Part shown: in pieces, positions 1 through 64,000 of the stretch
Numbering within the stretch: the first letter of the stretch is position 1
How the letters are laid out: each line of letters starts with the position of its first letter
Origin: Defluviitaleaceae bacterium
Lineage (GTDB): Bacteria; Bacillota; Clostridia; Lachnospirales; WQUN01
Reading direction: 5' to 3'
Length of the DNA stretch: 64,000 nt
Assembly (NCBI GenBank): GCA_009785615.1
Contig: WQVX01000001.1
Coordinates: forward strand, 1 to 64,000
Program-made: the position numbers and the translations under genes
The notes under the pieces: generated by a model
What the model saw: the letters and a program-made list of their open reading frames with translations, nothing else
Told to the model about the DNA's origin: nothing
Databases searched by the model: none

Positions 1-612
1 ATGGCAAAGGCTATTGTTCTTGGCATTAATACTAAAGAAAATTGCATCCATTTTGTAAAAATTCGATTACAAGAACAAATGGAATATCAACAAAGAATAG
101 TAGAAAAATTTGGAGCCATTGGAGGCTTAATTGCCAAACTATCTTCAGATAATATGCAAATTTCAAAAGATACATTTGAGATAAATGACCGAATAGAATC
201 TGCTGTTGCCAGCAGCGGAGACATGCACCACTCTTTAGAAGAAGCACTTTTTGAATTTAAAAAGCTTGTATTTACTTATAAAGAGATTACTTCTATAGCC
301 CGTAAAACTAATATGTTGTCTATTAATGCAACAATAGAAGCTGCTCATGCAGGAAAATATGGCAGGGGTTTTGCAGTAGTTGCTACAGAAGTAGGAGATT
401 TAGCTCAAAAAAGTATGAATGCAGCTAAGAGAACACAGGATAATAGCGATGATATTTTTAAAGTACTGGATAAATTGACAGAAAAAGCTAACGGACTCAT
501 CAATCAGATAGAAGATATAAAAGACTTTACAACCGGAATAGTAAAACATGCAGATGATATTGCAAAGGAAACCGAAGAGATAGTGCAGTTGATAGAAGAT
601 ATTAAAGAATAA
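1..612 (+). CDS. methyl-accepting chemotaxis protein, C-terminal signalling part (probably truncated by window edge)
   Basis: The 203-residue product is an all-helical chemoreceptor signalling module. Residues about 95-140 hold the hairpin-tip signature seen in receptors that contact CheA and CheW ([24 protein letters not shown] is the family's most conserved stretch, here slightly divergent: SINATIEAA then GRGFAVVA). No membrane segment or ligand domain is present. The first ATG falls on base 1, so the true start probably lies upstream and this is the C-terminal part of a longer receptor; a short soluble receptor is the alternative. A strong terminator follows directly, so this is the end of its transcript. 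It would couple a sensor to the flagellar motor through CheA. Confidence 0.8.
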
Positions 613-655
613 AACAATCCCCTTGGAGAAGTGAACATTCCAAGGGGATTGTTTT
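611..655. terminator. intrinsic terminator after the chemoreceptor gene
   Basis: A perfect 17-bp inverted repeat (611-627 with 639-655, core AATCCCCTTGGA) begins within the stop codon and ends in a T run on the plus strand; the A run at its start lets it also work for the opposite strand, downstream of the tRNA. Confidence 0.9.
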
Positions 656-665
656 TGTTTTATTC

Positions 666-738
666 CGCATCTGGCGCGAGTCGAACGCGCGACCTACCGC
701 TTAGGAGGCGGTTGCTCTATCCTCTGAGCTACAGACGC
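666..738 (-). tRNA. tRNA-Arg (anticodon CCT)
   Basis: Read on the minus strand the 73 bases fold as a cloverleaf. The acceptor stem pairs GCGTCTG with CAGATGC (one G-T pair), the D arm contains AGCTCAGAGGATAGAGC, the anticodon stem is CCGC/GCGG around the loop CTCCTAA, which gives anticodon CCT (reads AGG, arginine), and the T arm contains GTTCGACTC. The discriminator base is G and the CCA end is not encoded. It stands alone between a terminator and the TraX gene. Confidence 0.95.
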
Positions 739-764
739 TTTCTTGCAAGATTGTACCATATCAG

Positions 765-1430
765 CTATACAAAAATCAAGGCTATTATGACAAATAATAA
801 TAAATGTATTGGATAAATGTAATAAAACAGCCATTTTACAGGACGCCCCTGCTTGCCATTAGCACAAGCAATTATAGGTACAGCAAGCAAAGAAGCAATC
901 AGCATAAATAAAGGTGCATCCATGTATATCCAATAGCAAAATAATGCCATAACTCCAAGTTGTATAGGCTTATGTTTGCTTAACACTGCTGTTAAAAATA
1001 TGAAAAGTACTCCAATGCCACCATAGTCACTAGAAATCCATTCCGCTACAAACATAGCTAAAGTAACAGGAATAAGTGATAATATCCATAAAGCCGTCTT
1101 ATCTATATCTTTCAATATTTTAAAAATGAACACACAAACTACACCCAACCATAGGGTATAAAAGATATTTGTATTTTGAAAAAAATCAATGTTTCCATCA
1201 TTAAAGGCTAAGTCAAATGGAATTTCTGAAATTAAGGCGAATATACCCAACCTAAACATGTATTTGTTCATGCTCTTAGTATGGCGACAGCCCTCTGCTA
1301 TAAGATAAACGAATAACGGAAATGCTATCCTACCTATTATTCTAAATCCAATTGACAGCATAAAAACTGCCCCGGCATGATCTATAATCATAGTTATTAT
1401 TGCAATTATCTTTATGGTAAATGCCGTCAT
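765..1430 (-). CDS. TraX family membrane protein
   Basis: The 221-residue product is a polytopic membrane protein with about seven hydrophobic segments. Its N-terminal motif IIAIITMIIDHAGAVF and the GRIAFPLFVYLIAEGCRHT segment are typical of the TraX family, named after an F-plasmid protein that acetylates pilin; in Firmicutes chromosomes its substrate is unknown. The start is the ATG at 1430, which shares one base with the rsmA stop (TAATG), so translation is likely coupled to rsmA; an upstream in-frame ATG at 1460 would lie inside rsmA. Family call is firm, function open. Confidence 0.85.
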   Translation of the reverse strand: MTAFTIKIIAIITMIIDHAGAVFMLSIGFRIIGRIAFPLFVYLIAEGCRHTKSMNKYMFRLGIFALISEIPFDLAFNDGNIDFFQNTNIFYTLWLGVVCVFIFKILKDIDKTALWILSLIPVTLAMFVAEWISSDYGGIGVLFIFLTAVLSKHKPIQLGVMALFCYWIYMDAPLFMLIASLLAVPIIACANGKQGRPVKWLFYYIYPIHLLLFVIIALIFV

Positions 1431-2260
1431 TACTTTAGTGCCTCCGTAAGCACTGCCCAATCACTTAAATTTAATTCCTCTCCGCGAACATTTTCTGAAA
1501 ATCCACATCCTACGATTATAGCGGCTAGTTCCTCTTTGGTAAAAGGATATAGCTCTGCTCCATAAAGGCTATTTACTAATGTTTTGCGACGCTGACCAAA
1601 CCCGGCTTTGATATTGGCAAACAAAGAGCCTTTGTCTGTATCCACCGGAGGATTTTTTAATACCTCCAAATGCACCACCGCAGACCCTACTTGAGGTCTT
1701 GGCATAAAGGAATTAGGCGGAACAAATGCGGCAATAGATGCATTTGCATGATATTGAACCGCTAAAGATAAAGCCCCGTAAGACTTGTCCTTTTTCTTGT
1801 TATTGCTTGCCATTCGCTGGGCCACTTCTTTTTGAACCATTACAGTAATGGATTCAAAACAGAAGTTTTCCAATAAATACATTATTACCGGGGTTGTAAC
1901 GTAATACGGCAAATTGGCCACTACTTTGTTAATGTGTGTGGGAATTTCAAAATCTAATATATCGCTGTGAATGACTTCCACATTAGAACAATCCTTAAAA
2001 ATTTCACCTAAAATATTTACCAGCCTGCCATCTAATTCTACTGCTAAAACTTGCCCGGCACATTCAGACAAAGCTTGAGTAAGCCCTCCTATGCCCGGGC
2101 CTATTTCCAATACTGAATCATCAGACGTGATATTGGGCGCACGGATAATTTTCTTTAAAACATGAGAATCTATAAGAAAGTTTTGTCCTAAAGACTTGCG
2201 AGCATGAATATCGTATTTTTCTAAGATGGCTTTTGTGCCTGAATGTGATGCTATCTGCAT
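1430..2260 (-). CDS. rsmA: 16S rRNA (adenine1518-N6/adenine1519-N6)-dimethyltransferase RsmA/KsgA
   Basis: The 276-residue enzyme has the usual length of RsmA, which dimethylates two adjacent adenines in the 3'-terminal hairpin of 16S rRNA late in small-subunit assembly. Visible motifs are KSLGQNFLID near residue 25, the SAM-binding loop VLEIGPGIGGLTQAL, and the catalytic NLPYYVTTP motif about residue 115. The ATG at 2260 has an AAGGAG site 6 bases upstream. It starts 2 bases after the stop of the ABC permease gene and is coupled to the TraX gene, so all four genes probably form one transcript. Confidence 0.95.
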   Translation of the reverse strand: MQIASHSGTKAILEKYDIHARKSLGQNFLIDSHVLKKIIRAPNITSDDSVLEIGPGIGGLTQALSECAGQVLAVELDGRLVNILGEIFKDCSNVEVIHSDILDFEIPTHINKVVANLPYYVTTPVIMYLLENFCFESITVMVQKEVAQRMASNNKKKDKSYGALSLAVQYHANASIAAFVPPNSFMPRPQVGSAVVHLEVLKNPPVDTDKGSLFANIKAGFGQRRKTLVNSLYGAELYPFTKEELAAIIVGCGFSENVRGEELNLSDWAVLTEALK

Positions 2261-2262
2261 AA

Positions 2263-3063
2263 CTATCTCCTTGGTCGAACTATAATAAGTAATACTAACA
2301 CTGCAATACCTATAAGTACTATAGCACCACCGGGCCGCAAATTAAAGTAAAAAGACAAAATAAGCCCTGCCATAGTAAATAAAAAAGCAAACATTATAGA
2401 GTATATCAAATTTTCTTTATATCCACGAGAAATTTGCATTGCACAGGCTACAGGAATTACCATTAAAGAAGAAATAATAAGTGCTCCAACGGTACGCGCA
2501 GATATGGCTACTGCTACAGCGGTAAGAATGGTAAAAATAAGATTGATAGTATTTACCGGAATCCCTGCCGATACTGCACTTTCTTCATCAAAAGCAATAT
2601 GTAGTAATGGGCGATACAAAAAAATAGTAATACCCACAACGATAATACTAAGCATTGCAATAGAAAAAAGTTCTCCATTACTAATGGCAACTATACTGCC
2701 AAATAAAAAATTATAAAATCCGGCTCCGGGTGCCATACCTGAAAAAACAGCAGCAAGCCCCACTCCTAAAGATAAAGTAATACTGACAGATAATTCTGCA
2801 TACCAAGAAAAACGACGACGAATTAATTCTAAGGCAAGGCCGGCACATATAGCAGCAGCAAAAGCTCCTATTATTGGATTAAAACCTAAAACCAGGCCAA
2901 TAGCTACACCCGCCAACCCCGTATGTGATAAAGCATCACCAACGGTAGACATACGTTTTAGTACTATTACCTGGCCTATCATTGGCGTTATAATAGAAAT
3001 ACACAAGGCTGCTAACAATGCGCGGCGCATGAACTCGAAGCTGAATAATTCTAAAAATAACAT
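2263..3063 (-). CDS. metal ABC transporter permease, ZnuB/MntB type
   Basis: The 266-residue product is a hydrophobic permease of the ABC-3 family with about eight membrane segments. MRRALLAALCISIITPMIG at the N-terminus and the GDALSHTGLAGVAIG motif are characteristic of zinc/manganese permeases that pair with a ZnuC-type ATPase. It lies 36 bases downstream of the ATPase gene. The periplasmic-type binding protein that would select the metal is not in the neighbourhood, so zinc versus manganese cannot be decided; zinc is the more common case. Confidence 0.9.
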   Translation of the reverse strand: MLFLELFSFEFMRRALLAALCISIITPMIGQVIVLKRMSTVGDALSHTGLAGVAIGLVLGFNPIIGAFAAAICAGLALELIRRRFSWYAELSVSITLSLGVGLAAVFSGMAPGAGFYNFLFGSIVAISNGELFSIAMLSIIVVGITIFLYRPLLHIAFDEESAVSAGIPVNTINLIFTILTAVAVAISARTVGALIISSLMVIPVACAMQISRGYKENLIYSIMFAFLFTMAGLILSFYFNLRPGGAIVLIGIAVLVLLIIVRPRR

Positions 3064-3099
3064 AAATGCCTCGATTCAATAATAGTTTTAGATGTTTTT

Positions 3100-3768
3100 T
3101 TAATCATGAAGAGCAATATTTTGATAAAAATCTTTTGGAGAACTTAGCTTAATGCCGCCTTTTTCAAATTGGAGTATGCGGTCAGCATGGTTTAAAATTA
3201 AAGGGACATCGTGCGTTACCATTATTAAAGTAGCATTTTCTTTTTTGTTTAATTTACCAAGAAGGCAACAAATTTGAGTAGCTGCTCCATTATCCATTCC
3301 TACTGTTGGTTCATCTAAAATAATCAAGTCGGGCTTTTTTACCAAGGCTTTAGCCAGCAAAACCCTTTGTTGTTGTCCACCTGACAAACGACCAATAGAT
3401 TGATTGCGATAATCTAACATATCCATTTGTTTTAAGGCGTTATCTACAGTTTTGCGCTGCTCTCGTAAACCTATATTCATTTTTATAGGTATACCAAGGC
3501 TAACAATCTCTGCTACTGTAGCAGGAAAGTCCGGGTTAAAGGCGGAAGCTCGCTGAGCTAAATATGCAACATTATTTGTCAGTACATCCGCACAGCCCAA
3601 AGTCGGTTTTAGTAATCTTAGCAAAAGTTTTAACAAAGTGCTTTTGCCGGAACCATTTATCCCCGCTACACAAATAAATTCACCTTTTTTTACATCAAAA
3701 CTTACATTTTTGAGGATCGGTTCTTTTTCATATTGGAAATACAAGCTCTTAACGGTTATAATCTCCAT
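3100..3768 (-). CDS. metal ABC transporter ATP-binding protein, ZnuC type
   Basis: This 222-residue ATPase energises the neighbouring permease. It has a Walker A motif (GINGSGKST, about residue 36), a Q-loop, the signature [15 protein letters not shown] and Walker [13 protein letters not shown] followed by the H-loop VTHD. The ATG at 3768 is preferred because GGGGTG stands 7 bases before it; the GTG at 3783 would lie inside that site. The upstream gene is divergent and only about 50 bases away, so the operon promoter must overlap its start. Confidence 0.9.
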
Positions 3769-3817
3769 AATGCAACACCCCACTAATATACTATTTTATC
3801 ATATTGGAAGTGAAGTT

Positions 3818-4828
3818 ATGACAATTTTATCAAATTTTTCAATTTTAATTGGCCCTATCATTGGAGCCTTAATAGGGTATTGTACCAATTTGCTTGCTAT
3901 TAGGATGCTATTTAGACCTTTTAAACCCGCATATCTTTTTGGTATGCAATTGCCTTTTACACCCGGATTAATTCCAAAAGAAAAAGCTCGTTTAGCTAAA
4001 AAGATGGCTGAGACAATAGGCGGTCACATTATCACACCGGAGATTTTAACGCGAGATTTAATGGCCTTCATAGAGGTAAATACTCTTGATCAGTTCTTTA
4101 GTCGATGGGGTCTTGACCCGCCTGTAGAGTATATAAAGAAAGGGCTTACAACTCTTGTTGATAAGACCCCGGGTGAGATTATCCCCGCTGTTGCCATTGA
4201 TGGTATTAAAAATGCTATACGCAAATATCTACCACAGGGCTTAGAATATATACTGCAAATTGAGCATCCAAATATTGACGACATAGATAAAAAAGGAGCC
4301 GAATGGCTTAAAAAATTGATACAGGAGCATGTAGGCAGGCTTGCAGGGATGTTCTTAGATCATCAAAAAATATATGGCAGTATCAAACAGGGGCTTACCG
4401 ATTATCTGTCTGAGCCGGATAATATTGAAGTTATAGCTGACAAAATTGATGAAGTAATAGATCGCTTTTGTGAGTCGAGATACTGGGCTGATTGGCAAAA
4501 TCAGACTGATCAAGATCAGTTAAGTCAAGATCAGCTAAGTCAAAACAACATAGAAAAAACGGCAGAACTTTTTGCTCAGTGGGCAGAAAACACATGGGAG
4601 CAAACATTAAAAAAAGCACTTATAACAAGTGCTTTTGAGAAGGCGGCAAATCATATAGCCCAGCATTTAGACATTGAAAGCATGATAGAAACCCAAATTA
4701 ATGCTTTTGAACCTGAAAAGATAGAGGCATTGGTATTGTCTGTAGTTAAGCGTGAGCTTGCTATGGTTATGGCTTTGGGCGGTATACTAGGTTTTATCAT
4801 TGGTTGGATACCGGTTTTGGTGGGGTAG
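3818..4828 (+). CDS. DUF445 family membrane protein
   Basis: The 336-residue product has hydrophobic segments at both ends (residues about 5-27 and 313-335) and a long helical middle, as in the DUF445/YheB family. The N-terminal part with [16 protein letters not shown] and [15 protein letters not shown] is the conserved core. Function is unknown; some relatives are linked to spore or envelope biology. The start is set by GGAAG 7 bases before ATG 3818; longer readings run antisense through the ABC ATPase gene. Around residues 228-238 the motif DQLSQ is duplicated by a 15-base tandem repeat. It converges with the thioredoxin gene, 2 bases apart. Confidence 0.85.
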
Positions 4829-4830
4829 TG

Positions 4831-5142
4831 TTACTCCACCAAAGCAAGTAAATCCTGTTTAGATACTGTACCTACAACACGCTTATACATTTCACCATTC
4901 TTAAATGAAATGATGCTGGGGATACTTATTACTTGATAAGCCCCGGCTAATTTTTTGCTTTGATCCACATTTACTTTGCAGACTAATACTTCTCCATTTT
5001 TTTCGTCTGCCAATTCTTCCAATGTAGGAGCCAGCCTTAAACAAGGCTTGCACCAATTTGCATAAAAATCTACTATAACGGGGATATTACTTTTTTTTAC
5101 TACCTCTTCAAAATTATTATCTGTTACTTCTGTGATAGCCAT
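4831..5142 (-). CDS. trxA: thioredoxin
   Basis: A 103-residue, single-domain thioredoxin that reduces protein disulfides in the cytoplasm. The redox site is W30-C31-K32-P33-C34, with Lys in place of the more usual Gly of WCGPC, and the cis-proline loop SIPS is present. Start ATG 5142 follows a GAGGGAGG site. It has its own strong promoter (5203-5231). The Lys variant is found in some Clostridia thioredoxins and may shift the redox potential, which is inference. Confidence 0.93.
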   Translation of the reverse strand: MAITEVTDNNFEEVVKKSNIPVIVDFYANWCKPCLRLAPTLEELADEKNGEVLVCKVNVDQSKKLAGAYQVISIPSIISFKNGEMYKRVVGTVSKQDLLALVE

Positions 5143-5202
5143 TGTAATTCCTCCCTCTTATTAGTGTGTCCATTAGATAGCATATGATACGTTTGTCCAT
5201 TG

Positions 5203-5231
5203 ATTTTAAATCTTGCTGAGTAGGCTGTCAA
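5203..5231 (-). promoter_or_regulatory. sigma-A promoter of the thioredoxin gene
   Basis: On the minus strand TTGACA (5231-5226) and TAAAAT (5208-5203) are separated by 17 bases, about 60 bases ahead of the thioredoxin start. Confidence 0.75.
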
Positions 5232-5285
5232 CGAGCATCTTTCAACAATCTTTTCATTTATTTTCAATACGTATAAATGTATCTA

Positions 5286-7238
5286 TTATTTAAGCTGGCT
5301 TGGATGCTTGGTGAAAAAGTCTACTTTTGGCTCTAAAAATTTGAAGTTGTGGCCTGAGCTTAGGAAGAATGGCAAAGGCTCATTTATATAAGTCCATTCC
5401 CACAGGCGTTCATCTACACTAAGGAATTCGCGTACTCTTTCTGTACCTTCCGGTGCAAAGGGATGAAGCAATACAGCCGCTACCCTTACTATATGAAAAG
5501 CATCCACTAATGTCTGCGCTCTTAGGGATTCGCCGGATTCTCCGTCAGTGTCGGCTTTTTTTATTTGGGCTGACCAAGTTTTATTTGCATCGCGCAAATA
5601 TACGTCTAGCATATCTATGATTTTGGCAAGTTCAAAGCGATACATTGCCCATTCGTATTCTGAAATTATTTTATCTGCGGCTTGCTTAGTTTCAGCACTC
5701 ACTTCTACTGCCGGTAGTTTGCCATCGTAATATTTTTGCATAGTATAGAAACAGGAACGGATCAATCTGTTATAGACATTGGTTAGTATGTTCCCTTCTG
5801 CCAAAGTTGCGTCAAAGCCTTCTCCACCCATAATTGCTTGTGGCTTAAACGAAATACTGTTGCCGTGGAGTGCCATATGTGCAAAGTGCATACGTAACTG
5901 CTCTACGGTGTAATGATTTAAAAGCTCTTCTGCGCCAGGAGGTTTTACGTCTCCGCTGCTACTGGCCTTGCGATTGCCAAAATATAAATGGCGGTTGGGA
6001 ATTATTATTGGTAGGGCTTCTTGGACAGGACGGCCGGCGATCTCGTTAAGTGCCATAAAAAGCCCCATTGCTGCTACTGCATAGAAATAGATGTTATCTT
6101 CACCGATAAATTGATACACCCTTGTATCTTGATCAAACCACCATTTTTCCCAATCTTCGCCGGTACCTGTTGATTCTTTAAGATAAGCTTGAACAAACGC
6201 CATGGGTATCCACAAGGATTCCGGCCATACCCAGAAGGTTTGGTCAGTTATATCTTCCTTTTCGGGAACAGGTATGCCCCATTTTACATTTCCTGTTAAT
6301 CGGAAGGGAACAAGTGTAGTACCTGTGCGGAAGCGTATGCCATGTTCTCTTAGGATAGTGCAAGCCGCTTCACGGTCTTTTAGCACTTTAAAAGTTATGG
6401 TTGCTGACTTGTTTTCTTCGTTAACGTCTGCCTCGTGGGCCGGCATTTTTGACATAGCAGTGTGCAAATCTTCTAAATCCTCAGTTTTAATTAGGATGGC
6501 GGGATCTTTTAAAAAATCCGCTACATTAGTTAATAAAATTTTGCGGCTTATGCCCTCTTTTTCTAAAAGAGTTTGCCGTTCTTTTAAATCATCGCCAAAG
6601 CGTTCTAAGTCGAAATACCAGTTTTTAACGGCTTTTAGTGATGGCGTTTGGCCTGTGGTAACAATTTTAGGAGCGATCAACTCTCCGGGGCTATATTGAT
6701 GTCCTAGTTCACATTCATCAGCGTAGGCAGTATTAGATTTGCATTTTGCTATGGGGCATCGTCCCTCTACTTGCCTACCATTTAAGATAACTTGATTTTC
6801 TTCATCATAAAATTGTTCTACTTCTTCCAAGCGCAGATATCCGCTTTTGTACCATGCTTCAAACAATTGTGCAGACAGTTCATTTTGAATGCGCCCACCT
6901 TCATATAGTGCGGATGCACCATACAGATTAAGGCTGATATTATAATCATTCAGCACTTTCTTTTGGGCTTTGTGATTGCCTTCTACGAAGTCGGCAATGG
7001 TTCCGGAAAATCCGGCCTCTTTGATGGCCTGATATTTTACTTCTGGCCCTGCACCATAACAGTCTGTCCCCGAAATAAAAATTACATTACCTTTGCCTAT
7101 GCGGTCACGTAAAAATCGGGCGTATATATCTGCATGAATAAACAGTCCCCCGATATGACCCGAGTGCAGATGCTTGTCGCCGTAGGGCATACCGCCGGTG
7201 ACAACGGCTCTTTTAGGAAAGTGTGGTGATGAATTCAT
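5286..7238 (-). CDS. methionyl-tRNA synthetase-like class I tRNA ligase
   Basis: The 650-residue product has the Rossmann fold of class I tRNA ligases and is closest in layout to methionyl-tRNA synthetase, which attaches Met to its tRNA. Seen are GGMPYGDKHLHSGHIGG (HIGH-like, SGHIG), FISGTDCYG, a cysteine-bearing connective region (residues about 160-185), and GEDNIYFY. Two oddities: the KMSKS loop reads RKASSS, and the region before KWGIPVP carries an insertion of about 60 residues (DLEDLHTAMSKM onward). There is no C-terminal tRNA-binding domain. ATG 7238 is preferred, with GGAGG 8 bases upstream. It could be the cell's main MetRS of a divergent clade or a paralogue with another role. Confidence 0.8.
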   Translation of the reverse strand: MNSSPHFPKRAVVTGGMPYGDKHLHSGHIGGLFIHADIYARFLRDRIGKGNVIFISGTDCYGAGPEVKYQAIKEAGFSGTIADFVEGNHKAQKKVLNDYNISLNLYGASALYEGGRIQNELSAQLFEAWYKSGYLRLEEVEQFYDEENQVILNGRQVEGRCPIAKCKSNTAYADECELGHQYSPGELIAPKIVTTGQTPSLKAVKNWYFDLERFGDDLKERQTLLEKEGISRKILLTNVADFLKDPAILIKTEDLEDLHTAMSKMPAHEADVNEENKSATITFKVLKDREAACTILREHGIRFRTGTTLVPFRLTGNVKWGIPVPEKEDITDQTFWVWPESLWIPMAFVQAYLKESTGTGEDWEKWWFDQDTRVYQFIGEDNIYFYAVAAMGLFMALNEIAGRPVQEALPIIIPNRHLYFGNRKASSSGDVKPPGAEELLNHYTVEQLRMHFAHMALHGNSISFKPQAIMGGEGFDATLAEGNILTNVYNRLIRSCFYTMQKYYDGKLPAVEVSAETKQAADKIISEYEWAMYRFELAKIIDMLDVYLRDANKTWSAQIKKADTDGESGESLRAQTLVDAFHIVRVAAVLLHPFAPEGTERVREFLSVDERLWEWTYINEPLPFFLSSGHNFKFLEPKVDFFTKHPSQLK

Positions 7239-7310
7239 TTGGTTTACCTCCAAGTGTATGTTAGTGTATTATAAAAGGGCTATATCCCTGAATTTCCAAA
7301 ATTTTATATA

Positions 7311-7419
7311 AAAAAGTACTACAACTTCCGAAAGGTTGTCGTTCAAAACACCAATCGGCGTTCGTAGGGGATGGGTTAAAACATCACCTGCAAACACAGA
7401 AATCTCTGCCGCTGTAGCA
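7311..7419 (-). ncRNA. small RNA candidate A (or leader RNA of the downstream synthetase gene)
   Basis: A compact minus-strand unit of about 109 bases lies between a strong promoter (7426-7454) and a hairpin with T run (7321-7339, then TTTTTT at 7316-7311). Its first bases form a stem CTACA/TGCAG around an inner stem CAGA/TCTG with the internal loop GCG opposite GTT. Next comes GGTGATGT (7388-7381) and ATCCCCT, which can pair imperfectly. The same parts recur in candidate B, the first also at 41.05 kb and the second also in C. No T-box sequence is present although a synthetase gene follows; readthrough into that gene remains possible. Confidence 0.6.
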
Positions 7420-7425
7420 AAAAAT

Positions 7426-7454
7426 AGTATAGCCTAACTTTCCCTTTTTTTCAA
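7426..7454 (-). promoter_or_regulatory. sigma-A promoter of RNA candidate A
   Basis: TTGAAA (7454-7449), 17-base spacer and TATACT (7431-7426) on the minus strand. The motif CTACAGCG begins exactly 8 bases after the -10 box. Confidence 0.8.
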
Positions 7455-7491
7455 GCCCTGCAAGAAGGTGGAAATGGGTTGTATGTTGCGC

Positions 7492-7521
7492 AAAAAAACC
7501 GTCTTATTAGACGGTTTTTTT
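7492..7521. terminator. bidirectional intrinsic terminator
   Basis: ACCGTCT/AGACGGT stem flanked by seven As and seven Ts; it ends the minus-strand envelope cluster and isolates it from RNA candidate A. Confidence 0.9.
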
Positions 7522-7580
7522 GTGAAACAACGAGAAGCTGTGAACACAACTTTTTAGTTGTCGGGCAAATTTGCTGCGTT

Positions 7581-7850
7581 TTAACGTGATCCACGCCCTG
7601 TTCGCCTTGTACTTGATCCTCGTCCTGTATTCGACGATTGAGTATTATTTTGTTGACGCTGCGCACGCGAGACATTACTATATAAAAAAGTATCATCACT
7701 TTGAGTTACTCTAAAACTTCCATCGCGAACATAATTACATGCTGTTTGTTCAAAATCGACAGATTTTAAGCTACTTCTTTTAACCAGCATAATTACTACA
7801 GAAATGGCTATGCCAATTAACAGACTAATCAGTACAGATTCAATACTCAT
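7581..7850 (-). CDS. small membrane protein resembling the C-terminal part of TPM-domain (YdjH-like) proteins
   Basis: An 89-residue protein with one membrane helix at residues about 5-25, a basic linker, the segment NYVRDGSFRVTQSDDTFLYS and a low-complexity Ser/Gly/Arg tail. The segment and tail resemble what follows the membrane helix in TPM-domain proteins such as B. subtilis YdjH, but the TPM domain itself is missing. The ATG overlaps the stop of the preceding gene (TAATG), so it is translationally coupled. A longer start at 7928 lies inside the upstream gene. Role is unknown; context ties it to the two genes before it. Confidence 0.7.
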   Translation of the reverse strand: MSIESVLISLLIGIAISVVIMLVKRSSLKSVDFEQTACNYVRDGSFRVTQSDDTFLYSNVSRAQRQQNNTQSSNTGRGSSTRRTGRGSR

Positions 7851-8941
7851 TATATGCCTCCCATTAGCATGATTATAATGTTTACCACTACAGTGATAAT
7901 GATAGCCATAATTATAAGCTGCCGCCAAAATATGCCCCAGTCGGTAGGTAAATCACCTACAAATTTACCTGTTTGGCCATTCATAGCAAAAATATAATTT
8001 TTATCCTGCCATTTGGCATTCAGTACCCATACAGGCAGTAAAGCATATTTTACTGTACTTTTTCTTAAATGAATGTCACGATGTTCCGGAGATACACTTA
8101 CATAGCCCGTAACAGTTCTTGAAAAAGCTACCTCAGTACTTTTTTTTATGCGCCGGTTTGCTCGTTCAATGCAATGCTCTGCACAAAAGTCAAATTTATC
8201 TGCAAGGAAACCTGACAAGAAGGCTGTTTGAAATGGCACTGCTGCTTTTGCGTCAAAAGGCTCTATAGATTCCATTAAATCATTAGACATTTTGGCAGAT
8301 GCATCAACGGGAACATCATCAAATGCCATATTGCCTTTGCGCACTACATTAAAAAATTTAGTTTCAGTATAGTTATATTGGGCATCGCTCCAACTACGGA
8401 TTGTTGTTGCTTTATAACGCATAGAGGCATCTACTTCAGCATCAAATAGCCAAAAAGGAACATACACACCTTTTATTTCCTCTAGCTTTTTTGATGATTT
8501 AAATGTCCCGGGCAGTAGACGCTTACCTGTCAAATGCTTTGAAAGAGATTCTTGAGCCGCTTTTTTATCTAGCTTGAAAGGAATTATAAGATCCGGTCGC
8601 GCACTACCTGAAAGCTTTCCCTTCATTACTACAGGGCTTCCGCAAAAAGGACAGCTTGTAGCCGCTGTTGTAGCATCAACGATGATTTCTCCGGCACAAG
8701 AGTTACAGGCAAATACATTCATGCTTTCCTCTTCGCCTTCTTGCCATTTGGAATCTTCGTGAGAACTCCATTCAATTTCTTCTTGTTTTGCCTCTTGTTC
8801 TTTTAACAGCACATCATCATAAGCTTTAAGCGACTCTACATCAAAGGCAGAGTCGCAAAAAGGACACTTCATTTGCTGAATTTCACTATCAAAATTAATA
8901 GCTCCATCGCAATTTGGGCATTTATAATCTATTAACGCCAT
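7850..8941 (-). CDS. zinc-ribbon membrane protein, YdjG-like
   Basis: The 363-residue product opens with two TFIIB-type zinc ribbons (YKCPNCDGAINF...KCPFC at residues about 6-30; FACNSCAG...SCPFCGSP at about 75-100), followed by a beta-rich middle often misannotated as a PriA-like helicase, and ends with one membrane helix (about 338-360). There is no helicase motif. Homologues such as B. subtilis YdjG sit with SPFH proteins in an envelope-stress locus. Start ATG 8941 lies 14 bases after the SPFH gene and the stop overlaps the next start. Confidence 0.8.
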   Translation of the reverse strand: MALIDYKCPNCDGAINFDSEIQQMKCPFCDSAFDVESLKAYDDVLLKEQEAKQEEIEWSSHEDSKWQEGEEESMNVFACNSCAGEIIVDATTAATSCPFCGSPVVMKGKLSGSARPDLIIPFKLDKKAAQESLSKHLTGKRLLPGTFKSSKKLEEIKGVYVPFWLFDAEVDASMRYKATTIRSWSDAQYNYTETKFFNVVRKGNMAFDDVPVDASAKMSNDLMESIEPFDAKAAVPFQTAFLSGFLADKFDFCAEHCIERANRRIKKSTEVAFSRTVTGYVSVSPEHRDIHLRKSTVKYALLPVWVLNAKWQDKNYIFAMNGQTGKFVGDLPTDWGIFWRQLIIMAIIITVVVNIIIMLMGGI

Positions 8942-8955
8942 TCAACCATATCTCC

Positions 8956-10245
8956 CTATGACCTTGGTGTACCACAGTCCGCACAAAACCTACCTTGATT
9001 TTGTGTACCACAAGAGCATGTCCAATCTCCACTTGCCGGCCTTGGTGTACCACAATCTGAGCAGAATCTTCCCGTATTAGAAATACCACAAGGGCATGTC
9101 CAGTTGTTTTCTACCGGCCTGGATGCACCGCAATCTTTGCAGAAGTTTCCTGTATTCGCTACGCCACAACTACAATTCCATCCGCCGGCACCAGGGGCGG
9201 CCTGACTTGCCGGGGCAGTAGCCGGAGCTTTTTGCCGGTTCATGGCATTCATAGCAAATAAGTCGTTAGCATTTAAACCTCCTGCTTGTTGAGCCATACC
9301 CATACCCATAAAGCCTGTCATAGCCCCACCTTGATTTTCTGCGGCGGCTCGCATTGCATCTGCCTGAGCACTTACCAGTGCTGCACCAGCCATACCGGGA
9401 TCACGCATTACTGCTTTACGTTGCAGTTGCCTAATCATATCCTCATCTTCTTTTGGAGCTGAAAGTGAGTTTATTGCAACAGAAACAATTGACAATCCAC
9501 GCAAATTACCCCATTTTTCTGATAAGGCTGTGTTTAAAGCCTGGGATAATTCCTGTGTATGCCCGGGAATGGCACTATATCTCAAGCCCATTTCTGACAA
9601 TCTGGCAAAAGCAGGCTGTAACGCACTTAAAAATTCACTACGCAACTGAGTATCAAGCATATCTCTTGTGTATTCTCCTTGAACATTACCACTAACATTA
9701 GTGTAAAACAATAGTGGGTCTGACATCCTATAGGAAAAAACACCATTAGCACGAAGAGTTATATCCATATCTAAACCAATATTTGTATCTACTACGCGAA
9801 ATGGAATAGGTGTAGCCGTACCAAATTTATTATTTGGTAATTCCTTGATATTAAAATAATATATACGTTGTTCTTTACCGGTGTCGCCGCCATGTGCAAA
9901 ACGCCTACCTACGGTTTTAAATGTATCAAGAATACTTCTTCCAAGTGAACCTGAAAAAACGCTGGGCTCAGATGACTGATCCCATGTATATAACCCGGGT
10001 TCAGCACTTACATCCATAATTCGGCCTTGTTCAACAATCATCATACATTGGCCTTCATTAACAGCAATGCCGCTTCCATTAGAAATAATGTTGTCATTAC
10101 CCTTATTAGCTGAACGCCCGTTTGTTCTTCTTTGACCTCTTGCTACCAAAACTGTATCCGGCATAGAATCCAAATGGAAAAAATCTAACCATTGATCACC
10201 CAATGTACTGCCTACTGCACTAGCCGCAGCTCTAATCAATCCCAT
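8956..10245 (-). CDS. SPFH-domain protein with three C-terminal zinc-ribbon repeats, YdjI-like
   Basis: The 429-residue protein begins MGLIRAAASAVGSTLGDQW, typical of the SPFH family often labelled virion core protein-like. Residues about 30-290 form the SPFH domain, and the segment around 290-345 is Ala/Met/Gln rich. The tail holds three tandem repeats, each of pattern WxCxCG...GxFCxDCGxxRP, predicted to bind zinc. ATG 10245 has AGGAG 8 bases upstream; the ATG at 10278 does not. Known relatives scaffold membrane microdomains and partner with PspA-like proteins. It is the first gene of a three-gene unit. Confidence 0.85.
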   Translation of the reverse strand: MGLIRAAASAVGSTLGDQWLDFFHLDSMPDTVLVARGQRRTNGRSANKGNDNIISNGSGIAVNEGQCMMIVEQGRIMDVSAEPGLYTWDQSSEPSVFSGSLGRSILDTFKTVGRRFAHGGDTGKEQRIYYFNIKELPNNKFGTATPIPFRVVDTNIGLDMDITLRANGVFSYRMSDPLLFYTNVSGNVQGEYTRDMLDTQLRSEFLSALQPAFARLSEMGLRYSAIPGHTQELSQALNTALSEKWGNLRGLSIVSVAINSLSAPKEDEDMIRQLQRKAVMRDPGMAGAALVSAQADAMRAAAENQGGAMTGFMGMGMAQQAGGLNANDLFAMNAMNRQKAPATAPASQAAPGAGGWNCSCGVANTGNFCKDCGASRPVENNWTCPCGISNTGRFCSDCGTPRPASGDWTCSCGTQNQGRFCADCGTPRS

Positions 10246-10321
10246 ATGTAAAGCTCCTCTCATATATCGTATTAACATACGAAACTTAAAATTAATTTAG
10301 CATATTTACATCTAAATTGCA

Positions 10322-10356
10322 AAGATATATGGAAAAATGCTACACATTTCCATATC
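10322..10356 (-). terminator. terminator of the pheS-scpB operon
   Basis: The minus strand reads ATATGGAAA - loop - TTTCCATAT followed by CTTTGC just after the scpB stop; the stem is good but the T run is weak. Confidence 0.55.
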
Positions 10357-10357
10357 G

Positions 10358-10927
10358 CTAAAGTGATTGCTTTGACTCTGTTAAACTTAGAGTCTGCTTA
10401 ATTTCTTGTGGTGCAGAATTTTGTCGCAAAAATTCATCTACTGTACGAATACCAAAATAGCGTAAAAAATCTTCAGATGTACCAAAAAGAATGGGCTTTC
10501 CCGGCGCATCTAAACGTCCCAGTTCTTCTACAAGACCATATTCTAACAGCCTGTTAACAGCATGAACCGCGCTTACCCCGCGTATTTCTTCTATCAACGC
10601 CTTAGTAACAGGCTGTTTATAAGCGATTATGGATAGTGTTTCTAATAAGGGTTGAGTTAATGAGGGCTTAGGCGATTCAGGCAAAAGTTTTTTAGCATAT
10701 TCATGGTATTCAGGATTGGTACACAATTGAAATGAATCTTTTATTTCTGCTAACTGTATACCGGATTCTTGTGCTTCATAACATTCTGACATATGCATAA
10801 GCAAGCCACGCACAGCAGGAATATCACATTCTAAAGCTTTTGCTAAATGAGCTACAGGAACAGCATTTCCGGCAGCAAATAATATTGCTTCTAAAATTTT
10901 TTGTTGTTTTAGTTGTAAGCCCGGCAT
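10358..10927 (-). CDS. scpB: segregation and condensation protein B
   Basis: The 189-residue ScpB is a tandem winged-helix protein. It dimerises and binds the ScpA kleisin, regulating the SMC condensin complex that compacts and segregates chromosomes. Family features include the N-terminal KILEAILFAAGNAVP and the second winged helix with SIIAYKQPVTKALIEEIRGV. It overlaps scpA by 19 bases, the usual coupled arrangement, and is the last gene of the operon. Confidence 0.95.
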   Translation of the reverse strand: MPGLQLKQQKILEAILFAAGNAVPVAHLAKALECDIPAVRGLLMHMSECYEAQESGIQLAEIKDSFQLCTNPEYHEYAKKLLPESPKPSLTQPLLETLSIIAYKQPVTKALIEEIRGVSAVHAVNRLLEYGLVEELGRLDAPGKPILFGTSEDFLRYFGIRTVDEFLRQNSAPQEIKQTLSLTESKQSL

Positions 10928-11649
10928 GGAAACACTTCAATCTCCCCAAACACATCGTCTTGACGCAAGTCGGCTTGACGCCGCCTTATCATCTCAAGTA
11001 GTGCCAAAAAAGTTACTACGCATTCTTCGCGAGTTTTACAATCTACAAATAATTCCGACATGCGTACCATTTTTTGTTCCTTTAAACAAGCTGTAATCAG
11101 CTGAATTTTATCTGATATACTATGGCGTTCTCTTGGAACAGTCCCAAAAGCTGACCGCACTGTGTCCACTTTAAGTGCTTGGCGTTGCATTACATCGGTA
11201 AAAGTTTGCCATAATTTATCTGTTGTTACTTCCTCCAGCCATTTTTCCGGCTCAATAAGAATTTTATTTTTGCTCATCAGCGGAAATTCAGGCTCTCTAA
11301 ATAAACGCTGACCTGAGTTTTCTAACCCTTTTAAGGTTTCGGCTAAATCTTGGCAACGTTTGTAAGCAATTAACTGTTGTACTAAAGCTTCACGAGGGTC
11401 TTGTTCATCCTCTTCAGGATTGTTTTTAAATCTTGGTAATAGCATACGAGACTTGATCTCAAGAAGAGTAGCTGCCATTACCAAAAACTCGCTCATTCCT
11501 TCCATGTCGGGAGGAAGTCCTTTAATAATTTCCAGATATTGTTGGGTCAATTTAGCCATAGGGATATCATAAATGTCAATTTCATTTTTTTCTATAAGTC
11601 GAAAAAGCAAGTCAAACGGGCCTTCAAAGGCATCTAATTTAATATGCAT
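10909..11649 (-). CDS. scpA: segregation and condensation protein A (kleisin)
   Basis: The 246-residue kleisin bridges the SMC head domains. It starts with the family's hallmark FEGPFDLLFRLIEKNEIDIYDIPMAKLTQQYLE and ends with the winged-helix segment (about residues 165-240) that contacts the SMC cap. Start ATG 11649 is 4 bases after the stop of the protease-like gene; the 3' end overlaps scpB. Length is normal for the family. Confidence 0.95.
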   Translation of the reverse strand: MHIKLDAFEGPFDLLFRLIEKNEIDIYDIPMAKLTQQYLEIIKGLPPDMEGMSEFLVMAATLLEIKSRMLLPRFKNNPEEDEQDPREALVQQLIAYKRCQDLAETLKGLENSGQRLFREPEFPLMSKNKILIEPEKWLEEVTTDKLWQTFTDVMQRQALKVDTVRSAFGTVPRERHSISDKIQLITACLKEQKMVRMSELFVDCKTREECVVTFLALLEMIRRRQADLRQDDVFGEIEVFPCRAYN

Positions 11650-11653
11650 CTAC

Positions 11654-12298
11654 TTACCAGTGCCAGGCTGCACTCACCAGCATTTCGGTGATGGGGTCAA
11701 TAATTCCATTAACGAATCCAAATAACACTAACAACATTAGTAATAGTTGCAATAATTTTTCGTTTTGAGACATTTTAACTGCTGTATTAGGAGAAACGGA
11801 TACTTGTAATAATTTTGCAGCATCCAATGGTGGAATTGGGATCATATTAAAAAGTGCAATACCAATGCTAAAGCGAGCAAAGTGAGCAAAAAATTGGAAT
11901 ATCCAAAGTGTTACTGAAACCATAACCGGGTGATTGCCTACCATTTCTTGTATTGATACTACATTAATAATTCCTACAAAAAGAGCTACTAACAATCCAA
12001 CAGATATATTGATTAAAGAAGGTGTAAGATATGTGATAAATATACCTTTTTTGCGATCTTTGTAATACAAAGGTGAGGTTGGGGTAGGACGCCCCCAACC
12101 AAAACCATAAAAAACAGTAATAATAAATCCAATTGGCTCCAGATATTTTAAGGGGTTGCCCGACATAAGTCCACTTTTTTTGGGGGTTGGATCCCCAAGT
12201 AAAGTACTGCAACGTGCCTTAACCATCTCGTGAAGTGCTAATGCAACAAAAGCTGCAAAAACTCGCAAAACAAGTTCATAAAGGTTAATATTCAACAT
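11654..12298 (-). CDS. site-2 protease family membrane protein with degenerate active site
   Basis: The 214-residue protein aligns by eye with the YwhC-type M50 proteases usually found next to scpAB: FVALALHEMVKA, LLGDPTPKKSGLMSGNPLKYLEPIG, FGWGRPTPTSP and NMIPIPPLDAAK. In active members the first motif is HExxH; here it is H23-E24-M-V-K27, so the second zinc-binding His is a Lys. The third ligand, Asp159, remains, but the following Gly of the usual PLDG is Ala. It is probably a pseudoprotease, perhaps a scaffold or membrane chaperone. The reading frame is intact and its start overlaps the pheT stop (TAATG), so it is still expressed. Confidence 0.8.
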   Translation of the reverse strand: MLNINLYELVLRVFAAFVALALHEMVKARCSTLLGDPTPKKSGLMSGNPLKYLEPIGFIITVFYGFGWGRPTPTSPLYYKDRKKGIFITYLTPSLINISVGLLVALFVGIINVVSIQEMVGNHPVMVSVTLWIFQFFAHFARFSIGIALFNMIPIPPLDAAKLLQVSVSPNTAVKMSQNEKLLQLLLMLLVLFGFVNGIIDPITEMLVSAAWHW

Positions 12299-14736
12299 TA
12301 TCTATCCCTCAGTTGAATGCCCAAAGTTTCCTCCAAATATTTAAGAATTGACTCCATAGGCTTTGCTACCTCAGAATCTGTTAATGTCCTATCCTCTGCC
12401 CTAAAGAATAGACTATAGGCCATTGATTTATACCCTTCCTCAATCTGCTTGCCTTGGTATACGTCAAAAAGAGTTAATTCTACCAGCAAAGAGCCTGCTT
12501 TTTTACGGATAGCCTCTTCAATTTCGGCAGCAGTGATATTCTCTTTTACTTGTAAAGCGATATCACGAGTTATGGCAGGATATTTGGGTAAAGGTATATA
12601 AGTTGCGGCATTGTTTATGCCATCAACCAAAGGTTTAAATGGAATGATAGCAACGTAAACTTTAGTGCCAATTTCATATACCTCTGCAATGTCCGGGTGC
12701 AATTCCCCAATATGAGAAAACTGCCCAAGATTAGAGAAGGACTCGTCTTGTATTACAATTTCCGCTGTCCGCCCGGGATGAAGTTGTGGCACATTAGAAC
12801 TTGGCATAAATTTAATATTTTTTATACCTAATCTTGCAAAAAGTTCTTCAACGTCACCTTTAATATCAAAAAAATCCATTCCCTTACCTTCACGGCTATA
12901 TGCGCCAATTGTTAGGTAAGTTAATTCTTCCGGCAAAGTCCCGGGATTATCTTTATGGCGTGGCAAATACACTTTTACAAGCTCAAAGAGCCTAGCATAT
13001 GCATTGCGGCGGTTAAAATTTAAAGAAAGGCTTTGCAACATTCCATTAAGGGGCGATGTACGCATAACGCTAAAATCTTCGCCCAATGGGTTAGTAATAT
13101 TTACTGCTTCACGCAAAGGACTATCAGAGGGGATATTTAATTTATCAAAAATCTTTGGCCCTTCAAAGGAAGATGTTAAAGCTTCGGAATAGCCTAAAGC
13201 CACCATAGTACGCTTTATCATATCCGTTCCGTGCTGAAGCGAATTTTTTCCGCCGCCAAAAATATTCCGCTGGGCTTTATTTATTGGAATATTGTTATAG
13301 CCATACAAACGAGCCACTTCTTCTGAGATATCAGCTTCACTTGTGATATCGGATCTAAATGTGGGAATTACTGCATTTCCGTTTGTGGCATTTATATCTA
13401 CCCTATTTAAGAAGATATCTTCCATGTTTCTGATGTCCGTACCCAGTCTTCTATTTATGTTTTCGGGCTTATATTCTACTGTTATAGGATTACGAGGGCC
13501 GGGATAATTATCTACCACACCGGAAACTACTTCGCCACAAGCTAATTGCTCTACCAGCTCCATTGCACGGTTAACTGCTGCCAAAGGTAGATTTGGGTCT
13601 ATTCCCTTTTCAAATTTACCTGATGCATCTGTACGCATCCCAAGCTTTTTGCTACTTAAACGAATATTGGTACCATCAAAATTGGCAGATTCAAATAAAA
13701 CCGCAGAGGCTTCGCCTGTTACTTTAGAATTTTCTCCACCCATGATGCCGGCTATAGCAACAGCTTTTTCCGGGTCGGCAATAACAAGCATTGTTTCATC
13801 TAAAACGCGCTCTACTCCATCTAAAGTAGTAAATTTTTCATTAGGCGTAGCATTACGCACAATTATTTTATGTTGAGCATCAGAAGATCCCTTGCTTATA
13901 TGGTCAATATCAAAAGCATGTAATGGTTGCCCATATTCCAGCATCACATAGTTTGTGATATCTACGATATTATTGATTGGCCTAATGCCTGCCATTGTAA
14001 GACGTCGGCGCAACCATTGCGGCGAGGGTTCTATACGGACATTTTTAACGACCCTTGCAACATAGCGTGGGCATAAATTGGGGTTTTTAATCTCTACTTC
14101 AACAAAATCTGAGGCATTTCCTTCTGCTTTCTCTTCTATCTTAATAGAAGGCAAGGATAATGTTTTACCATAGGTAGCCGCTATTTCTCTGGCTATACCG
14201 ATAACAGATTGACAATCAGAACGATTAGAATTAATTTCAAACTCAATAACATCGTCTATTAACTCTAAAATAGGGCGAACATCTGCGCCCAAAGGTTGTG
14301 GAGTTTGAAACACATAAATGCCATCTTCCGGCGACTCAGGATAATCTTGGCGAGTATAGCCTAGTTCTTCTATAGAACAAAGCATACCTTCAGATACTTC
14401 TCCACGTAATTTACCTTTTTTTATTTTGAGTCCACCTACTAAAGATGCACCATGTGTGGCTACAGGTACATAGTCACCTACATGCAAGTTAGTTGCTCCT
14501 GTTACAATTTGCAGCATTGATTCGCTACCAATATCAATTTTAGTGATAACTAATTTGTCTGCATCAGGGTGTTTGTTTATAGATTCAACCCGACCCACCA
14601 CTACTTTATCAATTTCTGTTCCCAATGGGGTATGAGATTCTGCTACAGTCCCACTAAGGGTAATGTCCTCCATAAATTGTCGGATTGGTACATCTATATC
14701 AACAAATGTTCTTAACCAAGACAGGGGTATATTCAT
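12298..14736 (-). CDS. pheT: phenylalanine-tRNA ligase beta subunit
   Basis: The 812-residue beta subunit of the (alpha-beta)2 PheRS shows the bacterial domain order: N-terminal MNIPLSWLRTFVDI, an EMAP-type tRNA-binding domain (about 40-150), B3/B4 editing domain with RYVARVVKNV and GIRPINNIVDITNYVM (210-370), B5 domain (about 405-475), catalytic-like core, and the C-terminal ferredoxin-like anticodon-binding domain with YPAITRDIAL. It lies 16 bases after pheS and shares its stop with the next start. Confidence 0.96.
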   Translation of the reverse strand: MNIPLSWLRTFVDIDVPIRQFMEDITLSGTVAESHTPLGTEIDKVVVGRVESINKHPDADKLVITKIDIGSESMLQIVTGATNLHVGDYVPVATHGASLVGGLKIKKGKLRGEVSEGMLCSIEELGYTRQDYPESPEDGIYVFQTPQPLGADVRPILELIDDVIEFEINSNRSDCQSVIGIAREIAATYGKTLSLPSIKIEEKAEGNASDFVEVEIKNPNLCPRYVARVVKNVRIEPSPQWLRRRLTMAGIRPINNIVDITNYVMLEYGQPLHAFDIDHISKGSSDAQHKIIVRNATPNEKFTTLDGVERVLDETMLVIADPEKAVAIAGIMGGENSKVTGEASAVLFESANFDGTNIRLSSKKLGMRTDASGKFEKGIDPNLPLAAVNRAMELVEQLACGEVVSGVVDNYPGPRNPITVEYKPENINRRLGTDIRNMEDIFLNRVDINATNGNAVIPTFRSDITSEADISEEVARLYGYNNIPINKAQRNIFGGGKNSLQHGTDMIKRTMVALGYSEALTSSFEGPKIFDKLNIPSDSPLREAVNITNPLGEDFSVMRTSPLNGMLQSLSLNFNRRNAYARLFELVKVYLPRHKDNPGTLPEELTYLTIGAYSREGKGMDFFDIKGDVEELFARLGIKNIKFMPSSNVPQLHPGRTAEIVIQDESFSNLGQFSHIGELHPDIAEVYEIGTKVYVAIIPFKPLVDGINNAATYIPLPKYPAITRDIALQVKENITAAEIEEAIRKKAGSLLVELTLFDVYQGKQIEEGYKSMAYSLFFRAEDRTLTDSEVAKPMESILKYLEETLGIQLRDR

Positions 14737-14752
14737 TATAGGCTTTCTCTCC

Positions 14753-15790
14753 TCAAAACTGTGTCAAAAATTGCATGTCATTTTCATAAAGCAAGCGCAT
14801 ATCAGTTATCCCATACCGTTGCATAACAATACGGTCTATTCCCATTCCAAAAGCATAGCCGGAATAACGATTAGGGTCTATATTGCAGTTAGACAAAACC
14901 TTTGGATGAACCATACCACAACCAAGAAGTTCTACCCAACCGGTACCTTTGCAGACATAGCACGGTGCATCTTTTTCTTGACCTCCGCAAGCAAAGCATT
15001 GGACGTCCATCTCAGCACTAGGCTCTGTAAAAGGAAAAAAGCTTGGGCGGAACCTGACTTGTATATCTTCTCCTAAAATACGTTGAGCAAAAAGAGTTAA
15101 TATCCCTTTTAAATCTGCCATAGTGACATCTTCATCTACTACTAAGCCTTCCAGTTGGTGAAAAACAGGCGCATGAGTAGCATCCCAGTCATCAGAACGA
15201 TATACAGAACCCGGTGCAATAATCCGAATGGGCGGGGAAGCTTGTTCCATAACTCTAACCTGCACTCCGGAAGTTTGAGTGCGAAGTACAAAGCCGCCTT
15301 CTGTGTAGAAAGTATCTTGCTCATCTTTAACAGGATGGTTGGCCGGGATATTAAGTGCTTCAAAGTTATAGTAATCCGTTTCTATCTCGGGGCCATCGGC
15401 AACAGTAAAGCCCATACCTATAAAAAGTTCTGTCATTTCTTGTAAAACTAAAGTAAGCGGGTGAAGGTGTCCTAATGAAGAGGAACGACCGGGCAAGGTT
15501 ACATCAATTTTCTCTTTTTTAAGAGCTTCTTCAACTTGCTTGCGTCCTAGTTTTTTGCGTACTTCTTCTATGCGGCTTTCTGCTAAAATTCGTAGTTCAT
15601 TTATTTGTTGGCCTGCGACAGGACGTTCTTCCGGAGGAAGGGAACCCAAAGATTTTAATAATAAAGTAATTTCTCCTTTGCGACCCAGTAATTTAACCCT
15701 TAATTCCTCTAAGGCGGCGGAAGTGTCCGGTTCATTAATTTGTTGCTCTATGGTTTCCCGTATTTTATTGATATCACTAATATTTTGCAT
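14753..15790 (-). CDS. pheS: phenylalanine-tRNA ligase alpha subunit
   Basis: The 345-residue catalytic subunit attaches phenylalanine to its tRNA. An N-terminal coiled coil (residues 1-85) precedes the class II core with motif 2 (FRPSFFPFTEPSAEMDV) and motif 3 (GMGIDRIVM). The ATG at 15790 is chosen because GGAAGGAG lies 5 bases before it; the upstream ATG codons lack a site. It heads an operon pheS-pheT-protease homologue-scpA-scpB. Expression starts at its own promoter; I found no T-box sequence in front of it. Confidence 0.96.
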   Translation of the reverse strand: MQNISDINKIRETIEQQINEPDTSAALEELRVKLLGRKGEITLLLKSLGSLPPEERPVAGQQINELRILAESRIEEVRKKLGRKQVEEALKKEKIDVTLPGRSSSLGHLHPLTLVLQEMTELFIGMGFTVADGPEIETDYYNFEALNIPANHPVKDEQDTFYTEGGFVLRTQTSGVQVRVMEQASPPIRIIAPGSVYRSDDWDATHAPVFHQLEGLVVDEDVTMADLKGILTLFAQRILGEDIQVRFRPSFFPFTEPSAEMDVQCFACGGQEKDAPCYVCKGTGWVELLGCGMVHPKVLSNCNIDPNRYSGYAFGMGIDRIVMQRYGITDMRLLYENDMQFLTQF

Positions 15791-15822
15791 GGTTACTCCT
15801 TCCATATTGTACAAATTAATTC

Positions 15823-15850
15823 ATTATACCGCATCCCGGCAATTTTGCAA
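15823..15850 (-). promoter_or_regulatory. sigma-A promoter of the pheS operon
   Basis: TTGCAA (15850-15845), 16-base spacer and a consensus TATAAT (15828-15823), about 35 bases ahead of the pheS ATG. Confidence 0.75.
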
Positions 15851-15921
15851 AATGATATGAAAATAATCTGTAATTGGTGTACGCAACTCCGGTAAAAAAA
15901 GATTTTAAACAGGCTCTAACT

Positions 15922-15958
15922 AAAAAGATGCCTTGCACAGTATTTGTACAAGACACCT
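15922..15958 (-). terminator. intrinsic terminator, minus strand
   Basis: The minus strand has a stem AAGGTGTCTTGTACA pairing with TGTGCAAGGCATCTT (two mismatches or G-T pairs), then TTTTT. It would end a short transcript coming from the RNA-rich gap; just upstream lies a hairpin ACCTCC/GGAGGT at 15972-15988, part of a possible further small RNA between about 16047 and 15922 with only a weak promoter (TTGAAA, TATGAC, 15-base spacer). Confidence 0.65.
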
Positions 15959-16071
15959 TAAATGGTGATTGACCTCCGGCGTGGAGGTATTACATATTAA
16001 GTTGTGTTGGTTCATTTTAGGTCATAGGCAACACCATATCCTTTCAAAAAAGACATAAAAAATTTAGATAC

Positions 16072-16156
16072 AAAAAAGGCGTGAGGGGACTCGACTAAAC
16101 AACTGTCTACATCACCTACACGCCCGAAATATCAATAACACTTCAATATATTCAAA
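16072..16156 (-). ncRNA. small RNA candidate C
   Basis: A minus-strand unit of about 85 bases with a -10 box TATAGT (16168-16163) but a poor -35 box. Its 3' half is a terminator hairpin, GGCGTG (16124-16119) with CACGCC (16083-16078), followed by TTTTTT. Inside the stem it carries AGGTGATGT (16117-16109) and TCCCCT, the same pair of motifs seen in candidates A and B. The 5' motif CTACAGCG is absent. Confidence 0.45.
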
Positions 16157-16248
16157 CGATCCACTATAAGTAATTTACAATGAATAAACACATACTATTA
16201 TCATACGCTGAAGTATCCAACGGAACAAAGTATAACCCATTCTTGCCA

Positions 16249-16277
16249 TTGCAAAAAAGGCAAAACTAAGTTATACT
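16249..16277 (+). promoter_or_regulatory. sigma-A promoter of RNA candidate B
   Basis: TTGCAA (16249-16254), 17-base spacer, TATACT (16272-16277). CTACAGCG begins exactly 8 bases after the -10 box. Confidence 0.8.
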
Positions 16278-16283
16278 GTTGCC

Positions 16284-16388
16284 TACTACAGCGACAGATA
16301 TTCTGTGTTTGCAGGGTGATGTATGTGAACATCCCCTCATGCGTCGGTTGTTGCCGTTGCGAGGCACAACCGAACGTTGTATTTATTG
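16284..16388 (+). ncRNA. small RNA candidate B
   Basis: A plus-strand unit of about 105 bases. It begins with the stem-loop CTACAGCGACAGA - TAT - TCTGTGTTTGCAG (outer stem 5 bp, internal loop GCG/GTT, inner stem 5 bp), continues with GGGTGATGT...ACATCCCCTC (16314-16338), and ends with a stem CGGTTG-TTGCC/GGCA-CAACCG (16345-16372) and a loose T-rich stretch. A stronger terminator lies at 16461-16490, so the RNA may be longer. There is no open reading frame with a ribosome site. Function unknown. Confidence 0.6.
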
Positions 16389-16460
16389 GTATTAACTTTA
16401 TTACTTGCCCATTATACCCCTATTTCATAATTTTGGCAATGGATTAAAAAAATTTTTAAA

Positions 16461-16490
16461 GCGATGCAGAAAAATCTGTATCGCTTTTTT
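16461..16490 (+). terminator. intrinsic terminator
   Basis: GCGATGCAGA and TCTGTATCGC pair across an AAAA loop (one bulge), followed by six Ts. It could end RNA candidate B. Confidence 0.85.
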
Positions 16491-16499
16491 ATATGCCGG

Positions 16500-16533
16500 G
16501 ATATAGTCAAAAACATGAAAAAATAACCGACTC
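16500..16533 (+). repeat. left copy of an exact 34-bp direct repeat (remnant of a toxin gene 3' end)
   Basis: These 34 bases are identical to 17511-17544, which encode the last codons of the holin-like toxin (DIVKNMKK, stop) and the first half of its terminator stem. Here nothing upstream matches the toxin, and the second half of the terminator is missing, so this copy is a fragment. Confidence 0.95.
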
Positions 16534-16570
16534 TTTTTCAAATAAATTACTTTAAGTTGGAGCTTAACCG

Positions 16571-16599
16571 TTTACTAGTTGTGGAAAATTTGATATAAT
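16571..16599 (+). promoter_or_regulatory. sigma-A promoter of the unknown membrane protein gene
   Basis: TTTACT (16571-16576), 17-base spacer and consensus TATAAT (16594-16599), about 70 bases before the GTG start. Confidence 0.7.
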
Positions 16600-16674
16600 A
16601 GGACAAATTAATATTATCCGTTGTAAATTATTAAGTATGCAGTCAATAAAGTTGCAAAAAAGGGGGGGTACTTT

Positions 16675-17316
16675 GTGAATGAAATTTTTCAATATCTTGG
16701 TACATTTGCTTCGATATTTAGTATTCCATTAGCTATCATTTTACATTTTAAAGCAAACAGTGCAAAGCAGAGTAAAGTACGTTTAGAAATTGTTAGAACA
16801 TTGTCTTATCGTATCGGAGAGGGTCAGAAATTAAGTAGATTTGAGATTTCAGCCGTATTTAACTCTAAAATTAGAGAGCATAACATTTGGAAAGCTCAAT
16901 TTACAGAATTAATAGTTCTTGAAGATATTATCACTGATGTAGTATCCAATCCATTTCTATCAACAGATCATAAAACCATAATTATACAAGATATAGAGCA
17001 TATTTTTATGAGTTATGGGACTAAAAAAGACATCATGGACATGAACAAACCTACAAAAATACATCTTGAATACACTTCAAAATTTACTAGTATAGCTGGA
17101 ATCCTTGCCGCAATAATGACTGCTGTGTTTGCGGCTCTATTAGGTGATACAGGAGAAAGAATCGCGTCTGTAATAATAGGTTCTTATTTTCTTTCATGGA
17201 TAGCAGCAGGTATAATAGTAGCATTAATTTCATTTGGTTTCTCTGCCTTAATTGCTTATTTTATAACTCCTAAGAGAAAAAAAGATGATACCGACTCGAC
17301 AGATAAGGAGCATTAA
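16675..17316 (+). CDS. membrane protein of unknown function
   Basis: I do not recognise this 213-residue protein. It has an N-terminal hydrophobic segment (about 7-25), a soluble helical middle (about 30-130) with a stretch LSRFEISAVFNSKIREHNIW that could be a helix-turn-helix-like or winged-helix fold, two further membrane segments (about 136-156 and 165-195), and a charged tail. The start is GTG 16675 with a GGGGGG site 6-7 bases upstream. It has its own promoter and lies, with a toxin gene, between the two 34-bp direct repeats, so it looks like accessory cargo. A membrane effector or immunity role is possible but unproven. Confidence 0.7.
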   Translation: MNEIFQYLGTFASIFSIPLAIILHFKANSAKQSKVRLEIVRTLSYRIGEGQKLSRFEISAVFNSKIREHNIWKAQFTELIVLEDIITDVVSNPFLSTDHKTIIIQDIEHIFMSYGTKKDIMDMNKPTKIHLEYTSKFTSIAGILAAIMTAVFAALLGDTGERIASVIIGSYFLSWIAAGIIVALISFGFSALIAYFITPKRKKDDTDSTDKEH

Positions 17317-17435
17317 GGTATCCTTTAAATAGCACAAGGGCGTAAGGGCGGTGCAAATTTTTTTATGCTTTTAGGGCTTGCTTCTCTGAAGGGAGGGTGA
17401 TGTTTACTCGTTTCACCCCGAGGGGAGGTGATACC

Positions 17436-17537
17436 GTGACTGCTTTCGATACCATTATGATGGTGTTAACAATTGCTACTTTGATTGTTAGTATAATCAG
17501 CTTGGTGGTTGATATAGTCAAAAACATGAAAAAATAA
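17436..17537 (+). CDS. small hydrophobic holin-like toxin of a type I toxin-antitoxin system
   Basis: A 33-residue peptide, MTAFDTIMMVLTIATLIVSI followed by ISLVVDIVKNMKK, made of one membrane helix and a Lys-rich end. This matches the putative holin-like toxin family (TxpA, BsrG and relatives), which insert in the membrane. The GTG start 17436 has a strong GGGGAGG site 7 bases upstream. An in-frame ATG at 17400 would give 45 residues but its site is too close. The leader folds GGGTGA/TTCACCC and the end lies in a shared terminator facing an antisense RNA. Confidence 0.8.
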   Translation: MTAFDTIMMVLTIATLIVSIISLVVDIVKNMKK

Positions 17538-17544
17538 CCGACTC
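17511..17544 (+). repeat. right copy of the exact 34-bp direct repeat (inside the toxin gene)
   Basis: Identical to 16500-16533, about 1.01 kb apart. The pair brackets the unknown membrane protein gene and all but the end of the toxin gene. Confidence 0.95.
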
Positions 17545-17575
17545 CTTTCCTCTAAGGTCTTGTCGGTTATTTTTC
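17530..17575. terminator. shared bidirectional terminator of toxin mRNA and antisense RNA
   Basis: ATAACCGAC (17534-17542) pairs with GTCGGTTAT (17562-17570), with T runs on both strands, so both convergent transcripts can stop here and overlap at their 3' ends. Confidence 0.85.
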
Positions 17576-17668
17576 ATAAGCTTTTGAAATTTAATTTGAG
17601 CAAGTCCGCCGTCTTTATAGCGGCGTGCTAGGGGAACGTTCACCTTGGACGTTCCCTTTATTTATTAT
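17530..17668 (-). ncRNA. antisense RNA, probable type I antitoxin
   Basis: A strong minus-strand promoter at 17675-17703 would start an RNA near 17668 that runs into the 3' end of the toxin gene and stops in the shared terminator. It opens with a very stable stem GGGAACGT/ACGTTCCC (17656-17632), which on the plus strand can act as a second terminator, then a GCCGC/GCGG hairpin, and then complements the toxin mRNA 3' region. This layout matches TxpA/RatA and BsrG/SR4 of B. subtilis. Confidence 0.65.
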
Positions 17669-17674
17669 AATCTT

Positions 17675-17703
17675 ATTATATGATAGATATACGTTATTGT
17701 AAA
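17675..17703 (-). promoter_or_regulatory. sigma-A promoter of the antisense RNA
   Basis: TTTACA (17703-17698), 17-base spacer, consensus TATAAT (17680-17675) on the minus strand. Confidence 0.8.
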
Positions 17704-17708
17704 CACAC

Positions 17709-17748
17709 AAAAAGAGCAAAGTGCTTTAGTGTACACTTTGCTCTTTTT
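17709..17748. terminator. bidirectional intrinsic terminator
   Basis: AAAAAGAGCAAAGTG pairs perfectly with CACTTTGCTCTTTTT; it ends the Arg-rich protein gene on the minus strand and shields the toxin locus. Confidence 0.9.
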
Positions 17749-17780
17749 ATATTTAAGCATTTTTTTAAATTTGCTTACAC

Positions 17781-18512
17781 CTAAAGTTTTACATCAACAA
17801 TTTCGCCGGGCAATGTTGTTGGTGTTGCTGGTGGTGTACCTGCTGTGTCCATAACAAAGCCTCGTCGGCCGGCAACGTCAAAAGATACTGCGGCACCTGA
17901 ATTGTTTGCACCCGGCCCAAACATCTTGTTAGGATCAAATCCGCCATTATTTGCAGAATACAAGAAGCCTTGTTGAATGCGAATTGAACGTGGGCGCATA
18001 TCATTGCGGCGTCTGCGACGAATTTCTTCACGTTGCTGCTCTACGCGCCTGCTCTCTTGTTGCATTTGTTGAGAAACCCGTTCCCGCTTCTCTTCCCGCT
18101 CAGCCCGTTCTCTGCGCCTAATTTGCCTGATTGTTTTGTCAACGCGGTCAATTTGCATCTGAACGGATCTGGCTAGTGCTTTTCTTTCACTTGTGCCCAG
18201 GCTACTACTCATTACTTCAGACATTTTTGCTCTTAACCGTGATCTAACCTGGTTAGCTCTACTTAAAGAATCGGTATTGCTAAGGCGTATTGAACCTCTT
18301 TGTGGCTGTCTGCGCCGACGTCGATTGTTTTGGTGGTTTTCGTTTGCACGGTTATGGGCATCTTTCAGCAATCGCGTTTTTTCATCTCTTGTGATTACAC
18401 CATGCGTTTCATCACCGATTTGCAGGCTTTGCGTTTGATTGGCAATTTGTTGATTTTGTGTTTGATCGCTGGTATAAACATTCTGATTTTGATTAGTGAT
18501 ATTTACATCCAT
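17781..18512 (-). CDS. Arg-rich coiled-coil protein of unknown function
   Basis: The 243-residue protein is not recognised. Residues 1-30 are Gln/Asn-rich (DVNITNQNQN, QTQNQQIANQTQ), residues about 55-75 contain NRRRRRQPQRG, and residues about 90-170 form a long charged coiled coil (RRRERAEREEKRERVSQQ). A Gly/Asn-rich linker and a C-terminal segment FDVAGRRGFVMDTAGTPP with Pro/Thr follow. No membrane segment or signal peptide is seen. The AGGGAGG site before ATG 18512 is good. It is a single-gene unit with its own terminator. Its basic charge allows nucleic-acid or cell-surface binding, but that is a guess. Confidence 0.7.
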   Translation of the reverse strand: MDVNITNQNQNVYTSDQTQNQQIANQTQSLQIGDETHGVITRDEKTRLLKDAHNRANENHQNNRRRRRQPQRGSIRLSNTDSLSRANQVRSRLRAKMSEVMSSSLGTSERKALARSVQMQIDRVDKTIRQIRRRERAEREEKRERVSQQMQQESRRVEQQREEIRRRRRNDMRPRSIRIQQGFLYSANNGGFDPNKMFGPGANNSGAAVSFDVAGRRGFVMDTAGTPPATPTTLPGEIVDVKL

Positions 18513-18616
18513 AATCTCCCTCCTTGGAGTATATTACTATCCCGCACATTATATTTCGGTATTTTTTAACGATAGTATTAGGAAAATATCACAAGAAATT
18601 TAGTAAACAGACAGGT

Positions 18617-20530
18617 TTACTCTAAGTATCCATTAGCCTCAAGCCATTCCAGAGTATGTTCACCGGTAGTGCCAAAATTTCTCCAGCCATAGCGTGTCCA
18701 ATATTGTTCAAAAACACGGATATCTATATCCATAATGCGTGGTCTCATAACAGTCTGTACGTGGTGATCCAGTTCCGGACTTAATCTGTTTTCCCAAAAT
18801 TCCATCACGCTTGCAACATAATCTTCTCTAAGAGCCTCAAAAAGTGATGTTATATTGGAATTATAGGTAATATCAATAATATTAGTTGATATTACCATAT
18901 CTTCATTCCAAATGCGTATATGCACATTTTCAACAGCTTCCGGGTGCAATAGTACAGGAAATTCAGCTAAAATAATGGGGGTACTCTTCATTAAATCTCC
19001 CAAGCCTGATGATATTACAAAGTCAGTACTTAAATCATATCTACGATACATTGTTGTACCATCGTTTAGCAAATAGGTAAAAGGTATGGTAAGACCAAAC
19101 CATCTGCCGTCCATTGCCTGCCTACGCATTCTTTGAAGTTGTTGCTGATTTGCTAAAATATACTGATGCGCTTCCAAGATACGAGCAATGGAATCCGAAT
19201 CACTTACATACATATTATGACGCTCATTAACAGGTATCCAGCGCATATTAGAACTTAAAGATACGCCTGCTACATCAGGTGCTTCCGGCACGCGGTTTAT
19301 ATAAGCAGACATACCAAAGTTTATAATAAGCAGCATTATTACATACATGCCCGCCATTATACCACCGTAACGTAAAAAATCCTTTAGCTTATGAATTACA
19401 TTAAAGCTTTTTTCGGCAATCATTTGAGCAACAAAATAAAATATGATAAAACCTAGTACTAAGCCTATATACATCCCTACTATGCGACCTCTAAACATAT
19501 TCATGATAAAAGCACCCGTAAATATCATGCCGGTTGCAGACACCAAAAAGACGCATATATTATTAATTACTGTAAATACAACAGAATCGCCTGTCCGCTC
19601 TAATTTACGCTTGTGGGTGCAAAAGTAGGATAAAGTAATTAATGCCACTGTTATAACTGTATAGATAAGATAATTGACCCATAGCCGCGGTTCAACACCT
19701 AAATGAAGAAGTCTATTACCATATGGAGTATGAAATTCTATTGGTACGTATGTGTTAATTAACTCTCCCCAAAATGCAGGATTTGTAAAAGCAAAGGTGG
19801 TATATATTTGTGTACTGCTCAGCCCAACATGACCCAACACATAAACATTACCTATCATATCTATAAGCATGTGTATACCTACAGGAATAAATGGTATTAC
19901 TACGGCTAGCAATACTGCGACTACTCTGTTGCCGGATACAGATACCGCCAATTTAAGCACACTAAAATAAAATATAATTCCAATAGCAACCCGAGCAAAG
20001 AAGCCGGCCACCACTGCTGGAGTATTAATTACAGAACCAACAGCAATTTCTTGCGGAAATATTGCTGTTGAAAACATTATAAATCTCCAATTTGGTCTTT
20101 CAACTGTTGCATCCCAAGTTTCAGGCCCGGGGTAATAAATAGGTGCAAGCAATATTAAGCAAAAAATCAGCAATGGCAGTAGCATCAAAATTAAGGCCAC
20201 CACAATCTCTGCCCAAAAAAGCTGACTTTTTGTAATTGGAAATGAATAATATGCCGCTGAGGCACTACGGTTAAAGTGGTAAGTAAAAAGAGCTAATCCA
20301 ACGCATAGCGGCGATATAATCATCATCCACATTGTAACTTGATGTTGCATGGACAATAAAATGGTTATATTGTTAGCCTGCTGAAAGTCTATGCTTAGCC
20401 AATGATGCGCACTGGTATTATATACAGTAAGTACTCCAAGCAACAAATATATAAGCATAAACGCTGCACTAATAGCCCAAAAGCGTTTCAATTGCTCTTT
20501 CAGCAGCGGAATATTAATAAGGGATTTCAT
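18617..20530 (-). CDS. ABC transporter permease, large YtrC/D-type membrane protein
   Basis: The 637-residue protein has about ten membrane segments in residues 20-415 and a C-terminal extracytoplasmic-looking region of about 210 residues. The FNRSASAAYYSFPITKSQLFW segment is typical of ABC-2-like permeases of the Ytr class. It overlaps the ATPase gene by 17 bases, and GGAGG 6 bases before ATG 20530 sets the start. Together the three genes resemble the B. subtilis ytr operon, which responds to cell-wall antibiotics; the transported substrate here is unknown. Confidence 0.8.
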   Translation of the reverse strand: MKSLINIPLLKEQLKRFWAISAAFMLIYLLLGVLTVYNTSAHHWLSIDFQQANNITILLSMQHQVTMWMMIISPLCVGLALFTYHFNRSASAAYYSFPITKSQLFWAEIVVALILMLLPLLIFCLILLAPIYYPGPETWDATVERPNWRFIMFSTAIFPQEIAVGSVINTPAVVAGFFARVAIGIIFYFSVLKLAVSVSGNRVVAVLLAVVIPFIPVGIHMLIDMIGNVYVLGHVGLSSTQIYTTFAFTNPAFWGELINTYVPIEFHTPYGNRLLHLGVEPRLWVNYLIYTVITVALITLSYFCTHKRKLERTGDSVVFTVINNICVFLVSATGMIFTGAFIMNMFRGRIVGMYIGLVLGFIIFYFVAQMIAEKSFNVIHKLKDFLRYGGIMAGMYVIMLLIINFGMSAYINRVPEAPDVAGVSLSSNMRWIPVNERHNMYVSDSDSIARILEAHQYILANQQQLQRMRRQAMDGRWFGLTIPFTYLLNDGTTMYRRYDLSTDFVISSGLGDLMKSTPIILAEFPVLLHPEAVENVHIRIWNEDMVISTNIIDITYNSNITSLFEALREDYVASVMEFWENRLSPELDHHVQTVMRPRIMDIDIRVFEQYWTRYGWRNFGTTGEHTLEWLEANGYLE

Positions 20531-21401
20531 TTGCACCCTCCGTCTCATAAATAAATATTTCTTCTAAAGTTAATGGCAAGCGGTCAAATATCAATGGGTT
20601 AAAACTTTTTATCCGTTGAGATACTTCATCTTCTTTGCCATAAACCACCATTAGTTTAATACTTCCTCTATCTTCTTCATGAAGAACCTCAAACCCTAAG
20701 CCATCCTTTGGTTCTAACCCCGGCCTAAACGCTACTTGTATTTTATGGACGTCAGATTTTAGCTCGTCTAAGTCTCTCTCAATAATCATTTGGCCATTTT
20801 TGATAATGCCGATAGAATCGCAAATTCCATCCATCTCTTTTAAATTGTGAGAAGATACCAAAACTGTCATCTGCTTTTCAGCCACATCTTCTATAATTTC
20901 TTGAAATACTAATTTGCGTACAATTGGATCAAGCCCGTCAATAGGCTCATCCAAAAGCAGCACATTTGGCATTGCGGACATAACAAAGATAAATGCCGCT
21001 TGTTTTTGCATACCTTTAGAAAATCTGCCTACATTTTTCTTCTCATCCAGTTTAAATATTTCAAGCAAATGACGATACCGCTTCTCGTTCCAATTTTTAT
21101 ACATGCCGGCGTAAAATTTACGCAAGCTTTTCATATTATATTGTGGAAAGAAATATAGATCATCGGGAATGTAGCCAACTAAAGCCTTTAAGTTAGCATT
21201 GTCATAAACAGGCATCCCGCCTATACACACGTTGCCACTATCTTGGCGGTAGATCCCGGCCAGATGTTTAATTGCCGTTGTCTTTCCTGAACCATTTACA
21301 CCTACCAGGCCGTAAATAGATCCCTTCTTTATATTAAGATTAAGCCGATGTAAGGCTGTGTATCCGTCAAATGCTTTAGTTAGGTTCTCAATTTGAACCA
21401 C
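20514..21401 (-). CDS. ABC transporter ATP-binding protein, YtrB-like
   Basis: The 295-residue ATPase has Walker A GVNGSGKTT (about residue 36), signature FSKGMQKQAAFIF in place of LSGGQ, Walker B VLLLDEPIDGLD and H-loop SSHN. The C-terminal 70 residues form a small accessory domain. The modified signature is normal in ABC-2-type exporters paired with GntR regulators. It overlaps the GntR gene by 14 bases and the permease gene by 17 bases. Confidence 0.88.
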   Translation of the reverse strand: MVQIENLTKAFDGYTALHRLNLNIKKGSIYGLVGVNGSGKTTAIKHLAGIYRQDSGNVCIGGMPVYDNANLKALVGYIPDDLYFFPQYNMKSLRKFYAGMYKNWNEKRYRHLLEIFKLDEKKNVGRFSKGMQKQAAFIFVMSAMPNVLLLDEPIDGLDPIVRKLVFQEIIEDVAEKQMTVLVSSHNLKEMDGICDSIGIIKNGQMIIERDLDELKSDVHKIQVAFRPGLEPKDGLGFEVLHEEDRGSIKLMVVYGKEDEVSQRIKSFNPLIFDRLPLTLEEIFIYETEGANEIPY

Positions 21402-21774
21402 TGACCATCTCTCCTTCTTTGATGTTCTCTACGAACGTAATAATTGCATTTTTAGTTTCTCCACGAAACATTAATTCTTGTACGTTATTGTGAATACTGT
21501 CATATAGAACAGAAATTTCTTTTTCTCCGCCTTGGCTTGGAGGAGCAGCAATAAAACTGCCCTGACCCAAAACTGTATAGATATAGCCTTGGTTTTCTAA
21601 TTCTCTATACGCTTTTTGCACAGTATTGGGGTTGACTGTAAGTGTTTTAGCCATATCGCGGATAGACGGTACCTTTTCGTCATGCTTCAACACACCGGTT
21701 ACTATTAAGCGTTTAAAATTGTCCATTACTTGCTCATAAATGGCTTTACGGCTTTTTAGATCTATTTGAAACAA
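21388..21774 (-). CDS. GntR-family regulator, YtrA subfamily
   Basis: The 128-residue protein has an N-terminal winged helix with IYEQVMDNFKRLIVTGVLK and PSIRDMAKTLTVNPNTVQKAYRELENQGYIYT, and a short C-terminal helical dimerisation part, the layout of the YtrA subfamily. It most likely represses its own operon and is released by a cell-envelope signal. ATG is replaced by a TTG/ATG-type start near 21774 after an AGGAGG site. An inverted repeat and a perfect promoter lie upstream. Confidence 0.9.
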   Translation of the reverse strand: MFQIDLKSRKAIYEQVMDNFKRLIVTGVLKHDEKVPSIRDMAKTLTVNPNTVQKAYRELENQGYIYTVLGQGSFIAAPPSQGGEKEISVLYDSIHNNVQELMFRGETKNAIITFVENIKEGEMVSGSN

Positions 21775-21807
21775 AATTTCACCTCCTATCGCGGCATTTA
21801 TTGAATA

Positions 21808-21823
21808 AGCAAGCGAGCTTGCT
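21808..21823. promoter_or_regulatory. inverted repeat in the GntR operon leader
   Basis: AGCAAGC-GA-GCTTGCT lies between the promoter and the GntR gene; a candidate operator or leader hairpin. Confidence 0.4.
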
Positions 21824-21855
21824 CAGCAACTCACTGCATCTCGAAAGTTAAGTGT

Positions 21856-21884
21856 ATTATATGTTGTAGTACAGTTATTGTCAA
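21856..21884 (-). promoter_or_regulatory. consensus sigma-A promoter of the YtrA-type ABC operon
   Basis: TTGACA (21884-21879), 17 bases, TATAAT (21861-21856), both boxes perfect. The flanking AGTGTA (21851) and TACAGT (21870) form an imperfect dyad across the promoter that may be the GntR operator. The promoter lies directly in front of the divergent acetyltransferase gene. Confidence 0.85.
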
Positions 21885-21898
21885 GGGAGAAATTTATA

Positions 21899-22657
21899 AT
21901 GAGGACAGAGGTGCAAGCATACTTACAAAGGATAGAATTTGAAGGCATCCCTAAAAACGATTTTGCCACTCTACGCCATTTGCAATTTCAGCATCTTATA
22001 ACCGTACCTTATGAAAATTTGGACATTATGCGAGATATCCCTATATCTTTGAAAATAGAAGATGTCTATAAAAAAGTAGTAGAGCGCGGCCGTGGGGGAT
22101 ACTGCTTTGAACTAAACGGTCTGTTTGCATGGCTGTTGCGTAGTCTCGGCTTTACTGTAGCAGAACACATGGCTCGATATTTACGTGGAGAACAAGAAAT
22201 ACCAATGCGAAGGCATAGGGTGCTGAAAGTTACTTGTGTAGATGGTGATTATTTGTGTGATGTAGGCGTAGGGGATACAATCCCGCTGGTACCGTTGCCT
22301 ATAAAATATGGAGTTGTTAATCAACAAAAAATGGAGAGATACAAGCTTGAAAATGAGCCATTTTTGGGAAATGTTCTATATGAGTGGAAAAAAAATGAAT
22401 GGCGAAAAATTTACTCTTTCACAGAGGAAAAACAACTTAACATTGATTATATTATGCCCTCATTTTACTGTGAAAAGCATCCCGATTCATATTTTCGCAC
22501 TATGGATATGGTTCATATATTTACTAAAGATGGCCGCAAAACTGTAGCCGGACGAGAGATTAAACTATTTTCTCCCAATCACGTAAATGTGATAGTTGCA
22601 GGTACGGAGGCAGCGTTTAAAGAACTTTTGGAAGTTCATTTTAAAATTAGGATTTGA
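21899..22657 (+). CDS. nat: arylamine N-acetyltransferase family protein
   Basis: The 252-residue enzyme transfers acetyl groups from acetyl-CoA to arylamines or hydrazines. The Cys-His-Asp triad is visible: C69 in RGRGGYCFELN, H106 in RRHRVLKV and D121 in LCDVGVGD. The early motif HLITVPYENLDI is also family-typical. ATG 21899 follows AAGGGAG. Length is near the usual 260-280. It is a single gene, divergent from the YtrA operon with its start close to that operon's promoter, so the GntR protein might affect it too. Confidence 0.9.
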   Translation: MRTEVQAYLQRIEFEGIPKNDFATLRHLQFQHLITVPYENLDIMRDIPISLKIEDVYKKVVERGRGGYCFELNGLFAWLLRSLGFTVAEHMARYLRGEQEIPMRRHRVLKVTCVDGDYLCDVGVGDTIPLVPLPIKYGVVNQQKMERYKLENEPFLGNVLYEWKKNEWRKIYSFTEEKQLNIDYIMPSFYCEKHPDSYFRTMDMVHIFTKDGRKTVAGREIKLFSPNHVNVIVAGTEAAFKELLEVHFKIRI

Positions 22658-22990
22658 GCGCGTTCATTAATTGATTTTTTCAACATACTTGTATAATACA
22701 CGCTGTTTGTGAGAGGATAAAAAAATGAACCGGTTGGATTTAATTTTGAAAATTTACTCTTGAATTTAACCGAGAGTTTGTGTTATATTTGCACTATAAA
22801 TAGCTTGAGGACGTATATTTAAAAGGTGAGGGGAAAATTTTGAAGGGTAATGGCAAAATTGTTGGATTATGCAATAATTTTTGAACAAGCAAGCAGACGG
22901 ACGGTCTGCTTTTTTTGTCGTTCCTCTAAAGATGAACCTTCCAAGACATAGCAAAGTGCCTGTAAAGACTGTAAAAATAAGGAGATAATT
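22658..22990 (+). other. 333-base gap with promoter and terminator-bearing leader before the chemoreceptor gene
   Basis: The gap holds a possible promoter TTGAAT (22760-22765) with TTATAT/TATATT (22783-22789), then a short leader and a strong intrinsic terminator (22892-22917). Tiny reading frames with ribosome sites occur (MNRLDLILKIYS from 22725; a 14-codon TTG frame near 22841) but are too short to judge. The arrangement would suit attenuation of the chemoreceptor gene. I do not see a c-di-GMP riboswitch. Confidence 0.4.
22892..22917 (+). terminator. intrinsic terminator in the chemoreceptor leader
   Basis: AGCAGAC-GGACG-GTCTGCT followed by seven more Ts, about 75 bases before the chemoreceptor start. 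Confidence 0.8.
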
Positions 22991-25630
22991 ATGTTTAACA
23001 GCCTAAAAAGTAAAATAAGCGTGCCAACTATATTAACGCTATGTCTTTTAGTCGCGTTTCTGGTAATTTTTGTGTTTATATTTACACAGCGGATTGTGGG
23101 AGAACTTGAAGATGATAGAATTGCTTTAATGTCTCAAGCTGCCCATGCATATTTTGAGGCTATAGAAAGCCGTAATGCTTTAGCTGCCCGTGCTATCAGT
23201 TCAATTGATACAGTGATGGACTTAGTTAACGATTGGAACGCAGGTACTAACATGGCCGAAACCAGAGAAGAACTGATTTGGTACTTAAACAGCAGAAAAA
23301 ATGAGCTAGGTGTTACCGGATTTACAGTTGTTGGCGCAGATGGTTATGTTATACTTCGTACACATTGGCCGGACCACTATGGAGATAGAGCTTCCGCAAC
23401 TATGCTGGTAGCTCTTGATGGTGAACCTGCATCTGCTTTTTCTACTTCGTCAGCACCTCCAATTGGACTTGTTAATGCAGTCCCAATATATAGGGGCGGC
23501 GAAATAATAGGTTCTATTGCGGCTATTATACATATAGCTGATGATGAATTTACTGATTATTTTGCACAAGTATTTAATGCTGAGGTCACAGTTTTTGCCG
23601 GTGCTATCCGTGTTGGAACAACGTTGGAAGATGAACGAGGAAACAGAACAGTGGATACAGAAGCCCCCAACAGTGTTATAGAAGCTGTTTTGGAACGAGG
23701 AGAAAATCTCTTGGTGGATGTAGAATTGTTTGGCGTGCCGTATAGGGCATATTATTTCCCGCTTCATGATCTGTTTGGTGTACCGGTTGGTATGTTTTTT
23801 GTTGGATTTTCTATAGAGCAGACTGTTGCTTCAATGAATTTTTTACAATTAGCACTTATTCTGGGTAGCATTGTTGGCGTTGCTTTAACCGGTGTTATTA
23901 TGTACACGATTATTTTCAAGGCTTTAGATCCCTTGAAACAATTGACTTTAAATGCAAAAGAAGTAGCACAAGGTAACATGTCTATCAATTTTGACACCAC
24001 TAGAAAGGATGAAATTGGTCAAGTTTCAAATGCTTTTATGGAGATTATAAAGAGCCTGAATATATTGGAAGAAAACTTTTTGAAGGGCGAGTACCACCAT
24101 CAGCGTGGGGATGTTTTATATAGGCTTGAAGATTCACGACTTAAAGGTGCTTTTGCAAATATTTTAACAAAAGTAAATGGTATAGCGGAGGAGTTTTTAC
24201 TTGGTTTTGATGTATTAACAGAGCCATTGATATACTTGGATAACAATTGCAATGTGCTTTATGCCAACAATATTGTAAAAGAACACACCCATACCCAAAA
24301 TAAAAATATAGTTGGTATGCACATTAATGACCTTATGCATGGAGATATTGCAAACAACCCCGCCATTGTTAAAGCATTAAAAGATGGTACATCACAAATG
24401 ACAGATGATATACAATTGCAAGTAAATCCTAAGCAACTTCTAAATTTCCGGTTTAGTTGTACTCCATTTTCTATTGATGGGAAAATTGTGTGTGTCTTGA
24501 TTTTTATGGTAAACATTACTGAGATTCGGAACATGCAAAAACATACTGAAAAGCTGAACGCATACCGTAATAAACGTGCTGCAAAACTTACAAACACTAT
24601 AGTTACAGCTTTTGAAAAAGGCGATTTAACCGTAAACATTGCTAAAAGCGACTATGACGAGGACACAAAAGATATAGCCAAAGAGCAAGATACTGTAGAA
24701 GCTGTAGTGCAAAAGTCAACAGGCATTATCAAAAGCTATGTAGACGAAATCAATAAATCATTGACCGCTATTGCAAACGGTGACTTAACGGTTAATATAT
24801 CCCGCGAGTATATAGGTGACTTTGTTTCAATTAAGGATTCTATAAATAATATCAGCAACACTCTACACAAAACTATATTGGATATTTCTACGGCTTCTAA
24901 ACAAGTGTTTTCCGGTGCTAACCAAATTTCAGCAAGTTCAGCAAATTTAGCAAGCGGTGCATCTGAGCAAGCAGGTTCTGTAGAAGAACTTAATGCCTCT
25001 ACAGAAATGATAAGCCGGCAAACCGGACATAACGCTGACAACGCAAGGGAAGCAAATATCCTCTCAAATAAATCAACCGAAAATGCCAGAGAGGGCAACC
25101 ATGCTATGCAACAAATGCTGGAAGCAATGCAGCAAATTAAGGAATCCAGCAATAATATTTCCAAGGTTATAAAAGTAATCCAAGATATTGCTTTCCAAAC
25201 CAATTTGCTAGCCTTAAATGCCGCAGTAGAAGCGGCGCGGGCAGGAGAACACGGCAAGGGCTTTTCTGTAGTAGCAGAAGAAGTACGCAACTTAGCTACC
25301 CGAAGCCAAGAAGCAGCAACAGAAACCACAGGTATGATTGAAGAATCAATTAATCGTGTGGATATGGGTAGCCAAATAGCGGAAGCTACAGCCAAGGCAT
25401 TAGTTGAAATAGTAAATAGTGCCGATGCAGTTTTACAAATTCTTAATAACATTTCTGTTTCATCAAAAGAACAAGCAGAAATGTTTGGGCAAGTAACCGT
25501 TGGGCTTGAGCAAATTTCATCCGTTGTACAAAGTAACTCTGCTGTATCTGAAGAAGCCGCCGCCGCCGCAGAAGAACTAAATTCACAAGCCGAACTTTTA
25601 CAGCAATTAGTTTCCTACTTCAAGCTGTAG
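22991..25630 (+). CDS. methyl-accepting chemotaxis protein with Cache-type sensor
   Basis: The 879-residue receptor has an N-terminal membrane helix (about 13-33), an extracellular Cache-like ligand domain (about 40-275), a second membrane helix (about 285-310), HAMP (about 312-365), a PAS-like middle (about 400-515), a further HAMP-like repeat (about 595-640) and the signalling domain with [20 protein letters not shown] and [15 protein letters not shown] (about 735-775). It relays ligand binding to CheA. The ATG follows AAGGAG. A leader terminator precedes it. Confidence 0.92.
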   Translation: MFNSLKSKISVPTILTLCLLVAFLVIFVFIFTQRIVGELEDDRIALMSQAAHAYFEAIESRNALAARAISSIDTVMDLVNDWNAGTNMAETREELIWYLNSRKNELGVTGFTVVGADGYVILRTHWPDHYGDRASATMLVALDGEPASAFSTSSAPPIGLVNAVPIYRGGEIIGSIAAIIHIADDEFTDYFAQVFNAEVTVFAGAIRVGTTLEDERGNRTVDTEAPNSVIEAVLERGENLLVDVELFGVPYRAYYFPLHDLFGVPVGMFFVGFSIEQTVASMNFLQLALILGSIVGVALTGVIMYTIIFKALDPLKQLTLNAKEVAQGNMSINFDTTRKDEIGQVSNAFMEIIKSLNILEENFLKGEYHHQRGDVLYRLEDSRLKGAFANILTKVNGIAEEFLLGFDVLTEPLIYLDNNCNVLYANNIVKEHTHTQNKNIVGMHINDLMHGDIANNPAIVKALKDGTSQMTDDIQLQVNPKQLLNFRFSCTPFSIDGKIVCVLIFMVNITEIRNMQKHTEKLNAYRNKRAAKLTNTIVTAFEKGDLTVNIAKSDYDEDTKDIAKEQDTVEAVVQKSTGIIKSYVDEINKSLTAIANGDLTVNISREYIGDFVSIKDSINNISNTLHKTILDISTASKQVFSGANQISASSANLASGASEQAGSVEELNASTEMISRQTGHNADNAREANILSNKSTENAREGNHAMQQMLEAMQQIKESSNNISKVIKVIQDIAFQTNLLALNAAVEAARAGEHGKGFSVVAEEVRNLATRSQEAATETTGMIEESINRVDMGSQIAEATAKALVEIVNSADAVLQILNNISVSSKEQAEMFGQVTVGLEQISSVVQSNSAVSEEAAAAAEELNSQAELLQQLVSYFKL

Positions 25631-25633
25631 TCA

Positions 25634-25680
25634 GGGGATTTAATCCCCTTGTGGAAGTTAGAACCTGCGGTTCTTAATAT
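25634..25680. terminator. hairpins between convergent chemoreceptor and peptidase genes
   Basis: GGGGATT/AATCCCC (25634-25648) and AGAACC/GGTTCT (25660-25674) stand between the two stops; the second is followed by a T-rich stretch. Likely termination region for both strands. Confidence 0.5.
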
Positions 25681-25681
25681 T

Positions 25682-27130
25682 TTAGCGACGGTAACGATAA
25701 ATATGACTGCCTATTACAGAGTAGCGTCCCAGTTTTGATTGCCTTTTAAGCCGGCGCATTTTGAATATACCAATTGAAAACAGTAAACCTGAAAAAAATA
25801 TTATCAGAGGAAGAATTATAGAAAGGTAATAGTTTTCTGCCAACTCTTCTAAATTGAAAGAAGGAAATTCATAATCTCCCCCTGTTACGTAAACTATTTC
25901 TGAATATGACTCTATTGGTTCGTCAGGTTCTTCTATGGGTGCTAAAACTGCATTTAATGCTTTAAGCTCTATGTCTCCCATAGGAATTCCTCGCATACTA
26001 TAAACTATACGGCCAATATAGTCATTTTCTTGTACCGGAATAACCAGCCTGCCCGGAACAAGTATTTGCTGTTCTAACTCTGCCACATCAAAACCCAGAG
26101 GAAGGGTTAAAAATACATCTTCCGGCACTACCAGTTGAACTTCTCCTATAAACTCGCGCTGGCTGCTCCAATTGGTATAAACGGGCAGTGTTTTTGCGTA
26201 TTCATTAATGCTGAATATCTGCTGCTCTACATATGGTATTGCAAAAGCATAATTTAACAGATCACGAGTGTCTGTGTACAAACGACCTCCTTCGCCTTGC
26301 ATTGTCACCACTATTAAAGCACGTCCATCTTTTTCAGCATAAGTCACTAAGGTATGTTGGGCAGGAGTGGTAAAGCCCGGCTTGCCGCCTATAACATTTT
26401 CATTAAAATGTTGTCCTGTTCGGATCATTCTATTAGAGTTTAGCAGTTCTCTAACTAATGGCTGGCGTTCTGTCGGCTCAATGTCATGGCGCACTGTAGA
26501 AATAAGTTCTCTGAATTTTGGATATCGAAGGGCTTCTTTGGTGATAAGAGCCATATCATAAGCAGTTGTTACTTGTATTGGATCATGTAGCCCGCTTGGA
26601 TTTCCAAATTGGGTATTGATAGCCCCTAAAGCGATTGCCCTACGGTTCATCATATCTACAAAAGAGGGGATATCCCCACTTATATGTTCGGCTATAGCGT
26701 TAGCTACTTCGTTAGCCGAAGCTAACATTAATGCATACAAAGCATCTTCCATGCTCAAAGTTTCATACGCATTCATAGCAATATGACTGGAATTTGGTGG
26801 AAGAGTGTACACGGCATTTCGTGAAAAAGAAATCCTCTCGTCTAATCGGGTTCCATACTGCTCTAAGGCAAGCAAAGCTGTCATTACTTTAACAATGCTT
26901 GCCGGATAAAGCGGTGTATGGATATTTTTTTCATGCAATATAAACCCTGATTGTGCATCTATTACAATAGCAGAAGTGGCAGATAAAGCGGGTGGATTTG
27001 GACGTGTAAGCTCAAGCTCTGCTTCCGTTTCGCTAATTGTTGTTGCATATAGGGTAGAAATGTTAAAAAAAACAAGATATAATGCAATAACTATCTGAAA
27101 GATTCCGGTTATTCTTTCCATGATTTTCAT
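25682..27130 (-). CDS. D-alanyl-D-alanine carboxypeptidase family protein (S11, DacF-like)
   Basis: The 482-residue protein has a signal peptide (about 1-29), a penicillin-binding peptidase domain (about 45-290), a C-terminal beta domain, a membrane helix (about 433-457) and a basic tail. The family trims pentapeptides of peptidoglycan; DacF acts in sporulation. SxxK is S78-I-V-K81 and SxN is S138-A-N140. The third motif, normally KTG, reads K250-P251-G252 (GGKPGFTT). Lys and Gly are kept, so activity is possible, but the Pro is unusual. ATG 27130 or 27121 may be the start. Confidence 0.85.
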   Translation of the reverse strand: MKIMERITGIFQIVIALYLVFFNISTLYATTISETEAELELTRPNPPALSATSAIVIDAQSGFILHEKNIHTPLYPASIVKVMTALLALEQYGTRLDERISFSRNAVYTLPPNSSHIAMNAYETLSMEDALYALMLASANEVANAIAEHISGDIPSFVDMMNRRAIALGAINTQFGNPSGLHDPIQVTTAYDMALITKEALRYPKFRELISTVRHDIEPTERQPLVRELLNSNRMIRTGQHFNENVIGGKPGFTTPAQHTLVTYAEKDGRALIVVTMQGEGGRLYTDTRDLLNYAFAIPYVEQQIFSINEYAKTLPVYTNWSSQREFIGEVQLVVPEDVFLTLPLGFDVAELEQQILVPGRLVIPVQENDYIGRIVYSMRGIPMGDIELKALNAVLAPIEEPDEPIESYSEIVYVTGGDYEFPSFNLEELAENYYLSIILPLIIFFSGLLFSIGIFKMRRLKRQSKLGRYSVIGSHIYRYRR

Positions 27131-27202
27131 AAGTCTCCTTAATAACTTAAACTAAAGAAGCTGCGCCTTATATATAGCAGCCGGTAGGGGTGTTTTTTTA
27201 TG

Positions 27203-27868
27203 ATGTATATTAAAAAGTATTGGCACATTTTAGTTGGTGTAGTATGCGTTGTAATTTTAGGGATTGTTTATTTTCCAACGGGCAACAGCTCCGGAACGCC
27301 CGAGCGCATACCCATGACATCCGGTGGAGGCTCATCATCAGTTACTTATACTCCGGCAGCAGATACAAGTAATCCTTCGCCAACCCCAGCCATAGAACCA
27401 ATTCAACAGCCTGTCCAAAGAGATATTATGATCCATATAGAGGGTGCAGTTTATCAACCCGGAGTGTTCACATTGCCCTATGGTTCCCGTGTGAATGATG
27501 CTCTTACTCTTGCAGGCGGCCCAACAGAAGAAGCGGACTTAGCCAGAATCAACTTGGCAGCATTTTTACAAGATGCTGTTCAAATCATTATTCCAACAAT
27601 AGGTGAGGATTTAGCAGTAACCATGCCTTCAATGGAAAATCATTACAATTCAACTAACGTGACAACAGAAAGTGGTTTAATTAACATAAATACCGCGGAC
27701 GAAAGACTTCTTACCACTCTACCGGGAATAGGCCCGGCAATAGCCGATAATATCATTTCTCACCGGGAAGCAAACGGCCCTTTTAATTCAGTTGAAGAAC
27801 TTCGTAATGTTCCTCGCATAGGGGCGGTTACTATGGACAGATTACGAGATTTAGTAACAATTAACTAA
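27203..27868 (+). CDS. comEA: ComEA-like competence DNA-binding protein
   Basis: About 221 residues: an N-terminal membrane anchor (about 8-26), a Ser/Pro/Thr-rich linker, an SLBB domain (about 75-135; HIEGAVYQPGVFTLP) and a C-terminal helix-hairpin-helix domain with ININTADERLLTTLPGIGPAIADNIISHR. ComEA binds incoming double-stranded DNA outside the membrane during natural transformation. comEB and comEC are not in the window. It lies 14 bases before the response regulator gene, so it may be co-transcribed. Confidence 0.9.
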   Translation: MYIKKYWHILVGVVCVVILGIVYFPTGNSSGTPERIPMTSGGGSSSVTYTPAADTSNPSPTPAIEPIQQPVQRDIMIHIEGAVYQPGVFTLPYGSRVNDALTLAGGPTEEADLARINLAAFLQDAVQIIIPTIGEDLAVTMPSMENHYNSTNVTTESGLININTADERLLTTLPGIGPAIADNIISHREANGPFNSVEELRNVPRIGAVTMDRLRDLVTIN

Positions 27869-27882
27869 CCAGGAGGGCATAT

Positions 27883-28566
27883 ATGGCACACCATATCTTA
27901 GTTGTGGACGATGAAAAGCTGATTGTTAAAGGAATCAAATTTAGCCTGGAGCAAGACGGCATGATAGTAGATGCGGCTTACGATGGAGAAGAGGCTTTGC
28001 AATTAGCTAAAGAAAAACACTACGACCTTATTATGCTGGATGTTATGCTTCCAAAAATTGATGGTACCGCCGTATGCCAGCAAATACGGGAATTTAGTGC
28101 TGTACCTGTAGTGATGGTAACGGCCAAAGGCGACGATATGGATAAAATAATGGGATTGGAATACGGTGCAGATGACTATGTTACCAAACCCTTTAATATA
28201 TTAGAGCTTAAAGCCCGTATTAAGGCGATTTTACGCCGTAGTGCAAAGGTTGTAGCTTCTGCATCAAACAGCAAACTTATATTTCGCGATATAAAGTTGG
28301 ATACAGGATCACGGAGGGTATACGTACGAGACAAAGAAATTAATCTTACTGCCAAAGAATTTGATCTTCTTGCATTCCTTATGCAAAATGTAAGCAGAGT
28401 TTATGCAAGAGAAAAACTTCTGCAAAAGATCTGGGGTACTGAAAATGCCGGGGATGTGCGTACTGTAGATGTTCATGTCCGACGCCTGCGTGAAAAAATA
28501 GAAGATAACCCCAGCGAACCTAAATACATCTTTACCAAATGGGGAGTAGGTTACTACTTTGGATAG
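27883..28566 (+). CDS. OmpR/PhoB-family response regulator
   Basis: The 227-residue protein has a receiver domain with acidic D9/D10, phosphorylation site D53 (LIMLDVMLPK), conserved T and K (VTAKGDD, VTKPFN), and a C-terminal winged helix (about 130-227) with NLTAKEFDLLAFLM. AGGAGG precedes ATG 27883. Its last bases overlap the kinase start, so the pair is translationally coupled. Target genes are unknown; the WalR/PhoP-like makeup suggests envelope control. Confidence 0.93.
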   Translation: MAHHILVVDDEKLIVKGIKFSLEQDGMIVDAAYDGEEALQLAKEKHYDLIMLDVMLPKIDGTAVCQQIREFSAVPVVMVTAKGDDMDKIMGLEYGADDYVTKPFNILELKARIKAILRRSAKVVASASNSKLIFRDIKLDTGSRRVYVRDKEINLTAKEFDLLAFLMQNVSRVYAREKLLQKIWGTENAGDVRTVDVHVRRLREKIEDNPSEPKYIFTKWGVGYYFG

Positions 28567-30001
28567 AGTCCGCTGGTATCACAGCATTCGCTTGAAACTG
28601 GCTTTAAGTTATATATTTGTAAGTCTCGTACCCTTAACCATCTTTTTTGTTATGGTGATGCATTCCATAGAGGATTACTATATTGGAGGCCGCCAATCAC
28701 GATTAAAGTATTTAGCCCAAATAGAGGCAACTAATTTATCCTCCATAAACTATTTGGGAAATTTACAAGAAGGCCCTTTAATGTGGGTTCGTAATAGAGA
28801 GATACAGCAACGCAGTCAAAATAATTCTCATCGCATTGTAGTTTTTAACAATAGTTTTACTGTAGTAATGGATACAAACATGTCGCAAACAGGCAATACT
28901 TTAATTGTTCCGGAGGTTGTAAGTGCCTTTATTGGCAATGCGCAATATGGTTTAAACCGTGATGGAGACGATGGATCATCATCTGTTTATGCCACTGCGC
29001 CTATCTTGGGTGCAGAAAACGAGCGGGTAGGTGTAGTGCTTTTATCTGCATCAGTAGACGATATTTTTGAGTCGCTGGAGGAAATCCGACAGATGATACT
29101 CCTTTACACCTTGCTTGCAGGTGTATGCGTTTGTGTGCTTGTATTTTTTGCCTCTCAACTGTTAATAGATCCTTTAAAAGGGATAATGCGAGTAGTTAAA
29201 AAAATGGCCGAGGGACATCTACAGCAGAGGATTCCGGTAACAGGCCATGATGAATACTGTCAGCTAGCTATTGTTTTCAATAGCATGACCGAAAAACTAG
29301 AGCAAGTGGAAAAAGCCAGGGAAGAGTTTGTTTCCAATGTATCACACGAACTTAAAACGCCTCTTAGCTCCATAAAAGTACTCTCAGATTCCATCCTCCT
29401 GCAAGAAGATGCCCCATTAGAACTTCATCGTGAATTTTTACAGGATATCACCTCCGAAGTAGACCGCATGACTATGATAGTAAATGACCTCTTAGAACTA
29501 GTTAAGCTAGACAGGCGCGAGCATGGTTTTCATGTTTCCATAGTAGAGCTTAGTATTTTAGTTGAAGATGTCCTAAGACGACTTTCTCCTTTAGCAGAAC
29601 AAAAGCGGATTGTATTGCTGTATGAGGATGTGCGCCAAGTAATCATAGATGCAGACGAGGTAAAGTTAAGTCTCGCCATTTCAAATATTGTCGAGAATGG
29701 CATAAAATATACCCCTAGCGGTGGAACAGTTAAAGTAATTGTAGATGCAGACCATCAAAATGCCTTTATAACCATTCAAGATACAGGTATTGGCATACCG
29801 GAAGAAGAACAAAGCAAAGTGTTTAATAGGTTTTATCGTGTGGATAAAACAAGAGATAGGGGAACAGGTGGTACAGGACTTGGGCTTGCAATATCACATG
29901 CCGCAGTGCTTTTGCATAACGGTAGTGTACGGCTAACCAGCAACGCAGATGAAGGGTCTGTGTTTATTATAAGAATACCCATCAGAAGGGGTGTAACATG
30001 A
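28559..30001 (+). CDS. sensor histidine kinase, WalK/PhoR-like
   Basis: The 480-residue kinase starts at TTG 28559, within the end of the regulator gene. Membrane helices lie at about 13-35 and 178-203 with an extracellular sensor between them. HAMP (about 204-255), dimerisation domain with H263 (SHELKTPLSSIK) and ATPase domain (N box NGIKYTP, DTGIGIP, GTGLGLAI) follow. No PAS domain is seen. It would phosphorylate the upstream regulator. The stop overlaps the GerMN gene start (ATGA). Confidence 0.93.
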   Translation: MDRVRWYHSIRLKLALSYIFVSLVPLTIFFVMVMHSIEDYYIGGRQSRLKYLAQIEATNLSSINYLGNLQEGPLMWVRNREIQQRSQNNSHRIVVFNNSFTVVMDTNMSQTGNTLIVPEVVSAFIGNAQYGLNRDGDDGSSSVYATAPILGAENERVGVVLLSASVDDIFESLEEIRQMILLYTLLAGVCVCVLVFFASQLLIDPLKGIMRVVKKMAEGHLQQRIPVTGHDEYCQLAIVFNSMTEKLEQVEKAREEFVSNVSHELKTPLSSIKVLSDSILLQEDAPLELHREFLQDITSEVDRMTMIVNDLLELVKLDRREHGFHVSIVELSILVEDVLRRLSPLAEQKRIVLLYEDVRQVIIDADEVKLSLAISNIVENGIKYTPSGGTVKVIVDADHQNAFITIQDTGIGIPEEEQSKVFNRFYRVDKTRDRGTGGTGLGLAISHAAVLLHNGSVRLTSNADEGSVFIIRIPIRRGVT

Positions 30002-30909
30002 ACAGAAAAATTTTGATAGCTATAGGAGTTGTGCTGATATCCTGCACAATGGCTGTAGGAACATGGGCTTACATGCAGGCCAATGAAGGATTATCAAATG
30101 TATATATTTGGTATTTTAACACTCGCACAAACAGCTTAGAAAGTGAACGGCGTATGGCTCCCTATGAAGATAGGGTAAAAATGATTCAAGCGGTAATTCG
30201 CTTACTATACTCGCCCAGCAGCAGTGATTTGCAACGAATTATCCCTGAAGATTTATTTATTGATCGTGTAAATCTTTATGGTCGAGACATGGTTATTCAT
30301 TTTACAGCCCGGTATCACGATCTTGCTCCTCATGAAGAAGCACTGGTAAGAGCATCCATAGTGTATACTATGATTGATTTGCCTTTTATTGATAGTGTGC
30401 AGATTTTGGTGGATGGTGAAGATTTATTAGATCCTTTTGGTGAGCCTTTAGGTAAAATGGATAGGGGTAGAGTACGTGTTAACCCACCTATCAGACCCCA
30501 TCATAAAGTTCTGCAAACTTTTACCTTGTACTTTGTTAGCTCAGATATGTCCGGGTTATTAGCTGAAGAACGTACTACGGATGTAGATTTTAACCTTCCA
30601 ACAGAGCTTTTTATTCTTCGCCAATTGATATATGGGTCTACATTGGAAGGCCGAATTTCTTCTATCCCTCCAAGCACACGCATTTTAGATGTTCGGACAG
30701 AAGGTGGTATTTGCTCAATTAACCTTAGCCAAGAATTTATTGACAATTTTAACGGCTCTCAAACTTTAGCTGAGTTAACTTTGCACTCTATTGTGCATTC
30801 TATTATGGAAAATGTAGGCTCTGTAAACAGTATTCAGTTTTTTATTGACTCACAACTTAGAGAGCAATTTAATGGTGTTCCATATTTTGATACCTTATTT
30901 GTAAATTGA
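29998..30909 (+). CDS. membrane-anchored protein with two GerMN domains
   Basis: The 303-residue product has an N-terminal anchor (about 5-24) and two similar GerMN domains (about 35-150 and 170-300). The domain occurs in GerM (sporulation, spore germination) and in LpqB, which modulates a sensor kinase. Its four-base overlap with the kinase gene suggests that it modulates that kinase from outside the membrane, as YycH or LpqB do. This role is inference. Confidence 0.8.
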   Translation: MNRKILIAIGVVLISCTMAVGTWAYMQANEGLSNVYIWYFNTRTNSLESERRMAPYEDRVKMIQAVIRLLYSPSSSDLQRIIPEDLFIDRVNLYGRDMVIHFTARYHDLAPHEEALVRASIVYTMIDLPFIDSVQILVDGEDLLDPFGEPLGKMDRGRVRVNPPIRPHHKVLQTFTLYFVSSDMSGLLAEERTTDVDFNLPTELFILRQLIYGSTLEGRISSIPPSTRILDVRTEGGICSINLSQEFIDNFNGSQTLAELTLHSIVHSIMENVGSVNSIQFFIDSQLREQFNGVPYFDTLFVN

Positions 30910-30942
30910 GGTGGAATAGATATAAGAGAGGAGATTTATTAT

Positions 30943-32037
30943 ATGTCAAATGCTAGTGATGGAATGAACTATGCACCAAAAGGCAAGCCAAATCCTGTTG
31001 TTAAAGAGGGCGAATTTATTTTTGCAGCTATTGGCTTAGACCATGGTCATATAGGAGGTATGTGTAACGGGCTTATTGAAGCCGGCGCAACCTTGAAATA
31101 CATCTATGACCCTGATGAAAATAAAGTCAATCACTATCTATCACAGTTCCCTATGGCAAAAGCGGCTAAAAGTGAAGAAGAAGTTCTTAATGACCCCACA
31201 ATTAAGCTGGTAGCTTCTGCCCCCATGGCATCGGCTCGTTGCCCTTTAGGACTTAGAGCTATGGAAGCGGGTAAGGACTATTTTACAGACAAAGCACCAT
31301 TAACCACTTTAGAACAATTGGCTGATGCTAAAGCCATGGTCGCAAAAACAGGTAAAAAATATGCAGTTTATTACTCTGAAAGACTGCATGTAGAAGCGGC
31401 AATTTTTGCAGGTCAACTTATAGAAGAAAGTGCTATTGGCAGAGTGGTTCAAACTATAGGAATGGGGCCTCATAGAGCTAATGTAAAAAATAGACCCAAC
31501 TGGTTTTTTAATCGTGAAGAATATGGGGGTATTCTTTGTGATATCGGCAGCCACCAAATAGAACAATTTTTGTATTATACCGGAGCAAAAAATGCTGAAA
31601 TCATATCGGCTCAAATAGAAAACTATAATCATGCTGAATATCCCGGTCTTGATGATTTTGGCGATTGTAAATTAAAGGCTGATAATGGTGCTACAGGATA
31701 TTTTAGAGTGGACTGGTTTACTCCTGATGGGCTATCTACATGGGGGGATGGCCGTACTTTTATTTTAGGTACTGAAGGTTATATCGAACTCCGCAAATAT
31801 GTAGATGTTGCAAAAACAACTTCCGGGGATCATGTTTATTTGGTAAACCAAAAAGGTGAACACTACTTTGATGTAAATGGTAAAGTAGGGCATCCTTATT
31901 TTGGACAATTGATATTAGACTGCTTAAACCGCACAGAAAATGCTATGACCCAGGAACATGCTTTTTTAGCGGCAGAATTATGCGTTAAGGCTCAGATGAT
32001 TGCAGAGAAAGCAAAAGGCATAGTAAGAAAGGCATAG
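30943..32037 (+). CDS. Gfo/Idh/MocA-family oxidoreductase
   Basis: The 364-residue protein has an N-terminal Rossmann fold for NAD(P) (FAAIGLDHGHIGGMCNGLIEAG is a variant of the usual glycine motif) and a C-terminal sugar-binding domain with ILCDIGSHQIEQFLYYTG. The usual EKP catalytic motif appears as DKAP (residue about 110), so the Lys is kept. Likely oxidises or epimerises a sugar or inositol derivative. It heads a four-gene sugar operon, 33 bases after the GerMN gene. Confidence 0.85.
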   Translation: MSNASDGMNYAPKGKPNPVVKEGEFIFAAIGLDHGHIGGMCNGLIEAGATLKYIYDPDENKVNHYLSQFPMAKAAKSEEEVLNDPTIKLVASAPMASARCPLGLRAMEAGKDYFTDKAPLTTLEQLADAKAMVAKTGKKYAVYYSERLHVEAAIFAGQLIEESAIGRVVQTIGMGPHRANVKNRPNWFFNREEYGGILCDIGSHQIEQFLYYTGAKNAEIISAQIENYNHAEYPGLDDFGDCKLKADNGATGYFRVDWFTPDGLSTWGDGRTFILGTEGYIELRKYVDVAKTTSGDHVYLVNQKGEHYFDVNGKVGHPYFGQLILDCLNRTENAMTQEHAFLAAELCVKAQMIAEKAKGIVRKA

Positions 32038-32064
32038 TAAGGTAAGAATTGGAGGAGGTATTTT

Positions 32065-33249
32065 ATGGCTACATATGATATTGCAAAAGAAGCCTACGCC
32101 AATTTAGGTGTAGATACGGAAAAGGTACTTGCTAAACTAGATACCATTCCTATATCTATCCACTGTTGGCAAGGTGATGATGTAAGAGGATTTGAACAAG
32201 AGAATTCTACTTTAAGTGGCGGTATCCGAAGTACAGGCAATTATCCAGGGAGAGCTTCCACTGCCGATGAGCTGAGAACAAATTTAGCTAAAGCTATATC
32301 TCAAATTCCGGGCCCTGCCAAAATAAATCTACATGCTATCTATGGAGATGTTAAGGGCATAGATAGAAATATTATTGAGCCAAAACACTTTAAAAGCTGG
32401 GTGGATTGGGCTAAGTATAAAAAAGTTGGATTGGATTTTAACCCTACTCTATTTGCTCATGAAAAAGCTTCTGACGGCATGACATTAAGCCATCCGGACA
32501 AAAGTATCCGTGGCTTTTGGATAGATCACTGTAAACGAAGCAGAGAAATAAGTGCATATTTTGGTAAAGAACTAGAGCAAGATTCTGTATGCAATGTCTG
32601 GATAGGTGACGGATTTAAAGATGTACCTGCGGATCGACTTACCCCCAGAATGAGACTAAAAGAATCCTTAGATGAGATTTTTTCCAAGCCCATTTCTCAT
32701 AATATAGACGCGGTAGAAAGTAAGTTGTTTGGAATTGGTGTAGAAAGCTACACTGTAGGCAGTCATGAATTTTACATGGGTTATGCTGTAGCTAATAATC
32801 TAGCCTTGTGCCTGGATGCAGGGCATTTTCACCCAACCGAAGTAATTTCTGAGAAAATATCAGCTATTTCTATATTTGTAGAGAAAATGCTGTTGCATGT
32901 GTCCCGCCCTGTACGTTGGGATTCAGATCATGTGGTATTACTGGATACAGAGCTTGTTGCAATAGCTCAAGAAATTATTCGGCATGGACTTCTTGACAAG
33001 GTGCATATTGGATTAGACTTTTTTGATGGATCCATTGATAGGGTTATTGCTTGGGTGATAGGTACAAGAAATCTACGTAAAGCCCTGCTGATTGCTTTAT
33101 TAGAACCATACGAAACTTTACAGAAAACAGAACATGAATTTGACTTTACCAAACGCCTTTTAATGATGGAAGAGTTAAAGACTATGCCGTGGCAGGGAGT
33201 TTGGGAGGAATATTGTAAGCGTAAAGATGTTCCGGTAAGTTTAATATAG
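32065..33249 (+). CDS. rhaA: L-rhamnose isomerase
   Basis: The 394-residue enzyme matches RhaA, which interconverts L-rhamnose and L-rhamnulose using Mn2+. Motifs are [15 protein letters not shown] near the N-terminus, [51 protein letters not shown] and [11 protein letters not shown], which supply metal-binding Glu, Asp and His residues. It is slightly shorter than the usual 415-420 residues. Rhamnulokinase and rhamnulose-phosphate aldolase genes are not adjacent; instead a PfkB kinase and a DUF4432 protein follow. Confidence 0.9.
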
Positions 33250-33273
33250 TGGCTATTTTACAGGAGGGTAAAC

Positions 33274-34242
33274 ATGCGTCGTGAAGATATATTAAGGTAT
33301 TGTAACCCCGCCGCAATTTATGGGGCAAGGCGGGTAATCTTAGCAGAAGGCAGAGGAGAAGGGCAACGATTAGTAGAGGTTAAAACTACTGCGGGATTAC
33401 GTGCATCATTCATGGAAGATAAATGTTTGGATATTTTGGATTTAGAGTATAAAGGAGTTAATCTGGCTTTTTTAAGTAAAAATGGCCTAATGGATGTGCG
33501 TCATTCAGAAGGGGATGCCTTTCATAGATATTGGGCAGGTGGATTTTTGTCAACCTGCGGTCTGCGTAATACCGGGACTTCTTGTACGGTAGGAAAAGAA
33601 TTTTTTCCGTTTCATGGACGCATAGGATTAACTCCGGCAGAAAATGTAAGCGTAAGAACAGATGACAACAACATAACAATTTCAGGAATTACCAGAGAAA
33701 CAGCTCTATTTGGTCATTGCCTTGAAATGGAACGCACAATCGTGATACCTATCAATGGAGCCAAAATTACAGTAAGGGATCAAGTACGTAACTTGACTCC
33801 TGAAGCTGAATATATTTTTTTCCTCTATCATATTAATTTTGGTTATCCATTTTTAAATGAAGAATTAATTTTAGAATGGCCTGAAAGTGAAGTGAATGGA
33901 CGTACACCGGAATCCATAGCCGCAATAGATAACCGCTTTACAATCACAAAACCAAAAGATAATGAGCCGGAACATGTGTATTTCTACCATACTGAAGAAG
34001 AGTATCCGCAAGTTAAACTTACTAATCCTAAGCTTAATATCAATGCTAAAATACAGTATGATCGTAAGCAACTTCCGGCTTTAGCACAATGGAAATGTAT
34101 GCGCTCGGGTGATTATGCATTAGGTATAGAACCGGGCACAAGCATAATAAGAGGTCGCGCTCAAGAACTGGAAAACGGATATGATATAAAGGTTCCTGCT
34201 TTTGGCACATTGGAATACGGCTTTACCATTGAATTAGATTAA
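33274..34242 (+). CDS. DUF4432 / galactose mutarotase-like protein
   Basis: The 322-residue protein is predicted all-beta and resembles the galactose-mutarotase-like superfamily, in particular DUF4432 proteins with WAGGFLSTCGLRNTG and GLTPAENV. Members with known activity interconvert sugar anomers or epimers. AGGAGG precedes ATG 33274. Position between rhamnose isomerase and the kinase suggests action on a free or phosphorylated deoxy sugar. Confidence 0.8.
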   Translation: MRREDILRYCNPAAIYGARRVILAEGRGEGQRLVEVKTTAGLRASFMEDKCLDILDLEYKGVNLAFLSKNGLMDVRHSEGDAFHRYWAGGFLSTCGLRNTGTSCTVGKEFFPFHGRIGLTPAENVSVRTDDNNITISGITRETALFGHCLEMERTIVIPINGAKITVRDQVRNLTPEAEYIFFLYHINFGYPFLNEELILEWPESEVNGRTPESIAAIDNRFTITKPKDNEPEHVYFYHTEEEYPQVKLTNPKLNINAKIQYDRKQLPALAQWKCMRSGDYALGIEPGTSIIRGRAQELENGYDIKVPAFGTLEYGFTIELD

Positions 34243-34257
34243 TGAGGGGTGATTTTG

Positions 34258-35337
34258 GTGGATATACAAAAAATTACAAATCACTTAACTAATTTAGATG
34301 GAACTATAACCATGTTCGCAGATGGTTTTATTGATGAACAATGGTCTTTAGTAGGTTCAAGATCTTCTTTTGAAGAGGTTGCTTTAATTAGCAAAATGAC
34401 CCAATTTGCGGATAGGATTAACACGGCCGGCTCTGGTGGTATGGGCATTGAGCTTATAAAGAAACGTATTGTCTTTGGTGGATTTACTGCAAATATCGGT
34501 TTTGCAACGGCAACTTTAGGTGTAAATACTGTAATGACGGGCTTATTTGGTGATGGAAAAGTAGCCCCGGTTTTTGACCCACTACAAAAAATTTCTAAAA
34601 TGATTACCTTGGGTGCGCCTTCTATTACCCATGCCTTAGAATTTGATGATGGTAAAATTTTAATGACTGATATGGAATCCATACTGCGAATGCGTTGGAA
34701 CCGCATTGTTGATGCCTTGGGAATGGATAAGATTATTAAAATGATTGAAGAATCGGATATCATAGGTGTAGGCTACTGGTCTTTGATGCCGGCTTTTGAT
34801 GAGATTGTAGAGCAAATATGCTCCATAATGCCCCAAGATGGAAAAGAACGTCGATTTTTCTACGATTTCGCTGACATACGAAAGAGAGATGAGGTTTCAT
34901 TACTTAAAACATTAGATATGTTAAAAGAGCTTAATCAAAAGATACCCATGACATTGAGCGTAAACGAGCATGAAGGAGCTATAATTTTTAAACTTTTTGG
35001 AGAAAATTTTGATAATGAAATTAAAAATATGGCTGAAAAATCAGAAAATGTTCGTGGGCAAATGGGGCTGGATGAACTCGTTATCCACACTCCACACTTT
35101 GCAATAGTAGCTTCTCAATTGGCAGGAGCAGTTGCCGCACCTCAAACGTATGTGGAAAAACCTGTGAGAACTGCCGGGGCAGGCGATACCTTTAATGGTG
35201 GATATATCGCCGGAACATTGGCTAAAATGGATCTCATAGATCGCTTATATACAGCAAATGCAGCAGTAACTTACTTTTTAAACACAGGGTACCCGCCAAG
35301 TAGAGATAAATTGATTGATACATTGCGGGATATGTGA
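34258..35337 (+). CDS. PfkB-family carbohydrate kinase
   Basis: About 359 residues. The ribokinase-like fold is shown by FADGFIDEQW and GSGGMGIELIKKRIVFGG near the N-terminus and by the anion hole and catalytic Asp in RTAGAGDTFNGGYIAGTLA (residues about 305-325). The start is GTG 34258, 8 bases after GAGGGG; TTG 34255 and GTG 34249 are alternatives. It probably phosphorylates the sugar made by the isomerase and is the last gene of the operon, followed by a strong terminator. Rhamnulose kinases are normally of the FGGY family, so substrate is open. Confidence 0.85.
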   Translation: MDIQKITNHLTNLDGTITMFADGFIDEQWSLVGSRSSFEEVALISKMTQFADRINTAGSGGMGIELIKKRIVFGGFTANIGFATATLGVNTVMTGLFGDGKVAPVFDPLQKISKMITLGAPSITHALEFDDGKILMTDMESILRMRWNRIVDALGMDKIIKMIEESDIIGVGYWSLMPAFDEIVEQICSIMPQDGKERRFFYDFADIRKRDEVSLLKTLDMLKELNQKIPMTLSVNEHEGAIIFKLFGENFDNEIKNMAEKSENVRGQMGLDELVIHTPHFAIVASQLAGAVAAPQTYVEKPVRTAGAGDTFNGGYIAGTLAKMDLIDRLYTANAAVTYFLNTGYPPSRDKLIDTLRDM

Positions 35338-35394
35338 TGAATGTACGCATTTTCAATCGCTGAAAAGATTGCTGCAACTACATCGGACTCTCGT

Positions 35395-35423
35395 ACCCAA
35401 CAGCATTTGTTGTTGGGTTTTTT
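35395..35423 (+). terminator. terminator of the rhamnose-isomerase operon
   Basis: ACCCAACA and TGTTGGGT pair around a short loop and are followed by six Ts. Confidence 0.88.
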
Positions 35424-35452
35424 ATGTGCTGAGTTTTTATCTCTGATTCTAA

Positions 35453-35534
35453 TTGTACTTGTTACCAATTTATTGTATAGTATGTTATAATTAATGTAAG
35501 TTCGATGAGCAAAAAAAGTGTTCATCGGACTTTT
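35453..35534 (+). promoter_or_regulatory. promoter and leader hairpin of the LCP gene
   Basis: TTGTAC (35453-35458), 17 bases, TATAGT (35476-35481). The leader contains a hairpin GTTCGATGA/TCATCGGAC (35500-35530) followed by TTTT, which may act as an attenuator. A close relative of this hairpin lies at 62670-62697. Confidence 0.55.
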
Positions 35535-35565
35535 GATCATATTCACTTTTAAAATTGGAGGTTTT

Positions 35566-36735
35566 ATGTTAAATCAAGTTAAACAAATTATGCAAATTAA
35601 GCAAATTGAACAAATAAGGCAAAAATTCAAACAAAATAGACGCTTCCGACTCTTTATACAAATATCGGGAGTAAGTTTTGTCGTTATGATAGCTATTGTA
35701 GCTATTACTTTATCTGCCATCAATAATGCAATACGGCCGCCGGATATTGGCACATTACATACTGCCGGCATATTAACTGTGGAAGGATCTTCGCCGGAAG
35801 CGCAATCTTCAACAGTGATTCCAATTAAAAGCAGGAGTTTAAATCCTGAAACGGAGCTTGAACTTGAACCGGACCTTACTAAAATGGCAACATTACCTTT
35901 AGTAGGCACAGAGGAAAGAAAACCTTTGTTTTTTACTTTTCTTGTATTTGGGCTAGACGAAACTCTAAACGTTGATACGATTATGTTAGCCGCTTATGAT
36001 GCAGTAGAAAGGAATGCATACATAATTAACATTCCTAGAGATACACTTATTGATGTGCCACGCAACCACAGAAAATTAAGTTCTGCTTATCATGTTGGCA
36101 TATTACGTTACGGTGATCATGAAGGTGGTGTGGCGCGCCTTAAATATGAGGTTCAGACTTTAATAGGCTTTAAGCCGGATTTTTACATCAGTATCCATAC
36201 TGAAGCTTTTATTCGTGCAGTGGATGTTGTAGGCGGAGTAGAAATTTATGTGCCTTTTCGTAAATACTACGACGACCCTTACCAAGACCTGCACATTGAT
36301 ATTCCGGCGGGATTGCAAGTATTAGATGGTGAAAACGCTTACCATTTTATCAGGTACCGCTTAGGAAATGACCGCAGATATAACATCACCGACTATCAAC
36401 GCATGGAAAACATGCAAACGGTAATAAACGCCATGTTTCAATCATTGTTGACTCCTGCAACTTTGCTTAAAATTCCAGAGTTTATCAGCATTTTTAACGA
36501 TAACGTAGATACAGATTTAGCATACGGAGAACTTTTATGGTTTGCAAACCAGGCAAGGCTAATAGGTGGCATTGAGGCATTAGAAATTTATACGCTTCCC
36601 ATAGCCGGTACCAGTGGCCCGCCTCAATGGTATGAACTGCCCTTTGCACCGGGAATATTAGAGCTGATTAATCGTACAATAAATCCTTTTGTACAAGATA
36701 TTACAGCTAGAAATTTGCGTATTGCTACCGGTTAA
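35566..36735 (+). CDS. LytR-CpsA-Psr (LCP) family cell-wall polymer transferase
   Basis: The 389-residue protein has a basic Gln/Lys/Ile-rich N-terminus (NQVKQIMQIKQIEQIRQKF), a membrane anchor (about 36-57) and an extracellular LCP domain (about 120-330) with VDTIMLAAYD, NIPRDTLIDVP, GGVARLKYEVQTLIG, VDVVGGVEIYVP and HFIRYRLGNDRRYNITDYQRME, including the Arg and Asp residues that bind pyrophosphate lipid carriers. LCP enzymes attach teichoic acids or glycans to peptidoglycan. TTGGAGG sets the ATG at 35566. Confidence 0.93.
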   Translation: MLNQVKQIMQIKQIEQIRQKFKQNRRFRLFIQISGVSFVVMIAIVAITLSAINNAIRPPDIGTLHTAGILTVEGSSPEAQSSTVIPIKSRSLNPETELELEPDLTKMATLPLVGTEERKPLFFTFLVFGLDETLNVDTIMLAAYDAVERNAYIINIPRDTLIDVPRNHRKLSSAYHVGILRYGDHEGGVARLKYEVQTLIGFKPDFYISIHTEAFIRAVDVVGGVEIYVPFRKYYDDPYQDLHIDIPAGLQVLDGENAYHFIRYRLGNDRRYNITDYQRMENMQTVINAMFQSLLTPATLLKIPEFISIFNDNVDTDLAYGELLWFANQARLIGGIEALEIYTLPIAGTSGPPQWYELPFAPGILELINRTINPFVQDITARNLRIATG

Positions 36736-36762
36736 AGAATTAGACCTATCTGTGCTAATATA

Positions 36763-36808
36763 TAAAAAATGCACCTGCCATCAATCCAAGATGATAGGTG
36801 CATTTTTC
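36763..36808. terminator. bidirectional terminator between LCP and TVP38 genes
   Basis: AAAAATGCACCT and AGGTGCATTTTT pair with an inner CCATC/GATG stem; it overlaps the last codons of the TVP38 gene on the minus strand. Confidence 0.88.
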
Positions 36809-37446
36809 TTTGTTTTCTTTTTATAAGCAATAAATATTGCTAATGTAATTATAGAGCTGAAACCAAAAGGAACCAAAAATTCTGCCGACAATGGATTTGT
36901 TATAGCAGAACCGGCCAAAACAGTTGGAATCATTAAAGGTGTTACTCCCAACAAAGACATGTATGAATATTTAACAAAGTTAACGTTAAGTGCGCCAAAG
37001 AATAAACTAACCAACCCAAAAGGTAAATGTAACATACGAGACATGAAGCATAACGAAAATAAATGTTCCTTGTTCTTATTTAAAAAATTTGAAACCTTCT
37101 TATGCTTAAAAAGCATTGTGTTGACTTTTTCTTCTCCCAATTTTTTCCCCATTGCATAACCTATGCTTTGTGATACCGCCAAACCAACATAAGTAATAAG
37201 TATCCCTATATACGAAGGGAAAACCACCCCTGCTGCTATGTAAAGCGCACTTGATGGAACTACCATAGCAATGCCTTTTATAATATAAATTACGATAAAG
37301 CCTAAAGCAGCTTGCCATATCGAAGGCTCAGAATTTCTCACAATAATTTCATCAGATAAAAAATTTAGATTAGAAAATACAAAAAAAACCAGAGTGACAA
37401 ATATAATCAAAAACAATCCGGTTTTTTCTTTACTTACCCGGTTCAA
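36781..37446 (-). CDS. TVP38/TMEM64 (DedA-like) membrane protein
   Basis: The 221-residue polytopic protein has about five hydrophobic segments. AAGVVFPSYIGILITYVGLAVSQSIGYAMGKKLGEEKV and the later SLCFMSRMLHLPFGLVSLFFG are typical of the VTT domain. Related proteins flip phospholipids or support membrane homeostasis. The start is TTG 37446 with GAGGTGG 6 bases upstream; TTG 37461 lies within that site. It is a single gene. Confidence 0.85.
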   Translation of the reverse strand: MNRVSKEKTGLFLIIFVTLVFFVFSNLNFLSDEIIVRNSEPSIWQAALGFIVIYIIKGIAMVVPSSALYIAAGVVFPSYIGILITYVGLAVSQSIGYAMGKKLGEEKVNTMLFKHKKVSNFLNKNKEHLFSLCFMSRMLHLPFGLVSLFFGALNVNFVKYSYMSLLGVTPLMIPTVLAGSAITNPLSAEFLVPFGFSSIITLAIFIAYKKKTKKNAPIILD

Positions 37447-37519
37447 GCTTACCCACCTCAATTTATAAATACATTTGATATACTATGCCTTTGATGCAGT
37501 ATTTGATTCCTTGCCGGAT

Positions 37520-38635
37520 CTATCTGCTGCTTATATCTTCTATAAGGGATACAAAAGAATATATCTCATTGTAATGCTTGTGTATAAATAAAGCGTTACC
37601 TTCTTTATATAGCTTTTCAGCAACATAATCAGCAATAGGAGTAATCAACTGCTCATGTGTACATTGTATGGGCGATACATCTGCAATATATTCCGACTTA
37701 TGATAAACCGGATTACCATAGGCATAGTTGCATCGCAACCTTAAAGCACATTTACTGCAAATTTCGGAAGGTATATCACCTTTTTGGGATATGCTTTTTT
37801 GCTTCTCTACATTTATCCCGGAAAAGACATCACCAATTTCAAAAGCAGGGTCATCTAAATATCTTGAAGCAAAATAGATTTTACCATTTGGAGCAACAGA
37901 GGGCTGATTTATAGTCATTCGGCTTCTATCGGTATTGTATTTATCGCCCTTTAAATGCGACAAAATTTTCATATCAAAGGGCGAAAGATAAAATTTATCT
38001 TCCGCTTTTGTCCATTTAATGTACATTTCGGCCATTTTCTTATACTCGCCCTCTAATATTGAGAGGTGATTTTTTGTCCATGGCGCAGTTTTACAATAGT
38101 TAACACCTACAGTAATGTATCTAAATCCTTTATCAAATAAAAATTTGACAATGGATGATGCTTTATGAACTGTTGACGGATCAATGACGCACATTCCAAT
38201 TGCATAGGGTTGATATTTTAGCAACAGCGGTATTGTATCTTTAAGAAGGGCGAATGTGCCAACTCCATCAGCAGAAACACGGCAATCATCTTGCGCACAG
38301 CCATCATGTGAAAAACCTATTGCCAGGTTATTTTTTTTTGAAAATTTCAAAAACTCTTCATCCAGCAAAATTCCGTTAGTGGTCATTTTGTAATAAAAAG
38401 TATGCCCGGTCTTTTTTCCTATATCCTTTGCATAATCTACGATGTCGTAGATTAATTTTCTTTCAAGAAGGGGTTCGCCACCATAAAAAAGCAGGCCGGA
38501 CATTTTTCTGTTTTCCATGCCTAATTTTACCGTCGCAAAAGCAACATCCCGGGACATGCTTTCTGTTCCATGCTCAATAAAACAGTACTTACATTTTAGA
38601 TTACATTTATTTGTAAGATGCAACGTTAATTGCAA
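37520..38635 (-). CDS. radical SAM / SPASM-domain peptide- or protein-modifying enzyme
   Basis: The 371-residue enzyme has the radical SAM cluster site C11-x3-C15-x2-C18, GGEPLLER and a TIM-barrel core, and a C-terminal SPASM region with CSKCALRLRCNYAYG and a later Cys (SPIQC) that should bind extra iron-sulfur clusters. This matches RiPP maturases and anaerobic sulfatase-maturating enzymes. The start is TTG 38635 with AAGGG upstream. It lies 15 bases after a stalk-domain protein gene, its probable substrate. Cysteine at the N-terminus begins almost at residue 10, so there is no leader-binding N-terminal domain. Confidence 0.85.
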   Translation of the reverse strand: MQLTLHLTNKCNLKCKYCFIEHGTESMSRDVAFATVKLGMENRKMSGLLFYGGEPLLERKLIYDIVDYAKDIGKKTGHTFYYKMTTNGILLDEEFLKFSKKNNLAIGFSHDGCAQDDCRVSADGVGTFALLKDTIPLLLKYQPYAIGMCVIDPSTVHKASSIVKFLFDKGFRYITVGVNYCKTAPWTKNHLSILEGEYKKMAEMYIKWTKAEDKFYLSPFDMKILSHLKGDKYNTDRSRMTINQPSVAPNGKIYFASRYLDDPAFEIGDVFSGINVEKQKSISQKGDIPSEICSKCALRLRCNYAYGNPVYHKSEYIADVSPIQCTHEQLITPIADYVAEKLYKEGNALFIHKHYNEIYSFVSLIEDISSR

Positions 38636-38650
38636 GTTTAAACGCCCTTT

Positions 38651-39817
38651 CTATTGTAAAATCCCTACAGATTGCAAATAAGTGATAAATTCTTGTATTT
38701 GAGCGATAAGTTGCATTTCAAGTTCTGCTCTTGCTTCTGCTTTTTCGTTGGCAGTTGCGACAGGGCGGGGTTCAGATTCATGGCCTGACCAATGCCAATT
38801 AAGAGCCGACCAACCCTCTAACCAAGCAGGTTGCATTGCAGGAGTTCTAAAGATACCCACTGAAATATCGGTTTGCTGTGCAAATCCTTCAGTAAGCCGT
38901 TCCATAAATGTAGGTTCGGGAGGGTATACCGGCATCATTAACATGTTTGGCTGCCAGGCCCTCCAATCTATTTGAACAATAGCAACGCCCTTTTCTTCAT
39001 CAAATAAGTTAAGTCCAACATTTAGTGCAGTATATTCAGGAGGAGTTGTATCAAAATTAAGCCCTGCGGATTCCAATTGCCTACGGATAATATTCAATGC
39101 TTCTTGTTCTGTAAGATGAACAAGATAAAAAGGAGAACCGGCTCCACCGTGGTGCAACCTTACATCCAAGTCAAAATCACTGTATCCGTGATATTCGGGA
39201 TATTCCACATATCCACCATCTGTTGTTATTACAACTGTCCCGGTTGCCTCATCCCATTCAACATTTGCGCCGCTGTTTTCGGCAACAAATCTTATAGGAA
39301 CCAACGTCCTGCCATTATGAAGCAGTGCCGGGGCGTCAAGTTCTACGGCGTCGGCATTAACAAAAGCGGTTAATCCATCAATAGGAAGTGCTATTCTAAG
39401 ATTTTCGCCTATTCCAATTGCCGTTCCGGTATCCTCGTCCCATTCAACAGTCATTCCCAGTGCTTCAAATATTGCACGAAACGGAACCATTGTCCTGTCA
39501 TTTATAATTACCGGTGCAACATCAAATTCAATAGGCATTCCATTTAGAATAACACTAATGTCGTTACTATATCTGCTATATCCACTTTGCCCATTATATT
39601 CATTAGAATATTCAGCAAAGGAATATGAATATCCTGAAAATATCATGCTTCCCATAAGTCCTATACTTGCAATAACCTTTGCGTTTTTTTGCCATCTTGA
39701 CGGCAATTTTTTTAATAATACAGGATTATTGCGAGCGTCCCCAAAAGTCGGAATCTGTGGGGCTTCATAGCTTTCGACCGGACTCATGCATATTAAGTCT
39801 TTGTTATCAGTTTCCAT
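38651..39817 (-). CDS. secreted/membrane-anchored protein with copper amine oxidase N-terminal (stalk) domain
   Basis: The 388-residue protein has a 40-residue cytosolic head (LICMSPVESYEAPQIPTFGD, then NPVLLKKLPSRWQKNAK), one hydrophobic segment (about 44-62), a Tyr/Ser/Asn/Gly-rich linker, a stalk domain built of two repeats (VPFRAIFEALGMTVEWDEDTG; VPIRFVAENSGANVEWDEATG), and a C-terminal region with LHHGGAGSPFYLVHLTEQEAL. GGAGG 5 bases before ATG 39817 sets the start. The head before the membrane segment is odd for a secreted protein and could be recognised by the radical SAM enzyme encoded next. Confidence 0.8.
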   Translation of the reverse strand: METDNKDLICMSPVESYEAPQIPTFGDARNNPVLLKKLPSRWQKNAKVIASIGLMGSMIFSGYSYSFAEYSNEYNGQSGYSRYSNDISVILNGMPIEFDVAPVIINDRTMVPFRAIFEALGMTVEWDEDTGTAIGIGENLRIALPIDGLTAFVNADAVELDAPALLHNGRTLVPIRFVAENSGANVEWDEATGTVVITTDGGYVEYPEYHGYSDFDLDVRLHHGGAGSPFYLVHLTEQEALNIIRRQLESAGLNFDTTPPEYTALNVGLNLFDEEKGVAIVQIDWRAWQPNMLMMPVYPPEPTFMERLTEGFAQQTDISVGIFRTPAMQPAWLEGWSALNWHWSGHESEPRPVATANEKAEARAELEMQLIAQIQEFITYLQSVGILQ

Positions 39818-39843
39818 AAAAACCTCCATTTTTACCAATTTAG

Positions 39844-40992
39844 TTATTCACCATCTATCATTTTTCCAAATTTTTTATTTTCGTAATAGTTTACAATGCT
39901 ATCAAAAATATCTTTTAAAACAGCAATAATTGGGATAGCTACAAGCATACCCAAAATACCTGCAATTGCTCCACCAATGGTTATACTAATGATTACAAGA
40001 AGAGGGCTAAGTGCGAAAGAGTCACTCATTAACCTGGGTTGAACAATGTTAGCATCAACTTGCTGAATAAACAGTAACGAAACTGCCGAAATTGCCCCCA
40101 TTGTAAGCCCTTGGGTAAATGTAACTACAACCACAGCCACAATTGTACCAAATATTGATCCAAAGTAGGGTATATAATTTACTACCCCAAGCATTATACC
40201 AAGCACCAATGCATACGGCGAACCAATTGCAAACAAAAGAAGTGTTGCCATGGTTCCAAGGATAATTCCGTCAATAGTTTGTGTGCGTATGTATTGTCTA
40301 AAGTATTTGTTAAGCCTACTAAAAATTTCTATTGTTGCAACGTAAACCATTCTGGAAGCAAAAACTTTTAGCAATCTGCTGATAAGTGCTTTAAATCTGT
40401 CCTTTTCAACAAAAATATAAATTGAAGAAATAAATGCAATTAAAGAACTAAATACCGCCGCGCCAACACCCATTAAAGCATTTAATGGCTGTAAAATATT
40501 ATCTATACTAAATTCTCCAAATAAATTTCCCAGTTGAGTAAAAATACCTTCTGCACTTATATGCATTCCAAAAAATTCTAATTCATTAAAATAGTCAATA
40601 AACAACACAACGCTTGCCCAATATACAGGAATGTTTTCAACAAAAAATGAAATGCTGTCAACTATAGCAGGTATGACCAAGTTTAGAATTAATATGATAA
40701 TTACGACTAAAATCGAAAATACAATAAGGAAGCTTAACAGCTTCTTCCTTTTGCGTATAAATATGATACGTGATTTTGATAGCATTTTCTGTATGCTTGC
40801 ACAAGGTATATTGATTATGTACGCCAGTAAAAAGCCATAAAAAAATGGGGATACAACATCCCATGCTTGTCTGATAAAATCAACAAAAAACCCAAGTTCG
40901 CCGGTAATCCGATATGCCGCAATAATTGCTAAGGCAAGTAGAAAATATGGCAACAGAGACACAAATTTTTCTAAGATAGGCGATTTACTCAT
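39844..40992 (-). CDS. AI-2E family transporter (PerM/YtvI-like)
   Basis: The 382-residue membrane protein has about eight hydrophobic segments. Family traits include the N-terminal FLLALAIIAAYRI with the following FYGFLLAYIINIP, and the C-terminal LGIMLGVVNYIPYFGSIFG and IQQVDANIVQPRLMS. Members export autoinducer-2 or ions; the role here is unknown. AGGAGG precedes ATG 40992. Its transcript begins with the CTACAGCG stem-loop. The next gene's ribosome site overlaps its end, suggesting an operon with the stalk and radical SAM genes. Confidence 0.88.
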   Translation of the reverse strand: MSKSPILEKFVSLLPYFLLALAIIAAYRITGELGFFVDFIRQAWDVVSPFFYGFLLAYIINIPCASIQKMLSKSRIIFIRKRKKLLSFLIVFSILVVIIILILNLVIPAIVDSISFFVENIPVYWASVVLFIDYFNELEFFGMHISAEGIFTQLGNLFGEFSIDNILQPLNALMGVGAAVFSSLIAFISSIYIFVEKDRFKALISRLLKVFASRMVYVATIEIFSRLNKYFRQYIRTQTIDGIILGTMATLLLFAIGSPYALVLGIMLGVVNYIPYFGSIFGTIVAVVVVTFTQGLTMGAISAVSLLFIQQVDANIVQPRLMSDSFALSPLLVIISITIGGAIAGILGMLVAIPIIAVLKDIFDSIVNYYENKKFGKMIDGE

Positions 40993-41026
40993 AGGTCATC
41001 CTCCTAAAATAGTGTAATATCCACAA

Positions 41027-41089
41027 CAAACACCGGAAGCCTGTCGCTGTAGCAATAGGTATTATACTCTGTTTCTGCTTGTAATACAA
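41027..41089 (-). promoter_or_regulatory. promoter and 5'-terminal stem-loop of the AI-2E transporter transcript
   Basis: TTGTAT (41089-41084), 17 bases, TATAAT (41066-41061). Eight bases later the RNA reads CTACAGCGACAGG - CTT - CCGGTGTTTG (41052-41027), matching the start of RNA candidates A and B. The closing inner pair is G-C here where B has A-U, a compensatory change. Confidence 0.7.
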
Positions 41090-41200
41090 TAAATGCGCAA
41101 AAAAAGCACGGCTTTGCTTAATGTCGCGGAAAAAGATGGATTATTGTATAATGTGTATTATAAGAATAGATAGGTTCGATAAAACAGGAGGCGAAAACAC

Positions 41201-41749
41201 ATGAAAGTGCTTATAGTCGTAGATATGCAAAAAGATTTCATTACCGGTGCATTGGGAACCGCAGAAGCCGCTGATATCGTAAGCAATGTTGTAAAGCGCA
41301 TAGAAAATTCGAGTGGCGAACTAATTCTTTTTACTCAAGATACCCACCGGGAAAATTACCTAAATACTGCGGAAGGTAAAAAACTACCTGTCCCCCACTG
41401 CATAGAAGGAACTGATGGCTGGAAGATTGACGAAACTATATTAAATGCTTGGCGTAACAATAGTAATACAATCAGGGTATCAAAACTGCCCGAAAATACT
41501 TTTACAAAACCTGTTTTTGGTAGTGTTGATTTAGTAGCTTATTTAAAAGCTTGCTGTAGTGAAATCTCAGAAATAGAGCTTTTAGGCGTTTGCACAGACA
41601 TTTGTGTGGTTTCCAATGCCCTCATGATTAAAAACACCTTGCCGGATATAAAAATATCTGTTAATGCCAACTGTTGCGCGGGAGTTACTCCAAAAAGCCA
41701 TACAGAGGCTCTTAATGTAATGCAAATGTGCCATATCGACATTATATAG
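41201..41749 (+). CDS. isochorismatase-family cysteine hydrolase (nicotinamidase-like)
   Basis: The 182-residue enzyme has the Asp-Lys-Cys triad of the family: D8 (VVDMQKDF), K103 and C135 in GVCTDICVVSNA. The metal-binding region DTH (residues 47-49) favours a nicotinamidase, which makes nicotinate for NAD salvage, but substrate is not proven. AGGAGG precedes the ATG. It lies 27 bases before the fbp gene, so the two may be co-transcribed. Confidence 0.88.
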   Translation: MKVLIVVDMQKDFITGALGTAEAADIVSNVVKRIENSSGELILFTQDTHRENYLNTAEGKKLPVPHCIEGTDGWKIDETILNAWRNNSNTIRVSKLPENTFTKPVFGSVDLVAYLKACCSEISEIELLGVCTDICVVSNALMIKNTLPDIKISVNANCCAGVTPKSHTEALNVMQMCHIDII

Positions 41750-41776
41750 CCCATTTTTTAAGAAGGAGGAACAAAC

Positions 41777-43741
41777 ATGCACAATGATATTGAAAAATTA
41801 AAATACCTTAAACTACTTTCTGCCCGCTACAAAAATATAAACGAAGCTGCCACAGAAATTATAAACCTTTCAGCTATACTTGATCTGCCAAAGGCCACAG
41901 AGCATTTTGTGTCGGACATTCATGGCGAGGATGAAAGTTTTGGACATGTCATTCGTAATGCCTCCGGCGTAATAAAAAATTACATTAATGAATTGTTTGG
42001 CAATACCCTTATGGCACACGAAAAACGCAACCTAGCCACTTTAATATATTATCCTGCGGAAAAGCTGGAATTTGTAAGCAAAAAAGGCGAAATTACTGAC
42101 GAATGGTATAAAGTTCAGCTTTTTCGCTTGCTTAAAATTTGCAAGAGAACTTCCAGCAAGTATACTCGCAGTTTAGTAAGAAAATCCCTTCCGGCAGAAT
42201 TTGCATATATATTGGAAGAACTTATCCATGAAGATACTTCTACCTTGCATAAGCAAGGATATTACAACGAAATTATAGATAACATCATACGTTTAAAGCG
42301 AGCCAGAGCCTTTATTAAAGCTATATCCGGCGTAATTCAAAGCCTTGCCATAGGTCACTTGCATGTTCTTGGAGACATATACGACCGTGGAAAAGGAGCC
42401 GCAAAGGTCATGGACATTTTGCAGGATTATCACTCTGTAGATGTACAATGGGGAAACCATGATATATCTTGGATGGGAGCAGCTTCAGGCAGTGACGCAC
42501 TTATTTGTAATGTTATCCGCATATCTGCAAAATATGACCAATTAGAAACTATAGAAGAAGATTATGGTATAAATTTAGTGCCTTTAGCCACTTTTGCAAT
42601 GGAATGCTATGAAGATGATGACTGTAAACTTTTTCTTCCGGCGAAAAAAGAGGGCAAAAGTGATAAAGAATTGGATATAGTTGCAAAAATGCATAAGGCT
42701 ATTACCATAATGCAGTTTAAGGCAGAAGCAGATTTGATAATGCGCCATCCCGAATACAATATGGCAGATCGGATATTGCTAAATAAAATTGACTTTAATC
42801 AAGGTACGATAAGCATAAATAAAGAAAACTATCCCTTATCTGATTGCCATTTTCCAACTATAGACCCGCAAAATCCTCTAAGTTTTACAGACGATGAGCA
42901 AGAAGTTATGGACAAAATCAGATACTCTTTCCTAAATAGCGAAAAACTTCAACAGCATACAAAATTTTTATTTAATCGTGGTTCTATGTATAAAGTATAC
43001 AATTCAAATTTGCTGTTTCATGGATGCATACCTTTGGAAAAAGGGGGTCAATTAAAACCTGTAGATATGTTTGGATGTAAACTTTATGGCAAAGCTTACC
43101 TGGACAGAATGGAAGTAGAAGCACGCAAAGGGTATTTTGCCCAAAAAGATACTATAGAAAGACAGGCAGGGCTAGATATTATGTGGTATCTATGGTGCGG
43201 AGCAGATTCCCCACTTTACGGAAAAAAACGCATGACCACTTTTGAGCGTTATTTTATAAAATCCGGGCCTGACAATATCTATGAAGAAGAGAAAAACTCA
43301 TATTATGAATTACGCAATGGTGAAAATATCTGTCAAATGATACTTTCAGAATTTGGCTTAAACCAAAACACAGCAAGGATAATAAATGGGCACACGCCTG
43401 TTAAAGTTTCAAAGGGTGAAAATCCTGTTAAGGCTGACGGACGGTTATTGGTCATAGATGGTGGTTTTGCTAAGTCATATCAAGCTGTAACAGGCATTGC
43501 GGGATACACTCTTATATACAATTCTCAAGGTTTATTTTTGGCGTCTCATACCCCTTTTGTATCTGCAAGGGATGCAATTGAAAATGAAGTGGACATCCTT
43601 TCAGATACTTTTTACTTGGAAAAGAGTCACCAACGCAAAAAAGTAGCCGACACGGATGTCGGCAAAAATATTAGAGAGCAGATTTATGATTTAGAATTGT
43701 TGCTTGAGGCTTATAGGCTGGGAGAGATAAAGGAACGCTAG
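41777..43741 (+). CDS. fbp: fructose-1,6-bisphosphatase class III
   Basis: The 654-residue enzyme is the Firmicutes-type FBPase, a metallophosphatase-fold enzyme for gluconeogenesis unrelated to class I/II. Metal-site motifs are HFVSDIHGEDESF, LGDIYDRGK and WGNHDISWMGAASG, and the C-terminal INGHTPVK and VIDGGFAKSYQ. Length is typical. AAGGAGG precedes ATG 41777. It converges with the SDR gene with only one base between stops. Confidence 0.95.
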   Translation: MHNDIEKLKYLKLLSARYKNINEAATEIINLSAILDLPKATEHFVSDIHGEDESFGHVIRNASGVIKNYINELFGNTLMAHEKRNLATLIYYPAEKLEFVSKKGEITDEWYKVQLFRLLKICKRTSSKYTRSLVRKSLPAEFAYILEELIHEDTSTLHKQGYYNEIIDNIIRLKRARAFIKAISGVIQSLAIGHLHVLGDIYDRGKGAAKVMDILQDYHSVDVQWGNHDISWMGAASGSDALICNVIRISAKYDQLETIEEDYGINLVPLATFAMECYEDDDCKLFLPAKKEGKSDKELDIVAKMHKAITIMQFKAEADLIMRHPEYNMADRILLNKIDFNQGTISINKENYPLSDCHFPTIDPQNPLSFTDDEQEVMDKIRYSFLNSEKLQQHTKFLFNRGSMYKVYNSNLLFHGCIPLEKGGQLKPVDMFGCKLYGKAYLDRMEVEARKGYFAQKDTIERQAGLDIMWYLWCGADSPLYGKKRMTTFERYFIKSGPDNIYEEEKNSYYELRNGENICQMILSEFGLNQNTARIINGHTPVKVSKGENPVKADGRLLVIDGGFAKSYQAVTGIAGYTLIYNSQGLFLASHTPFVSARDAIENEVDILSDTFYLEKSHQRKKVADTDVGKNIREQIYDLELLLEAYRLGEIKER

Positions 43742-43742
43742 T

Positions 43743-44516
43743 TTATACGCAGCTAAAAAGCCCATCGATTATTATATCGCAACCGGAGGTAAATGAGGAA
43801 CAATCACCGGCTAAATAAATTACTGCACCTGCCAGTTCTTCCGGCTTGCCCAAACGGTTATAGGGTGTCATAGCTGTCCATTGCTCAATCCAATCCGGTC
43901 TTACATGGGCGGTTAGGTCGGTAAACATATAACCGGGGCTAATGGAATTTACTCTAATGCCATACTTAATCCATTCTACAGCCAAGCTTTTAGTCATGTG
44001 TACTACAGCCGCTTTGGATGAATTGTAGGAAGCTTGTTCTTGTGGGAAGTTTACTATTGTAGCAGACATTGAAGCATTGTTAATAATACTTCCGGGACGA
44101 CCCAATGCAACCAATTTTTTTGCGAAAGCTTGTGCTACAAAAAACACGCCGTTGGTATTAACATCCATAACATTAAGCCATTCATCGGGGGTAACATCTA
44201 AGGCGGCCTTGTGTAGAACTATACCTGCATTGTTAAAGAGTGCATCAAGTCCGCCAAAATCATCAGCAATCTGATTTATTGTGCTGTCTACATCATTGGG
44301 CTTAGTTACATTGCAAACATAAGCTTTAGATTTAACTCCATAATTTCTTTCGATTGCACCGGCTGTTTCGATTCCCTCATCCTTTAGTAAATCCATAATG
44401 GCGATATCTGCGCCCATCATAGCCATATGTTCGGCTACAGTTTTACCAATACCTCTGGCACCACCTGTAACTACTACCTTTTTTCCTTCCAATGAAAACA
44501 TGGTTTCCTTTGTCAT
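43743..44516 (-). CDS. short-chain dehydrogenase/reductase
   Basis: The 257-residue NAD(P)-dependent SDR has TGGARGIG (about residue 17), NNAG (about 90), active-site Ser in NNASM, and YNSSK (Y-x3-K, about residue 160). It resembles polyol or 2-keto-sugar dehydrogenases such as D-arabinitol dehydrogenases. As the last gene of the phosphorylase operon it may oxidise or reduce the non-glucosyl half of the cleaved disaccharide. Confidence 0.88.
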   Translation of the reverse strand: MTKETMFSLEGKKVVVTGGARGIGKTVAEHMAMMGADIAIMDLLKDEGIETAGAIERNYGVKSKAYVCNVTKPNDVDSTINQIADDFGGLDALFNNAGIVLHKAALDVTPDEWLNVMDVNTNGVFFVAQAFAKKLVALGRPGSIINNASMSATIVNFPQEQASYNSSKAAVVHMTKSLAVEWIKYGIRVNSISPGYMFTDLTAHVRPDWIEQWTAMTPYNRLGKPEELAGAVIYLAGDCSSFTSGCDIIIDGLFSCV

Positions 44517-44530
44517 AATCTTATGCTCCT

Positions 44531-45562
44531 TTAAAATTTAATTATGCCCTTTTTCAGTATCTTACGATCTAGCAAATCTTTGTATGCTTCTACAGAATCA
44601 TCAAAGTTAAAATAATCAGATATAAAGTCCTTCATAACCAATTGTCCGCTTCGTATCCACTCAAGAATTTGGGCGTGGGCAGCACCTTCCTCTGCCTTTT
44701 CAGGCATCTGCTGGCAAATAAAATTCCAGTTGTAAGAAGCCTTACTAAAATCTATGGTGATCTCTTCTTTTTCCAAAACCCCATAACAAAGTACACTTCC
44801 CCTATCTGCAAGCAGGGACATTGCTTGATTTGCCACTGAAGGAAGCCCAACAGCATCCAGTACATATTGTACTCCATTTGGATAAGAGGTGCGTATAGCC
44901 TCTGCAAGATTCGTATTTTTATTATTAAAAGCTAATTTTGCACCGCTTGCCGAGGCATCTTTCAATTTTTCATCTACGATGTCTACGGCAATGATATCTT
45001 TGCAGCCGTAGAGGTTTAATAATTTAATGAAAGTAAGGCCAACCGGCCCGCATCCAAATACTACTACCGAATCTTTTGGTTTAACGCCAAAATAACGAAT
45101 AGCACTAAGCACTTCGCGGAATGTTACAAGCATTACTGCATCTACCGGGTCTAAATCATCAGAAAGTACTGTTTGAGCATAAGCAACAGAAGGAGCAGTG
45201 CCTTCTTTATAAGCTTCGATATCTTGTACAATTGCATATTCGCTAAGGGCACCCCAAGCAGAACCCAAGTCACCAAAAAGTGCCGGATTAGAATCAACAA
45301 AGGTTAAAAGTACTTTGTCTCCCACTTTTAAGCCTTTAACTTCTGAACCTATTTCTACCACTTCACCTACACCTTCGTGCCCTAGCATGATAGGATAAGA
45401 AGATTCCGGCACGCCTTTAAAAGAACGGTGAATTAGTTTTACATCTGTTCCGCACATGCCGCAGGCAATAGTTTTTACTAATGCCTCTTTAGCACTATAT
45501 TCCGGCTTTGGAATTTCTTTAATTTCTAAAGAACCATCTTTGTTTACAACAAGCGTTTTCAT
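44531..45562 (-). CDS. zinc-dependent alcohol/polyol dehydrogenase (MDR family)
   Basis: The 343-residue enzyme has the catalytic-zinc Cys in GMCGTDVKLIH, the GHEGVGEV motif and the Rossmann loop VVFGCGPVGLTFIKLL. The cluster of four cysteines for the structural zinc is missing, as in several sorbitol- and threonine-dehydrogenase-like enzymes. ATG 45562 is preferred because GGAGAG lies 6 bases upstream; the first ATG (45568) abuts that site. It probably acts on a polyol or sugar from the operon's substrate. Confidence 0.87.
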   Translation of the reverse strand: MKTLVVNKDGSLEIKEIPKPEYSAKEALVKTIACGMCGTDVKLIHRSFKGVPESSYPIMLGHEGVGEVVEIGSEVKGLKVGDKVLLTFVDSNPALFGDLGSAWGALSEYAIVQDIEAYKEGTAPSVAYAQTVLSDDLDPVDAVMLVTFREVLSAIRYFGVKPKDSVVVFGCGPVGLTFIKLLNLYGCKDIIAVDIVDEKLKDASASGAKLAFNNKNTNLAEAIRTSYPNGVQYVLDAVGLPSVANQAMSLLADRGSVLCYGVLEKEEITIDFSKASYNWNFICQQMPEKAEEGAAHAQILEWIRSGQLVMKDFISDYFNFDDSVEAYKDLLDRKILKKGIIKF

Positions 45563-45647
45563 GGGCATCTCTCCGTTTCAACAGTAATAGTGTATTTACA
45601 ATATTACATATCCTTTTACTAGTGTCAAGTTGTGTTTTTTCTGTTTT

Positions 45648-46283
45648 CTAAACAAGTGCAATCAATTCCGTAAAACACTCCATTTTATATGTTGCGATAT
45701 CTTGCTTTGCAGCATCACCCACTGCCACAGAGTCCATTTTAGCAGCTTTTGCCGCCTGTACTCCAACAATGGCATCTTCTATAACCAAGCAGTCTGTTGG
45801 GTCGATATTTAGCATTTGAGCACATTTTACAAAAACCTCCGGGTTCGGCTTAGAATGGGCTAATCCAATTCCATCCGAAATTGCATCAAAGAATTCTTGC
45901 AGCCCTATCTTGCTTAATATTAGCTTTGCATTTTTGCTGGACGAACCAATGCCAAGCAAAATCCCGGAATTTTTAAGGGAAGTTAAAGTGTCCATAACTT
46001 CTTTACTTACATCTGCCGGAGACATATCCTTCAGCAAATTTTTATAAATTTCGTTTTTTTCATCAGCAATGCTTAGTTTTTCTTCATGAGAAAGTATTTT
46101 TTCACATCTTTCAAGAACAATTTCAAGGCTTTCCATTCGGCTTACGCCACGTAGCCTGTTGTTAATTTCTTCGTCAAAATATATGCCAAGCCTGTCTGCA
46201 ACCTGTTTCCATGCTAGGTAATGATATTTATCTGTATGGCATATTACGCCGTCCAGATCAAAAATTATTGCTTTATATTTCAA
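45648..46283 (-). CDS. pgmB: beta-phosphoglucomutase (HAD superfamily)
   Basis: The 211-residue enzyme turns beta-glucose 1-phosphate into glucose 6-phosphate. The DxD motif is FDLDGVICHTDKYHYLAW, with the cap residues LRGVSRMESLE, motif II GIGSSSKNAK, and KPNPEVF plus VIEDAIVGVQAA for metal binding. It directly follows the GH65 gene, whose inverting phosphorolysis yields beta-glucose 1-phosphate, so the two steps are linked. Confidence 0.93.
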   Translation of the reverse strand: MKYKAIIFDLDGVICHTDKYHYLAWKQVADRLGIYFDEEINNRLRGVSRMESLEIVLERCEKILSHEEKLSIADEKNEIYKNLLKDMSPADVSKEVMDTLTSLKNSGILLGIGSSSKNAKLILSKIGLQEFFDAISDGIGLAHSKPNPEVFVKCAQMLNIDPTDCLVIEDAIVGVQAAKAAKMDSVAVGDAAKQDIATYKMECFTELIALV

Positions 46284-46306
46284 AAAAACTTCACCCCTCG
46301 ACAGAT

Positions 46307-48601
46307 CTATTTTATTGCTACAACCACTTTGATGCCATTTTTAATGCAGTACTCTTCTGAATAATGCATGAAGGTTAATTCTGTTCCTTCTGTAAGGACG
46401 TAAGTAGTCTCAAACTCTGAAACTGTTACTTCCAAAGAGCATTTTCCAATACACAATGAGAATTTGTAACTTTTCCAGCCATCAGGTAAGTATGGGGCAA
46501 ATGTAGCTTTTTTATTATAAAATTTAAAACCTGCAAAGCCATAGATTATACATAACCATGTCCCGGCCATATTTGCCATATGAAGTCCATCTTGGGTATT
46601 TTTATGAGTGTTTTCAATATCCATAAAAGCTGTTCCCATAAAAAATTTCATGGCTTCTGCGTGCTTGCCAATACGAGCAGCTACCATGCTAAACACGCAT
46701 TCAGATAGAGATGAATCGTGACCGGTGACAGCTTCATAGTAGTCGTAATCCTTTGCAATTTGGGCATCAGTAAAGCGTTGAGGGAAAAGAAGCTCAGCCA
46801 GTATTAAGTCAGCTTGCTTACATACCTGCGCACGATATATCTGCAAAGGATGAAAGTCTTGCATCAAGTGCTTATCTTTATGTGCTTCAAAATCCCAGGG
46901 CTTCTTGTCAAGAAAGGAATCATCTTGCATATAAATGCCCAACTCTTCATCGTATGGTAGGAATATGTTTTCTGCTGCATTTCGCCAAAGTTTTACTTCA
47001 TTGATCGTGAGGTTCAACTGTGAAGAAAGTTCTGCCAACTTTTCAGGATATTCTTGCTCCAGTTTGTGATAGACGTCTGCCGCTGTTAACATATTTTCCG
47101 CAGCAGATATATTTGTATAGCAGTTGTTATTTACAATTGTAGTGTATTCGTCAGGCCCGGTAACGCAGTCGATACAAAACTTGCCGCCTTTTCTCTTGTT
47201 AAAGTGCCCAAGAGATAGCCACATACGAGCAGTTTCAAATAACATCTCTGCACCATAATTTACAATAAAATCGTCATCGCCGCTGGACTCCCAGTAAAGC
47301 TTTGTTGCATATGCAACCCCACCTGTTATGTGATATTGAGCAGTACCGGCCGGATAGTAAGGTGATGATTCTGCTCCGCTAATAGTCCGCCAAGGATACA
47401 TGGCACCCTCAAGAGCGTGACCTACTGCCAGTTCTCTAGCCTTGTTAAGAATGGAGTAGCGATACATAAGCAATGACCGCGCAATTTCAGGGCAGGTAAA
47501 AGCAAAAACAGGCAACATGTAAGTTTCTGTTTCCCAAAAATAGTGTCCCTGATAGCCCTCACCGCTTAAACCTTTTGCACCAATGCTCGAATGGCCATCA
47601 TGCCCTGCTGCTTGTAGTAAGCTGAAAATTCCAAAACGTACACTACGTTGCAAAGCATCGTTGCCGTCTATTGTAATGTCAGCATTTTTCCAAAAGCTTG
47701 CAAGGTAATTGCGTTGTGCGTCTATAAAATAATCAAAGCCTTGTTTTGCAGCTTTTTCTACAAGTTCAGTTGTAAAATTATGCAAATTTTCTTTTTCATG
47801 ATTCCTGTCGCAGGCATAGGCTATAAATTTAGAAATTTGAAGAGTTTCCCCTTGCTGAAGATAAAATTCTTTAGTGATCATATACGATTTTTCTGTATGG
47901 CTGTAGCTTGTTTTGCTTTCATTATCAATCAGTACTTTTACAGCACAAGAAAGAGAAAGCCCTGATTCCTTGGTTGTCTGTACTATCACTGCACCGTTTT
48001 CCAATGCGGTAAGCGATGTTACTTCTAATGGCTGACCACTTAAATTAGTGCCAACGCGAGTATCATCATCACGGGTCATATTTCGTACATCACCGTCAAC
48101 ACCTGTTGTTATTTCTATGCGTCCGCTAAAATTTTGAGGCGTAACTTCGTAAGATATAGCAAGGATATGATTGTCTGTAAGGCTTACCAGTCGCTTAGAG
48201 CTTATTACCACTTCACGACCATTTGACGAACGCCAATGTGTGCGCCGCGTAACTATGCCTTCTTTTAGATCCAGCTCCCGCTTATGATCCAACACCACAC
48301 CTTGAGTCATGTTGAAAGGTTCGCCTTCTACTGTCAAAGTAATGGATTTTGCAGCAGTAACATTAAGCATAGTCTCAGATTGAGGTGCAAAACCTGCCTT
48401 GCGTTCTTCATAGTAGATTGGTGCAATTTCATAAAAACCATTGATATAATTACCTTCAAGGGTGGCATCTTGAGGCAATCCATTTTCTTCAAGATTGCCC
48501 CTTATGCCAATATAACCATTACCTTGTGAAAATATAGTTTCTTGAAGTTTATTTGTGCTTATATCAAAGCTTGTTTCGCTTATCTTCCATGTTGATTTCA
48601 T
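46307..48601 (-). CDS. glycoside hydrolase family 65 disaccharide phosphorylase
   Basis: The 764-residue enzyme has the GH65 order: N-terminal beta-sandwich (1-270), (alpha/alpha)6 barrel and C-terminal jelly roll. WETETYMLPVF (356-366) and the probable general acid E485 in GPDEYTTIVNNN are visible. GH65 enzymes phosphorolyse maltose, trehalose, kojibiose, nigerose, glucosyl-rhamnose or glucosyl-glycerol with inversion. The acceptor cannot be read from sequence; linked dehydrogenases hint at a polyol or unusual sugar. It follows two permease genes. Confidence 0.92.
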   Translation of the reverse strand: MKSTWKISETSFDISTNKLQETIFSQGNGYIGIRGNLEENGLPQDATLEGNYINGFYEIAPIYYEERKAGFAPQSETMLNVTAAKSITLTVEGEPFNMTQGVVLDHKRELDLKEGIVTRRTHWRSSNGREVVISSKRLVSLTDNHILAISYEVTPQNFSGRIEITTGVDGDVRNMTRDDDTRVGTNLSGQPLEVTSLTALENGAVIVQTTKESGLSLSCAVKVLIDNESKTSYSHTEKSYMITKEFYLQQGETLQISKFIAYACDRNHEKENLHNFTTELVEKAAKQGFDYFIDAQRNYLASFWKNADITIDGNDALQRSVRFGIFSLLQAAGHDGHSSIGAKGLSGEGYQGHYFWETETYMLPVFAFTCPEIARSLLMYRYSILNKARELAVGHALEGAMYPWRTISGAESSPYYPAGTAQYHITGGVAYATKLYWESSGDDDFIVNYGAEMLFETARMWLSLGHFNKRKGGKFCIDCVTGPDEYTTIVNNNCYTNISAAENMLTAADVYHKLEQEYPEKLAELSSQLNLTINEVKLWRNAAENIFLPYDEELGIYMQDDSFLDKKPWDFEAHKDKHLMQDFHPLQIYRAQVCKQADLILAELLFPQRFTDAQIAKDYDYYEAVTGHDSSLSECVFSMVAARIGKHAEAMKFFMGTAFMDIENTHKNTQDGLHMANMAGTWLCIIYGFAGFKFYNKKATFAPYLPDGWKSYKFSLCIGKCSLEVTVSEFETTYVLTEGTELTFMHYSEEYCIKNGIKVVVAIK

Positions 48602-48616
48602 CTACTTACATTCTCC

Positions 48617-49489
48617 TTATCCCTTAACTGAACCCTCAACCATTCCCTTAATAATATGCTTCTGTAAGAAGAGGAAAACAATAATAACAGGAAGCATTGC
48701 CATTAAGGTAGCAGTTAAAATCAAATCCCATCGCCTAACAAAAGACCCTACAAAATGAGCTACTGCCAAAGGCAAAGTTTGCACCTGATTCCCGGAACCT
48801 AATACCATAAAAGGAAGCAGATAATCGTTCCAAATCCATATGCCGTTCAGAATCATTACTGTTACAGTAATAGGCTTTAAGATCGGAAAAATAATTCTGA
48901 AAAATGTAACAGCCTTAGAGCATCCATCCATAGTTGAAGCTTCTTCCAATTCCAACGGAATTGATTTAATAAAACCATGAAACAAAAATATTGAAAGAGA
49001 AGTACCAAAGCCCATGTATGCTAAAATAATTCCGGGGTAATTTTGAAGCAATCTAAATGGAGTGTTGATAAGCCCTGTTACTACTTCAACCCTATGAAAC
49101 CAAGAAATAAGCGGGAACATAACTACTTGGAACGGGATAACCATAGCCGCAACAAAAACCATAAAAATTACAGAAGAAAGTGCTGTTTTTGTACGCACAA
49201 GCACCCATGCCGCCATAGAAGATATCAAAACTATAAGTCCTACAGAAATAGTTGTGATAATTACAGATGAAGTAAAAGATGATACATAACGGACTACATG
49301 ACTGTCTAATATAGCTTGCACATTTGCAAAAAGCTGGGCAGGATTTTCAGGAAAAGTTAATGGATCTCTAATGATATCCAAAGTGGGCTTTGCCGAGTTA
49401 ATTGCTACAATGTAAAATGGAATGATATATATCAAAAAAATTGTAAAGGTTAAAATTTCTAAGCCAATGAGCTTGCGTTTTGTATTCAC
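48617..49489 (-). CDS. carbohydrate ABC transporter permease, MalG-type
   Basis: The 290-residue protein has six membrane segments and the cytoplasmic EAA loop ELEEASTMDGCSKAVTFFRIIFPILKP, which contacts the ATPase. It overlaps the MalF-type gene by four bases. The ATPase is not encoded here, as is usual for Firmicutes sugar importers that share MsmK. Confidence 0.92.
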   Translation of the reverse strand: MNTKRKLIGLEILTFTIFLIYIIPFYIVAINSAKPTLDIIRDPLTFPENPAQLFANVQAILDSHVVRYVSSFTSSVIITTISVGLIVLISSMAAWVLVRTKTALSSVIFMVFVAAMVIPFQVVMFPLISWFHRVEVVTGLINTPFRLLQNYPGIILAYMGFGTSLSIFLFHGFIKSIPLELEEASTMDGCSKAVTFFRIIFPILKPITVTVMILNGIWIWNDYLLPFMVLGSGNQVQTLPLAVAHFVGSFVRRWDLILTATLMAMLPVIIVFLFLQKHIIKGMVEGSVKG

Positions 49490-50400
49490 ATTTCCAACTC
49501 CTTCCGCTTATTGTAGTAAACTTGAATCAAGGATGCCACAGTCAACAGTAAGAAGAAAATAACGGATTTTGCCTGCCCTTGAGCTAATTCTCTAAATGAG
49601 AAAGCCGTATTAAAGATGTTAAGAGCCAAAAATTCTGTAGTCAAAAGTGCCCGCCCCATAAACATACCTGACGGGCCTCCTGCCGTTAGTGCAAAGTTAA
49701 CATCAAACTGTTGGAAGGATCTTACTAAAGTCAAAAACATAGATACCGTAAATGCAGGTGCAATCAAAGGCAATAAAATGTGCCATAATCTTTGTACATA
49801 AGTGGCACCATCAATATGAGATGCTTCCAAAAGCTCTACAGGGGCACTTTGTATTGCTGCTACATAAATCATCATTATATAACCTGCCATTTGCCAAGTA
49901 GTAACTACAACAATGGCAAGAAGCGCAAGGTTCCTATTAGATAAAAATGTGACTTCAAGAAATGCCAGCCCGGAGGCACTGCCAAAAGCTGTTATAGCAT
50001 TATTAAAAATAAACTGCCAAATATAACCTAAAATAATGCCACCAATAAGATTTGGTAAGAAAAATGCTGCACGATATAAACCTACCAGTTTAAGCTTGTT
50101 TGTCACCAACAATGCTAAACCAAAAGCTACCAGGTTAATAAAAAAGATATTTAAAATTGCATAAGATAAAGTTGCTAAAAAAGAATGTAAAAAGGTGATA
50201 TCTTGAAATATTATTCTATAATTATCCAGACCAACCCAGTTTACTTGCGTACCCGTCATGGCAGTCCAATCCGTAAAGGAATAATAAATGCCCAACAAAA
50301 ACGGGATGACGATTACAAAAGAAAAGGCAAAAAGAGCCGGTAACAAAAACAAAATAAACGTGGTATTGTGTTTGCCATGTTTAGTACTCATCTCGAACAT
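49486..50400 (-). CDS. carbohydrate ABC transporter permease, MalF-type
   Basis: The 304-residue permease has six membrane segments and the EAA loop ELLEASHIDGATYVQRLWHILLPLI. With the MalG-type partner it forms the channel for the disaccharide delivered by the lipoprotein encoded upstream. A terminator hairpin lies between this gene and the lipoprotein gene. Confidence 0.92.
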   Translation of the reverse strand: MFEMSTKHGKHNTTFILFLLPALFAFSFVIVIPFLLGIYYSFTDWTAMTGTQVNWVGLDNYRIIFQDITFLHSFLATLSYAILNIFFINLVAFGLALLVTNKLKLVGLYRAAFFLPNLIGGIILGYIWQFIFNNAITAFGSASGLAFLEVTFLSNRNLALLAIVVVTTWQMAGYIMMIYVAAIQSAPVELLEASHIDGATYVQRLWHILLPLIAPAFTVSMFLTLVRSFQQFDVNFALTAGGPSGMFMGRALLTTEFLALNIFNTAFSFRELAQGQAKSVIFFLLLTVASLIQVYYNKRKELEM

Positions 50401-50461
50401 CCCCTCTGATTTTGTGCCGCTTAATATGGTCAGCCCACTTGTAGCGGTACAAATCTTGATG

Positions 50462-50510
50462 AAAAAAGGGGCAAGTGGAATAATAGACCTGTCTATTAAC
50501 CACTTGCCCT
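50462..50510 (-). terminator. intra-operon terminator after the sugar-binding protein gene
   Basis: On the minus strand GGGCAAGTGG..TAATAGAC pairs with GTCTATTA..CCACTTGCCC, followed by TTTTTT. Such partial terminators let the binding protein be made in excess over the permeases. Confidence 0.85.
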
Positions 50511-50529
50511 ATTACATTGCATTAAAAAA

Positions 50530-51870
50530 TTAGTTAGGGCCAATACTTGCAACGGCTTCTGTAAATAGTTGTACAAAACCATCAACATCAATTTCTCCGG
50601 AGGCCAATAACTCAAAGATAGGGCCAAGAACATTCATGCCAAAACCTGCCGGCATTGTGTTTTGATGCCAAGCATATACTTGCCCACGGCCAGACCATAC
50701 ATTAACTGCTCTGGATAGAGGGCCGTCAGGAGCAATGGCTACAGAATGGAAAGCGGGAACCGCTCCTGCATGTACTACCATATACTCATGGCCTTCTGGT
50801 GAAGTTGCCATGAAGTTTAAAAAGTCCAAAGCTGCATCAATATTCGCAGAGCGTGCATTAACAAGGTACCAAGAAGGCGCGCCTACAAAGATGCCCGGTG
50901 TATTTTCCGGCAAAAATGCATGAGGTACATATCCCATTTCAAAATCAACGCCAAGTTCTGCAAATACAGGATCTACCCAGTTGCCTTGATGGATAAAAGC
51001 AGTGCGGCCAAGACCAAAATCAGCTAATTGCTGGTCAAATCCGCCTGTAAGCATTGTGGAGCGGATAGAGTGGCTAAAGATCAAATCCATATACTCTGCA
51101 AAATGGCGCAAACGAGTTTCGTCTACTTGTCCATCCAACATCATATCAATAATGGTTGTATCTTCATAATCCAACCCTAAAGCCAAATATGCATTAACCG
51201 CATGAAGTCCTGTTACCCAAGTCATTCCGGGGCCTGCTGCCATAGAAACAACAGCATCAAGACCAAGTTCGTCCAATTGAGAGTTAACCAATTCAAAAGC
51301 TGCACGCATACCCTCAATACCGGTCATTGTGGAAGTGTCTACACCGGCTTGGCGCAAAATATCTGCATTGTATCCAAGTCCCCAGCCTTCAACAGCTACC
51401 GGAAAACCTACTACTCGACCTTGACCGTCAAAGAAAGACATATCTGTGTCAGATACCCAAGGCTGACCGGTTAAATCTGTAAGCCTGCCGGAATCTCTAG
51501 CCGCTGTATAGTCGGCATAACCTTCAAAAACAAAAATTTCCGGCTCATCGCCACCACTTAACATTGCAGCTAAAGCAGGAGCATAAGGAGTCTCGCCACC
51601 GAAGCTTTGAATGTTTACCCTTACGCCAAACATGTTTTCATACAATGCCGCAAAATTTCTAAGCGCGCCATCAATTTCTACTTTGTTATTTACCAAAGTG
51701 ATTTCTACCGGGCCGCCTGCCGGTGGTTGAGCGGGGGGAGCTGTTTCATTGCCGGTTGCAGGAGCTGTTCCGGCACCGGGTGCTGCTCCACCGCCTGCCG
51801 GTGCTTGACCGCAAGCAGCTAAAACCATCGCAAAAACTAATACAATTGAAATAATCAATTTTTTACGCAT
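50530..51870 (-). CDS. sugar-binding lipoprotein of the ABC importer
   Basis: The 446-residue extracellular solute-binding protein (family 1 type) starts with a lipoprotein signal, lipobox LAAC with C20, then an Ala/Gly/Pro-rich linker (22-53) and the bilobed binding domain (about 55-446). It should bind the glucosyl disaccharide used by the GH65 enzyme. Strong GGAGG site; first gene after a consensus promoter with a LacI operator. Confidence 0.92.
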   Translation of the reverse strand: MRKKLIISIVLVFAMVLAACGQAPAGGGAAPGAGTAPATGNETAPPAQPPAGGPVEITLVNNKVEIDGALRNFAALYENMFGVRVNIQSFGGETPYAPALAAMLSGGDEPEIFVFEGYADYTAARDSGRLTDLTGQPWVSDTDMSFFDGQGRVVGFPVAVEGWGLGYNADILRQAGVDTSTMTGIEGMRAAFELVNSQLDELGLDAVVSMAAGPGMTWVTGLHAVNAYLALGLDYEDTTIIDMMLDGQVDETRLRHFAEYMDLIFSHSIRSTMLTGGFDQQLADFGLGRTAFIHQGNWVDPVFAELGVDFEMGYVPHAFLPENTPGIFVGAPSWYLVNARSANIDAALDFLNFMATSPEGHEYMVVHAGAVPAFHSVAIAPDGPLSRAVNVWSGRGQVYAWHQNTMPAGFGMNVLGPIFELLASGEIDVDGFVQLFTEAVASIGPN

Positions 51871-51933
51871 AAATTACCTCCTTAGAATACTAATACTAAT
51901 CTGTGATTAGTGTAAATTTAGTTGACAATGACA

Positions 51934-51972
51934 AGTATAAATCTTGCTTCATTCGATGTCAAACGTATTACA
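51934..51972 (-). promoter_or_regulatory. promoter and probable LacI operator of the ABC/GH65 operon
   Basis: TTGACA (51962-51957), 17 bases, TATACT (51939-51934). The -35 box lies in a 17-base element ATGTCAAACGTATTACA (51956-51972, plus strand), an imperfect dyad of LacI type. 13 of 17 bases match an element in the divergent kinase promoter. Confidence 0.75.
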
Positions 51973-52015
51973 CGCCAATTTCATATACATATTTTTGTGA
52001 AAATTGCACAAAAAA

Positions 52016-52999
52016 TTACAAACTACTGCCTCGCTCTATCAATTGAACAGGAAAAATCACTTTTGAAGGAACCGTTCCGCCTTCTATTAGCTGAATGATA
52101 TTTTCTACAGCACATTTGCACATTTCCATAATCGGTTGGCGGATAGTTGTAAGTGGTGGGGAGCACAAAGCAGATAGCCCTGCATCATCATATCCAACAA
52201 CCTTAATTTGCCTCGGAACATCTATACGTTCTTTATAGCAATATTGAAGTATTTGAGCCGCAATAACATCGTTAGATGCAAATATACCATCTGCCTCAGA
52301 ATATTCTTGAAAGAGATTTTCAATAACTTCACTATAGCTAAGGTTAATAAAGTCCCTTTCACTTGTATGGATTACCACAGTCTCTTTGATATTGTTTTTA
52401 TGCAATGTTTCAGAAAAACCTGCAAGCCTTTTATTAGCTTCCACATCTAAATCCGGGCTGCCCCCAATATATACTAAGTTTCTACATCCGGCCTTTAAGA
52501 GATGATCCGCTGCCAATGATCCGCCTGCATAATTGTCTGATGATATGGAGGGAATATCATCAGAAAGCGTACGCTCAATTGTAACTATAGGTGCCTTAAA
52601 ATTAATCAGCTTATCAATATCCCGGGTTCGGCTTGTTACAATAACTCCATCTACTCTACTGGCTCTTAGCATAGTAAAGTATTCGGATTCCTTTTCTTTG
52701 TTTAAATCTGAAATACATAATAGTAGCTTGTATTGATGAGCAGAAATATATTCTTCTATATATTGGATTACAGCGGCAAAAAAAAAGTTTACTGCCGAAG
52801 GTACAATTAAACCTATCACATTGCTTTTTTTTGTCAGGAGTGACCGCGCTACTTCATTGGGAATGTAATCCAATGTTTCCATTGCCTTGTATATTTTTTG
52901 TTTTGTAGGATCACTAACATTTACTTTATTATTTAACATTCTGGAGACAGTAGTTACTGTAACACCAGCCATATCTGCAACATCTTTAAGGGTTGCCAT
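52016..52999 (-). CDS. LacI-family transcriptional repressor
   Basis: The 327-residue protein has the LacI helix-turn-helix with hinge (TLKDVADMAGVTVTTVSRML, residues 3-22, and SDPTKQKIYKAMETLDYIPNEVARSL) and a periplasmic-binding-type effector domain (about 60-325). It sits between the ABC/GH65 operon and the kinase/GH13 genes and likely represses both, released by a disaccharide or sugar phosphate. AGGTGAT precedes the ATG. Confidence 0.93.
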   Translation of the reverse strand: MATLKDVADMAGVTVTTVSRMLNNKVNVSDPTKQKIYKAMETLDYIPNEVARSLLTKKSNVIGLIVPSAVNFFFAAVIQYIEEYISAHQYKLLLCISDLNKEKESEYFTMLRASRVDGVIVTSRTRDIDKLINFKAPIVTIERTLSDDIPSISSDNYAGGSLAADHLLKAGCRNLVYIGGSPDLDVEANKRLAGFSETLHKNNIKETVVIHTSERDFINLSYSEVIENLFQEYSEADGIFASNDVIAAQILQYCYKERIDVPRQIKVVGYDDAGLSALCSPPLTTIRQPIMEMCKCAVENIIQLIEGGTVPSKVIFPVQLIERGSSL

Positions 53000-53075
53000 G
53001 CTATCACCTCGCTATTTTGCTGTACTCTACACCATTAAGAATAATGTAAAAAATTTGAATCAGCAAGCAAAGAAA

Positions 53076-53116
53076 ATGTCAAACCATTGACATAAAAAAA
53101 AATGTGGTGATATACT
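53076..53116 (+). promoter_or_regulatory. promoter and probable LacI operator of the kinase/GH13 operon
   Basis: TTGACA (53087-53092), 18 bases, TATACT (53111-53116). The -35 box is part of ATGTCAA-ACCA-TTGACAT (53076-53093), a perfect 7-bp inverted repeat that resembles the element at 51956-51972. Confidence 0.78.
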
Positions 53117-53159
53117 CTGAACAGTTCCTTAGAAAAATTCCTGAATGAGGCTGATATAA

Positions 53160-53960
53160 ATGAAAACAATCTCGCAAAAAGCAAACTGTATTTTAACCGC
53201 CCTGCAACAAGAAAACTTACATCAACGTTCAGTAGTTTCCATCTATGGTGGATCCGGGTCAGGCAAAACGGAAACTGCTTCTTTGGTCGCATATGAATTA
53301 AACCAGCAAGGTAAAAACACCTATGTCCTGTCAGGTGACAACTATCCTCACCGTATCCCTAAATATAATGATGCCGAACGCCTGCGTATCTTTTATACAG
53401 AAGGAATTAAAGCACTATTGTCTCAAGGGTTATATACCGGGAAATTACAAAAAAATTTAAAAGCATTATGCAAAGATGGAGCAGATGCCGATCCTAATCA
53501 AATAAAATTACACCCCTGGTTAGCTGTATACCAAGAAGGCGGTGATTCCGGCTTACGTAATTATTTGGGAACCCCATTGGAATTGGATTTTGAAGAATTA
53601 TCCAAAAAAATTCTTAGCTTTAAAAACGGTGATGATATCCTCTTTTTAAAGCGAATGGGGCGAGAAGAATGGGAAATTTGGTACGAACCCATAGATTTCA
53701 GCAATGTTCAAATACTTATCATAGAGTGGACTCATGGCAACAGTAGTTATCTTAAAGATCTAATTGACATTCCCATATTTTTGCATAGTACACCACAGGA
53801 AACTTTAGAAAACCGAATAGCCCGCGGTAGAGATGAGAAAATTAACAGCCCATTTGTTAACCGCGTTTTGAATATTGAGGATGAACTTTTACGATCACAA
53901 GAAAATAGAGCAAAGCTGATAGTTTCAAGTCAAAATAAATTGATTCGGCAAAGCCAATAA
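53160..53960 (+). CDS. P-loop kinase of unknown substrate (adenylylsulfate-kinase/uridine-kinase-like)
   Basis: The 266-residue protein has a Walker A motif GGSGSGKTETA (residues 30-40, K36), an Asp-bearing LSGDNYPHRIP (about 58-68), a Walker-B-like IIEWTHGNS and a lid with RGRDEK. This is the nucleoside/adenylylsulfate-kinase type of fold. No sulfate gene is near; it lies between a LacI gene and a sucrose-phosphorylase-like gene under a LacI-type operator, so a sugar or sugar-acid is a likelier substrate. AGG 9 bases before ATG 53160. Confidence 0.75.
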   Translation: MKTISQKANCILTALQQENLHQRSVVSIYGGSGSGKTETASLVAYELNQQGKNTYVLSGDNYPHRIPKYNDAERLRIFYTEGIKALLSQGLYTGKLQKNLKALCKDGADADPNQIKLHPWLAVYQEGGDSGLRNYLGTPLELDFEELSKKILSFKNGDDILFLKRMGREEWEIWYEPIDFSNVQILIIEWTHGNSSYLKDLIDIPIFLHSTPQETLENRIARGRDEKINSPFVNRVLNIEDELLRSQENRAKLIVSSQNKLIRQSQ

Positions 53961-53998
53961 TGTTATTATTCAGCTAAATTCTGAAATTTATTTGTATC

Positions 53999-54025
53999 CA
54001 ACCGATCTCATTTTGTCACCGGTTG
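53999..54025 (+). repeat. 27-bp repeat, copy 1 (inverted copy at 56300-56326)
   Basis: The 27 bases CAACCGATCTCATTTTGTCA plus CCGGTTG are the exact reverse complement of 56300-56326. Each copy can form a small hairpin through CAACCG/CGGTTG. It lies in the gap before the GH13 gene. Confidence 0.92.
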
Positions 54026-54044
54026 AAATTATGGAGGGCTTATC

Positions 54045-55514
54045 TTGAAAACAGGGGCAATGCTTAATGCATATCCGGATAGTATAGGGCAAAATCTGGG
54101 CAATTTAATTAAATGGCTGCAAAACCCTGCTCTTAAAGAGATATTTCAAAGCTTTTATATTCTTCCAAGTATGTTTAACAGTGACTTGGACAGGGGCTTT
54201 TCTGTTATTGATTACAACTTAAATGAAGTCCTTGCAAAAAAAGATGACCTAACAAAACTTAATAATTTAGGTATTGCTCTTAAACTGGACTTTGTTATTA
54301 ATCATGCATCAGTGCAGTCAAAACAATTTCAGGACATTCTTGCTAACGGAGAAAATTCCATTTACAAAGATTTCTTTATTGATTGGAACCAATTTTGGGC
54401 AGGCTGCGGGTCTAAAACAGAAGCGGGATATATTAATCCTGAGCCAAAATACTTGGAAAAAATGCATTTTCGCAAACCCGGACTTCCCTTACTGATGGTT
54501 CCTATGCCTGATGGAACAAAAAAACCTTATTGGAATACATTCTATCAATCTTGCTCCCTTGGGCAAATGGACTTAAATATCAATTCACCTTTAGTATGGG
54601 AGTTTTATGATGAAACTCTCCAAAAATTATCTTCTTATGGCGCAGAAATTGTGCGTTTAGATGCCTTTGCATATGCACCCAAAGAGCCGGGAGCCGGAAA
54701 TTTCTTAAATGACCCGGGAACTTGGGAGCTATTATCAAAAATCCGTACTTTAGCTGATAAATATAGTTTGCAACTTTTGCCGGAAATTCATGCTGAGTAT
54801 CGTGAAAAAATTCACGAAAAGCTTACCCTTGAAGGTTATATAACCTATGATTTTTTCCTGCCGGGACTGCTTATTCATGCTTTGGAAAAGCACACATGTA
54901 CTTATTTGCTAAACTGGATAAATGATATCCGGCAAAAAAACATCAAAACAGTTAATATGCTTGGCTGTCATGATGGCATTCCGGTATTAGATTTACGCGG
55001 GTTGCTGCCGGAAGAGGAAATAGAAGATATTATTAAAATTATTGTAGGACGTGGAGGTCACGTAAAAGATGTGCAAGGCAATAAAAAGATGTACTATCAA
55101 GTAAACGCTACTTACTTTAGTGCTTTAGGAGAACAGCAAAATAAAATGCTACTGGCTCGCGCTATACAGATTTTTATGCCCGGGATACCTCAAGTATGGT
55201 ATCTTGATCTTGTAGGTGGAAAAAACGATTACACTGCTGTGCAGCAAGCCGGTGAAAATGGACATAAAGAAATCAATCGAACAAACCTGTCTTTAGATCA
55301 TATGGAAAATGCTTTAAATGATGAATTAACGGTCAAGCAATTGGAATTACTGCGCTTTAGAAATACTAACCCGGCATTTGGCTCAGGTGCAAAGCTATCT
55401 GTAATTGGCAAAGAACACAAATTTAGTTTGCAGTGGGAAAATAATGGCAATATAGCACGGTTGGATGCTGATTTGAAATCATGTACTTATGAAATTAGCA
55501 ATTTTTCATTATAG
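54045..55514 (+). CDS. GH13 (subfamily 18) sucrose-phosphorylase-like enzyme
   Basis: The 489-residue enzyme matches sucrose phosphorylase in length and motifs: nucleophile D206 (VRLDAFAYAPKEPG), acid/base E247 (LLPEIHAEY) and transition-state stabiliser D310 (GCHDGIPVLD), plus QVWYLDLVGGKND near residue 385. It would phosphorolyse sucrose or a related glucoside (glucosylglycerate, sucrose 6'-phosphate) with retention, giving alpha-glucose 1-phosphate. The start is TTG 54045 with GGAGGG 6 bases upstream. It is followed by a terminator. Confidence 0.9.
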   Translation: MKTGAMLNAYPDSIGQNLGNLIKWLQNPALKEIFQSFYILPSMFNSDLDRGFSVIDYNLNEVLAKKDDLTKLNNLGIALKLDFVINHASVQSKQFQDILANGENSIYKDFFIDWNQFWAGCGSKTEAGYINPEPKYLEKMHFRKPGLPLLMVPMPDGTKKPYWNTFYQSCSLGQMDLNINSPLVWEFYDETLQKLSSYGAEIVRLDAFAYAPKEPGAGNFLNDPGTWELLSKIRTLADKYSLQLLPEIHAEYREKIHEKLTLEGYITYDFFLPGLLIHALEKHTCTYLLNWINDIRQKNIKTVNMLGCHDGIPVLDLRGLLPEEEIEDIIKIIVGRGGHVKDVQGNKKMYYQVNATYFSALGEQQNKMLLARAIQIFMPGIPQVWYLDLVGGKNDYTAVQQAGENGHKEINRTNLSLDHMENALNDELTVKQLELLRFRNTNPAFGSGAKLSVIGKEHKFSLQWENNGNIARLDADLKSCTYEISNFSL

Positions 55515-55529
55515 CTGTAATAGACTAAG

Positions 55530-55552
55530 TCCGTGTTAACGGGCTTTTTTTT
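55530..55552 (+). terminator. terminator of the kinase/GH13 operon
   Basis: AGTCCGT-GTTA-ACGGGCT (one G-T pair) followed by at least seven Ts. Confidence 0.88.
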
Positions 55553-55712
55553 TGCGTTATTTTCACAAAGCAGTGAGACGTCCGGCAAGCTTGCTACAGG
55601 TAATTTGTCGAAAAATTTAAAAAAATTTGACCAATTACAACAATACATTTTGTCTAAAATTCAACATTTTCTTTCAAAAAAATTACTTTGTCAATAAAAT
55701 TACATATTTAAC

Positions 55713-55740
55713 TTGACATAGTATGACAAATGGTTATAAT
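55713..55740 (+). promoter_or_regulatory. consensus sigma-A promoter of the XRE regulator gene
   Basis: TTGACA (55713-55718), 16 bases, TATAAT (55735-55740). ATGACA/TGTAAT-like half sites around it could be autoregulatory. Confidence 0.78.
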
Positions 55741-55823
55741 GTAATCACTTGCGATACATATAATGAGTGGTCGACAAGATCTAAATGTACAATTTATAAA
55801 CTTATTTAAGGAGAGAATGGAAA

Positions 55824-56231
55824 ATGAATGAAAAAATTGGGCAACGCATACGGGAGTTACGGCTATATTACAACCTGTCAATAGAAGAATTATCTGATCT
55901 GTTAGGTATTTCGTCAGGTTTTCTTAGGTTAGTAGAGCGTGGCGAACGTGGTGCGACTATTGAACGCTTAGCTAAGATAAGCAAAATTTTTAATGTGTCA
56001 ATGGATTATCTTGCATTAGGACGTGAGACAGATCTAACAAAGAACGATAATAGTCCGGTGAAATTTTTGGAACGTATACTTACTGAACATGAGCTACATA
56101 AAATAGCTGAATTTGGTAAAGGACTTTCTACGTTTAACTACAGCGCAGAAGAATTGGACTTGCTTTTTGTCTCTATTCACTCTCAGTTGAAATTCTTGCA
56201 CAATATAAAATCAAGAAAAAATTCCGGCTGA
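55824..56231 (+). CDS. XRE-family helix-turn-helix regulator
   Basis: The 135-residue protein has an N-terminal XRE domain (residues 4-65: IGQRIRELRLYYNLSIEELSDLLGISSGFLRLVERGERG) and a C-terminal helical part (about 75-130) that may dimerise. Size and layout recall SinR-like regulators. The partner and targets are unknown; it is a single gene next to a chemoreceptor gene on the other strand. AGGAGAG precedes the ATG. Confidence 0.88.
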   Translation: MNEKIGQRIRELRLYYNLSIEELSDLLGISSGFLRLVERGERGATIERLAKISKIFNVSMDYLALGRETDLTKNDNSPVKFLERILTEHELHKIAEFGKGLSTFNYSAEELDLLFVSIHSQLKFLHNIKSRKNSG

Positions 56232-56259
56232 GATCCGGCTAAATAATGAATTTAAAATT

Positions 56260-56292
56260 GATAGCGGTTTACTATAAAAGTGAACCGCTATC
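56260..56292 (+). terminator. terminator of the XRE gene
   Basis: GATAGCGGTTTAC and GTGAACCGCTATC pair (12 of 13, one G-T); the T run after it is weak. Confidence 0.65.
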
Positions 56293-56299
56293 GTTTATC

Positions 56300-56326
56300 C
56301 AACCGGTGACAAAATGAGATCGGTTG
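56300..56326 (-). repeat. 27-bp repeat, copy 2 (inverted relative to 53999-54025)
   Basis: Exact reverse complement of copy 1, 2.3 kb away, ending one base before the chemoreceptor stop. The pair encloses the GH13 and XRE genes. Confidence 0.92.
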
Positions 56327-56327
56327 A

Positions 56328-58853
56328 CTATAGTTTTTTCAACTTAAAAATTTTCACCATGTTGTCCATAGCCTCTGCGCTACTTGATAATACTTCAGAA
56401 GAAGCCGCACTTTCTTCAGAAATGGAGCTATTAGACATAACTACATCAGATATCATTTTTACACCACTGTTAATATGATTTAAAGTTTCAGATTGTTCTT
56501 GAGATTGCGTTTCGATATTTACAATCAATTGAGCTACTTTTTCTACATCTCCCAAAATAACTTCAAAGGTACGTGCCGCTTCTTGAGCCGCCTCTTGCCC
56601 TTGTTCAATTTTTAGGAGAGTATCTTCTACCAAAGCAGAACTTTCTTTTGCGGCGGTTTCACTGCGGTTTGAAAGTACTCTAACTTCTTCGGCAACAACA
56701 CTAAATCCTTTGCCTTGTTCCCCGGCTCTGGCTGCTTCTATAGCGGCATTTAAAGCTAGTAGGTTAGTTTGGAAGGCTATACCATCTATTGTTTTAAGTA
56801 TCTGCGAGATATTGTTAGATGCATCGCTGATAGACTGCATTGCTCCTAACATGCTTTGCATATGCGTATTTCCTAAATTGACTGTGGCCTTGCTATTAGC
56901 AGACAGTTCACTTACTTCTCTTGATGTTTCAAAGTTTTCTTTAATCCTATCGGTAAGTATATCCATAGAGGAAGTCAATTCTTCTACTGCTGCTGTTTGC
57001 GAAGAAGCTCCTTCAGCAAGTATGGAACTAGACTCAGATACTTGTCTTGCCCCTGCTAAAACTTCGCCGGCCGAACCGGAAATAGAGGAGATTATATGAT
57101 TAAACTTAGATAGCAAAATATTAAGCGAAGATTCAATTTCTTCAAAATCTCCACGAAAATGATCAGAAACTACAAGATCGAAATTATCATTTGACATATT
57201 TGTTAAAACTCTTGCAATTTCCTTGATGTATGAAGCCAGGGCATCTTCCGTAGAGTTTAGTGCGATTTTTATATTTTCAAATACACCCTTATATTGACCG
57301 GACATATGTACAGCAAAATTACCATTTGCCATATTGTCAAGTGCCGCAGTTGCTTCAGCTAATGGCGTATTTATTGCATCCATAAGCAGATTCATTTGAG
57401 ATAATATATGCTTCCATCCCCCATGCAAATGTGAGATATTAGCACGTTTATCCAAAACGCCGTTTAAAGCGTGCTCCAAAAGCATTCCGCACTGCCCGGA
57501 TATATCCTTGAGATTATTCTGCATCTTCTCTAATGTTACATTATACATACTACGATCACCTGACAAGGTTTCCATAGTGTGCTCAAAATTGCCATTGGTA
57601 AAGCTGTCAATAGCAGTAAGAACAACTTTATCTACATGAGCTTCTGTCTCAAACATGTCGTTAAGTTGCTCTACCAAAGTAGCAAAAGAACCTTGATATT
57701 TTGTTGCATCAAAACGGGAACGTGTATCCCCATCTGCACGGCGTTTTACAAATTCTGTTAAATCATCTAAAACATTAAGTAATGTACGAGAGGTTCTTGC
57801 AGTAGAACGTGCCAATTGGCCGATTTCGTCCTTTGACTGATACAGTTCAGTATTGATTGCAAGATGTCCTCTGGATAAAAGCTCCAATGCCTCAGTAGTA
57901 TCTTTTATTGGCTTAACAATCATTTTGCCATTAATAAAAGTAATGATTATTAGCACAAATATTGCAACCACTGCTATCAAGAAAAAAGCCAAATATCTAG
58001 CCATGCGTTCCATTTGGGTGACAACTGCCATGCTTTGACCAACAAAAATTGCACCTGCATAGTTATCTGTATAATCTAAGACGGGTCTTATAGACAATAA
58101 GAATGGTACGCCTATTACATCGCCGCGGCCTGTATAGGTTTGCCGTTGATAAACAACTGTTTCTTGAAAATAGTCGCTCATCGCAATACCTGTTGACCGC
58201 TCACCTGTTGGTGTTCTGATGGTAGACATTGCAGCTACTACCCCGGAAAACACTGTAACTTCAGTTCCGGTAATATACTGTATTCTATCTACAAAGCTTG
58301 GGTCAGTTAAGTCATAGCCTGCAACTACCGTTCCAACAATTTGATTGTTTAGTCTAATAGGTACTGTTGAAATAATACCTACGCTAACTTCCGTTTCGGA
58401 TTGCATTTCAGAAGTTACAGACCCTGCCGGAGATAAAGCACGTGATACGCTGGATCTATAAATTATTGAATCATCTCGTCTATCACTATGTAACCTAGTC
58501 AGGACATTCCCTTCTGCATCTGTTACTAACACCACATGAGGATTAGAGAAATTAATAACATCTCTAACTAAAGATTCCAGTTGGCTTTCTGCCATGGCTA
58601 TATCGCCGTTTGCGACAGCATTAGCAAGTGCAGAATTTTGGGCTAGAGTTTGGCTTACTCCCATAGAGGTATCCCTCATGGAGTCTAAAGCTCCTTCCAT
58701 TGCTTGCATGGATGATTCCATTCTGGTGGAACTTGTAAAGAAAATAATGTCACTTATATTTACCAATAAAGGAGCTAATACTGCTGTTGCTGTTAATAAA
58801 ACTGCAACAAGAGATATAAAAAAAAGCTTACTTCTAATACTATGAAATTTCAT
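56328..58853 (-). CDS. methyl-accepting chemotaxis protein with Cache-type sensor
   Basis: The 841-residue receptor has a membrane helix (about 9-32), an extracellular Cache-like domain (about 45-280), a second helix (about 292-315), HAMP (about 316-370), several HAMP/linker repeats (380-590) and the signalling domain with [20 protein letters not shown] and [15 protein letters not shown]. Its design parallels the receptor at 23 kb, suggesting paralogues. AAGGAGG 6 bases before ATG 58853 sets the start. Confidence 0.92.
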
Positions 58854-59024
58854 GCCTTGCCTCCTTGTTTTCTTGTGTTTCATATTTCTTATCTTTGATA
58901 TAATGGCATTTTATCACAAAAATACTAGATTAAACAGATTTAAATTTGTGCTTGTGCTGTGAAGCTTGTTATGTTAAAAATATGGTATTACTTTACTATT
59001 CAAAACAAGAAGGGAATGAAGCAA

Positions 59025-61205
59025 GTGACAAGAAAAATCAAAAAAGGACTTAGTTTGTTTTTAGTAGTCTGTATGCTGTTTCCATTGGCATCTGTACAAA
59101 TAGTTGCCAATACAACAGAGTCAAGTTTCACTATCGTAAATCCCTACGAAAATGTAAACTGGGATACTTTTGGGCAGTATCGTGCGGCGTTACATATGCA
59201 TACATTGCGCTCAGACGGTGCAGCCTCAGTTAGAGATACAATTTTGGATCTCTACAACAAAGGATTTGATATCGTTGCAATAACAGATCATGATGTTATG
59301 CATGACGGAAACTGGGCAGACGATCCGGAGGACTCTCTAACTGAGTCTCAGAAAGTCGCCATTATGTCCGGAGCCTTTGGTAGAACCGAATACATAGGCT
59401 TCAATTTTCCGGGAGATTTTGGCTCTGACTTCCATCGTCCGAATGATAGAGGCGGGATGATTCCAATTCCATTTACTAACGAGCAATCCCGTTCAGAGCA
59501 TATAATTACTCTTTGGGCAAACTTTAACAATGAATCAGGTTGGACGCAGTCTCAAATTTTACAGGAGACAGAAGCGCAAGGTGGTATTGCCATTATTGCA
59601 CATCCCGGTCGCTACACCACCGGAGCAGCCGGCGGCGAAGGGGGTATGGCTTCATCTAATAACCCGCTTCGTATCTCAAGATATGTTGAGTTGTTTGACA
59701 AATATCCCATAGCTTTGGGCTTTGAGCTTTTTAATCGTTTGGACAATGAAACTCGTTCTGACCGTATTTTATGGGATAACCTTCTTCAAGCTATGATGCC
59801 CTATGGCCGCTTTGTGTGGGGCTTTTCCAATGATGACAGCCATAGCATGAATCAAGCCGGTTATAACTTTAATGTTTTGCTTTTGCCGGAATTAAATGAA
59901 AACTACGCAAGGGAATCTATGGAAACAGGCGCGTTTTATATGGTGACTCGTGTGAATCGTGGCATAGGCCCAACTGACCCGGAAGTAAATCCTTTCTTAG
60001 AAGATGGCTTAACCGGAATTCCTAATGGAGGCACAGCCGCCACCCTGTTTATGCTTCATCAACAAGCACCCGGCTTCGTAAGAATAGAAGTGGAAGGAAA
60101 CACAATCACCATAGAAGGCAAAAACTATAATCAAATTGAGTGGGTTGCTGATGGTGTAGTTATTTATACAGGCTCTACTTTTGATGTAGGTGAACTTTTC
60201 TCGCAAATCTCAACTAATCATGTACGTGCCCAGCTTGTAGGTGATTATGGAGTTGCTTATACACAGCCTTTTGGCATTCTTCCGGAGGGGCAAAGTTTCT
60301 TGGAGCGTCCTACTGTCAATGATTTAGCATTAATTGACCCAATTTTAGAAATAAGTGTTCCGCATGGTGCATCAGCAACAGTCTCAGGTCTTCGTTTACC
60401 AACAACTGTAACCGCTGTAAGCATCAAAAACCGGCGTACTTCTGTAACGGTAGAGTGGGATATAGAATCTATTGTTGAATATGATCCAACTCAGACAGAA
60501 GGGACGCAAGTTTTAACAGTAACCGGCGAAATTACATTGCCGGATGATTGGTCAAACGCTTTTGACCTTTCATTGACTGTTACAGCTCAAGTTACGGTTG
60601 GAATAGATCCAACTATCACTATTGCTGAGGCAAATGCGGCAATGGTTGGCACAGTAGTAACTGTTGAAGGGTATGTAACCGCCGGAAGAATTGGAGATAA
60701 CCACAGGATTGTTATTCAAGACTCTACAGACCCGTGGGGCGGCCTTTTTATCCAAGATGTAAGCGTTTCGGCAGGTGCTGAATCCACTTTCTACCAGTAT
60801 GTGGGACAATGGGTAAGTATAACCGGAACAAGAGCTGTACAATGGCACAATGCTGCCATTCATGCTACAAGCATTGAAGCTTTGGTTGGCGATACAAGAG
60901 ATCCTATCAAGCCGATTGAGATAACCTTATATGACTTTGATCTGGGACTTCCGGGCAGATGGAACAATATGCTTATCTCCATTGAAGCCCCTCTGCTTCA
61001 AAGAGATTCCGGCCCTGCATATGATAATATTCACCTTATTAGATTACCCGGAGAAGGTAGAGTTGATATATCCGGCATTTTGCCTGAAGAAATTCAAGAT
61101 GGAGAATTGATTCATTTAGACCATGGCATTATGCACTGGCGTAATGATTTGGAGTCACATAGGCTTCACGCAGACTGGGTGGAAGGCACTATTACCCAAA
61201 GATAG
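59025..61205 (+). CDS. secreted PHP-domain phosphoesterase-like protein
   Basis: About 726 residues. A signal peptide is followed by a PHP domain (about 50-320) with HMHTLRSDGAASV, AITDHDVM, IAIIAHPGRY and FSNDDSHS, the His/Asp set that binds a trinuclear metal site. The rest (about 370-726) is Thr/Val/Glu-rich beta domains, including a nucleic-acid-binding-like OB segment (TVEGYVTAGRIGDNHRIVIQD). Substrate unknown; a secreted phosphatase or nuclease is possible. GTG 59025 is chosen since AGAAGGGA lies 9 bases upstream; ATG 59016 is too close to it. Confidence 0.8.
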   Translation: MTRKIKKGLSLFLVVCMLFPLASVQIVANTTESSFTIVNPYENVNWDTFGQYRAALHMHTLRSDGAASVRDTILDLYNKGFDIVAITDHDVMHDGNWADDPEDSLTESQKVAIMSGAFGRTEYIGFNFPGDFGSDFHRPNDRGGMIPIPFTNEQSRSEHIITLWANFNNESGWTQSQILQETEAQGGIAIIAHPGRYTTGAAGGEGGMASSNNPLRISRYVELFDKYPIALGFELFNRLDNETRSDRILWDNLLQAMMPYGRFVWGFSNDDSHSMNQAGYNFNVLLLPELNENYARESMETGAFYMVTRVNRGIGPTDPEVNPFLEDGLTGIPNGGTAATLFMLHQQAPGFVRIEVEGNTITIEGKNYNQIEWVADGVVIYTGSTFDVGELFSQISTNHVRAQLVGDYGVAYTQPFGILPEGQSFLERPTVNDLALIDPILEISVPHGASATVSGLRLPTTVTAVSIKNRRTSVTVEWDIESIVEYDPTQTEGTQVLTVTGEITLPDDWSNAFDLSLTVTAQVTVGIDPTITIAEANAAMVGTVVTVEGYVTAGRIGDNHRIVIQDSTDPWGGLFIQDVSVSAGAESTFYQYVGQWVSITGTRAVQWHNAAIHATSIEALVGDTRDPIKPIEITLYDFDLGLPGRWNNMLISIEAPLLQRDSGPAYDNIHLIRLPGEGRVDISGILPEEIQDGELIHLDHGIMHWRNDLESHRLHADWVEGTITQR

Positions 61206-61207
61206 AA

Positions 61208-61275
61208 CCAGGGTGTGTTTGAAAGCTCCATTGCGCCATCTTTCCGGCACAAGCGAGTTTTTAAACACACCCTGG
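61208..61275. terminator. long inverted repeat after the PHP gene
   Basis: CCAGGGTGTGTTT (61208-61220) and AAACACACCCTGG (61263-61275) pair perfectly across 42 bases. It lies between two convergent genes and probably ends both. Confidence 0.6.
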
Positions 61276-61318
61276 CTATAGTTTTAAAATAGTCATAAAA
61301 AAATGTTGAATACAACTT

Positions 61319-62470
61319 CTAAGTGTCCAAAGCAATCCTATACACCTTTTCTACATCAAGAGCATACTGACGAGCTGAAAATGATTGGATAGCTTCAAAT
61401 CCTGATTTTGCTGTTTTACTTGCTTCATCTTTATTAATCAAGGCATGATACAATATATCTGCCGCATCTTCATCTTTTTCAAATATAAAACCTGTATCTT
61501 TATGTCTAATCAAATTTTCAAAACTGGGATCCTTTTTAACTACTACAGGAACAGAAGAAGCCATAGCTTCAATATGCGTTAATCCTTGCGTTTCAGAAGT
61601 AGATGCTGTAGCAAAAACATCACCTAGTCTATAATATTTGCCTATAGCATCCCAAGGCTTAGCTCCTGTAAATATAACCGAACGCTGTATTCCTAAAGAT
61701 TCGGCCATTTGTTTAAGGTTGCTAAGCATAGGCCCTTCACCTACTATAACAAGTTTTGTTTGGGGAAGCCTATCAAGTAATTTAGGCATCGTTTCAACCA
61801 GTACATCCAAACTTTTTTCTTTTGCTACTCGCCCCACAGATATAATTACCGGGTCATCTAATTCTATTCCTAATTCCAGCTTAGTACGAGCCAATTCACC
61901 TTCAGAAAAATTCTCTGCGGCAAAGGGGGCAAAATCCAGGCCGGTAGGGATCATTTTGATGGGCTTATTTACTCCTATTTCCTTTAAATACGTATGTGTT
62001 TTATCGGCAGGAGCAATTACTACTTTTGCACGGTTGCAAAAAACACGGCTAAAACGCTGTGCCATTTTTGGAGTAATCAAATAGCCGTTAAAAGCATAAT
62101 GGGTATAATCTTCATACATAGTATGATATGTGTGTACCATAGGGATACGATATATTCTCGATACTAATTTTCCAAATATGCCCATAGGAAATTCAGTATG
62201 AGTATGGATAACATCCAAGCGTAAATACTTCATTTTAAGTAATAGCTTTGGAGAATATAAAATAGCCACACGATGGGGAGGCAAAAAAGTTAGGGGCATA
62301 CTGGGAAGTCGGAACACATTAAAACTGTTTCTAACAGCATTTGGGTCTGTAGTAGTAAAAATAAAGGTGCGGTGTCCTAATTTAGCTAATTCTTTTTCTA
62401 ACATGCGTATGGAAGTTACCACACCATTAATTCTTGGATGATATGTGTCGGTGAAAATACCGATGTTCAT
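61319..62470 (-). CDS. glycosyltransferase family 4, glycolipid-type
   Basis: The 383-residue GT-B enzyme starts NIGIFTDTYHPRINGVVTSI, a hallmark of diacylglycerol glucosyltransferases and related GT4 enzymes, and has ISVGRVAKEKSLDVLVE and the donor-site motif STSETQGLTHIEAMASSVPVV. It likely transfers a hexose from UDP or GDP sugar to a membrane lipid. ATG 62470 is preferred over TTG 62488. Confidence 0.9.
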   Translation of the reverse strand: MNIGIFTDTYHPRINGVVTSIRMLEKELAKLGHRTFIFTTTDPNAVRNSFNVFRLPSMPLTFLPPHRVAILYSPKLLLKMKYLRLDVIHTHTEFPMGIFGKLVSRIYRIPMVHTYHTMYEDYTHYAFNGYLITPKMAQRFSRVFCNRAKVVIAPADKTHTYLKEIGVNKPIKMIPTGLDFAPFAAENFSEGELARTKLELGIELDDPVIISVGRVAKEKSLDVLVETMPKLLDRLPQTKLVIVGEGPMLSNLKQMAESLGIQRSVIFTGAKPWDAIGKYYRLGDVFATASTSETQGLTHIEAMASSVPVVVKKDPSFENLIRHKDTGFIFEKDEDAADILYHALINKDEASKTAKSGFEAIQSFSARQYALDVEKVYRIALDT

Positions 62471-62517
62471 GAATGTTCCAACTTTCAATTGTATTTATAG
62501 CAATTCCGATTGACATT

Positions 62518-62533
62518 AACACGTTTACGTGTT
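62518..62533. repeat. perfect 7-bp palindrome in the gap before the GT4 gene
   Basis: AACACGT-TT-ACGTGTT. It sits upstream of the GT4 gene and may be an operator; the following bases to about 62600 contain further short inverted repeats (GCAC/GTGC, CACC/GGTG) with no gene. Confidence 0.45.
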
Positions 62534-62669
62534 GATGCAAGCGGAAATTGCGCCCCCCCTTCACCGACACGAAGCACGTTGGTGCGAAGTGGAGGTGCTA
62601 TATGGCGAGTTAATATTAGTAAGTAAGTTTTTAAAATCTTTTGTTGCATATTATATGAATGTATTGAAA

Positions 62670-62697
62670 GTTCGATGAACGCTTTTGTTCATCGAAC
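62670..62697 (-). terminator. terminator of the TPR-like membrane protein gene
   Basis: A perfect 11-bp stem GTTCGATGAAC/GTTCATCGAAC followed by TTTC on the minus strand. The stem repeats the sequence of the hairpin at 35500-35530. Confidence 0.7.
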
Positions 62698-62705
62698 CCA
62701 CAGTT

Positions 62706-63383
62706 TTAAGCCTGATCTTTTTTATCCATAAGATACTGCACTAATTGCTGTCTAATACCTTCGTCAGTAAAACGTTCAGGTATTTGGTCAAGTAGATAAT
62801 TTATACCATCATAGTTTGCTATGGATGCATAATAATCTGCCAGATACATATAAGTTTTTCTAAATTCGCTATCTAGTTCTACGGTATGTTCTAAGATCTT
62901 GATAGCATCTTTTTGTTTCTGTTCTTCTTGTTCTTGTTTAAACTCTTGCTCAGATTCTTGCTCAAGTAAGGCTTCGGCCCATTCTACTAAAGCGGAAACA
63001 TATCGATGATAGTTTGCCTCATATCCTGTGATTTTTTCCAGGTTAGCTACACCGTATTCAGTTTTAAGCTCTATATTAGTTAACTTACGTGGAAAACGAA
63101 GCATAGTTTGTTGAGCAACCTGTTGCACACGATCCTGCTTTTTTTTAACATTTCCTTCTGCGTCATCTCGCATTGGTAAACTAGTTAAGTTTGGTGAATA
63201 GTAATATACTTTCTCAACCTCTCGTCCGCGGGTGCTGTTTGCCTCCATATCTTCTTCCAAAAATTGATCCCGCAGTCTGTAACGATTTCTGGAACCCTTG
63301 TATCTAAAAAAAAGCATAACAGCCGAAAGTACAAGTATGATAAGCATACTAAATACAACCCTGTCAAATACCACGGCAAACAT
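62706..63383 (-). CDS. membrane-anchored protein with TPR-like C-terminus, function unknown
   Basis: The 225-residue protein has one N-terminal membrane helix (about 7-27), a charged linker, a Gln/Glu-rich segment (about 143-160, EQESEQEFKQEQEEQKQK) and a C-terminal pair of helices with TPR-like pattern (ILEHTVELDSEFRKTYMYLADYYA). Not recognised. AAAGGAAG precedes the ATG. It could be a scaffold at the inner membrane. Confidence 0.7.
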   Translation of the reverse strand: MFAVVFDRVVFSMLIILVLSAVMLFFRYKGSRNRYRLRDQFLEEDMEANSTRGREVEKVYYYSPNLTSLPMRDDAEGNVKKKQDRVQQVAQQTMLRFPRKLTNIELKTEYGVANLEKITGYEANYHRYVSALVEWAEALLEQESEQEFKQEQEEQKQKDAIKILEHTVELDSEFRKTYMYLADYYASIANYDGINYLLDQIPERFTDEGIRQQLVQYLMDKKDQA

Positions 63384-63445
63384 AATACAACTTCCTTTCT
63401 GATTTCATGCCACTTAATGCGAGCATAGCCCGCCTACAACCTTGA

Positions 63446-63700
63446 TTAAGAATTTTCTTTGATTAATACTACCAATGCTTTAGATAGTTGATCCGGGCAA
63501 GATGTGCCACGTCCTTTACAATTGATACCTTCAAGGTGCCTTACAGCATCTTGAGCGTGCATACCTGTTACAAGACGGCTTAAACCTTTTAAATTACCAT
63601 CACAACCACCATTAAACAGCACTGATTTAATGATGTTATCCTGTATGTCAATTTCTATTCCCTTGGAACAAACTCCGCTGGTTTTGTAATTGTAGTGCAT
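63446..63700 (-). CDS. TSCPD-domain protein (TIGR03905-type)
   Basis: The 84-residue protein has VLFNGGCDGNLKGLSRLVTGM and the CKGRGTSCPDQLSKAL motif that names the TSCPD domain, also found at the C-terminus of some ribonucleotide reductases. Stand-alone members of this length are common in Clostridia; function is unknown. Several Cys residues may bind metal. AGGTG-type site before ATG 63700. Confidence 0.88.
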   Translation of the reverse strand: MHYNYKTSGVCSKGIEIDIQDNIIKSVLFNGGCDGNLKGLSRLVTGMHAQDAVRHLEGINCKGRGTSCPDQLSKALVVLIKENS

Positions 63701-63826
63701 TGTACACCTCCATTTTGAGTTTATTATATGGGGCGCATTCTAATTTTGCAACTTTATTACGGTGGTTTTAAATAATCAAATTGATACATTAAATTAATAC
63801 GTTAAGCAAGTTGTATTTAGTATTAA

Positions 63827-63855
63827 TTGTCATATGAAAAAATACATGGTATACT
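63827..63855 (+). promoter_or_regulatory. sigma-A promoter of the last gene
   Basis: TTGTCA (63827-63832), 17 bases, TATACT (63850-63855). Confidence 0.72.
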
Positions 63856-63886
63856 TCCATATAACTAAACATACAGGAGATAAAAT

Positions 63887-64000
63887 ATGTCCAGTATTGC
63901 AAAAACCTCCCAGCGTCGCAAAAAAAATACCAAAACATCTAATAAAAACACTTCTAAAAAAAGATGGACAGCAAAATCAGAGGCTAGATATCTGATAATA
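63887..64000 (+). CDS. N-terminal fragment of a Lys/Thr/Ser-rich protein, cut by the window end
   Basis: The frame begins MSSIAKTSQRRKKNTKTSNK and runs open to base 64000 with no stop. AGGAGA lies 6 bases before the ATG and a promoter is present. A Lys/Thr/Ser-rich head followed by what looks like the start of a hydrophobic stretch (RYLIII) is reminiscent of FtsK/SpoIIIE translocases, but 38 residues are too few to decide. Confidence 0.6.
   Translation, partial: MSSIAKTSQRRKKNTKTSNKNTSKKRWTAKSEARYLII

Follow-up and report, generated by a model that had tools for sequence, protein, structure and literature searches.

The window analysed here, a stretch of 64,000 nt from a Defluviitaleaceae bacterium, contains three sites (7454–7419 on the minus strand, 16249–16315 on the plus strand and 41089–41027 on the minus strand) at which a sigma-A-like promoter with a 17-nt spacer is followed by one recurring element. 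As had been noticed in a sequence-only reading of this DNA, the distance from the −10 box to CTACAGCG is exactly 8 nt at all three sites, and a 5-bp hairpin and GTGTTTG come next. Judged from sequence and predicted folds, the copies starting at 16286 (plus) and 7417 (minus) are complete, and the copy at 41 kb is a degenerate remnant. The features are listed below, where R1 and R2 stand for the first and second covariance models, built from 30 and 73 copies, respectively.

16249–16277, plus: putative promoter of the small RNA of the intact copy (TTGCAA-17-TATACT)
16286–16382, plus: intact predicted four-way-junction RNA (R1 87.2 bits, R2 70.6 bits), which folds alone to the junction
Parts of the intact copy, plus: P1 5′ strand 16286–16293; H1 16294–16306; H2 16307–16342; H3 16343–16374; P1 3′ strand 16375–16382
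16411–16439, minus: putative opposing promoter of the intact copy, reading back across the RNA (TTGCCA-17-TATAAT)
16071–16124, minus: candidate terminator/attenuator hairpin (47 nt, 16078–16124) with T-run, belonging to the opposing transcript
14753–15814, minus: phenylalanyl-tRNA synthetase alpha-like (pheS-like) gene, assigned by eye, downstream of the attenuator; the linkage is positional only
16461–16490, plus: hairpin with T-run in the sequence that could end read-through of the small RNA
7426–7454, minus: putative promoter of the second complete copy (TTGAAA-17-TATACT)
7319–7417, minus: second complete four-way-junction RNA, divergent, by score (R1 76.3 bits, R2 72.9 bits) and predicted fold
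5286–7253, minus: methionyl-tRNA synthetase-like (metG-like) open reading frame (ORF), after the second copy and in the same direction
41061–41089, minus: putative promoter of the decayed copy (TTGTAT-17-TATAAT)
41027–41052, minus: decayed 5′ remnant with the P1 5′ strand, H1 with one broken pair and the start of H2

The left attenuator is absent from the copy at 7319–7417, and no 3′ closing strand of P1 was found within 260 nt of the copy at 41 kb. The promoter of the latter apparently now serves an AI-2E transporter gene (PF01594). Similarly, promoter remnants with little or no RNA left lie just upstream of ORFs at three other loci of the genome (L042, L043 and L044 on contigs C48, C17 and C111), and it looks as if the genes at these loci and at 41027–41089 had captured the promoter of the element. 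Downstream of the AI-2E gene, 38651–39838 (minus) encodes a secreted-looking protein which by eye resembles copper amine oxidase N-terminal domains; this domain is also a frequent target in related genomes.

The recurrence of the core pattern is far beyond chance, with 28 occurrences of CTACAGCG-N10..25-GTGTTTG in the 3.29-Mb home genome against 0 for the reversed pattern. The covariance-model search recommended in the sequence-only reading yielded many promoter-anchored matches with covariation. To the 28 occurrences in the home genome, DNA queries with full-length copies added further whole, partial and decayed copies, which fall into two main sequence groups, and about 40 copies were recognised by covariance model (41 matches with R2). 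Of 38 genomes of the same family, R1 detected the RNA in 20 and R2 gave multi-copy matches in 22, with up to 23 per genome outside the home genome; in 257 genomes of the order outside the family R2 had no match. A class-wide sample added four genomes from three other families, with 2–3 copies each. The sole outside match to the exact pattern in the GTDB collection is on one Campylobacterota contig and was taken as chance. Scans of viral contigs for the element gave no match, and a viral or mobile origin was dropped on that account. Several details of the surroundings were recorded as well. A second dispersed palindromic repeat (CCGGTGACAAAATGAGACCGG) is frequent beside the element (flanks of L012, L016, L017, L043 and L046), a SECIS_4 element (Rfam, 63.6 bits) lies near one copy (L053, 871–908), and at L047 (C98:7567–7607) the left terminator arm abuts the right-hand terminator as the result of an internal deletion.

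Alignment of the copies revealed a closing stem, P1, whose 5′ strand is CTACAGCG and whose 3′ strand, CGCTGTAG or CGTTGTAG, follows about 90 nt later. P1 encloses three hairpins with almost no unpaired nucleotides: H1, which is the hairpin of the sequence-only reading, H2, with the base GTTTG/CAAGC, and H3. The element is thus predicted to be a cloverleaf-shaped, four-way-junction small RNA of about 95 nt. The constant ‘GCG/GTT internal loop’ proposed earlier is not a loop, since GCG is the inner end of the closing stem and GTT belongs to GTTTG at the base of the second hairpin. The earlier remark that the inner stem of H1 mostly stays paired holds for the swap between G-C and A-U, which is real covariation (17 G-C and 10 A-U among 30 copies), and fails at 41 kb, where ACAGG/CCGGT contains an A.G mismatch.

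Covariation is decisive for an RNA structure. In the alignment of 73 sequences 95.7% of the cells pair, and 18 of the 23 pairs change on both sides, with 259 such cells where shuffles give 55 ± 6. Because the sequences had been aligned to fit the structure, folds of single sequences and a strand test matter. When folded singly, 59 of 60 RNAs from relatives form P1 with at least six pairs. With the pairs in which G.U is commonest left out, wobble-type cells comprise 125 G.U and 11 A.C, an excess which indicates that the folded RNA is the strand downstream of the first promoter. The two-sided changes therefore support the earlier suggestion that an RNA structure at a transcript's 5′ end is under selection. 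What had been taken for a short stem-loop at the start of mRNAs is, by this fold, the first arm of the larger small RNA. The other option considered at that time, a DNA operator at +1, would predict conserved sequence without compensation of pairing; the pairs covary, the wobbles are strand-specific, and an operator is disfavoured. That the hairpin sits at the transcription start fits either of these original readings, a short mRNA leader hairpin or an operator, but both are contradicted by its place as one arm of a larger conserved RNA and by the strand-specific wobble pairs, and we regard them as highly improbable.

At the gathering score, no family of Rfam 15 matches the RNA, and tRNA was the only match in the 64-kb window, in line with the earlier statement that no described family has this form. 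T-box, 6S and plasmid antisense RNAs were ruled out as its identity by the absence of an Rfam match. The cloverleaf RNA appears to be undescribed; the literature on this theme was reached thinly, and an earlier description elsewhere is possible. A bridge-RNA or guide-RNA function was also considered and abandoned, as the loops belong to a closed hairpin and are accounted for by the opposing strand.

The promoters and terminators of the unit were identified by motif, and its transcripts are predicted. In 79 of 85 copies the spacer of the small-RNA promoter measures 17 nt, and in 76 of the 85 the −10 box ends 6–8 nt before P1. After P1, 46 of 60 relatives have a T-run, compared with 19 of 240 control windows, as do all 9 copies of the four genomes from other families. 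On the opposite strand, 64 of 85 copies have a promoter motif (TTGN3-16..18-TAN3T) 8–78 nt past the RNA, typically at about 15–60 nt, whereas control windows have it in 3–10 of about 83. A terminator hairpin is present in 66 of 85, located 100–200 nt before the RNA and, as seen from the RNA, past the small-RNA promoter; the controls gave 3 of 85 (other strand) and 29 of 470 (windows). With this placement, the opposing transcript would run antisense through the entire RNA before it reached the terminator. Four loci in two genomes of other orders (G309 and G486) have no recognisable terminator, and the mechanism may differ there.

The 5′ arm of this terminator repeats the 5′ arm of H2. The shared sequence is GGTGATGTA in the hairpin at 16071–16124, TGCAGGTGATGT in group A of the home genome, GTAGGTGATG in many relatives and GAAGGCGATG in genome G015, and in another order the identity between the arms is kept with a changed sequence (TGTGGG..CCTGCAT, genome G400). 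The opposing transcript consequently carries an anti-H2 segment complementary to its own terminator, so that the antisense leader can form either a terminator or an antiterminator. A helix between anti-H2 and terminator with a score of at least 8 occurs at 88% of 75 loci, compared with 11% for shuffled terminators and 7% for anti-H3. In equilibrium energies of the leader, forbidding the terminator costs a mean of 5.2 kcal/mol, and with shuffled anti-H2 the cost rises to 12.5 kcal/mol (59 of 62 loci, p = 1e-11); for the hairpin at 16071–16124 the corresponding values are 0.8 and 7.3 kcal/mol. As a rule the minimum-energy fold still contains the terminator, and antitermination would therefore have to be kinetic.

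We think it reasonably probable that the element is a dispersed antisense attenuator module, each copy of which is a private switch over read-through on the opposite strand. The opposing transcript would be an mRNA leader able to fold in two ways. In the leader alone, anti-H2 would pair with the terminator arms and transcription would read through; once paired with the leader, the small RNA would take up anti-H2, the terminator would form and transcription would stop. Both this mechanism and the expression of the unit are inferred from motifs and predicted folds.

The likeness of the two hairpins also allows a different explanation, namely that H2 and the terminator hairpin are both binding sites of a single RNA-binding protein and that anti-H2 pairs with the terminator only incidentally. 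In relatives, a bulged-U arm (GUAGG-U-GAUG) is indeed common to both hairpins. Group B copies, however, differ between the hairpins and yet keep the pairing through G.U, a random apical loop is the reverse of a typical binding hairpin, and the opposing promoter is left unexplained. We consider such a protein rather unlikely to be the answer.

The apical loop of H2 bears on the antisense attenuator from another side. Among close copies of the home genome it shows 0.52–0.70 differences per site, which is near random, while the same units have about 0.04 in the 5′ arm of H2 and 0.14–0.21 in the spacer. H2 loops are distinct in 26 of 26 home copies and in 84 of 86 copies overall. That the loop has diverged more than the spacer suggests diversifying selection, as would arise if an RNA had to pair with no leader but that of its own copy, and the hypervariable loop is probably a pairing code. 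Pairing between RNA and leader would begin at the near-random loops of H2 and H3, and these loops would hold each RNA to its own partner. Tentatively, the reading may be extended to the chromosome: dozens of copies of one attenuator, with loops diversified under selection and each recognising only its own leader, may act as barcoded, independent RNA switches that move between genes for surface proteins, flagellin, AbrB-like regulators and toxins. We offer this as a real possibility rather than an expectation.

Gene calls around the copies were heuristic. By these calls, 44 of 60 loci in relatives have, after the attenuator, a gene that runs in the leader direction and carries a Shine-Dalgarno sequence. 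In the home genome only 5 of 22 assessable copies have a codirectional gene, 11 copies facing a convergent one; many home copies may thus be orphans. A miniature mobile element, with a structured RNA serving its own spread and an incidental linkage to genes, would account for the home units of about 400 bp, which are about 90% identical, have unrelated flanks, often lack a target gene and decay into remnants. Neither a transposase-bearing version nor a target duplication was recognised, though, and the frequent codirectional genes in relatives, together with covariation and switch complementarity kept over long divergence, speak against spread as the whole account, which we judge improbable. 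Mobility and regulation can coexist.

Genes for AbrB-like proteins lie downstream in genomes G015, G052 and G007, a gene for an SLH (S-layer) protein in G376, and flagellin, Cu_amine_oxidN1, RCC1, lipoproteins, DUF6809 and HTH are further downstream families in relatives. Secreted-looking products were predicted for 18 of 49 downstream genes and 10 of 54 control ORFs. In G486, two copies stand upstream of a SymE gene (PF08845, E 2.5e-11), which is followed by a serine recombinase-like gene (L120 and L126), and the module is possibly part of an integrative element. Small ORFs were seen at other loci. In G400 (L123, L124 and L128) a conserved 22-aa ORF (MIK..CIQLAGQGGIGYVRFF) after the attenuator overlaps a 60-aa ORF with a single membrane segment. 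In G376 (L127), the opposing strand has, about 230 nt left of the RNA, a 48-aa ORF that resembles a type I toxin in its membrane segment and basic tail. In home group A (L011, L013, L020, L021 and L033), a conserved stretch to the left of the attenuator has a strong Shine-Dalgarno sequence and a tiny ORF (GGAGGTGAGTCCAATGACTTGA) that may encode a leader peptide.

Could the unit instead be a type I toxin-antitoxin system, with the four-way-junction RNA as the antitoxin and the toxin encoded by the opposing transcript? The antisense geometry and the multi-copy occurrence agree with it, as do the SymE gene behind two copies of G486 and the small ORFs with membrane segment and basic tail in G400 (60 aa) and G376 (48 aa). 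The home genome, on the other hand, has no conserved small ORF on the opposing strand, and downstream genes in the home family are mainly AbrB-like, flagellin, Cu_amine_oxidN1, lipoprotein and RCC1. A hydrophobic 22-aa ORF on the opposing strand of group B was rejected as a toxin peptide of the home genome, being frameshifted in sister copies and not conserved. A toxin-antitoxin role seems to us rather unlikely.

Attenuation of transcription by antisense RNA is known chiefly in plasmids. Dozens of copies per genome in a chromosomal family, with links to surface proteins, flagellin, AbrB-like regulators and SymE toxins, would amount to a new level at which these bacteria control their genes, and would supply a natural collection of RNA switches that work independently of one another. 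Its hypervariable loops make the evolution of antisense specificity testable in a setting where copies must not cross-react.

Among known systems, the bcr repeats of the Bacillus cereus group are multi-copy, dispersed, structured and partly mobile intergenic repeats. The present element resembles them in being dispersed, structured and perhaps partly mobile, but differs in its paired promoters, its attenuator and the covariation of its pairs across many genera. The switch logic proposed here is that of the countertranscript-driven transcriptional attenuators of plasmids pT181 and pIP501. With them the element shares an antisense RNA opposite a leader (here deduced from promoter motifs at fixed places on both strands), a terminator hairpin between the antisense region and the gene, an antisense-covered pre-emptor complementary to the 5′ arm of the terminator, and a leader of about 300 nt (PMC5703833). 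In contrast to these plasmid systems, the element is chromosomal, with up to about 40 dispersed copies per genome and various targets; AbrB-like, surface and other proteins take the place of a controlled rep gene (replication initiator), and its RNA is a predicted four-way junction with no match to the plasmid antisense RNA families in Rfam. SymE of E. coli is a type I toxin of the AbrB fold, and SymR, whose promoter is inside symE, acts mainly on translation (PMC1891008). The pair is like the element in combining a cis antisense RNA with an AbrB-fold protein, as copies stand upstream of SymE in G486 and of AbrB-like genes in G015, G052 and G007, whereas in the element the antisense region is part of the upstream leader and a terminator usually stands between it and the gene. 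In ColE1-type systems, which govern plasmid primer formation, the interaction of the sense and antisense RNAs is specific and each system is private (PMC9458437). This is a parallel to the private pairs proposed for the element, whose diversity lies within one chromosome.
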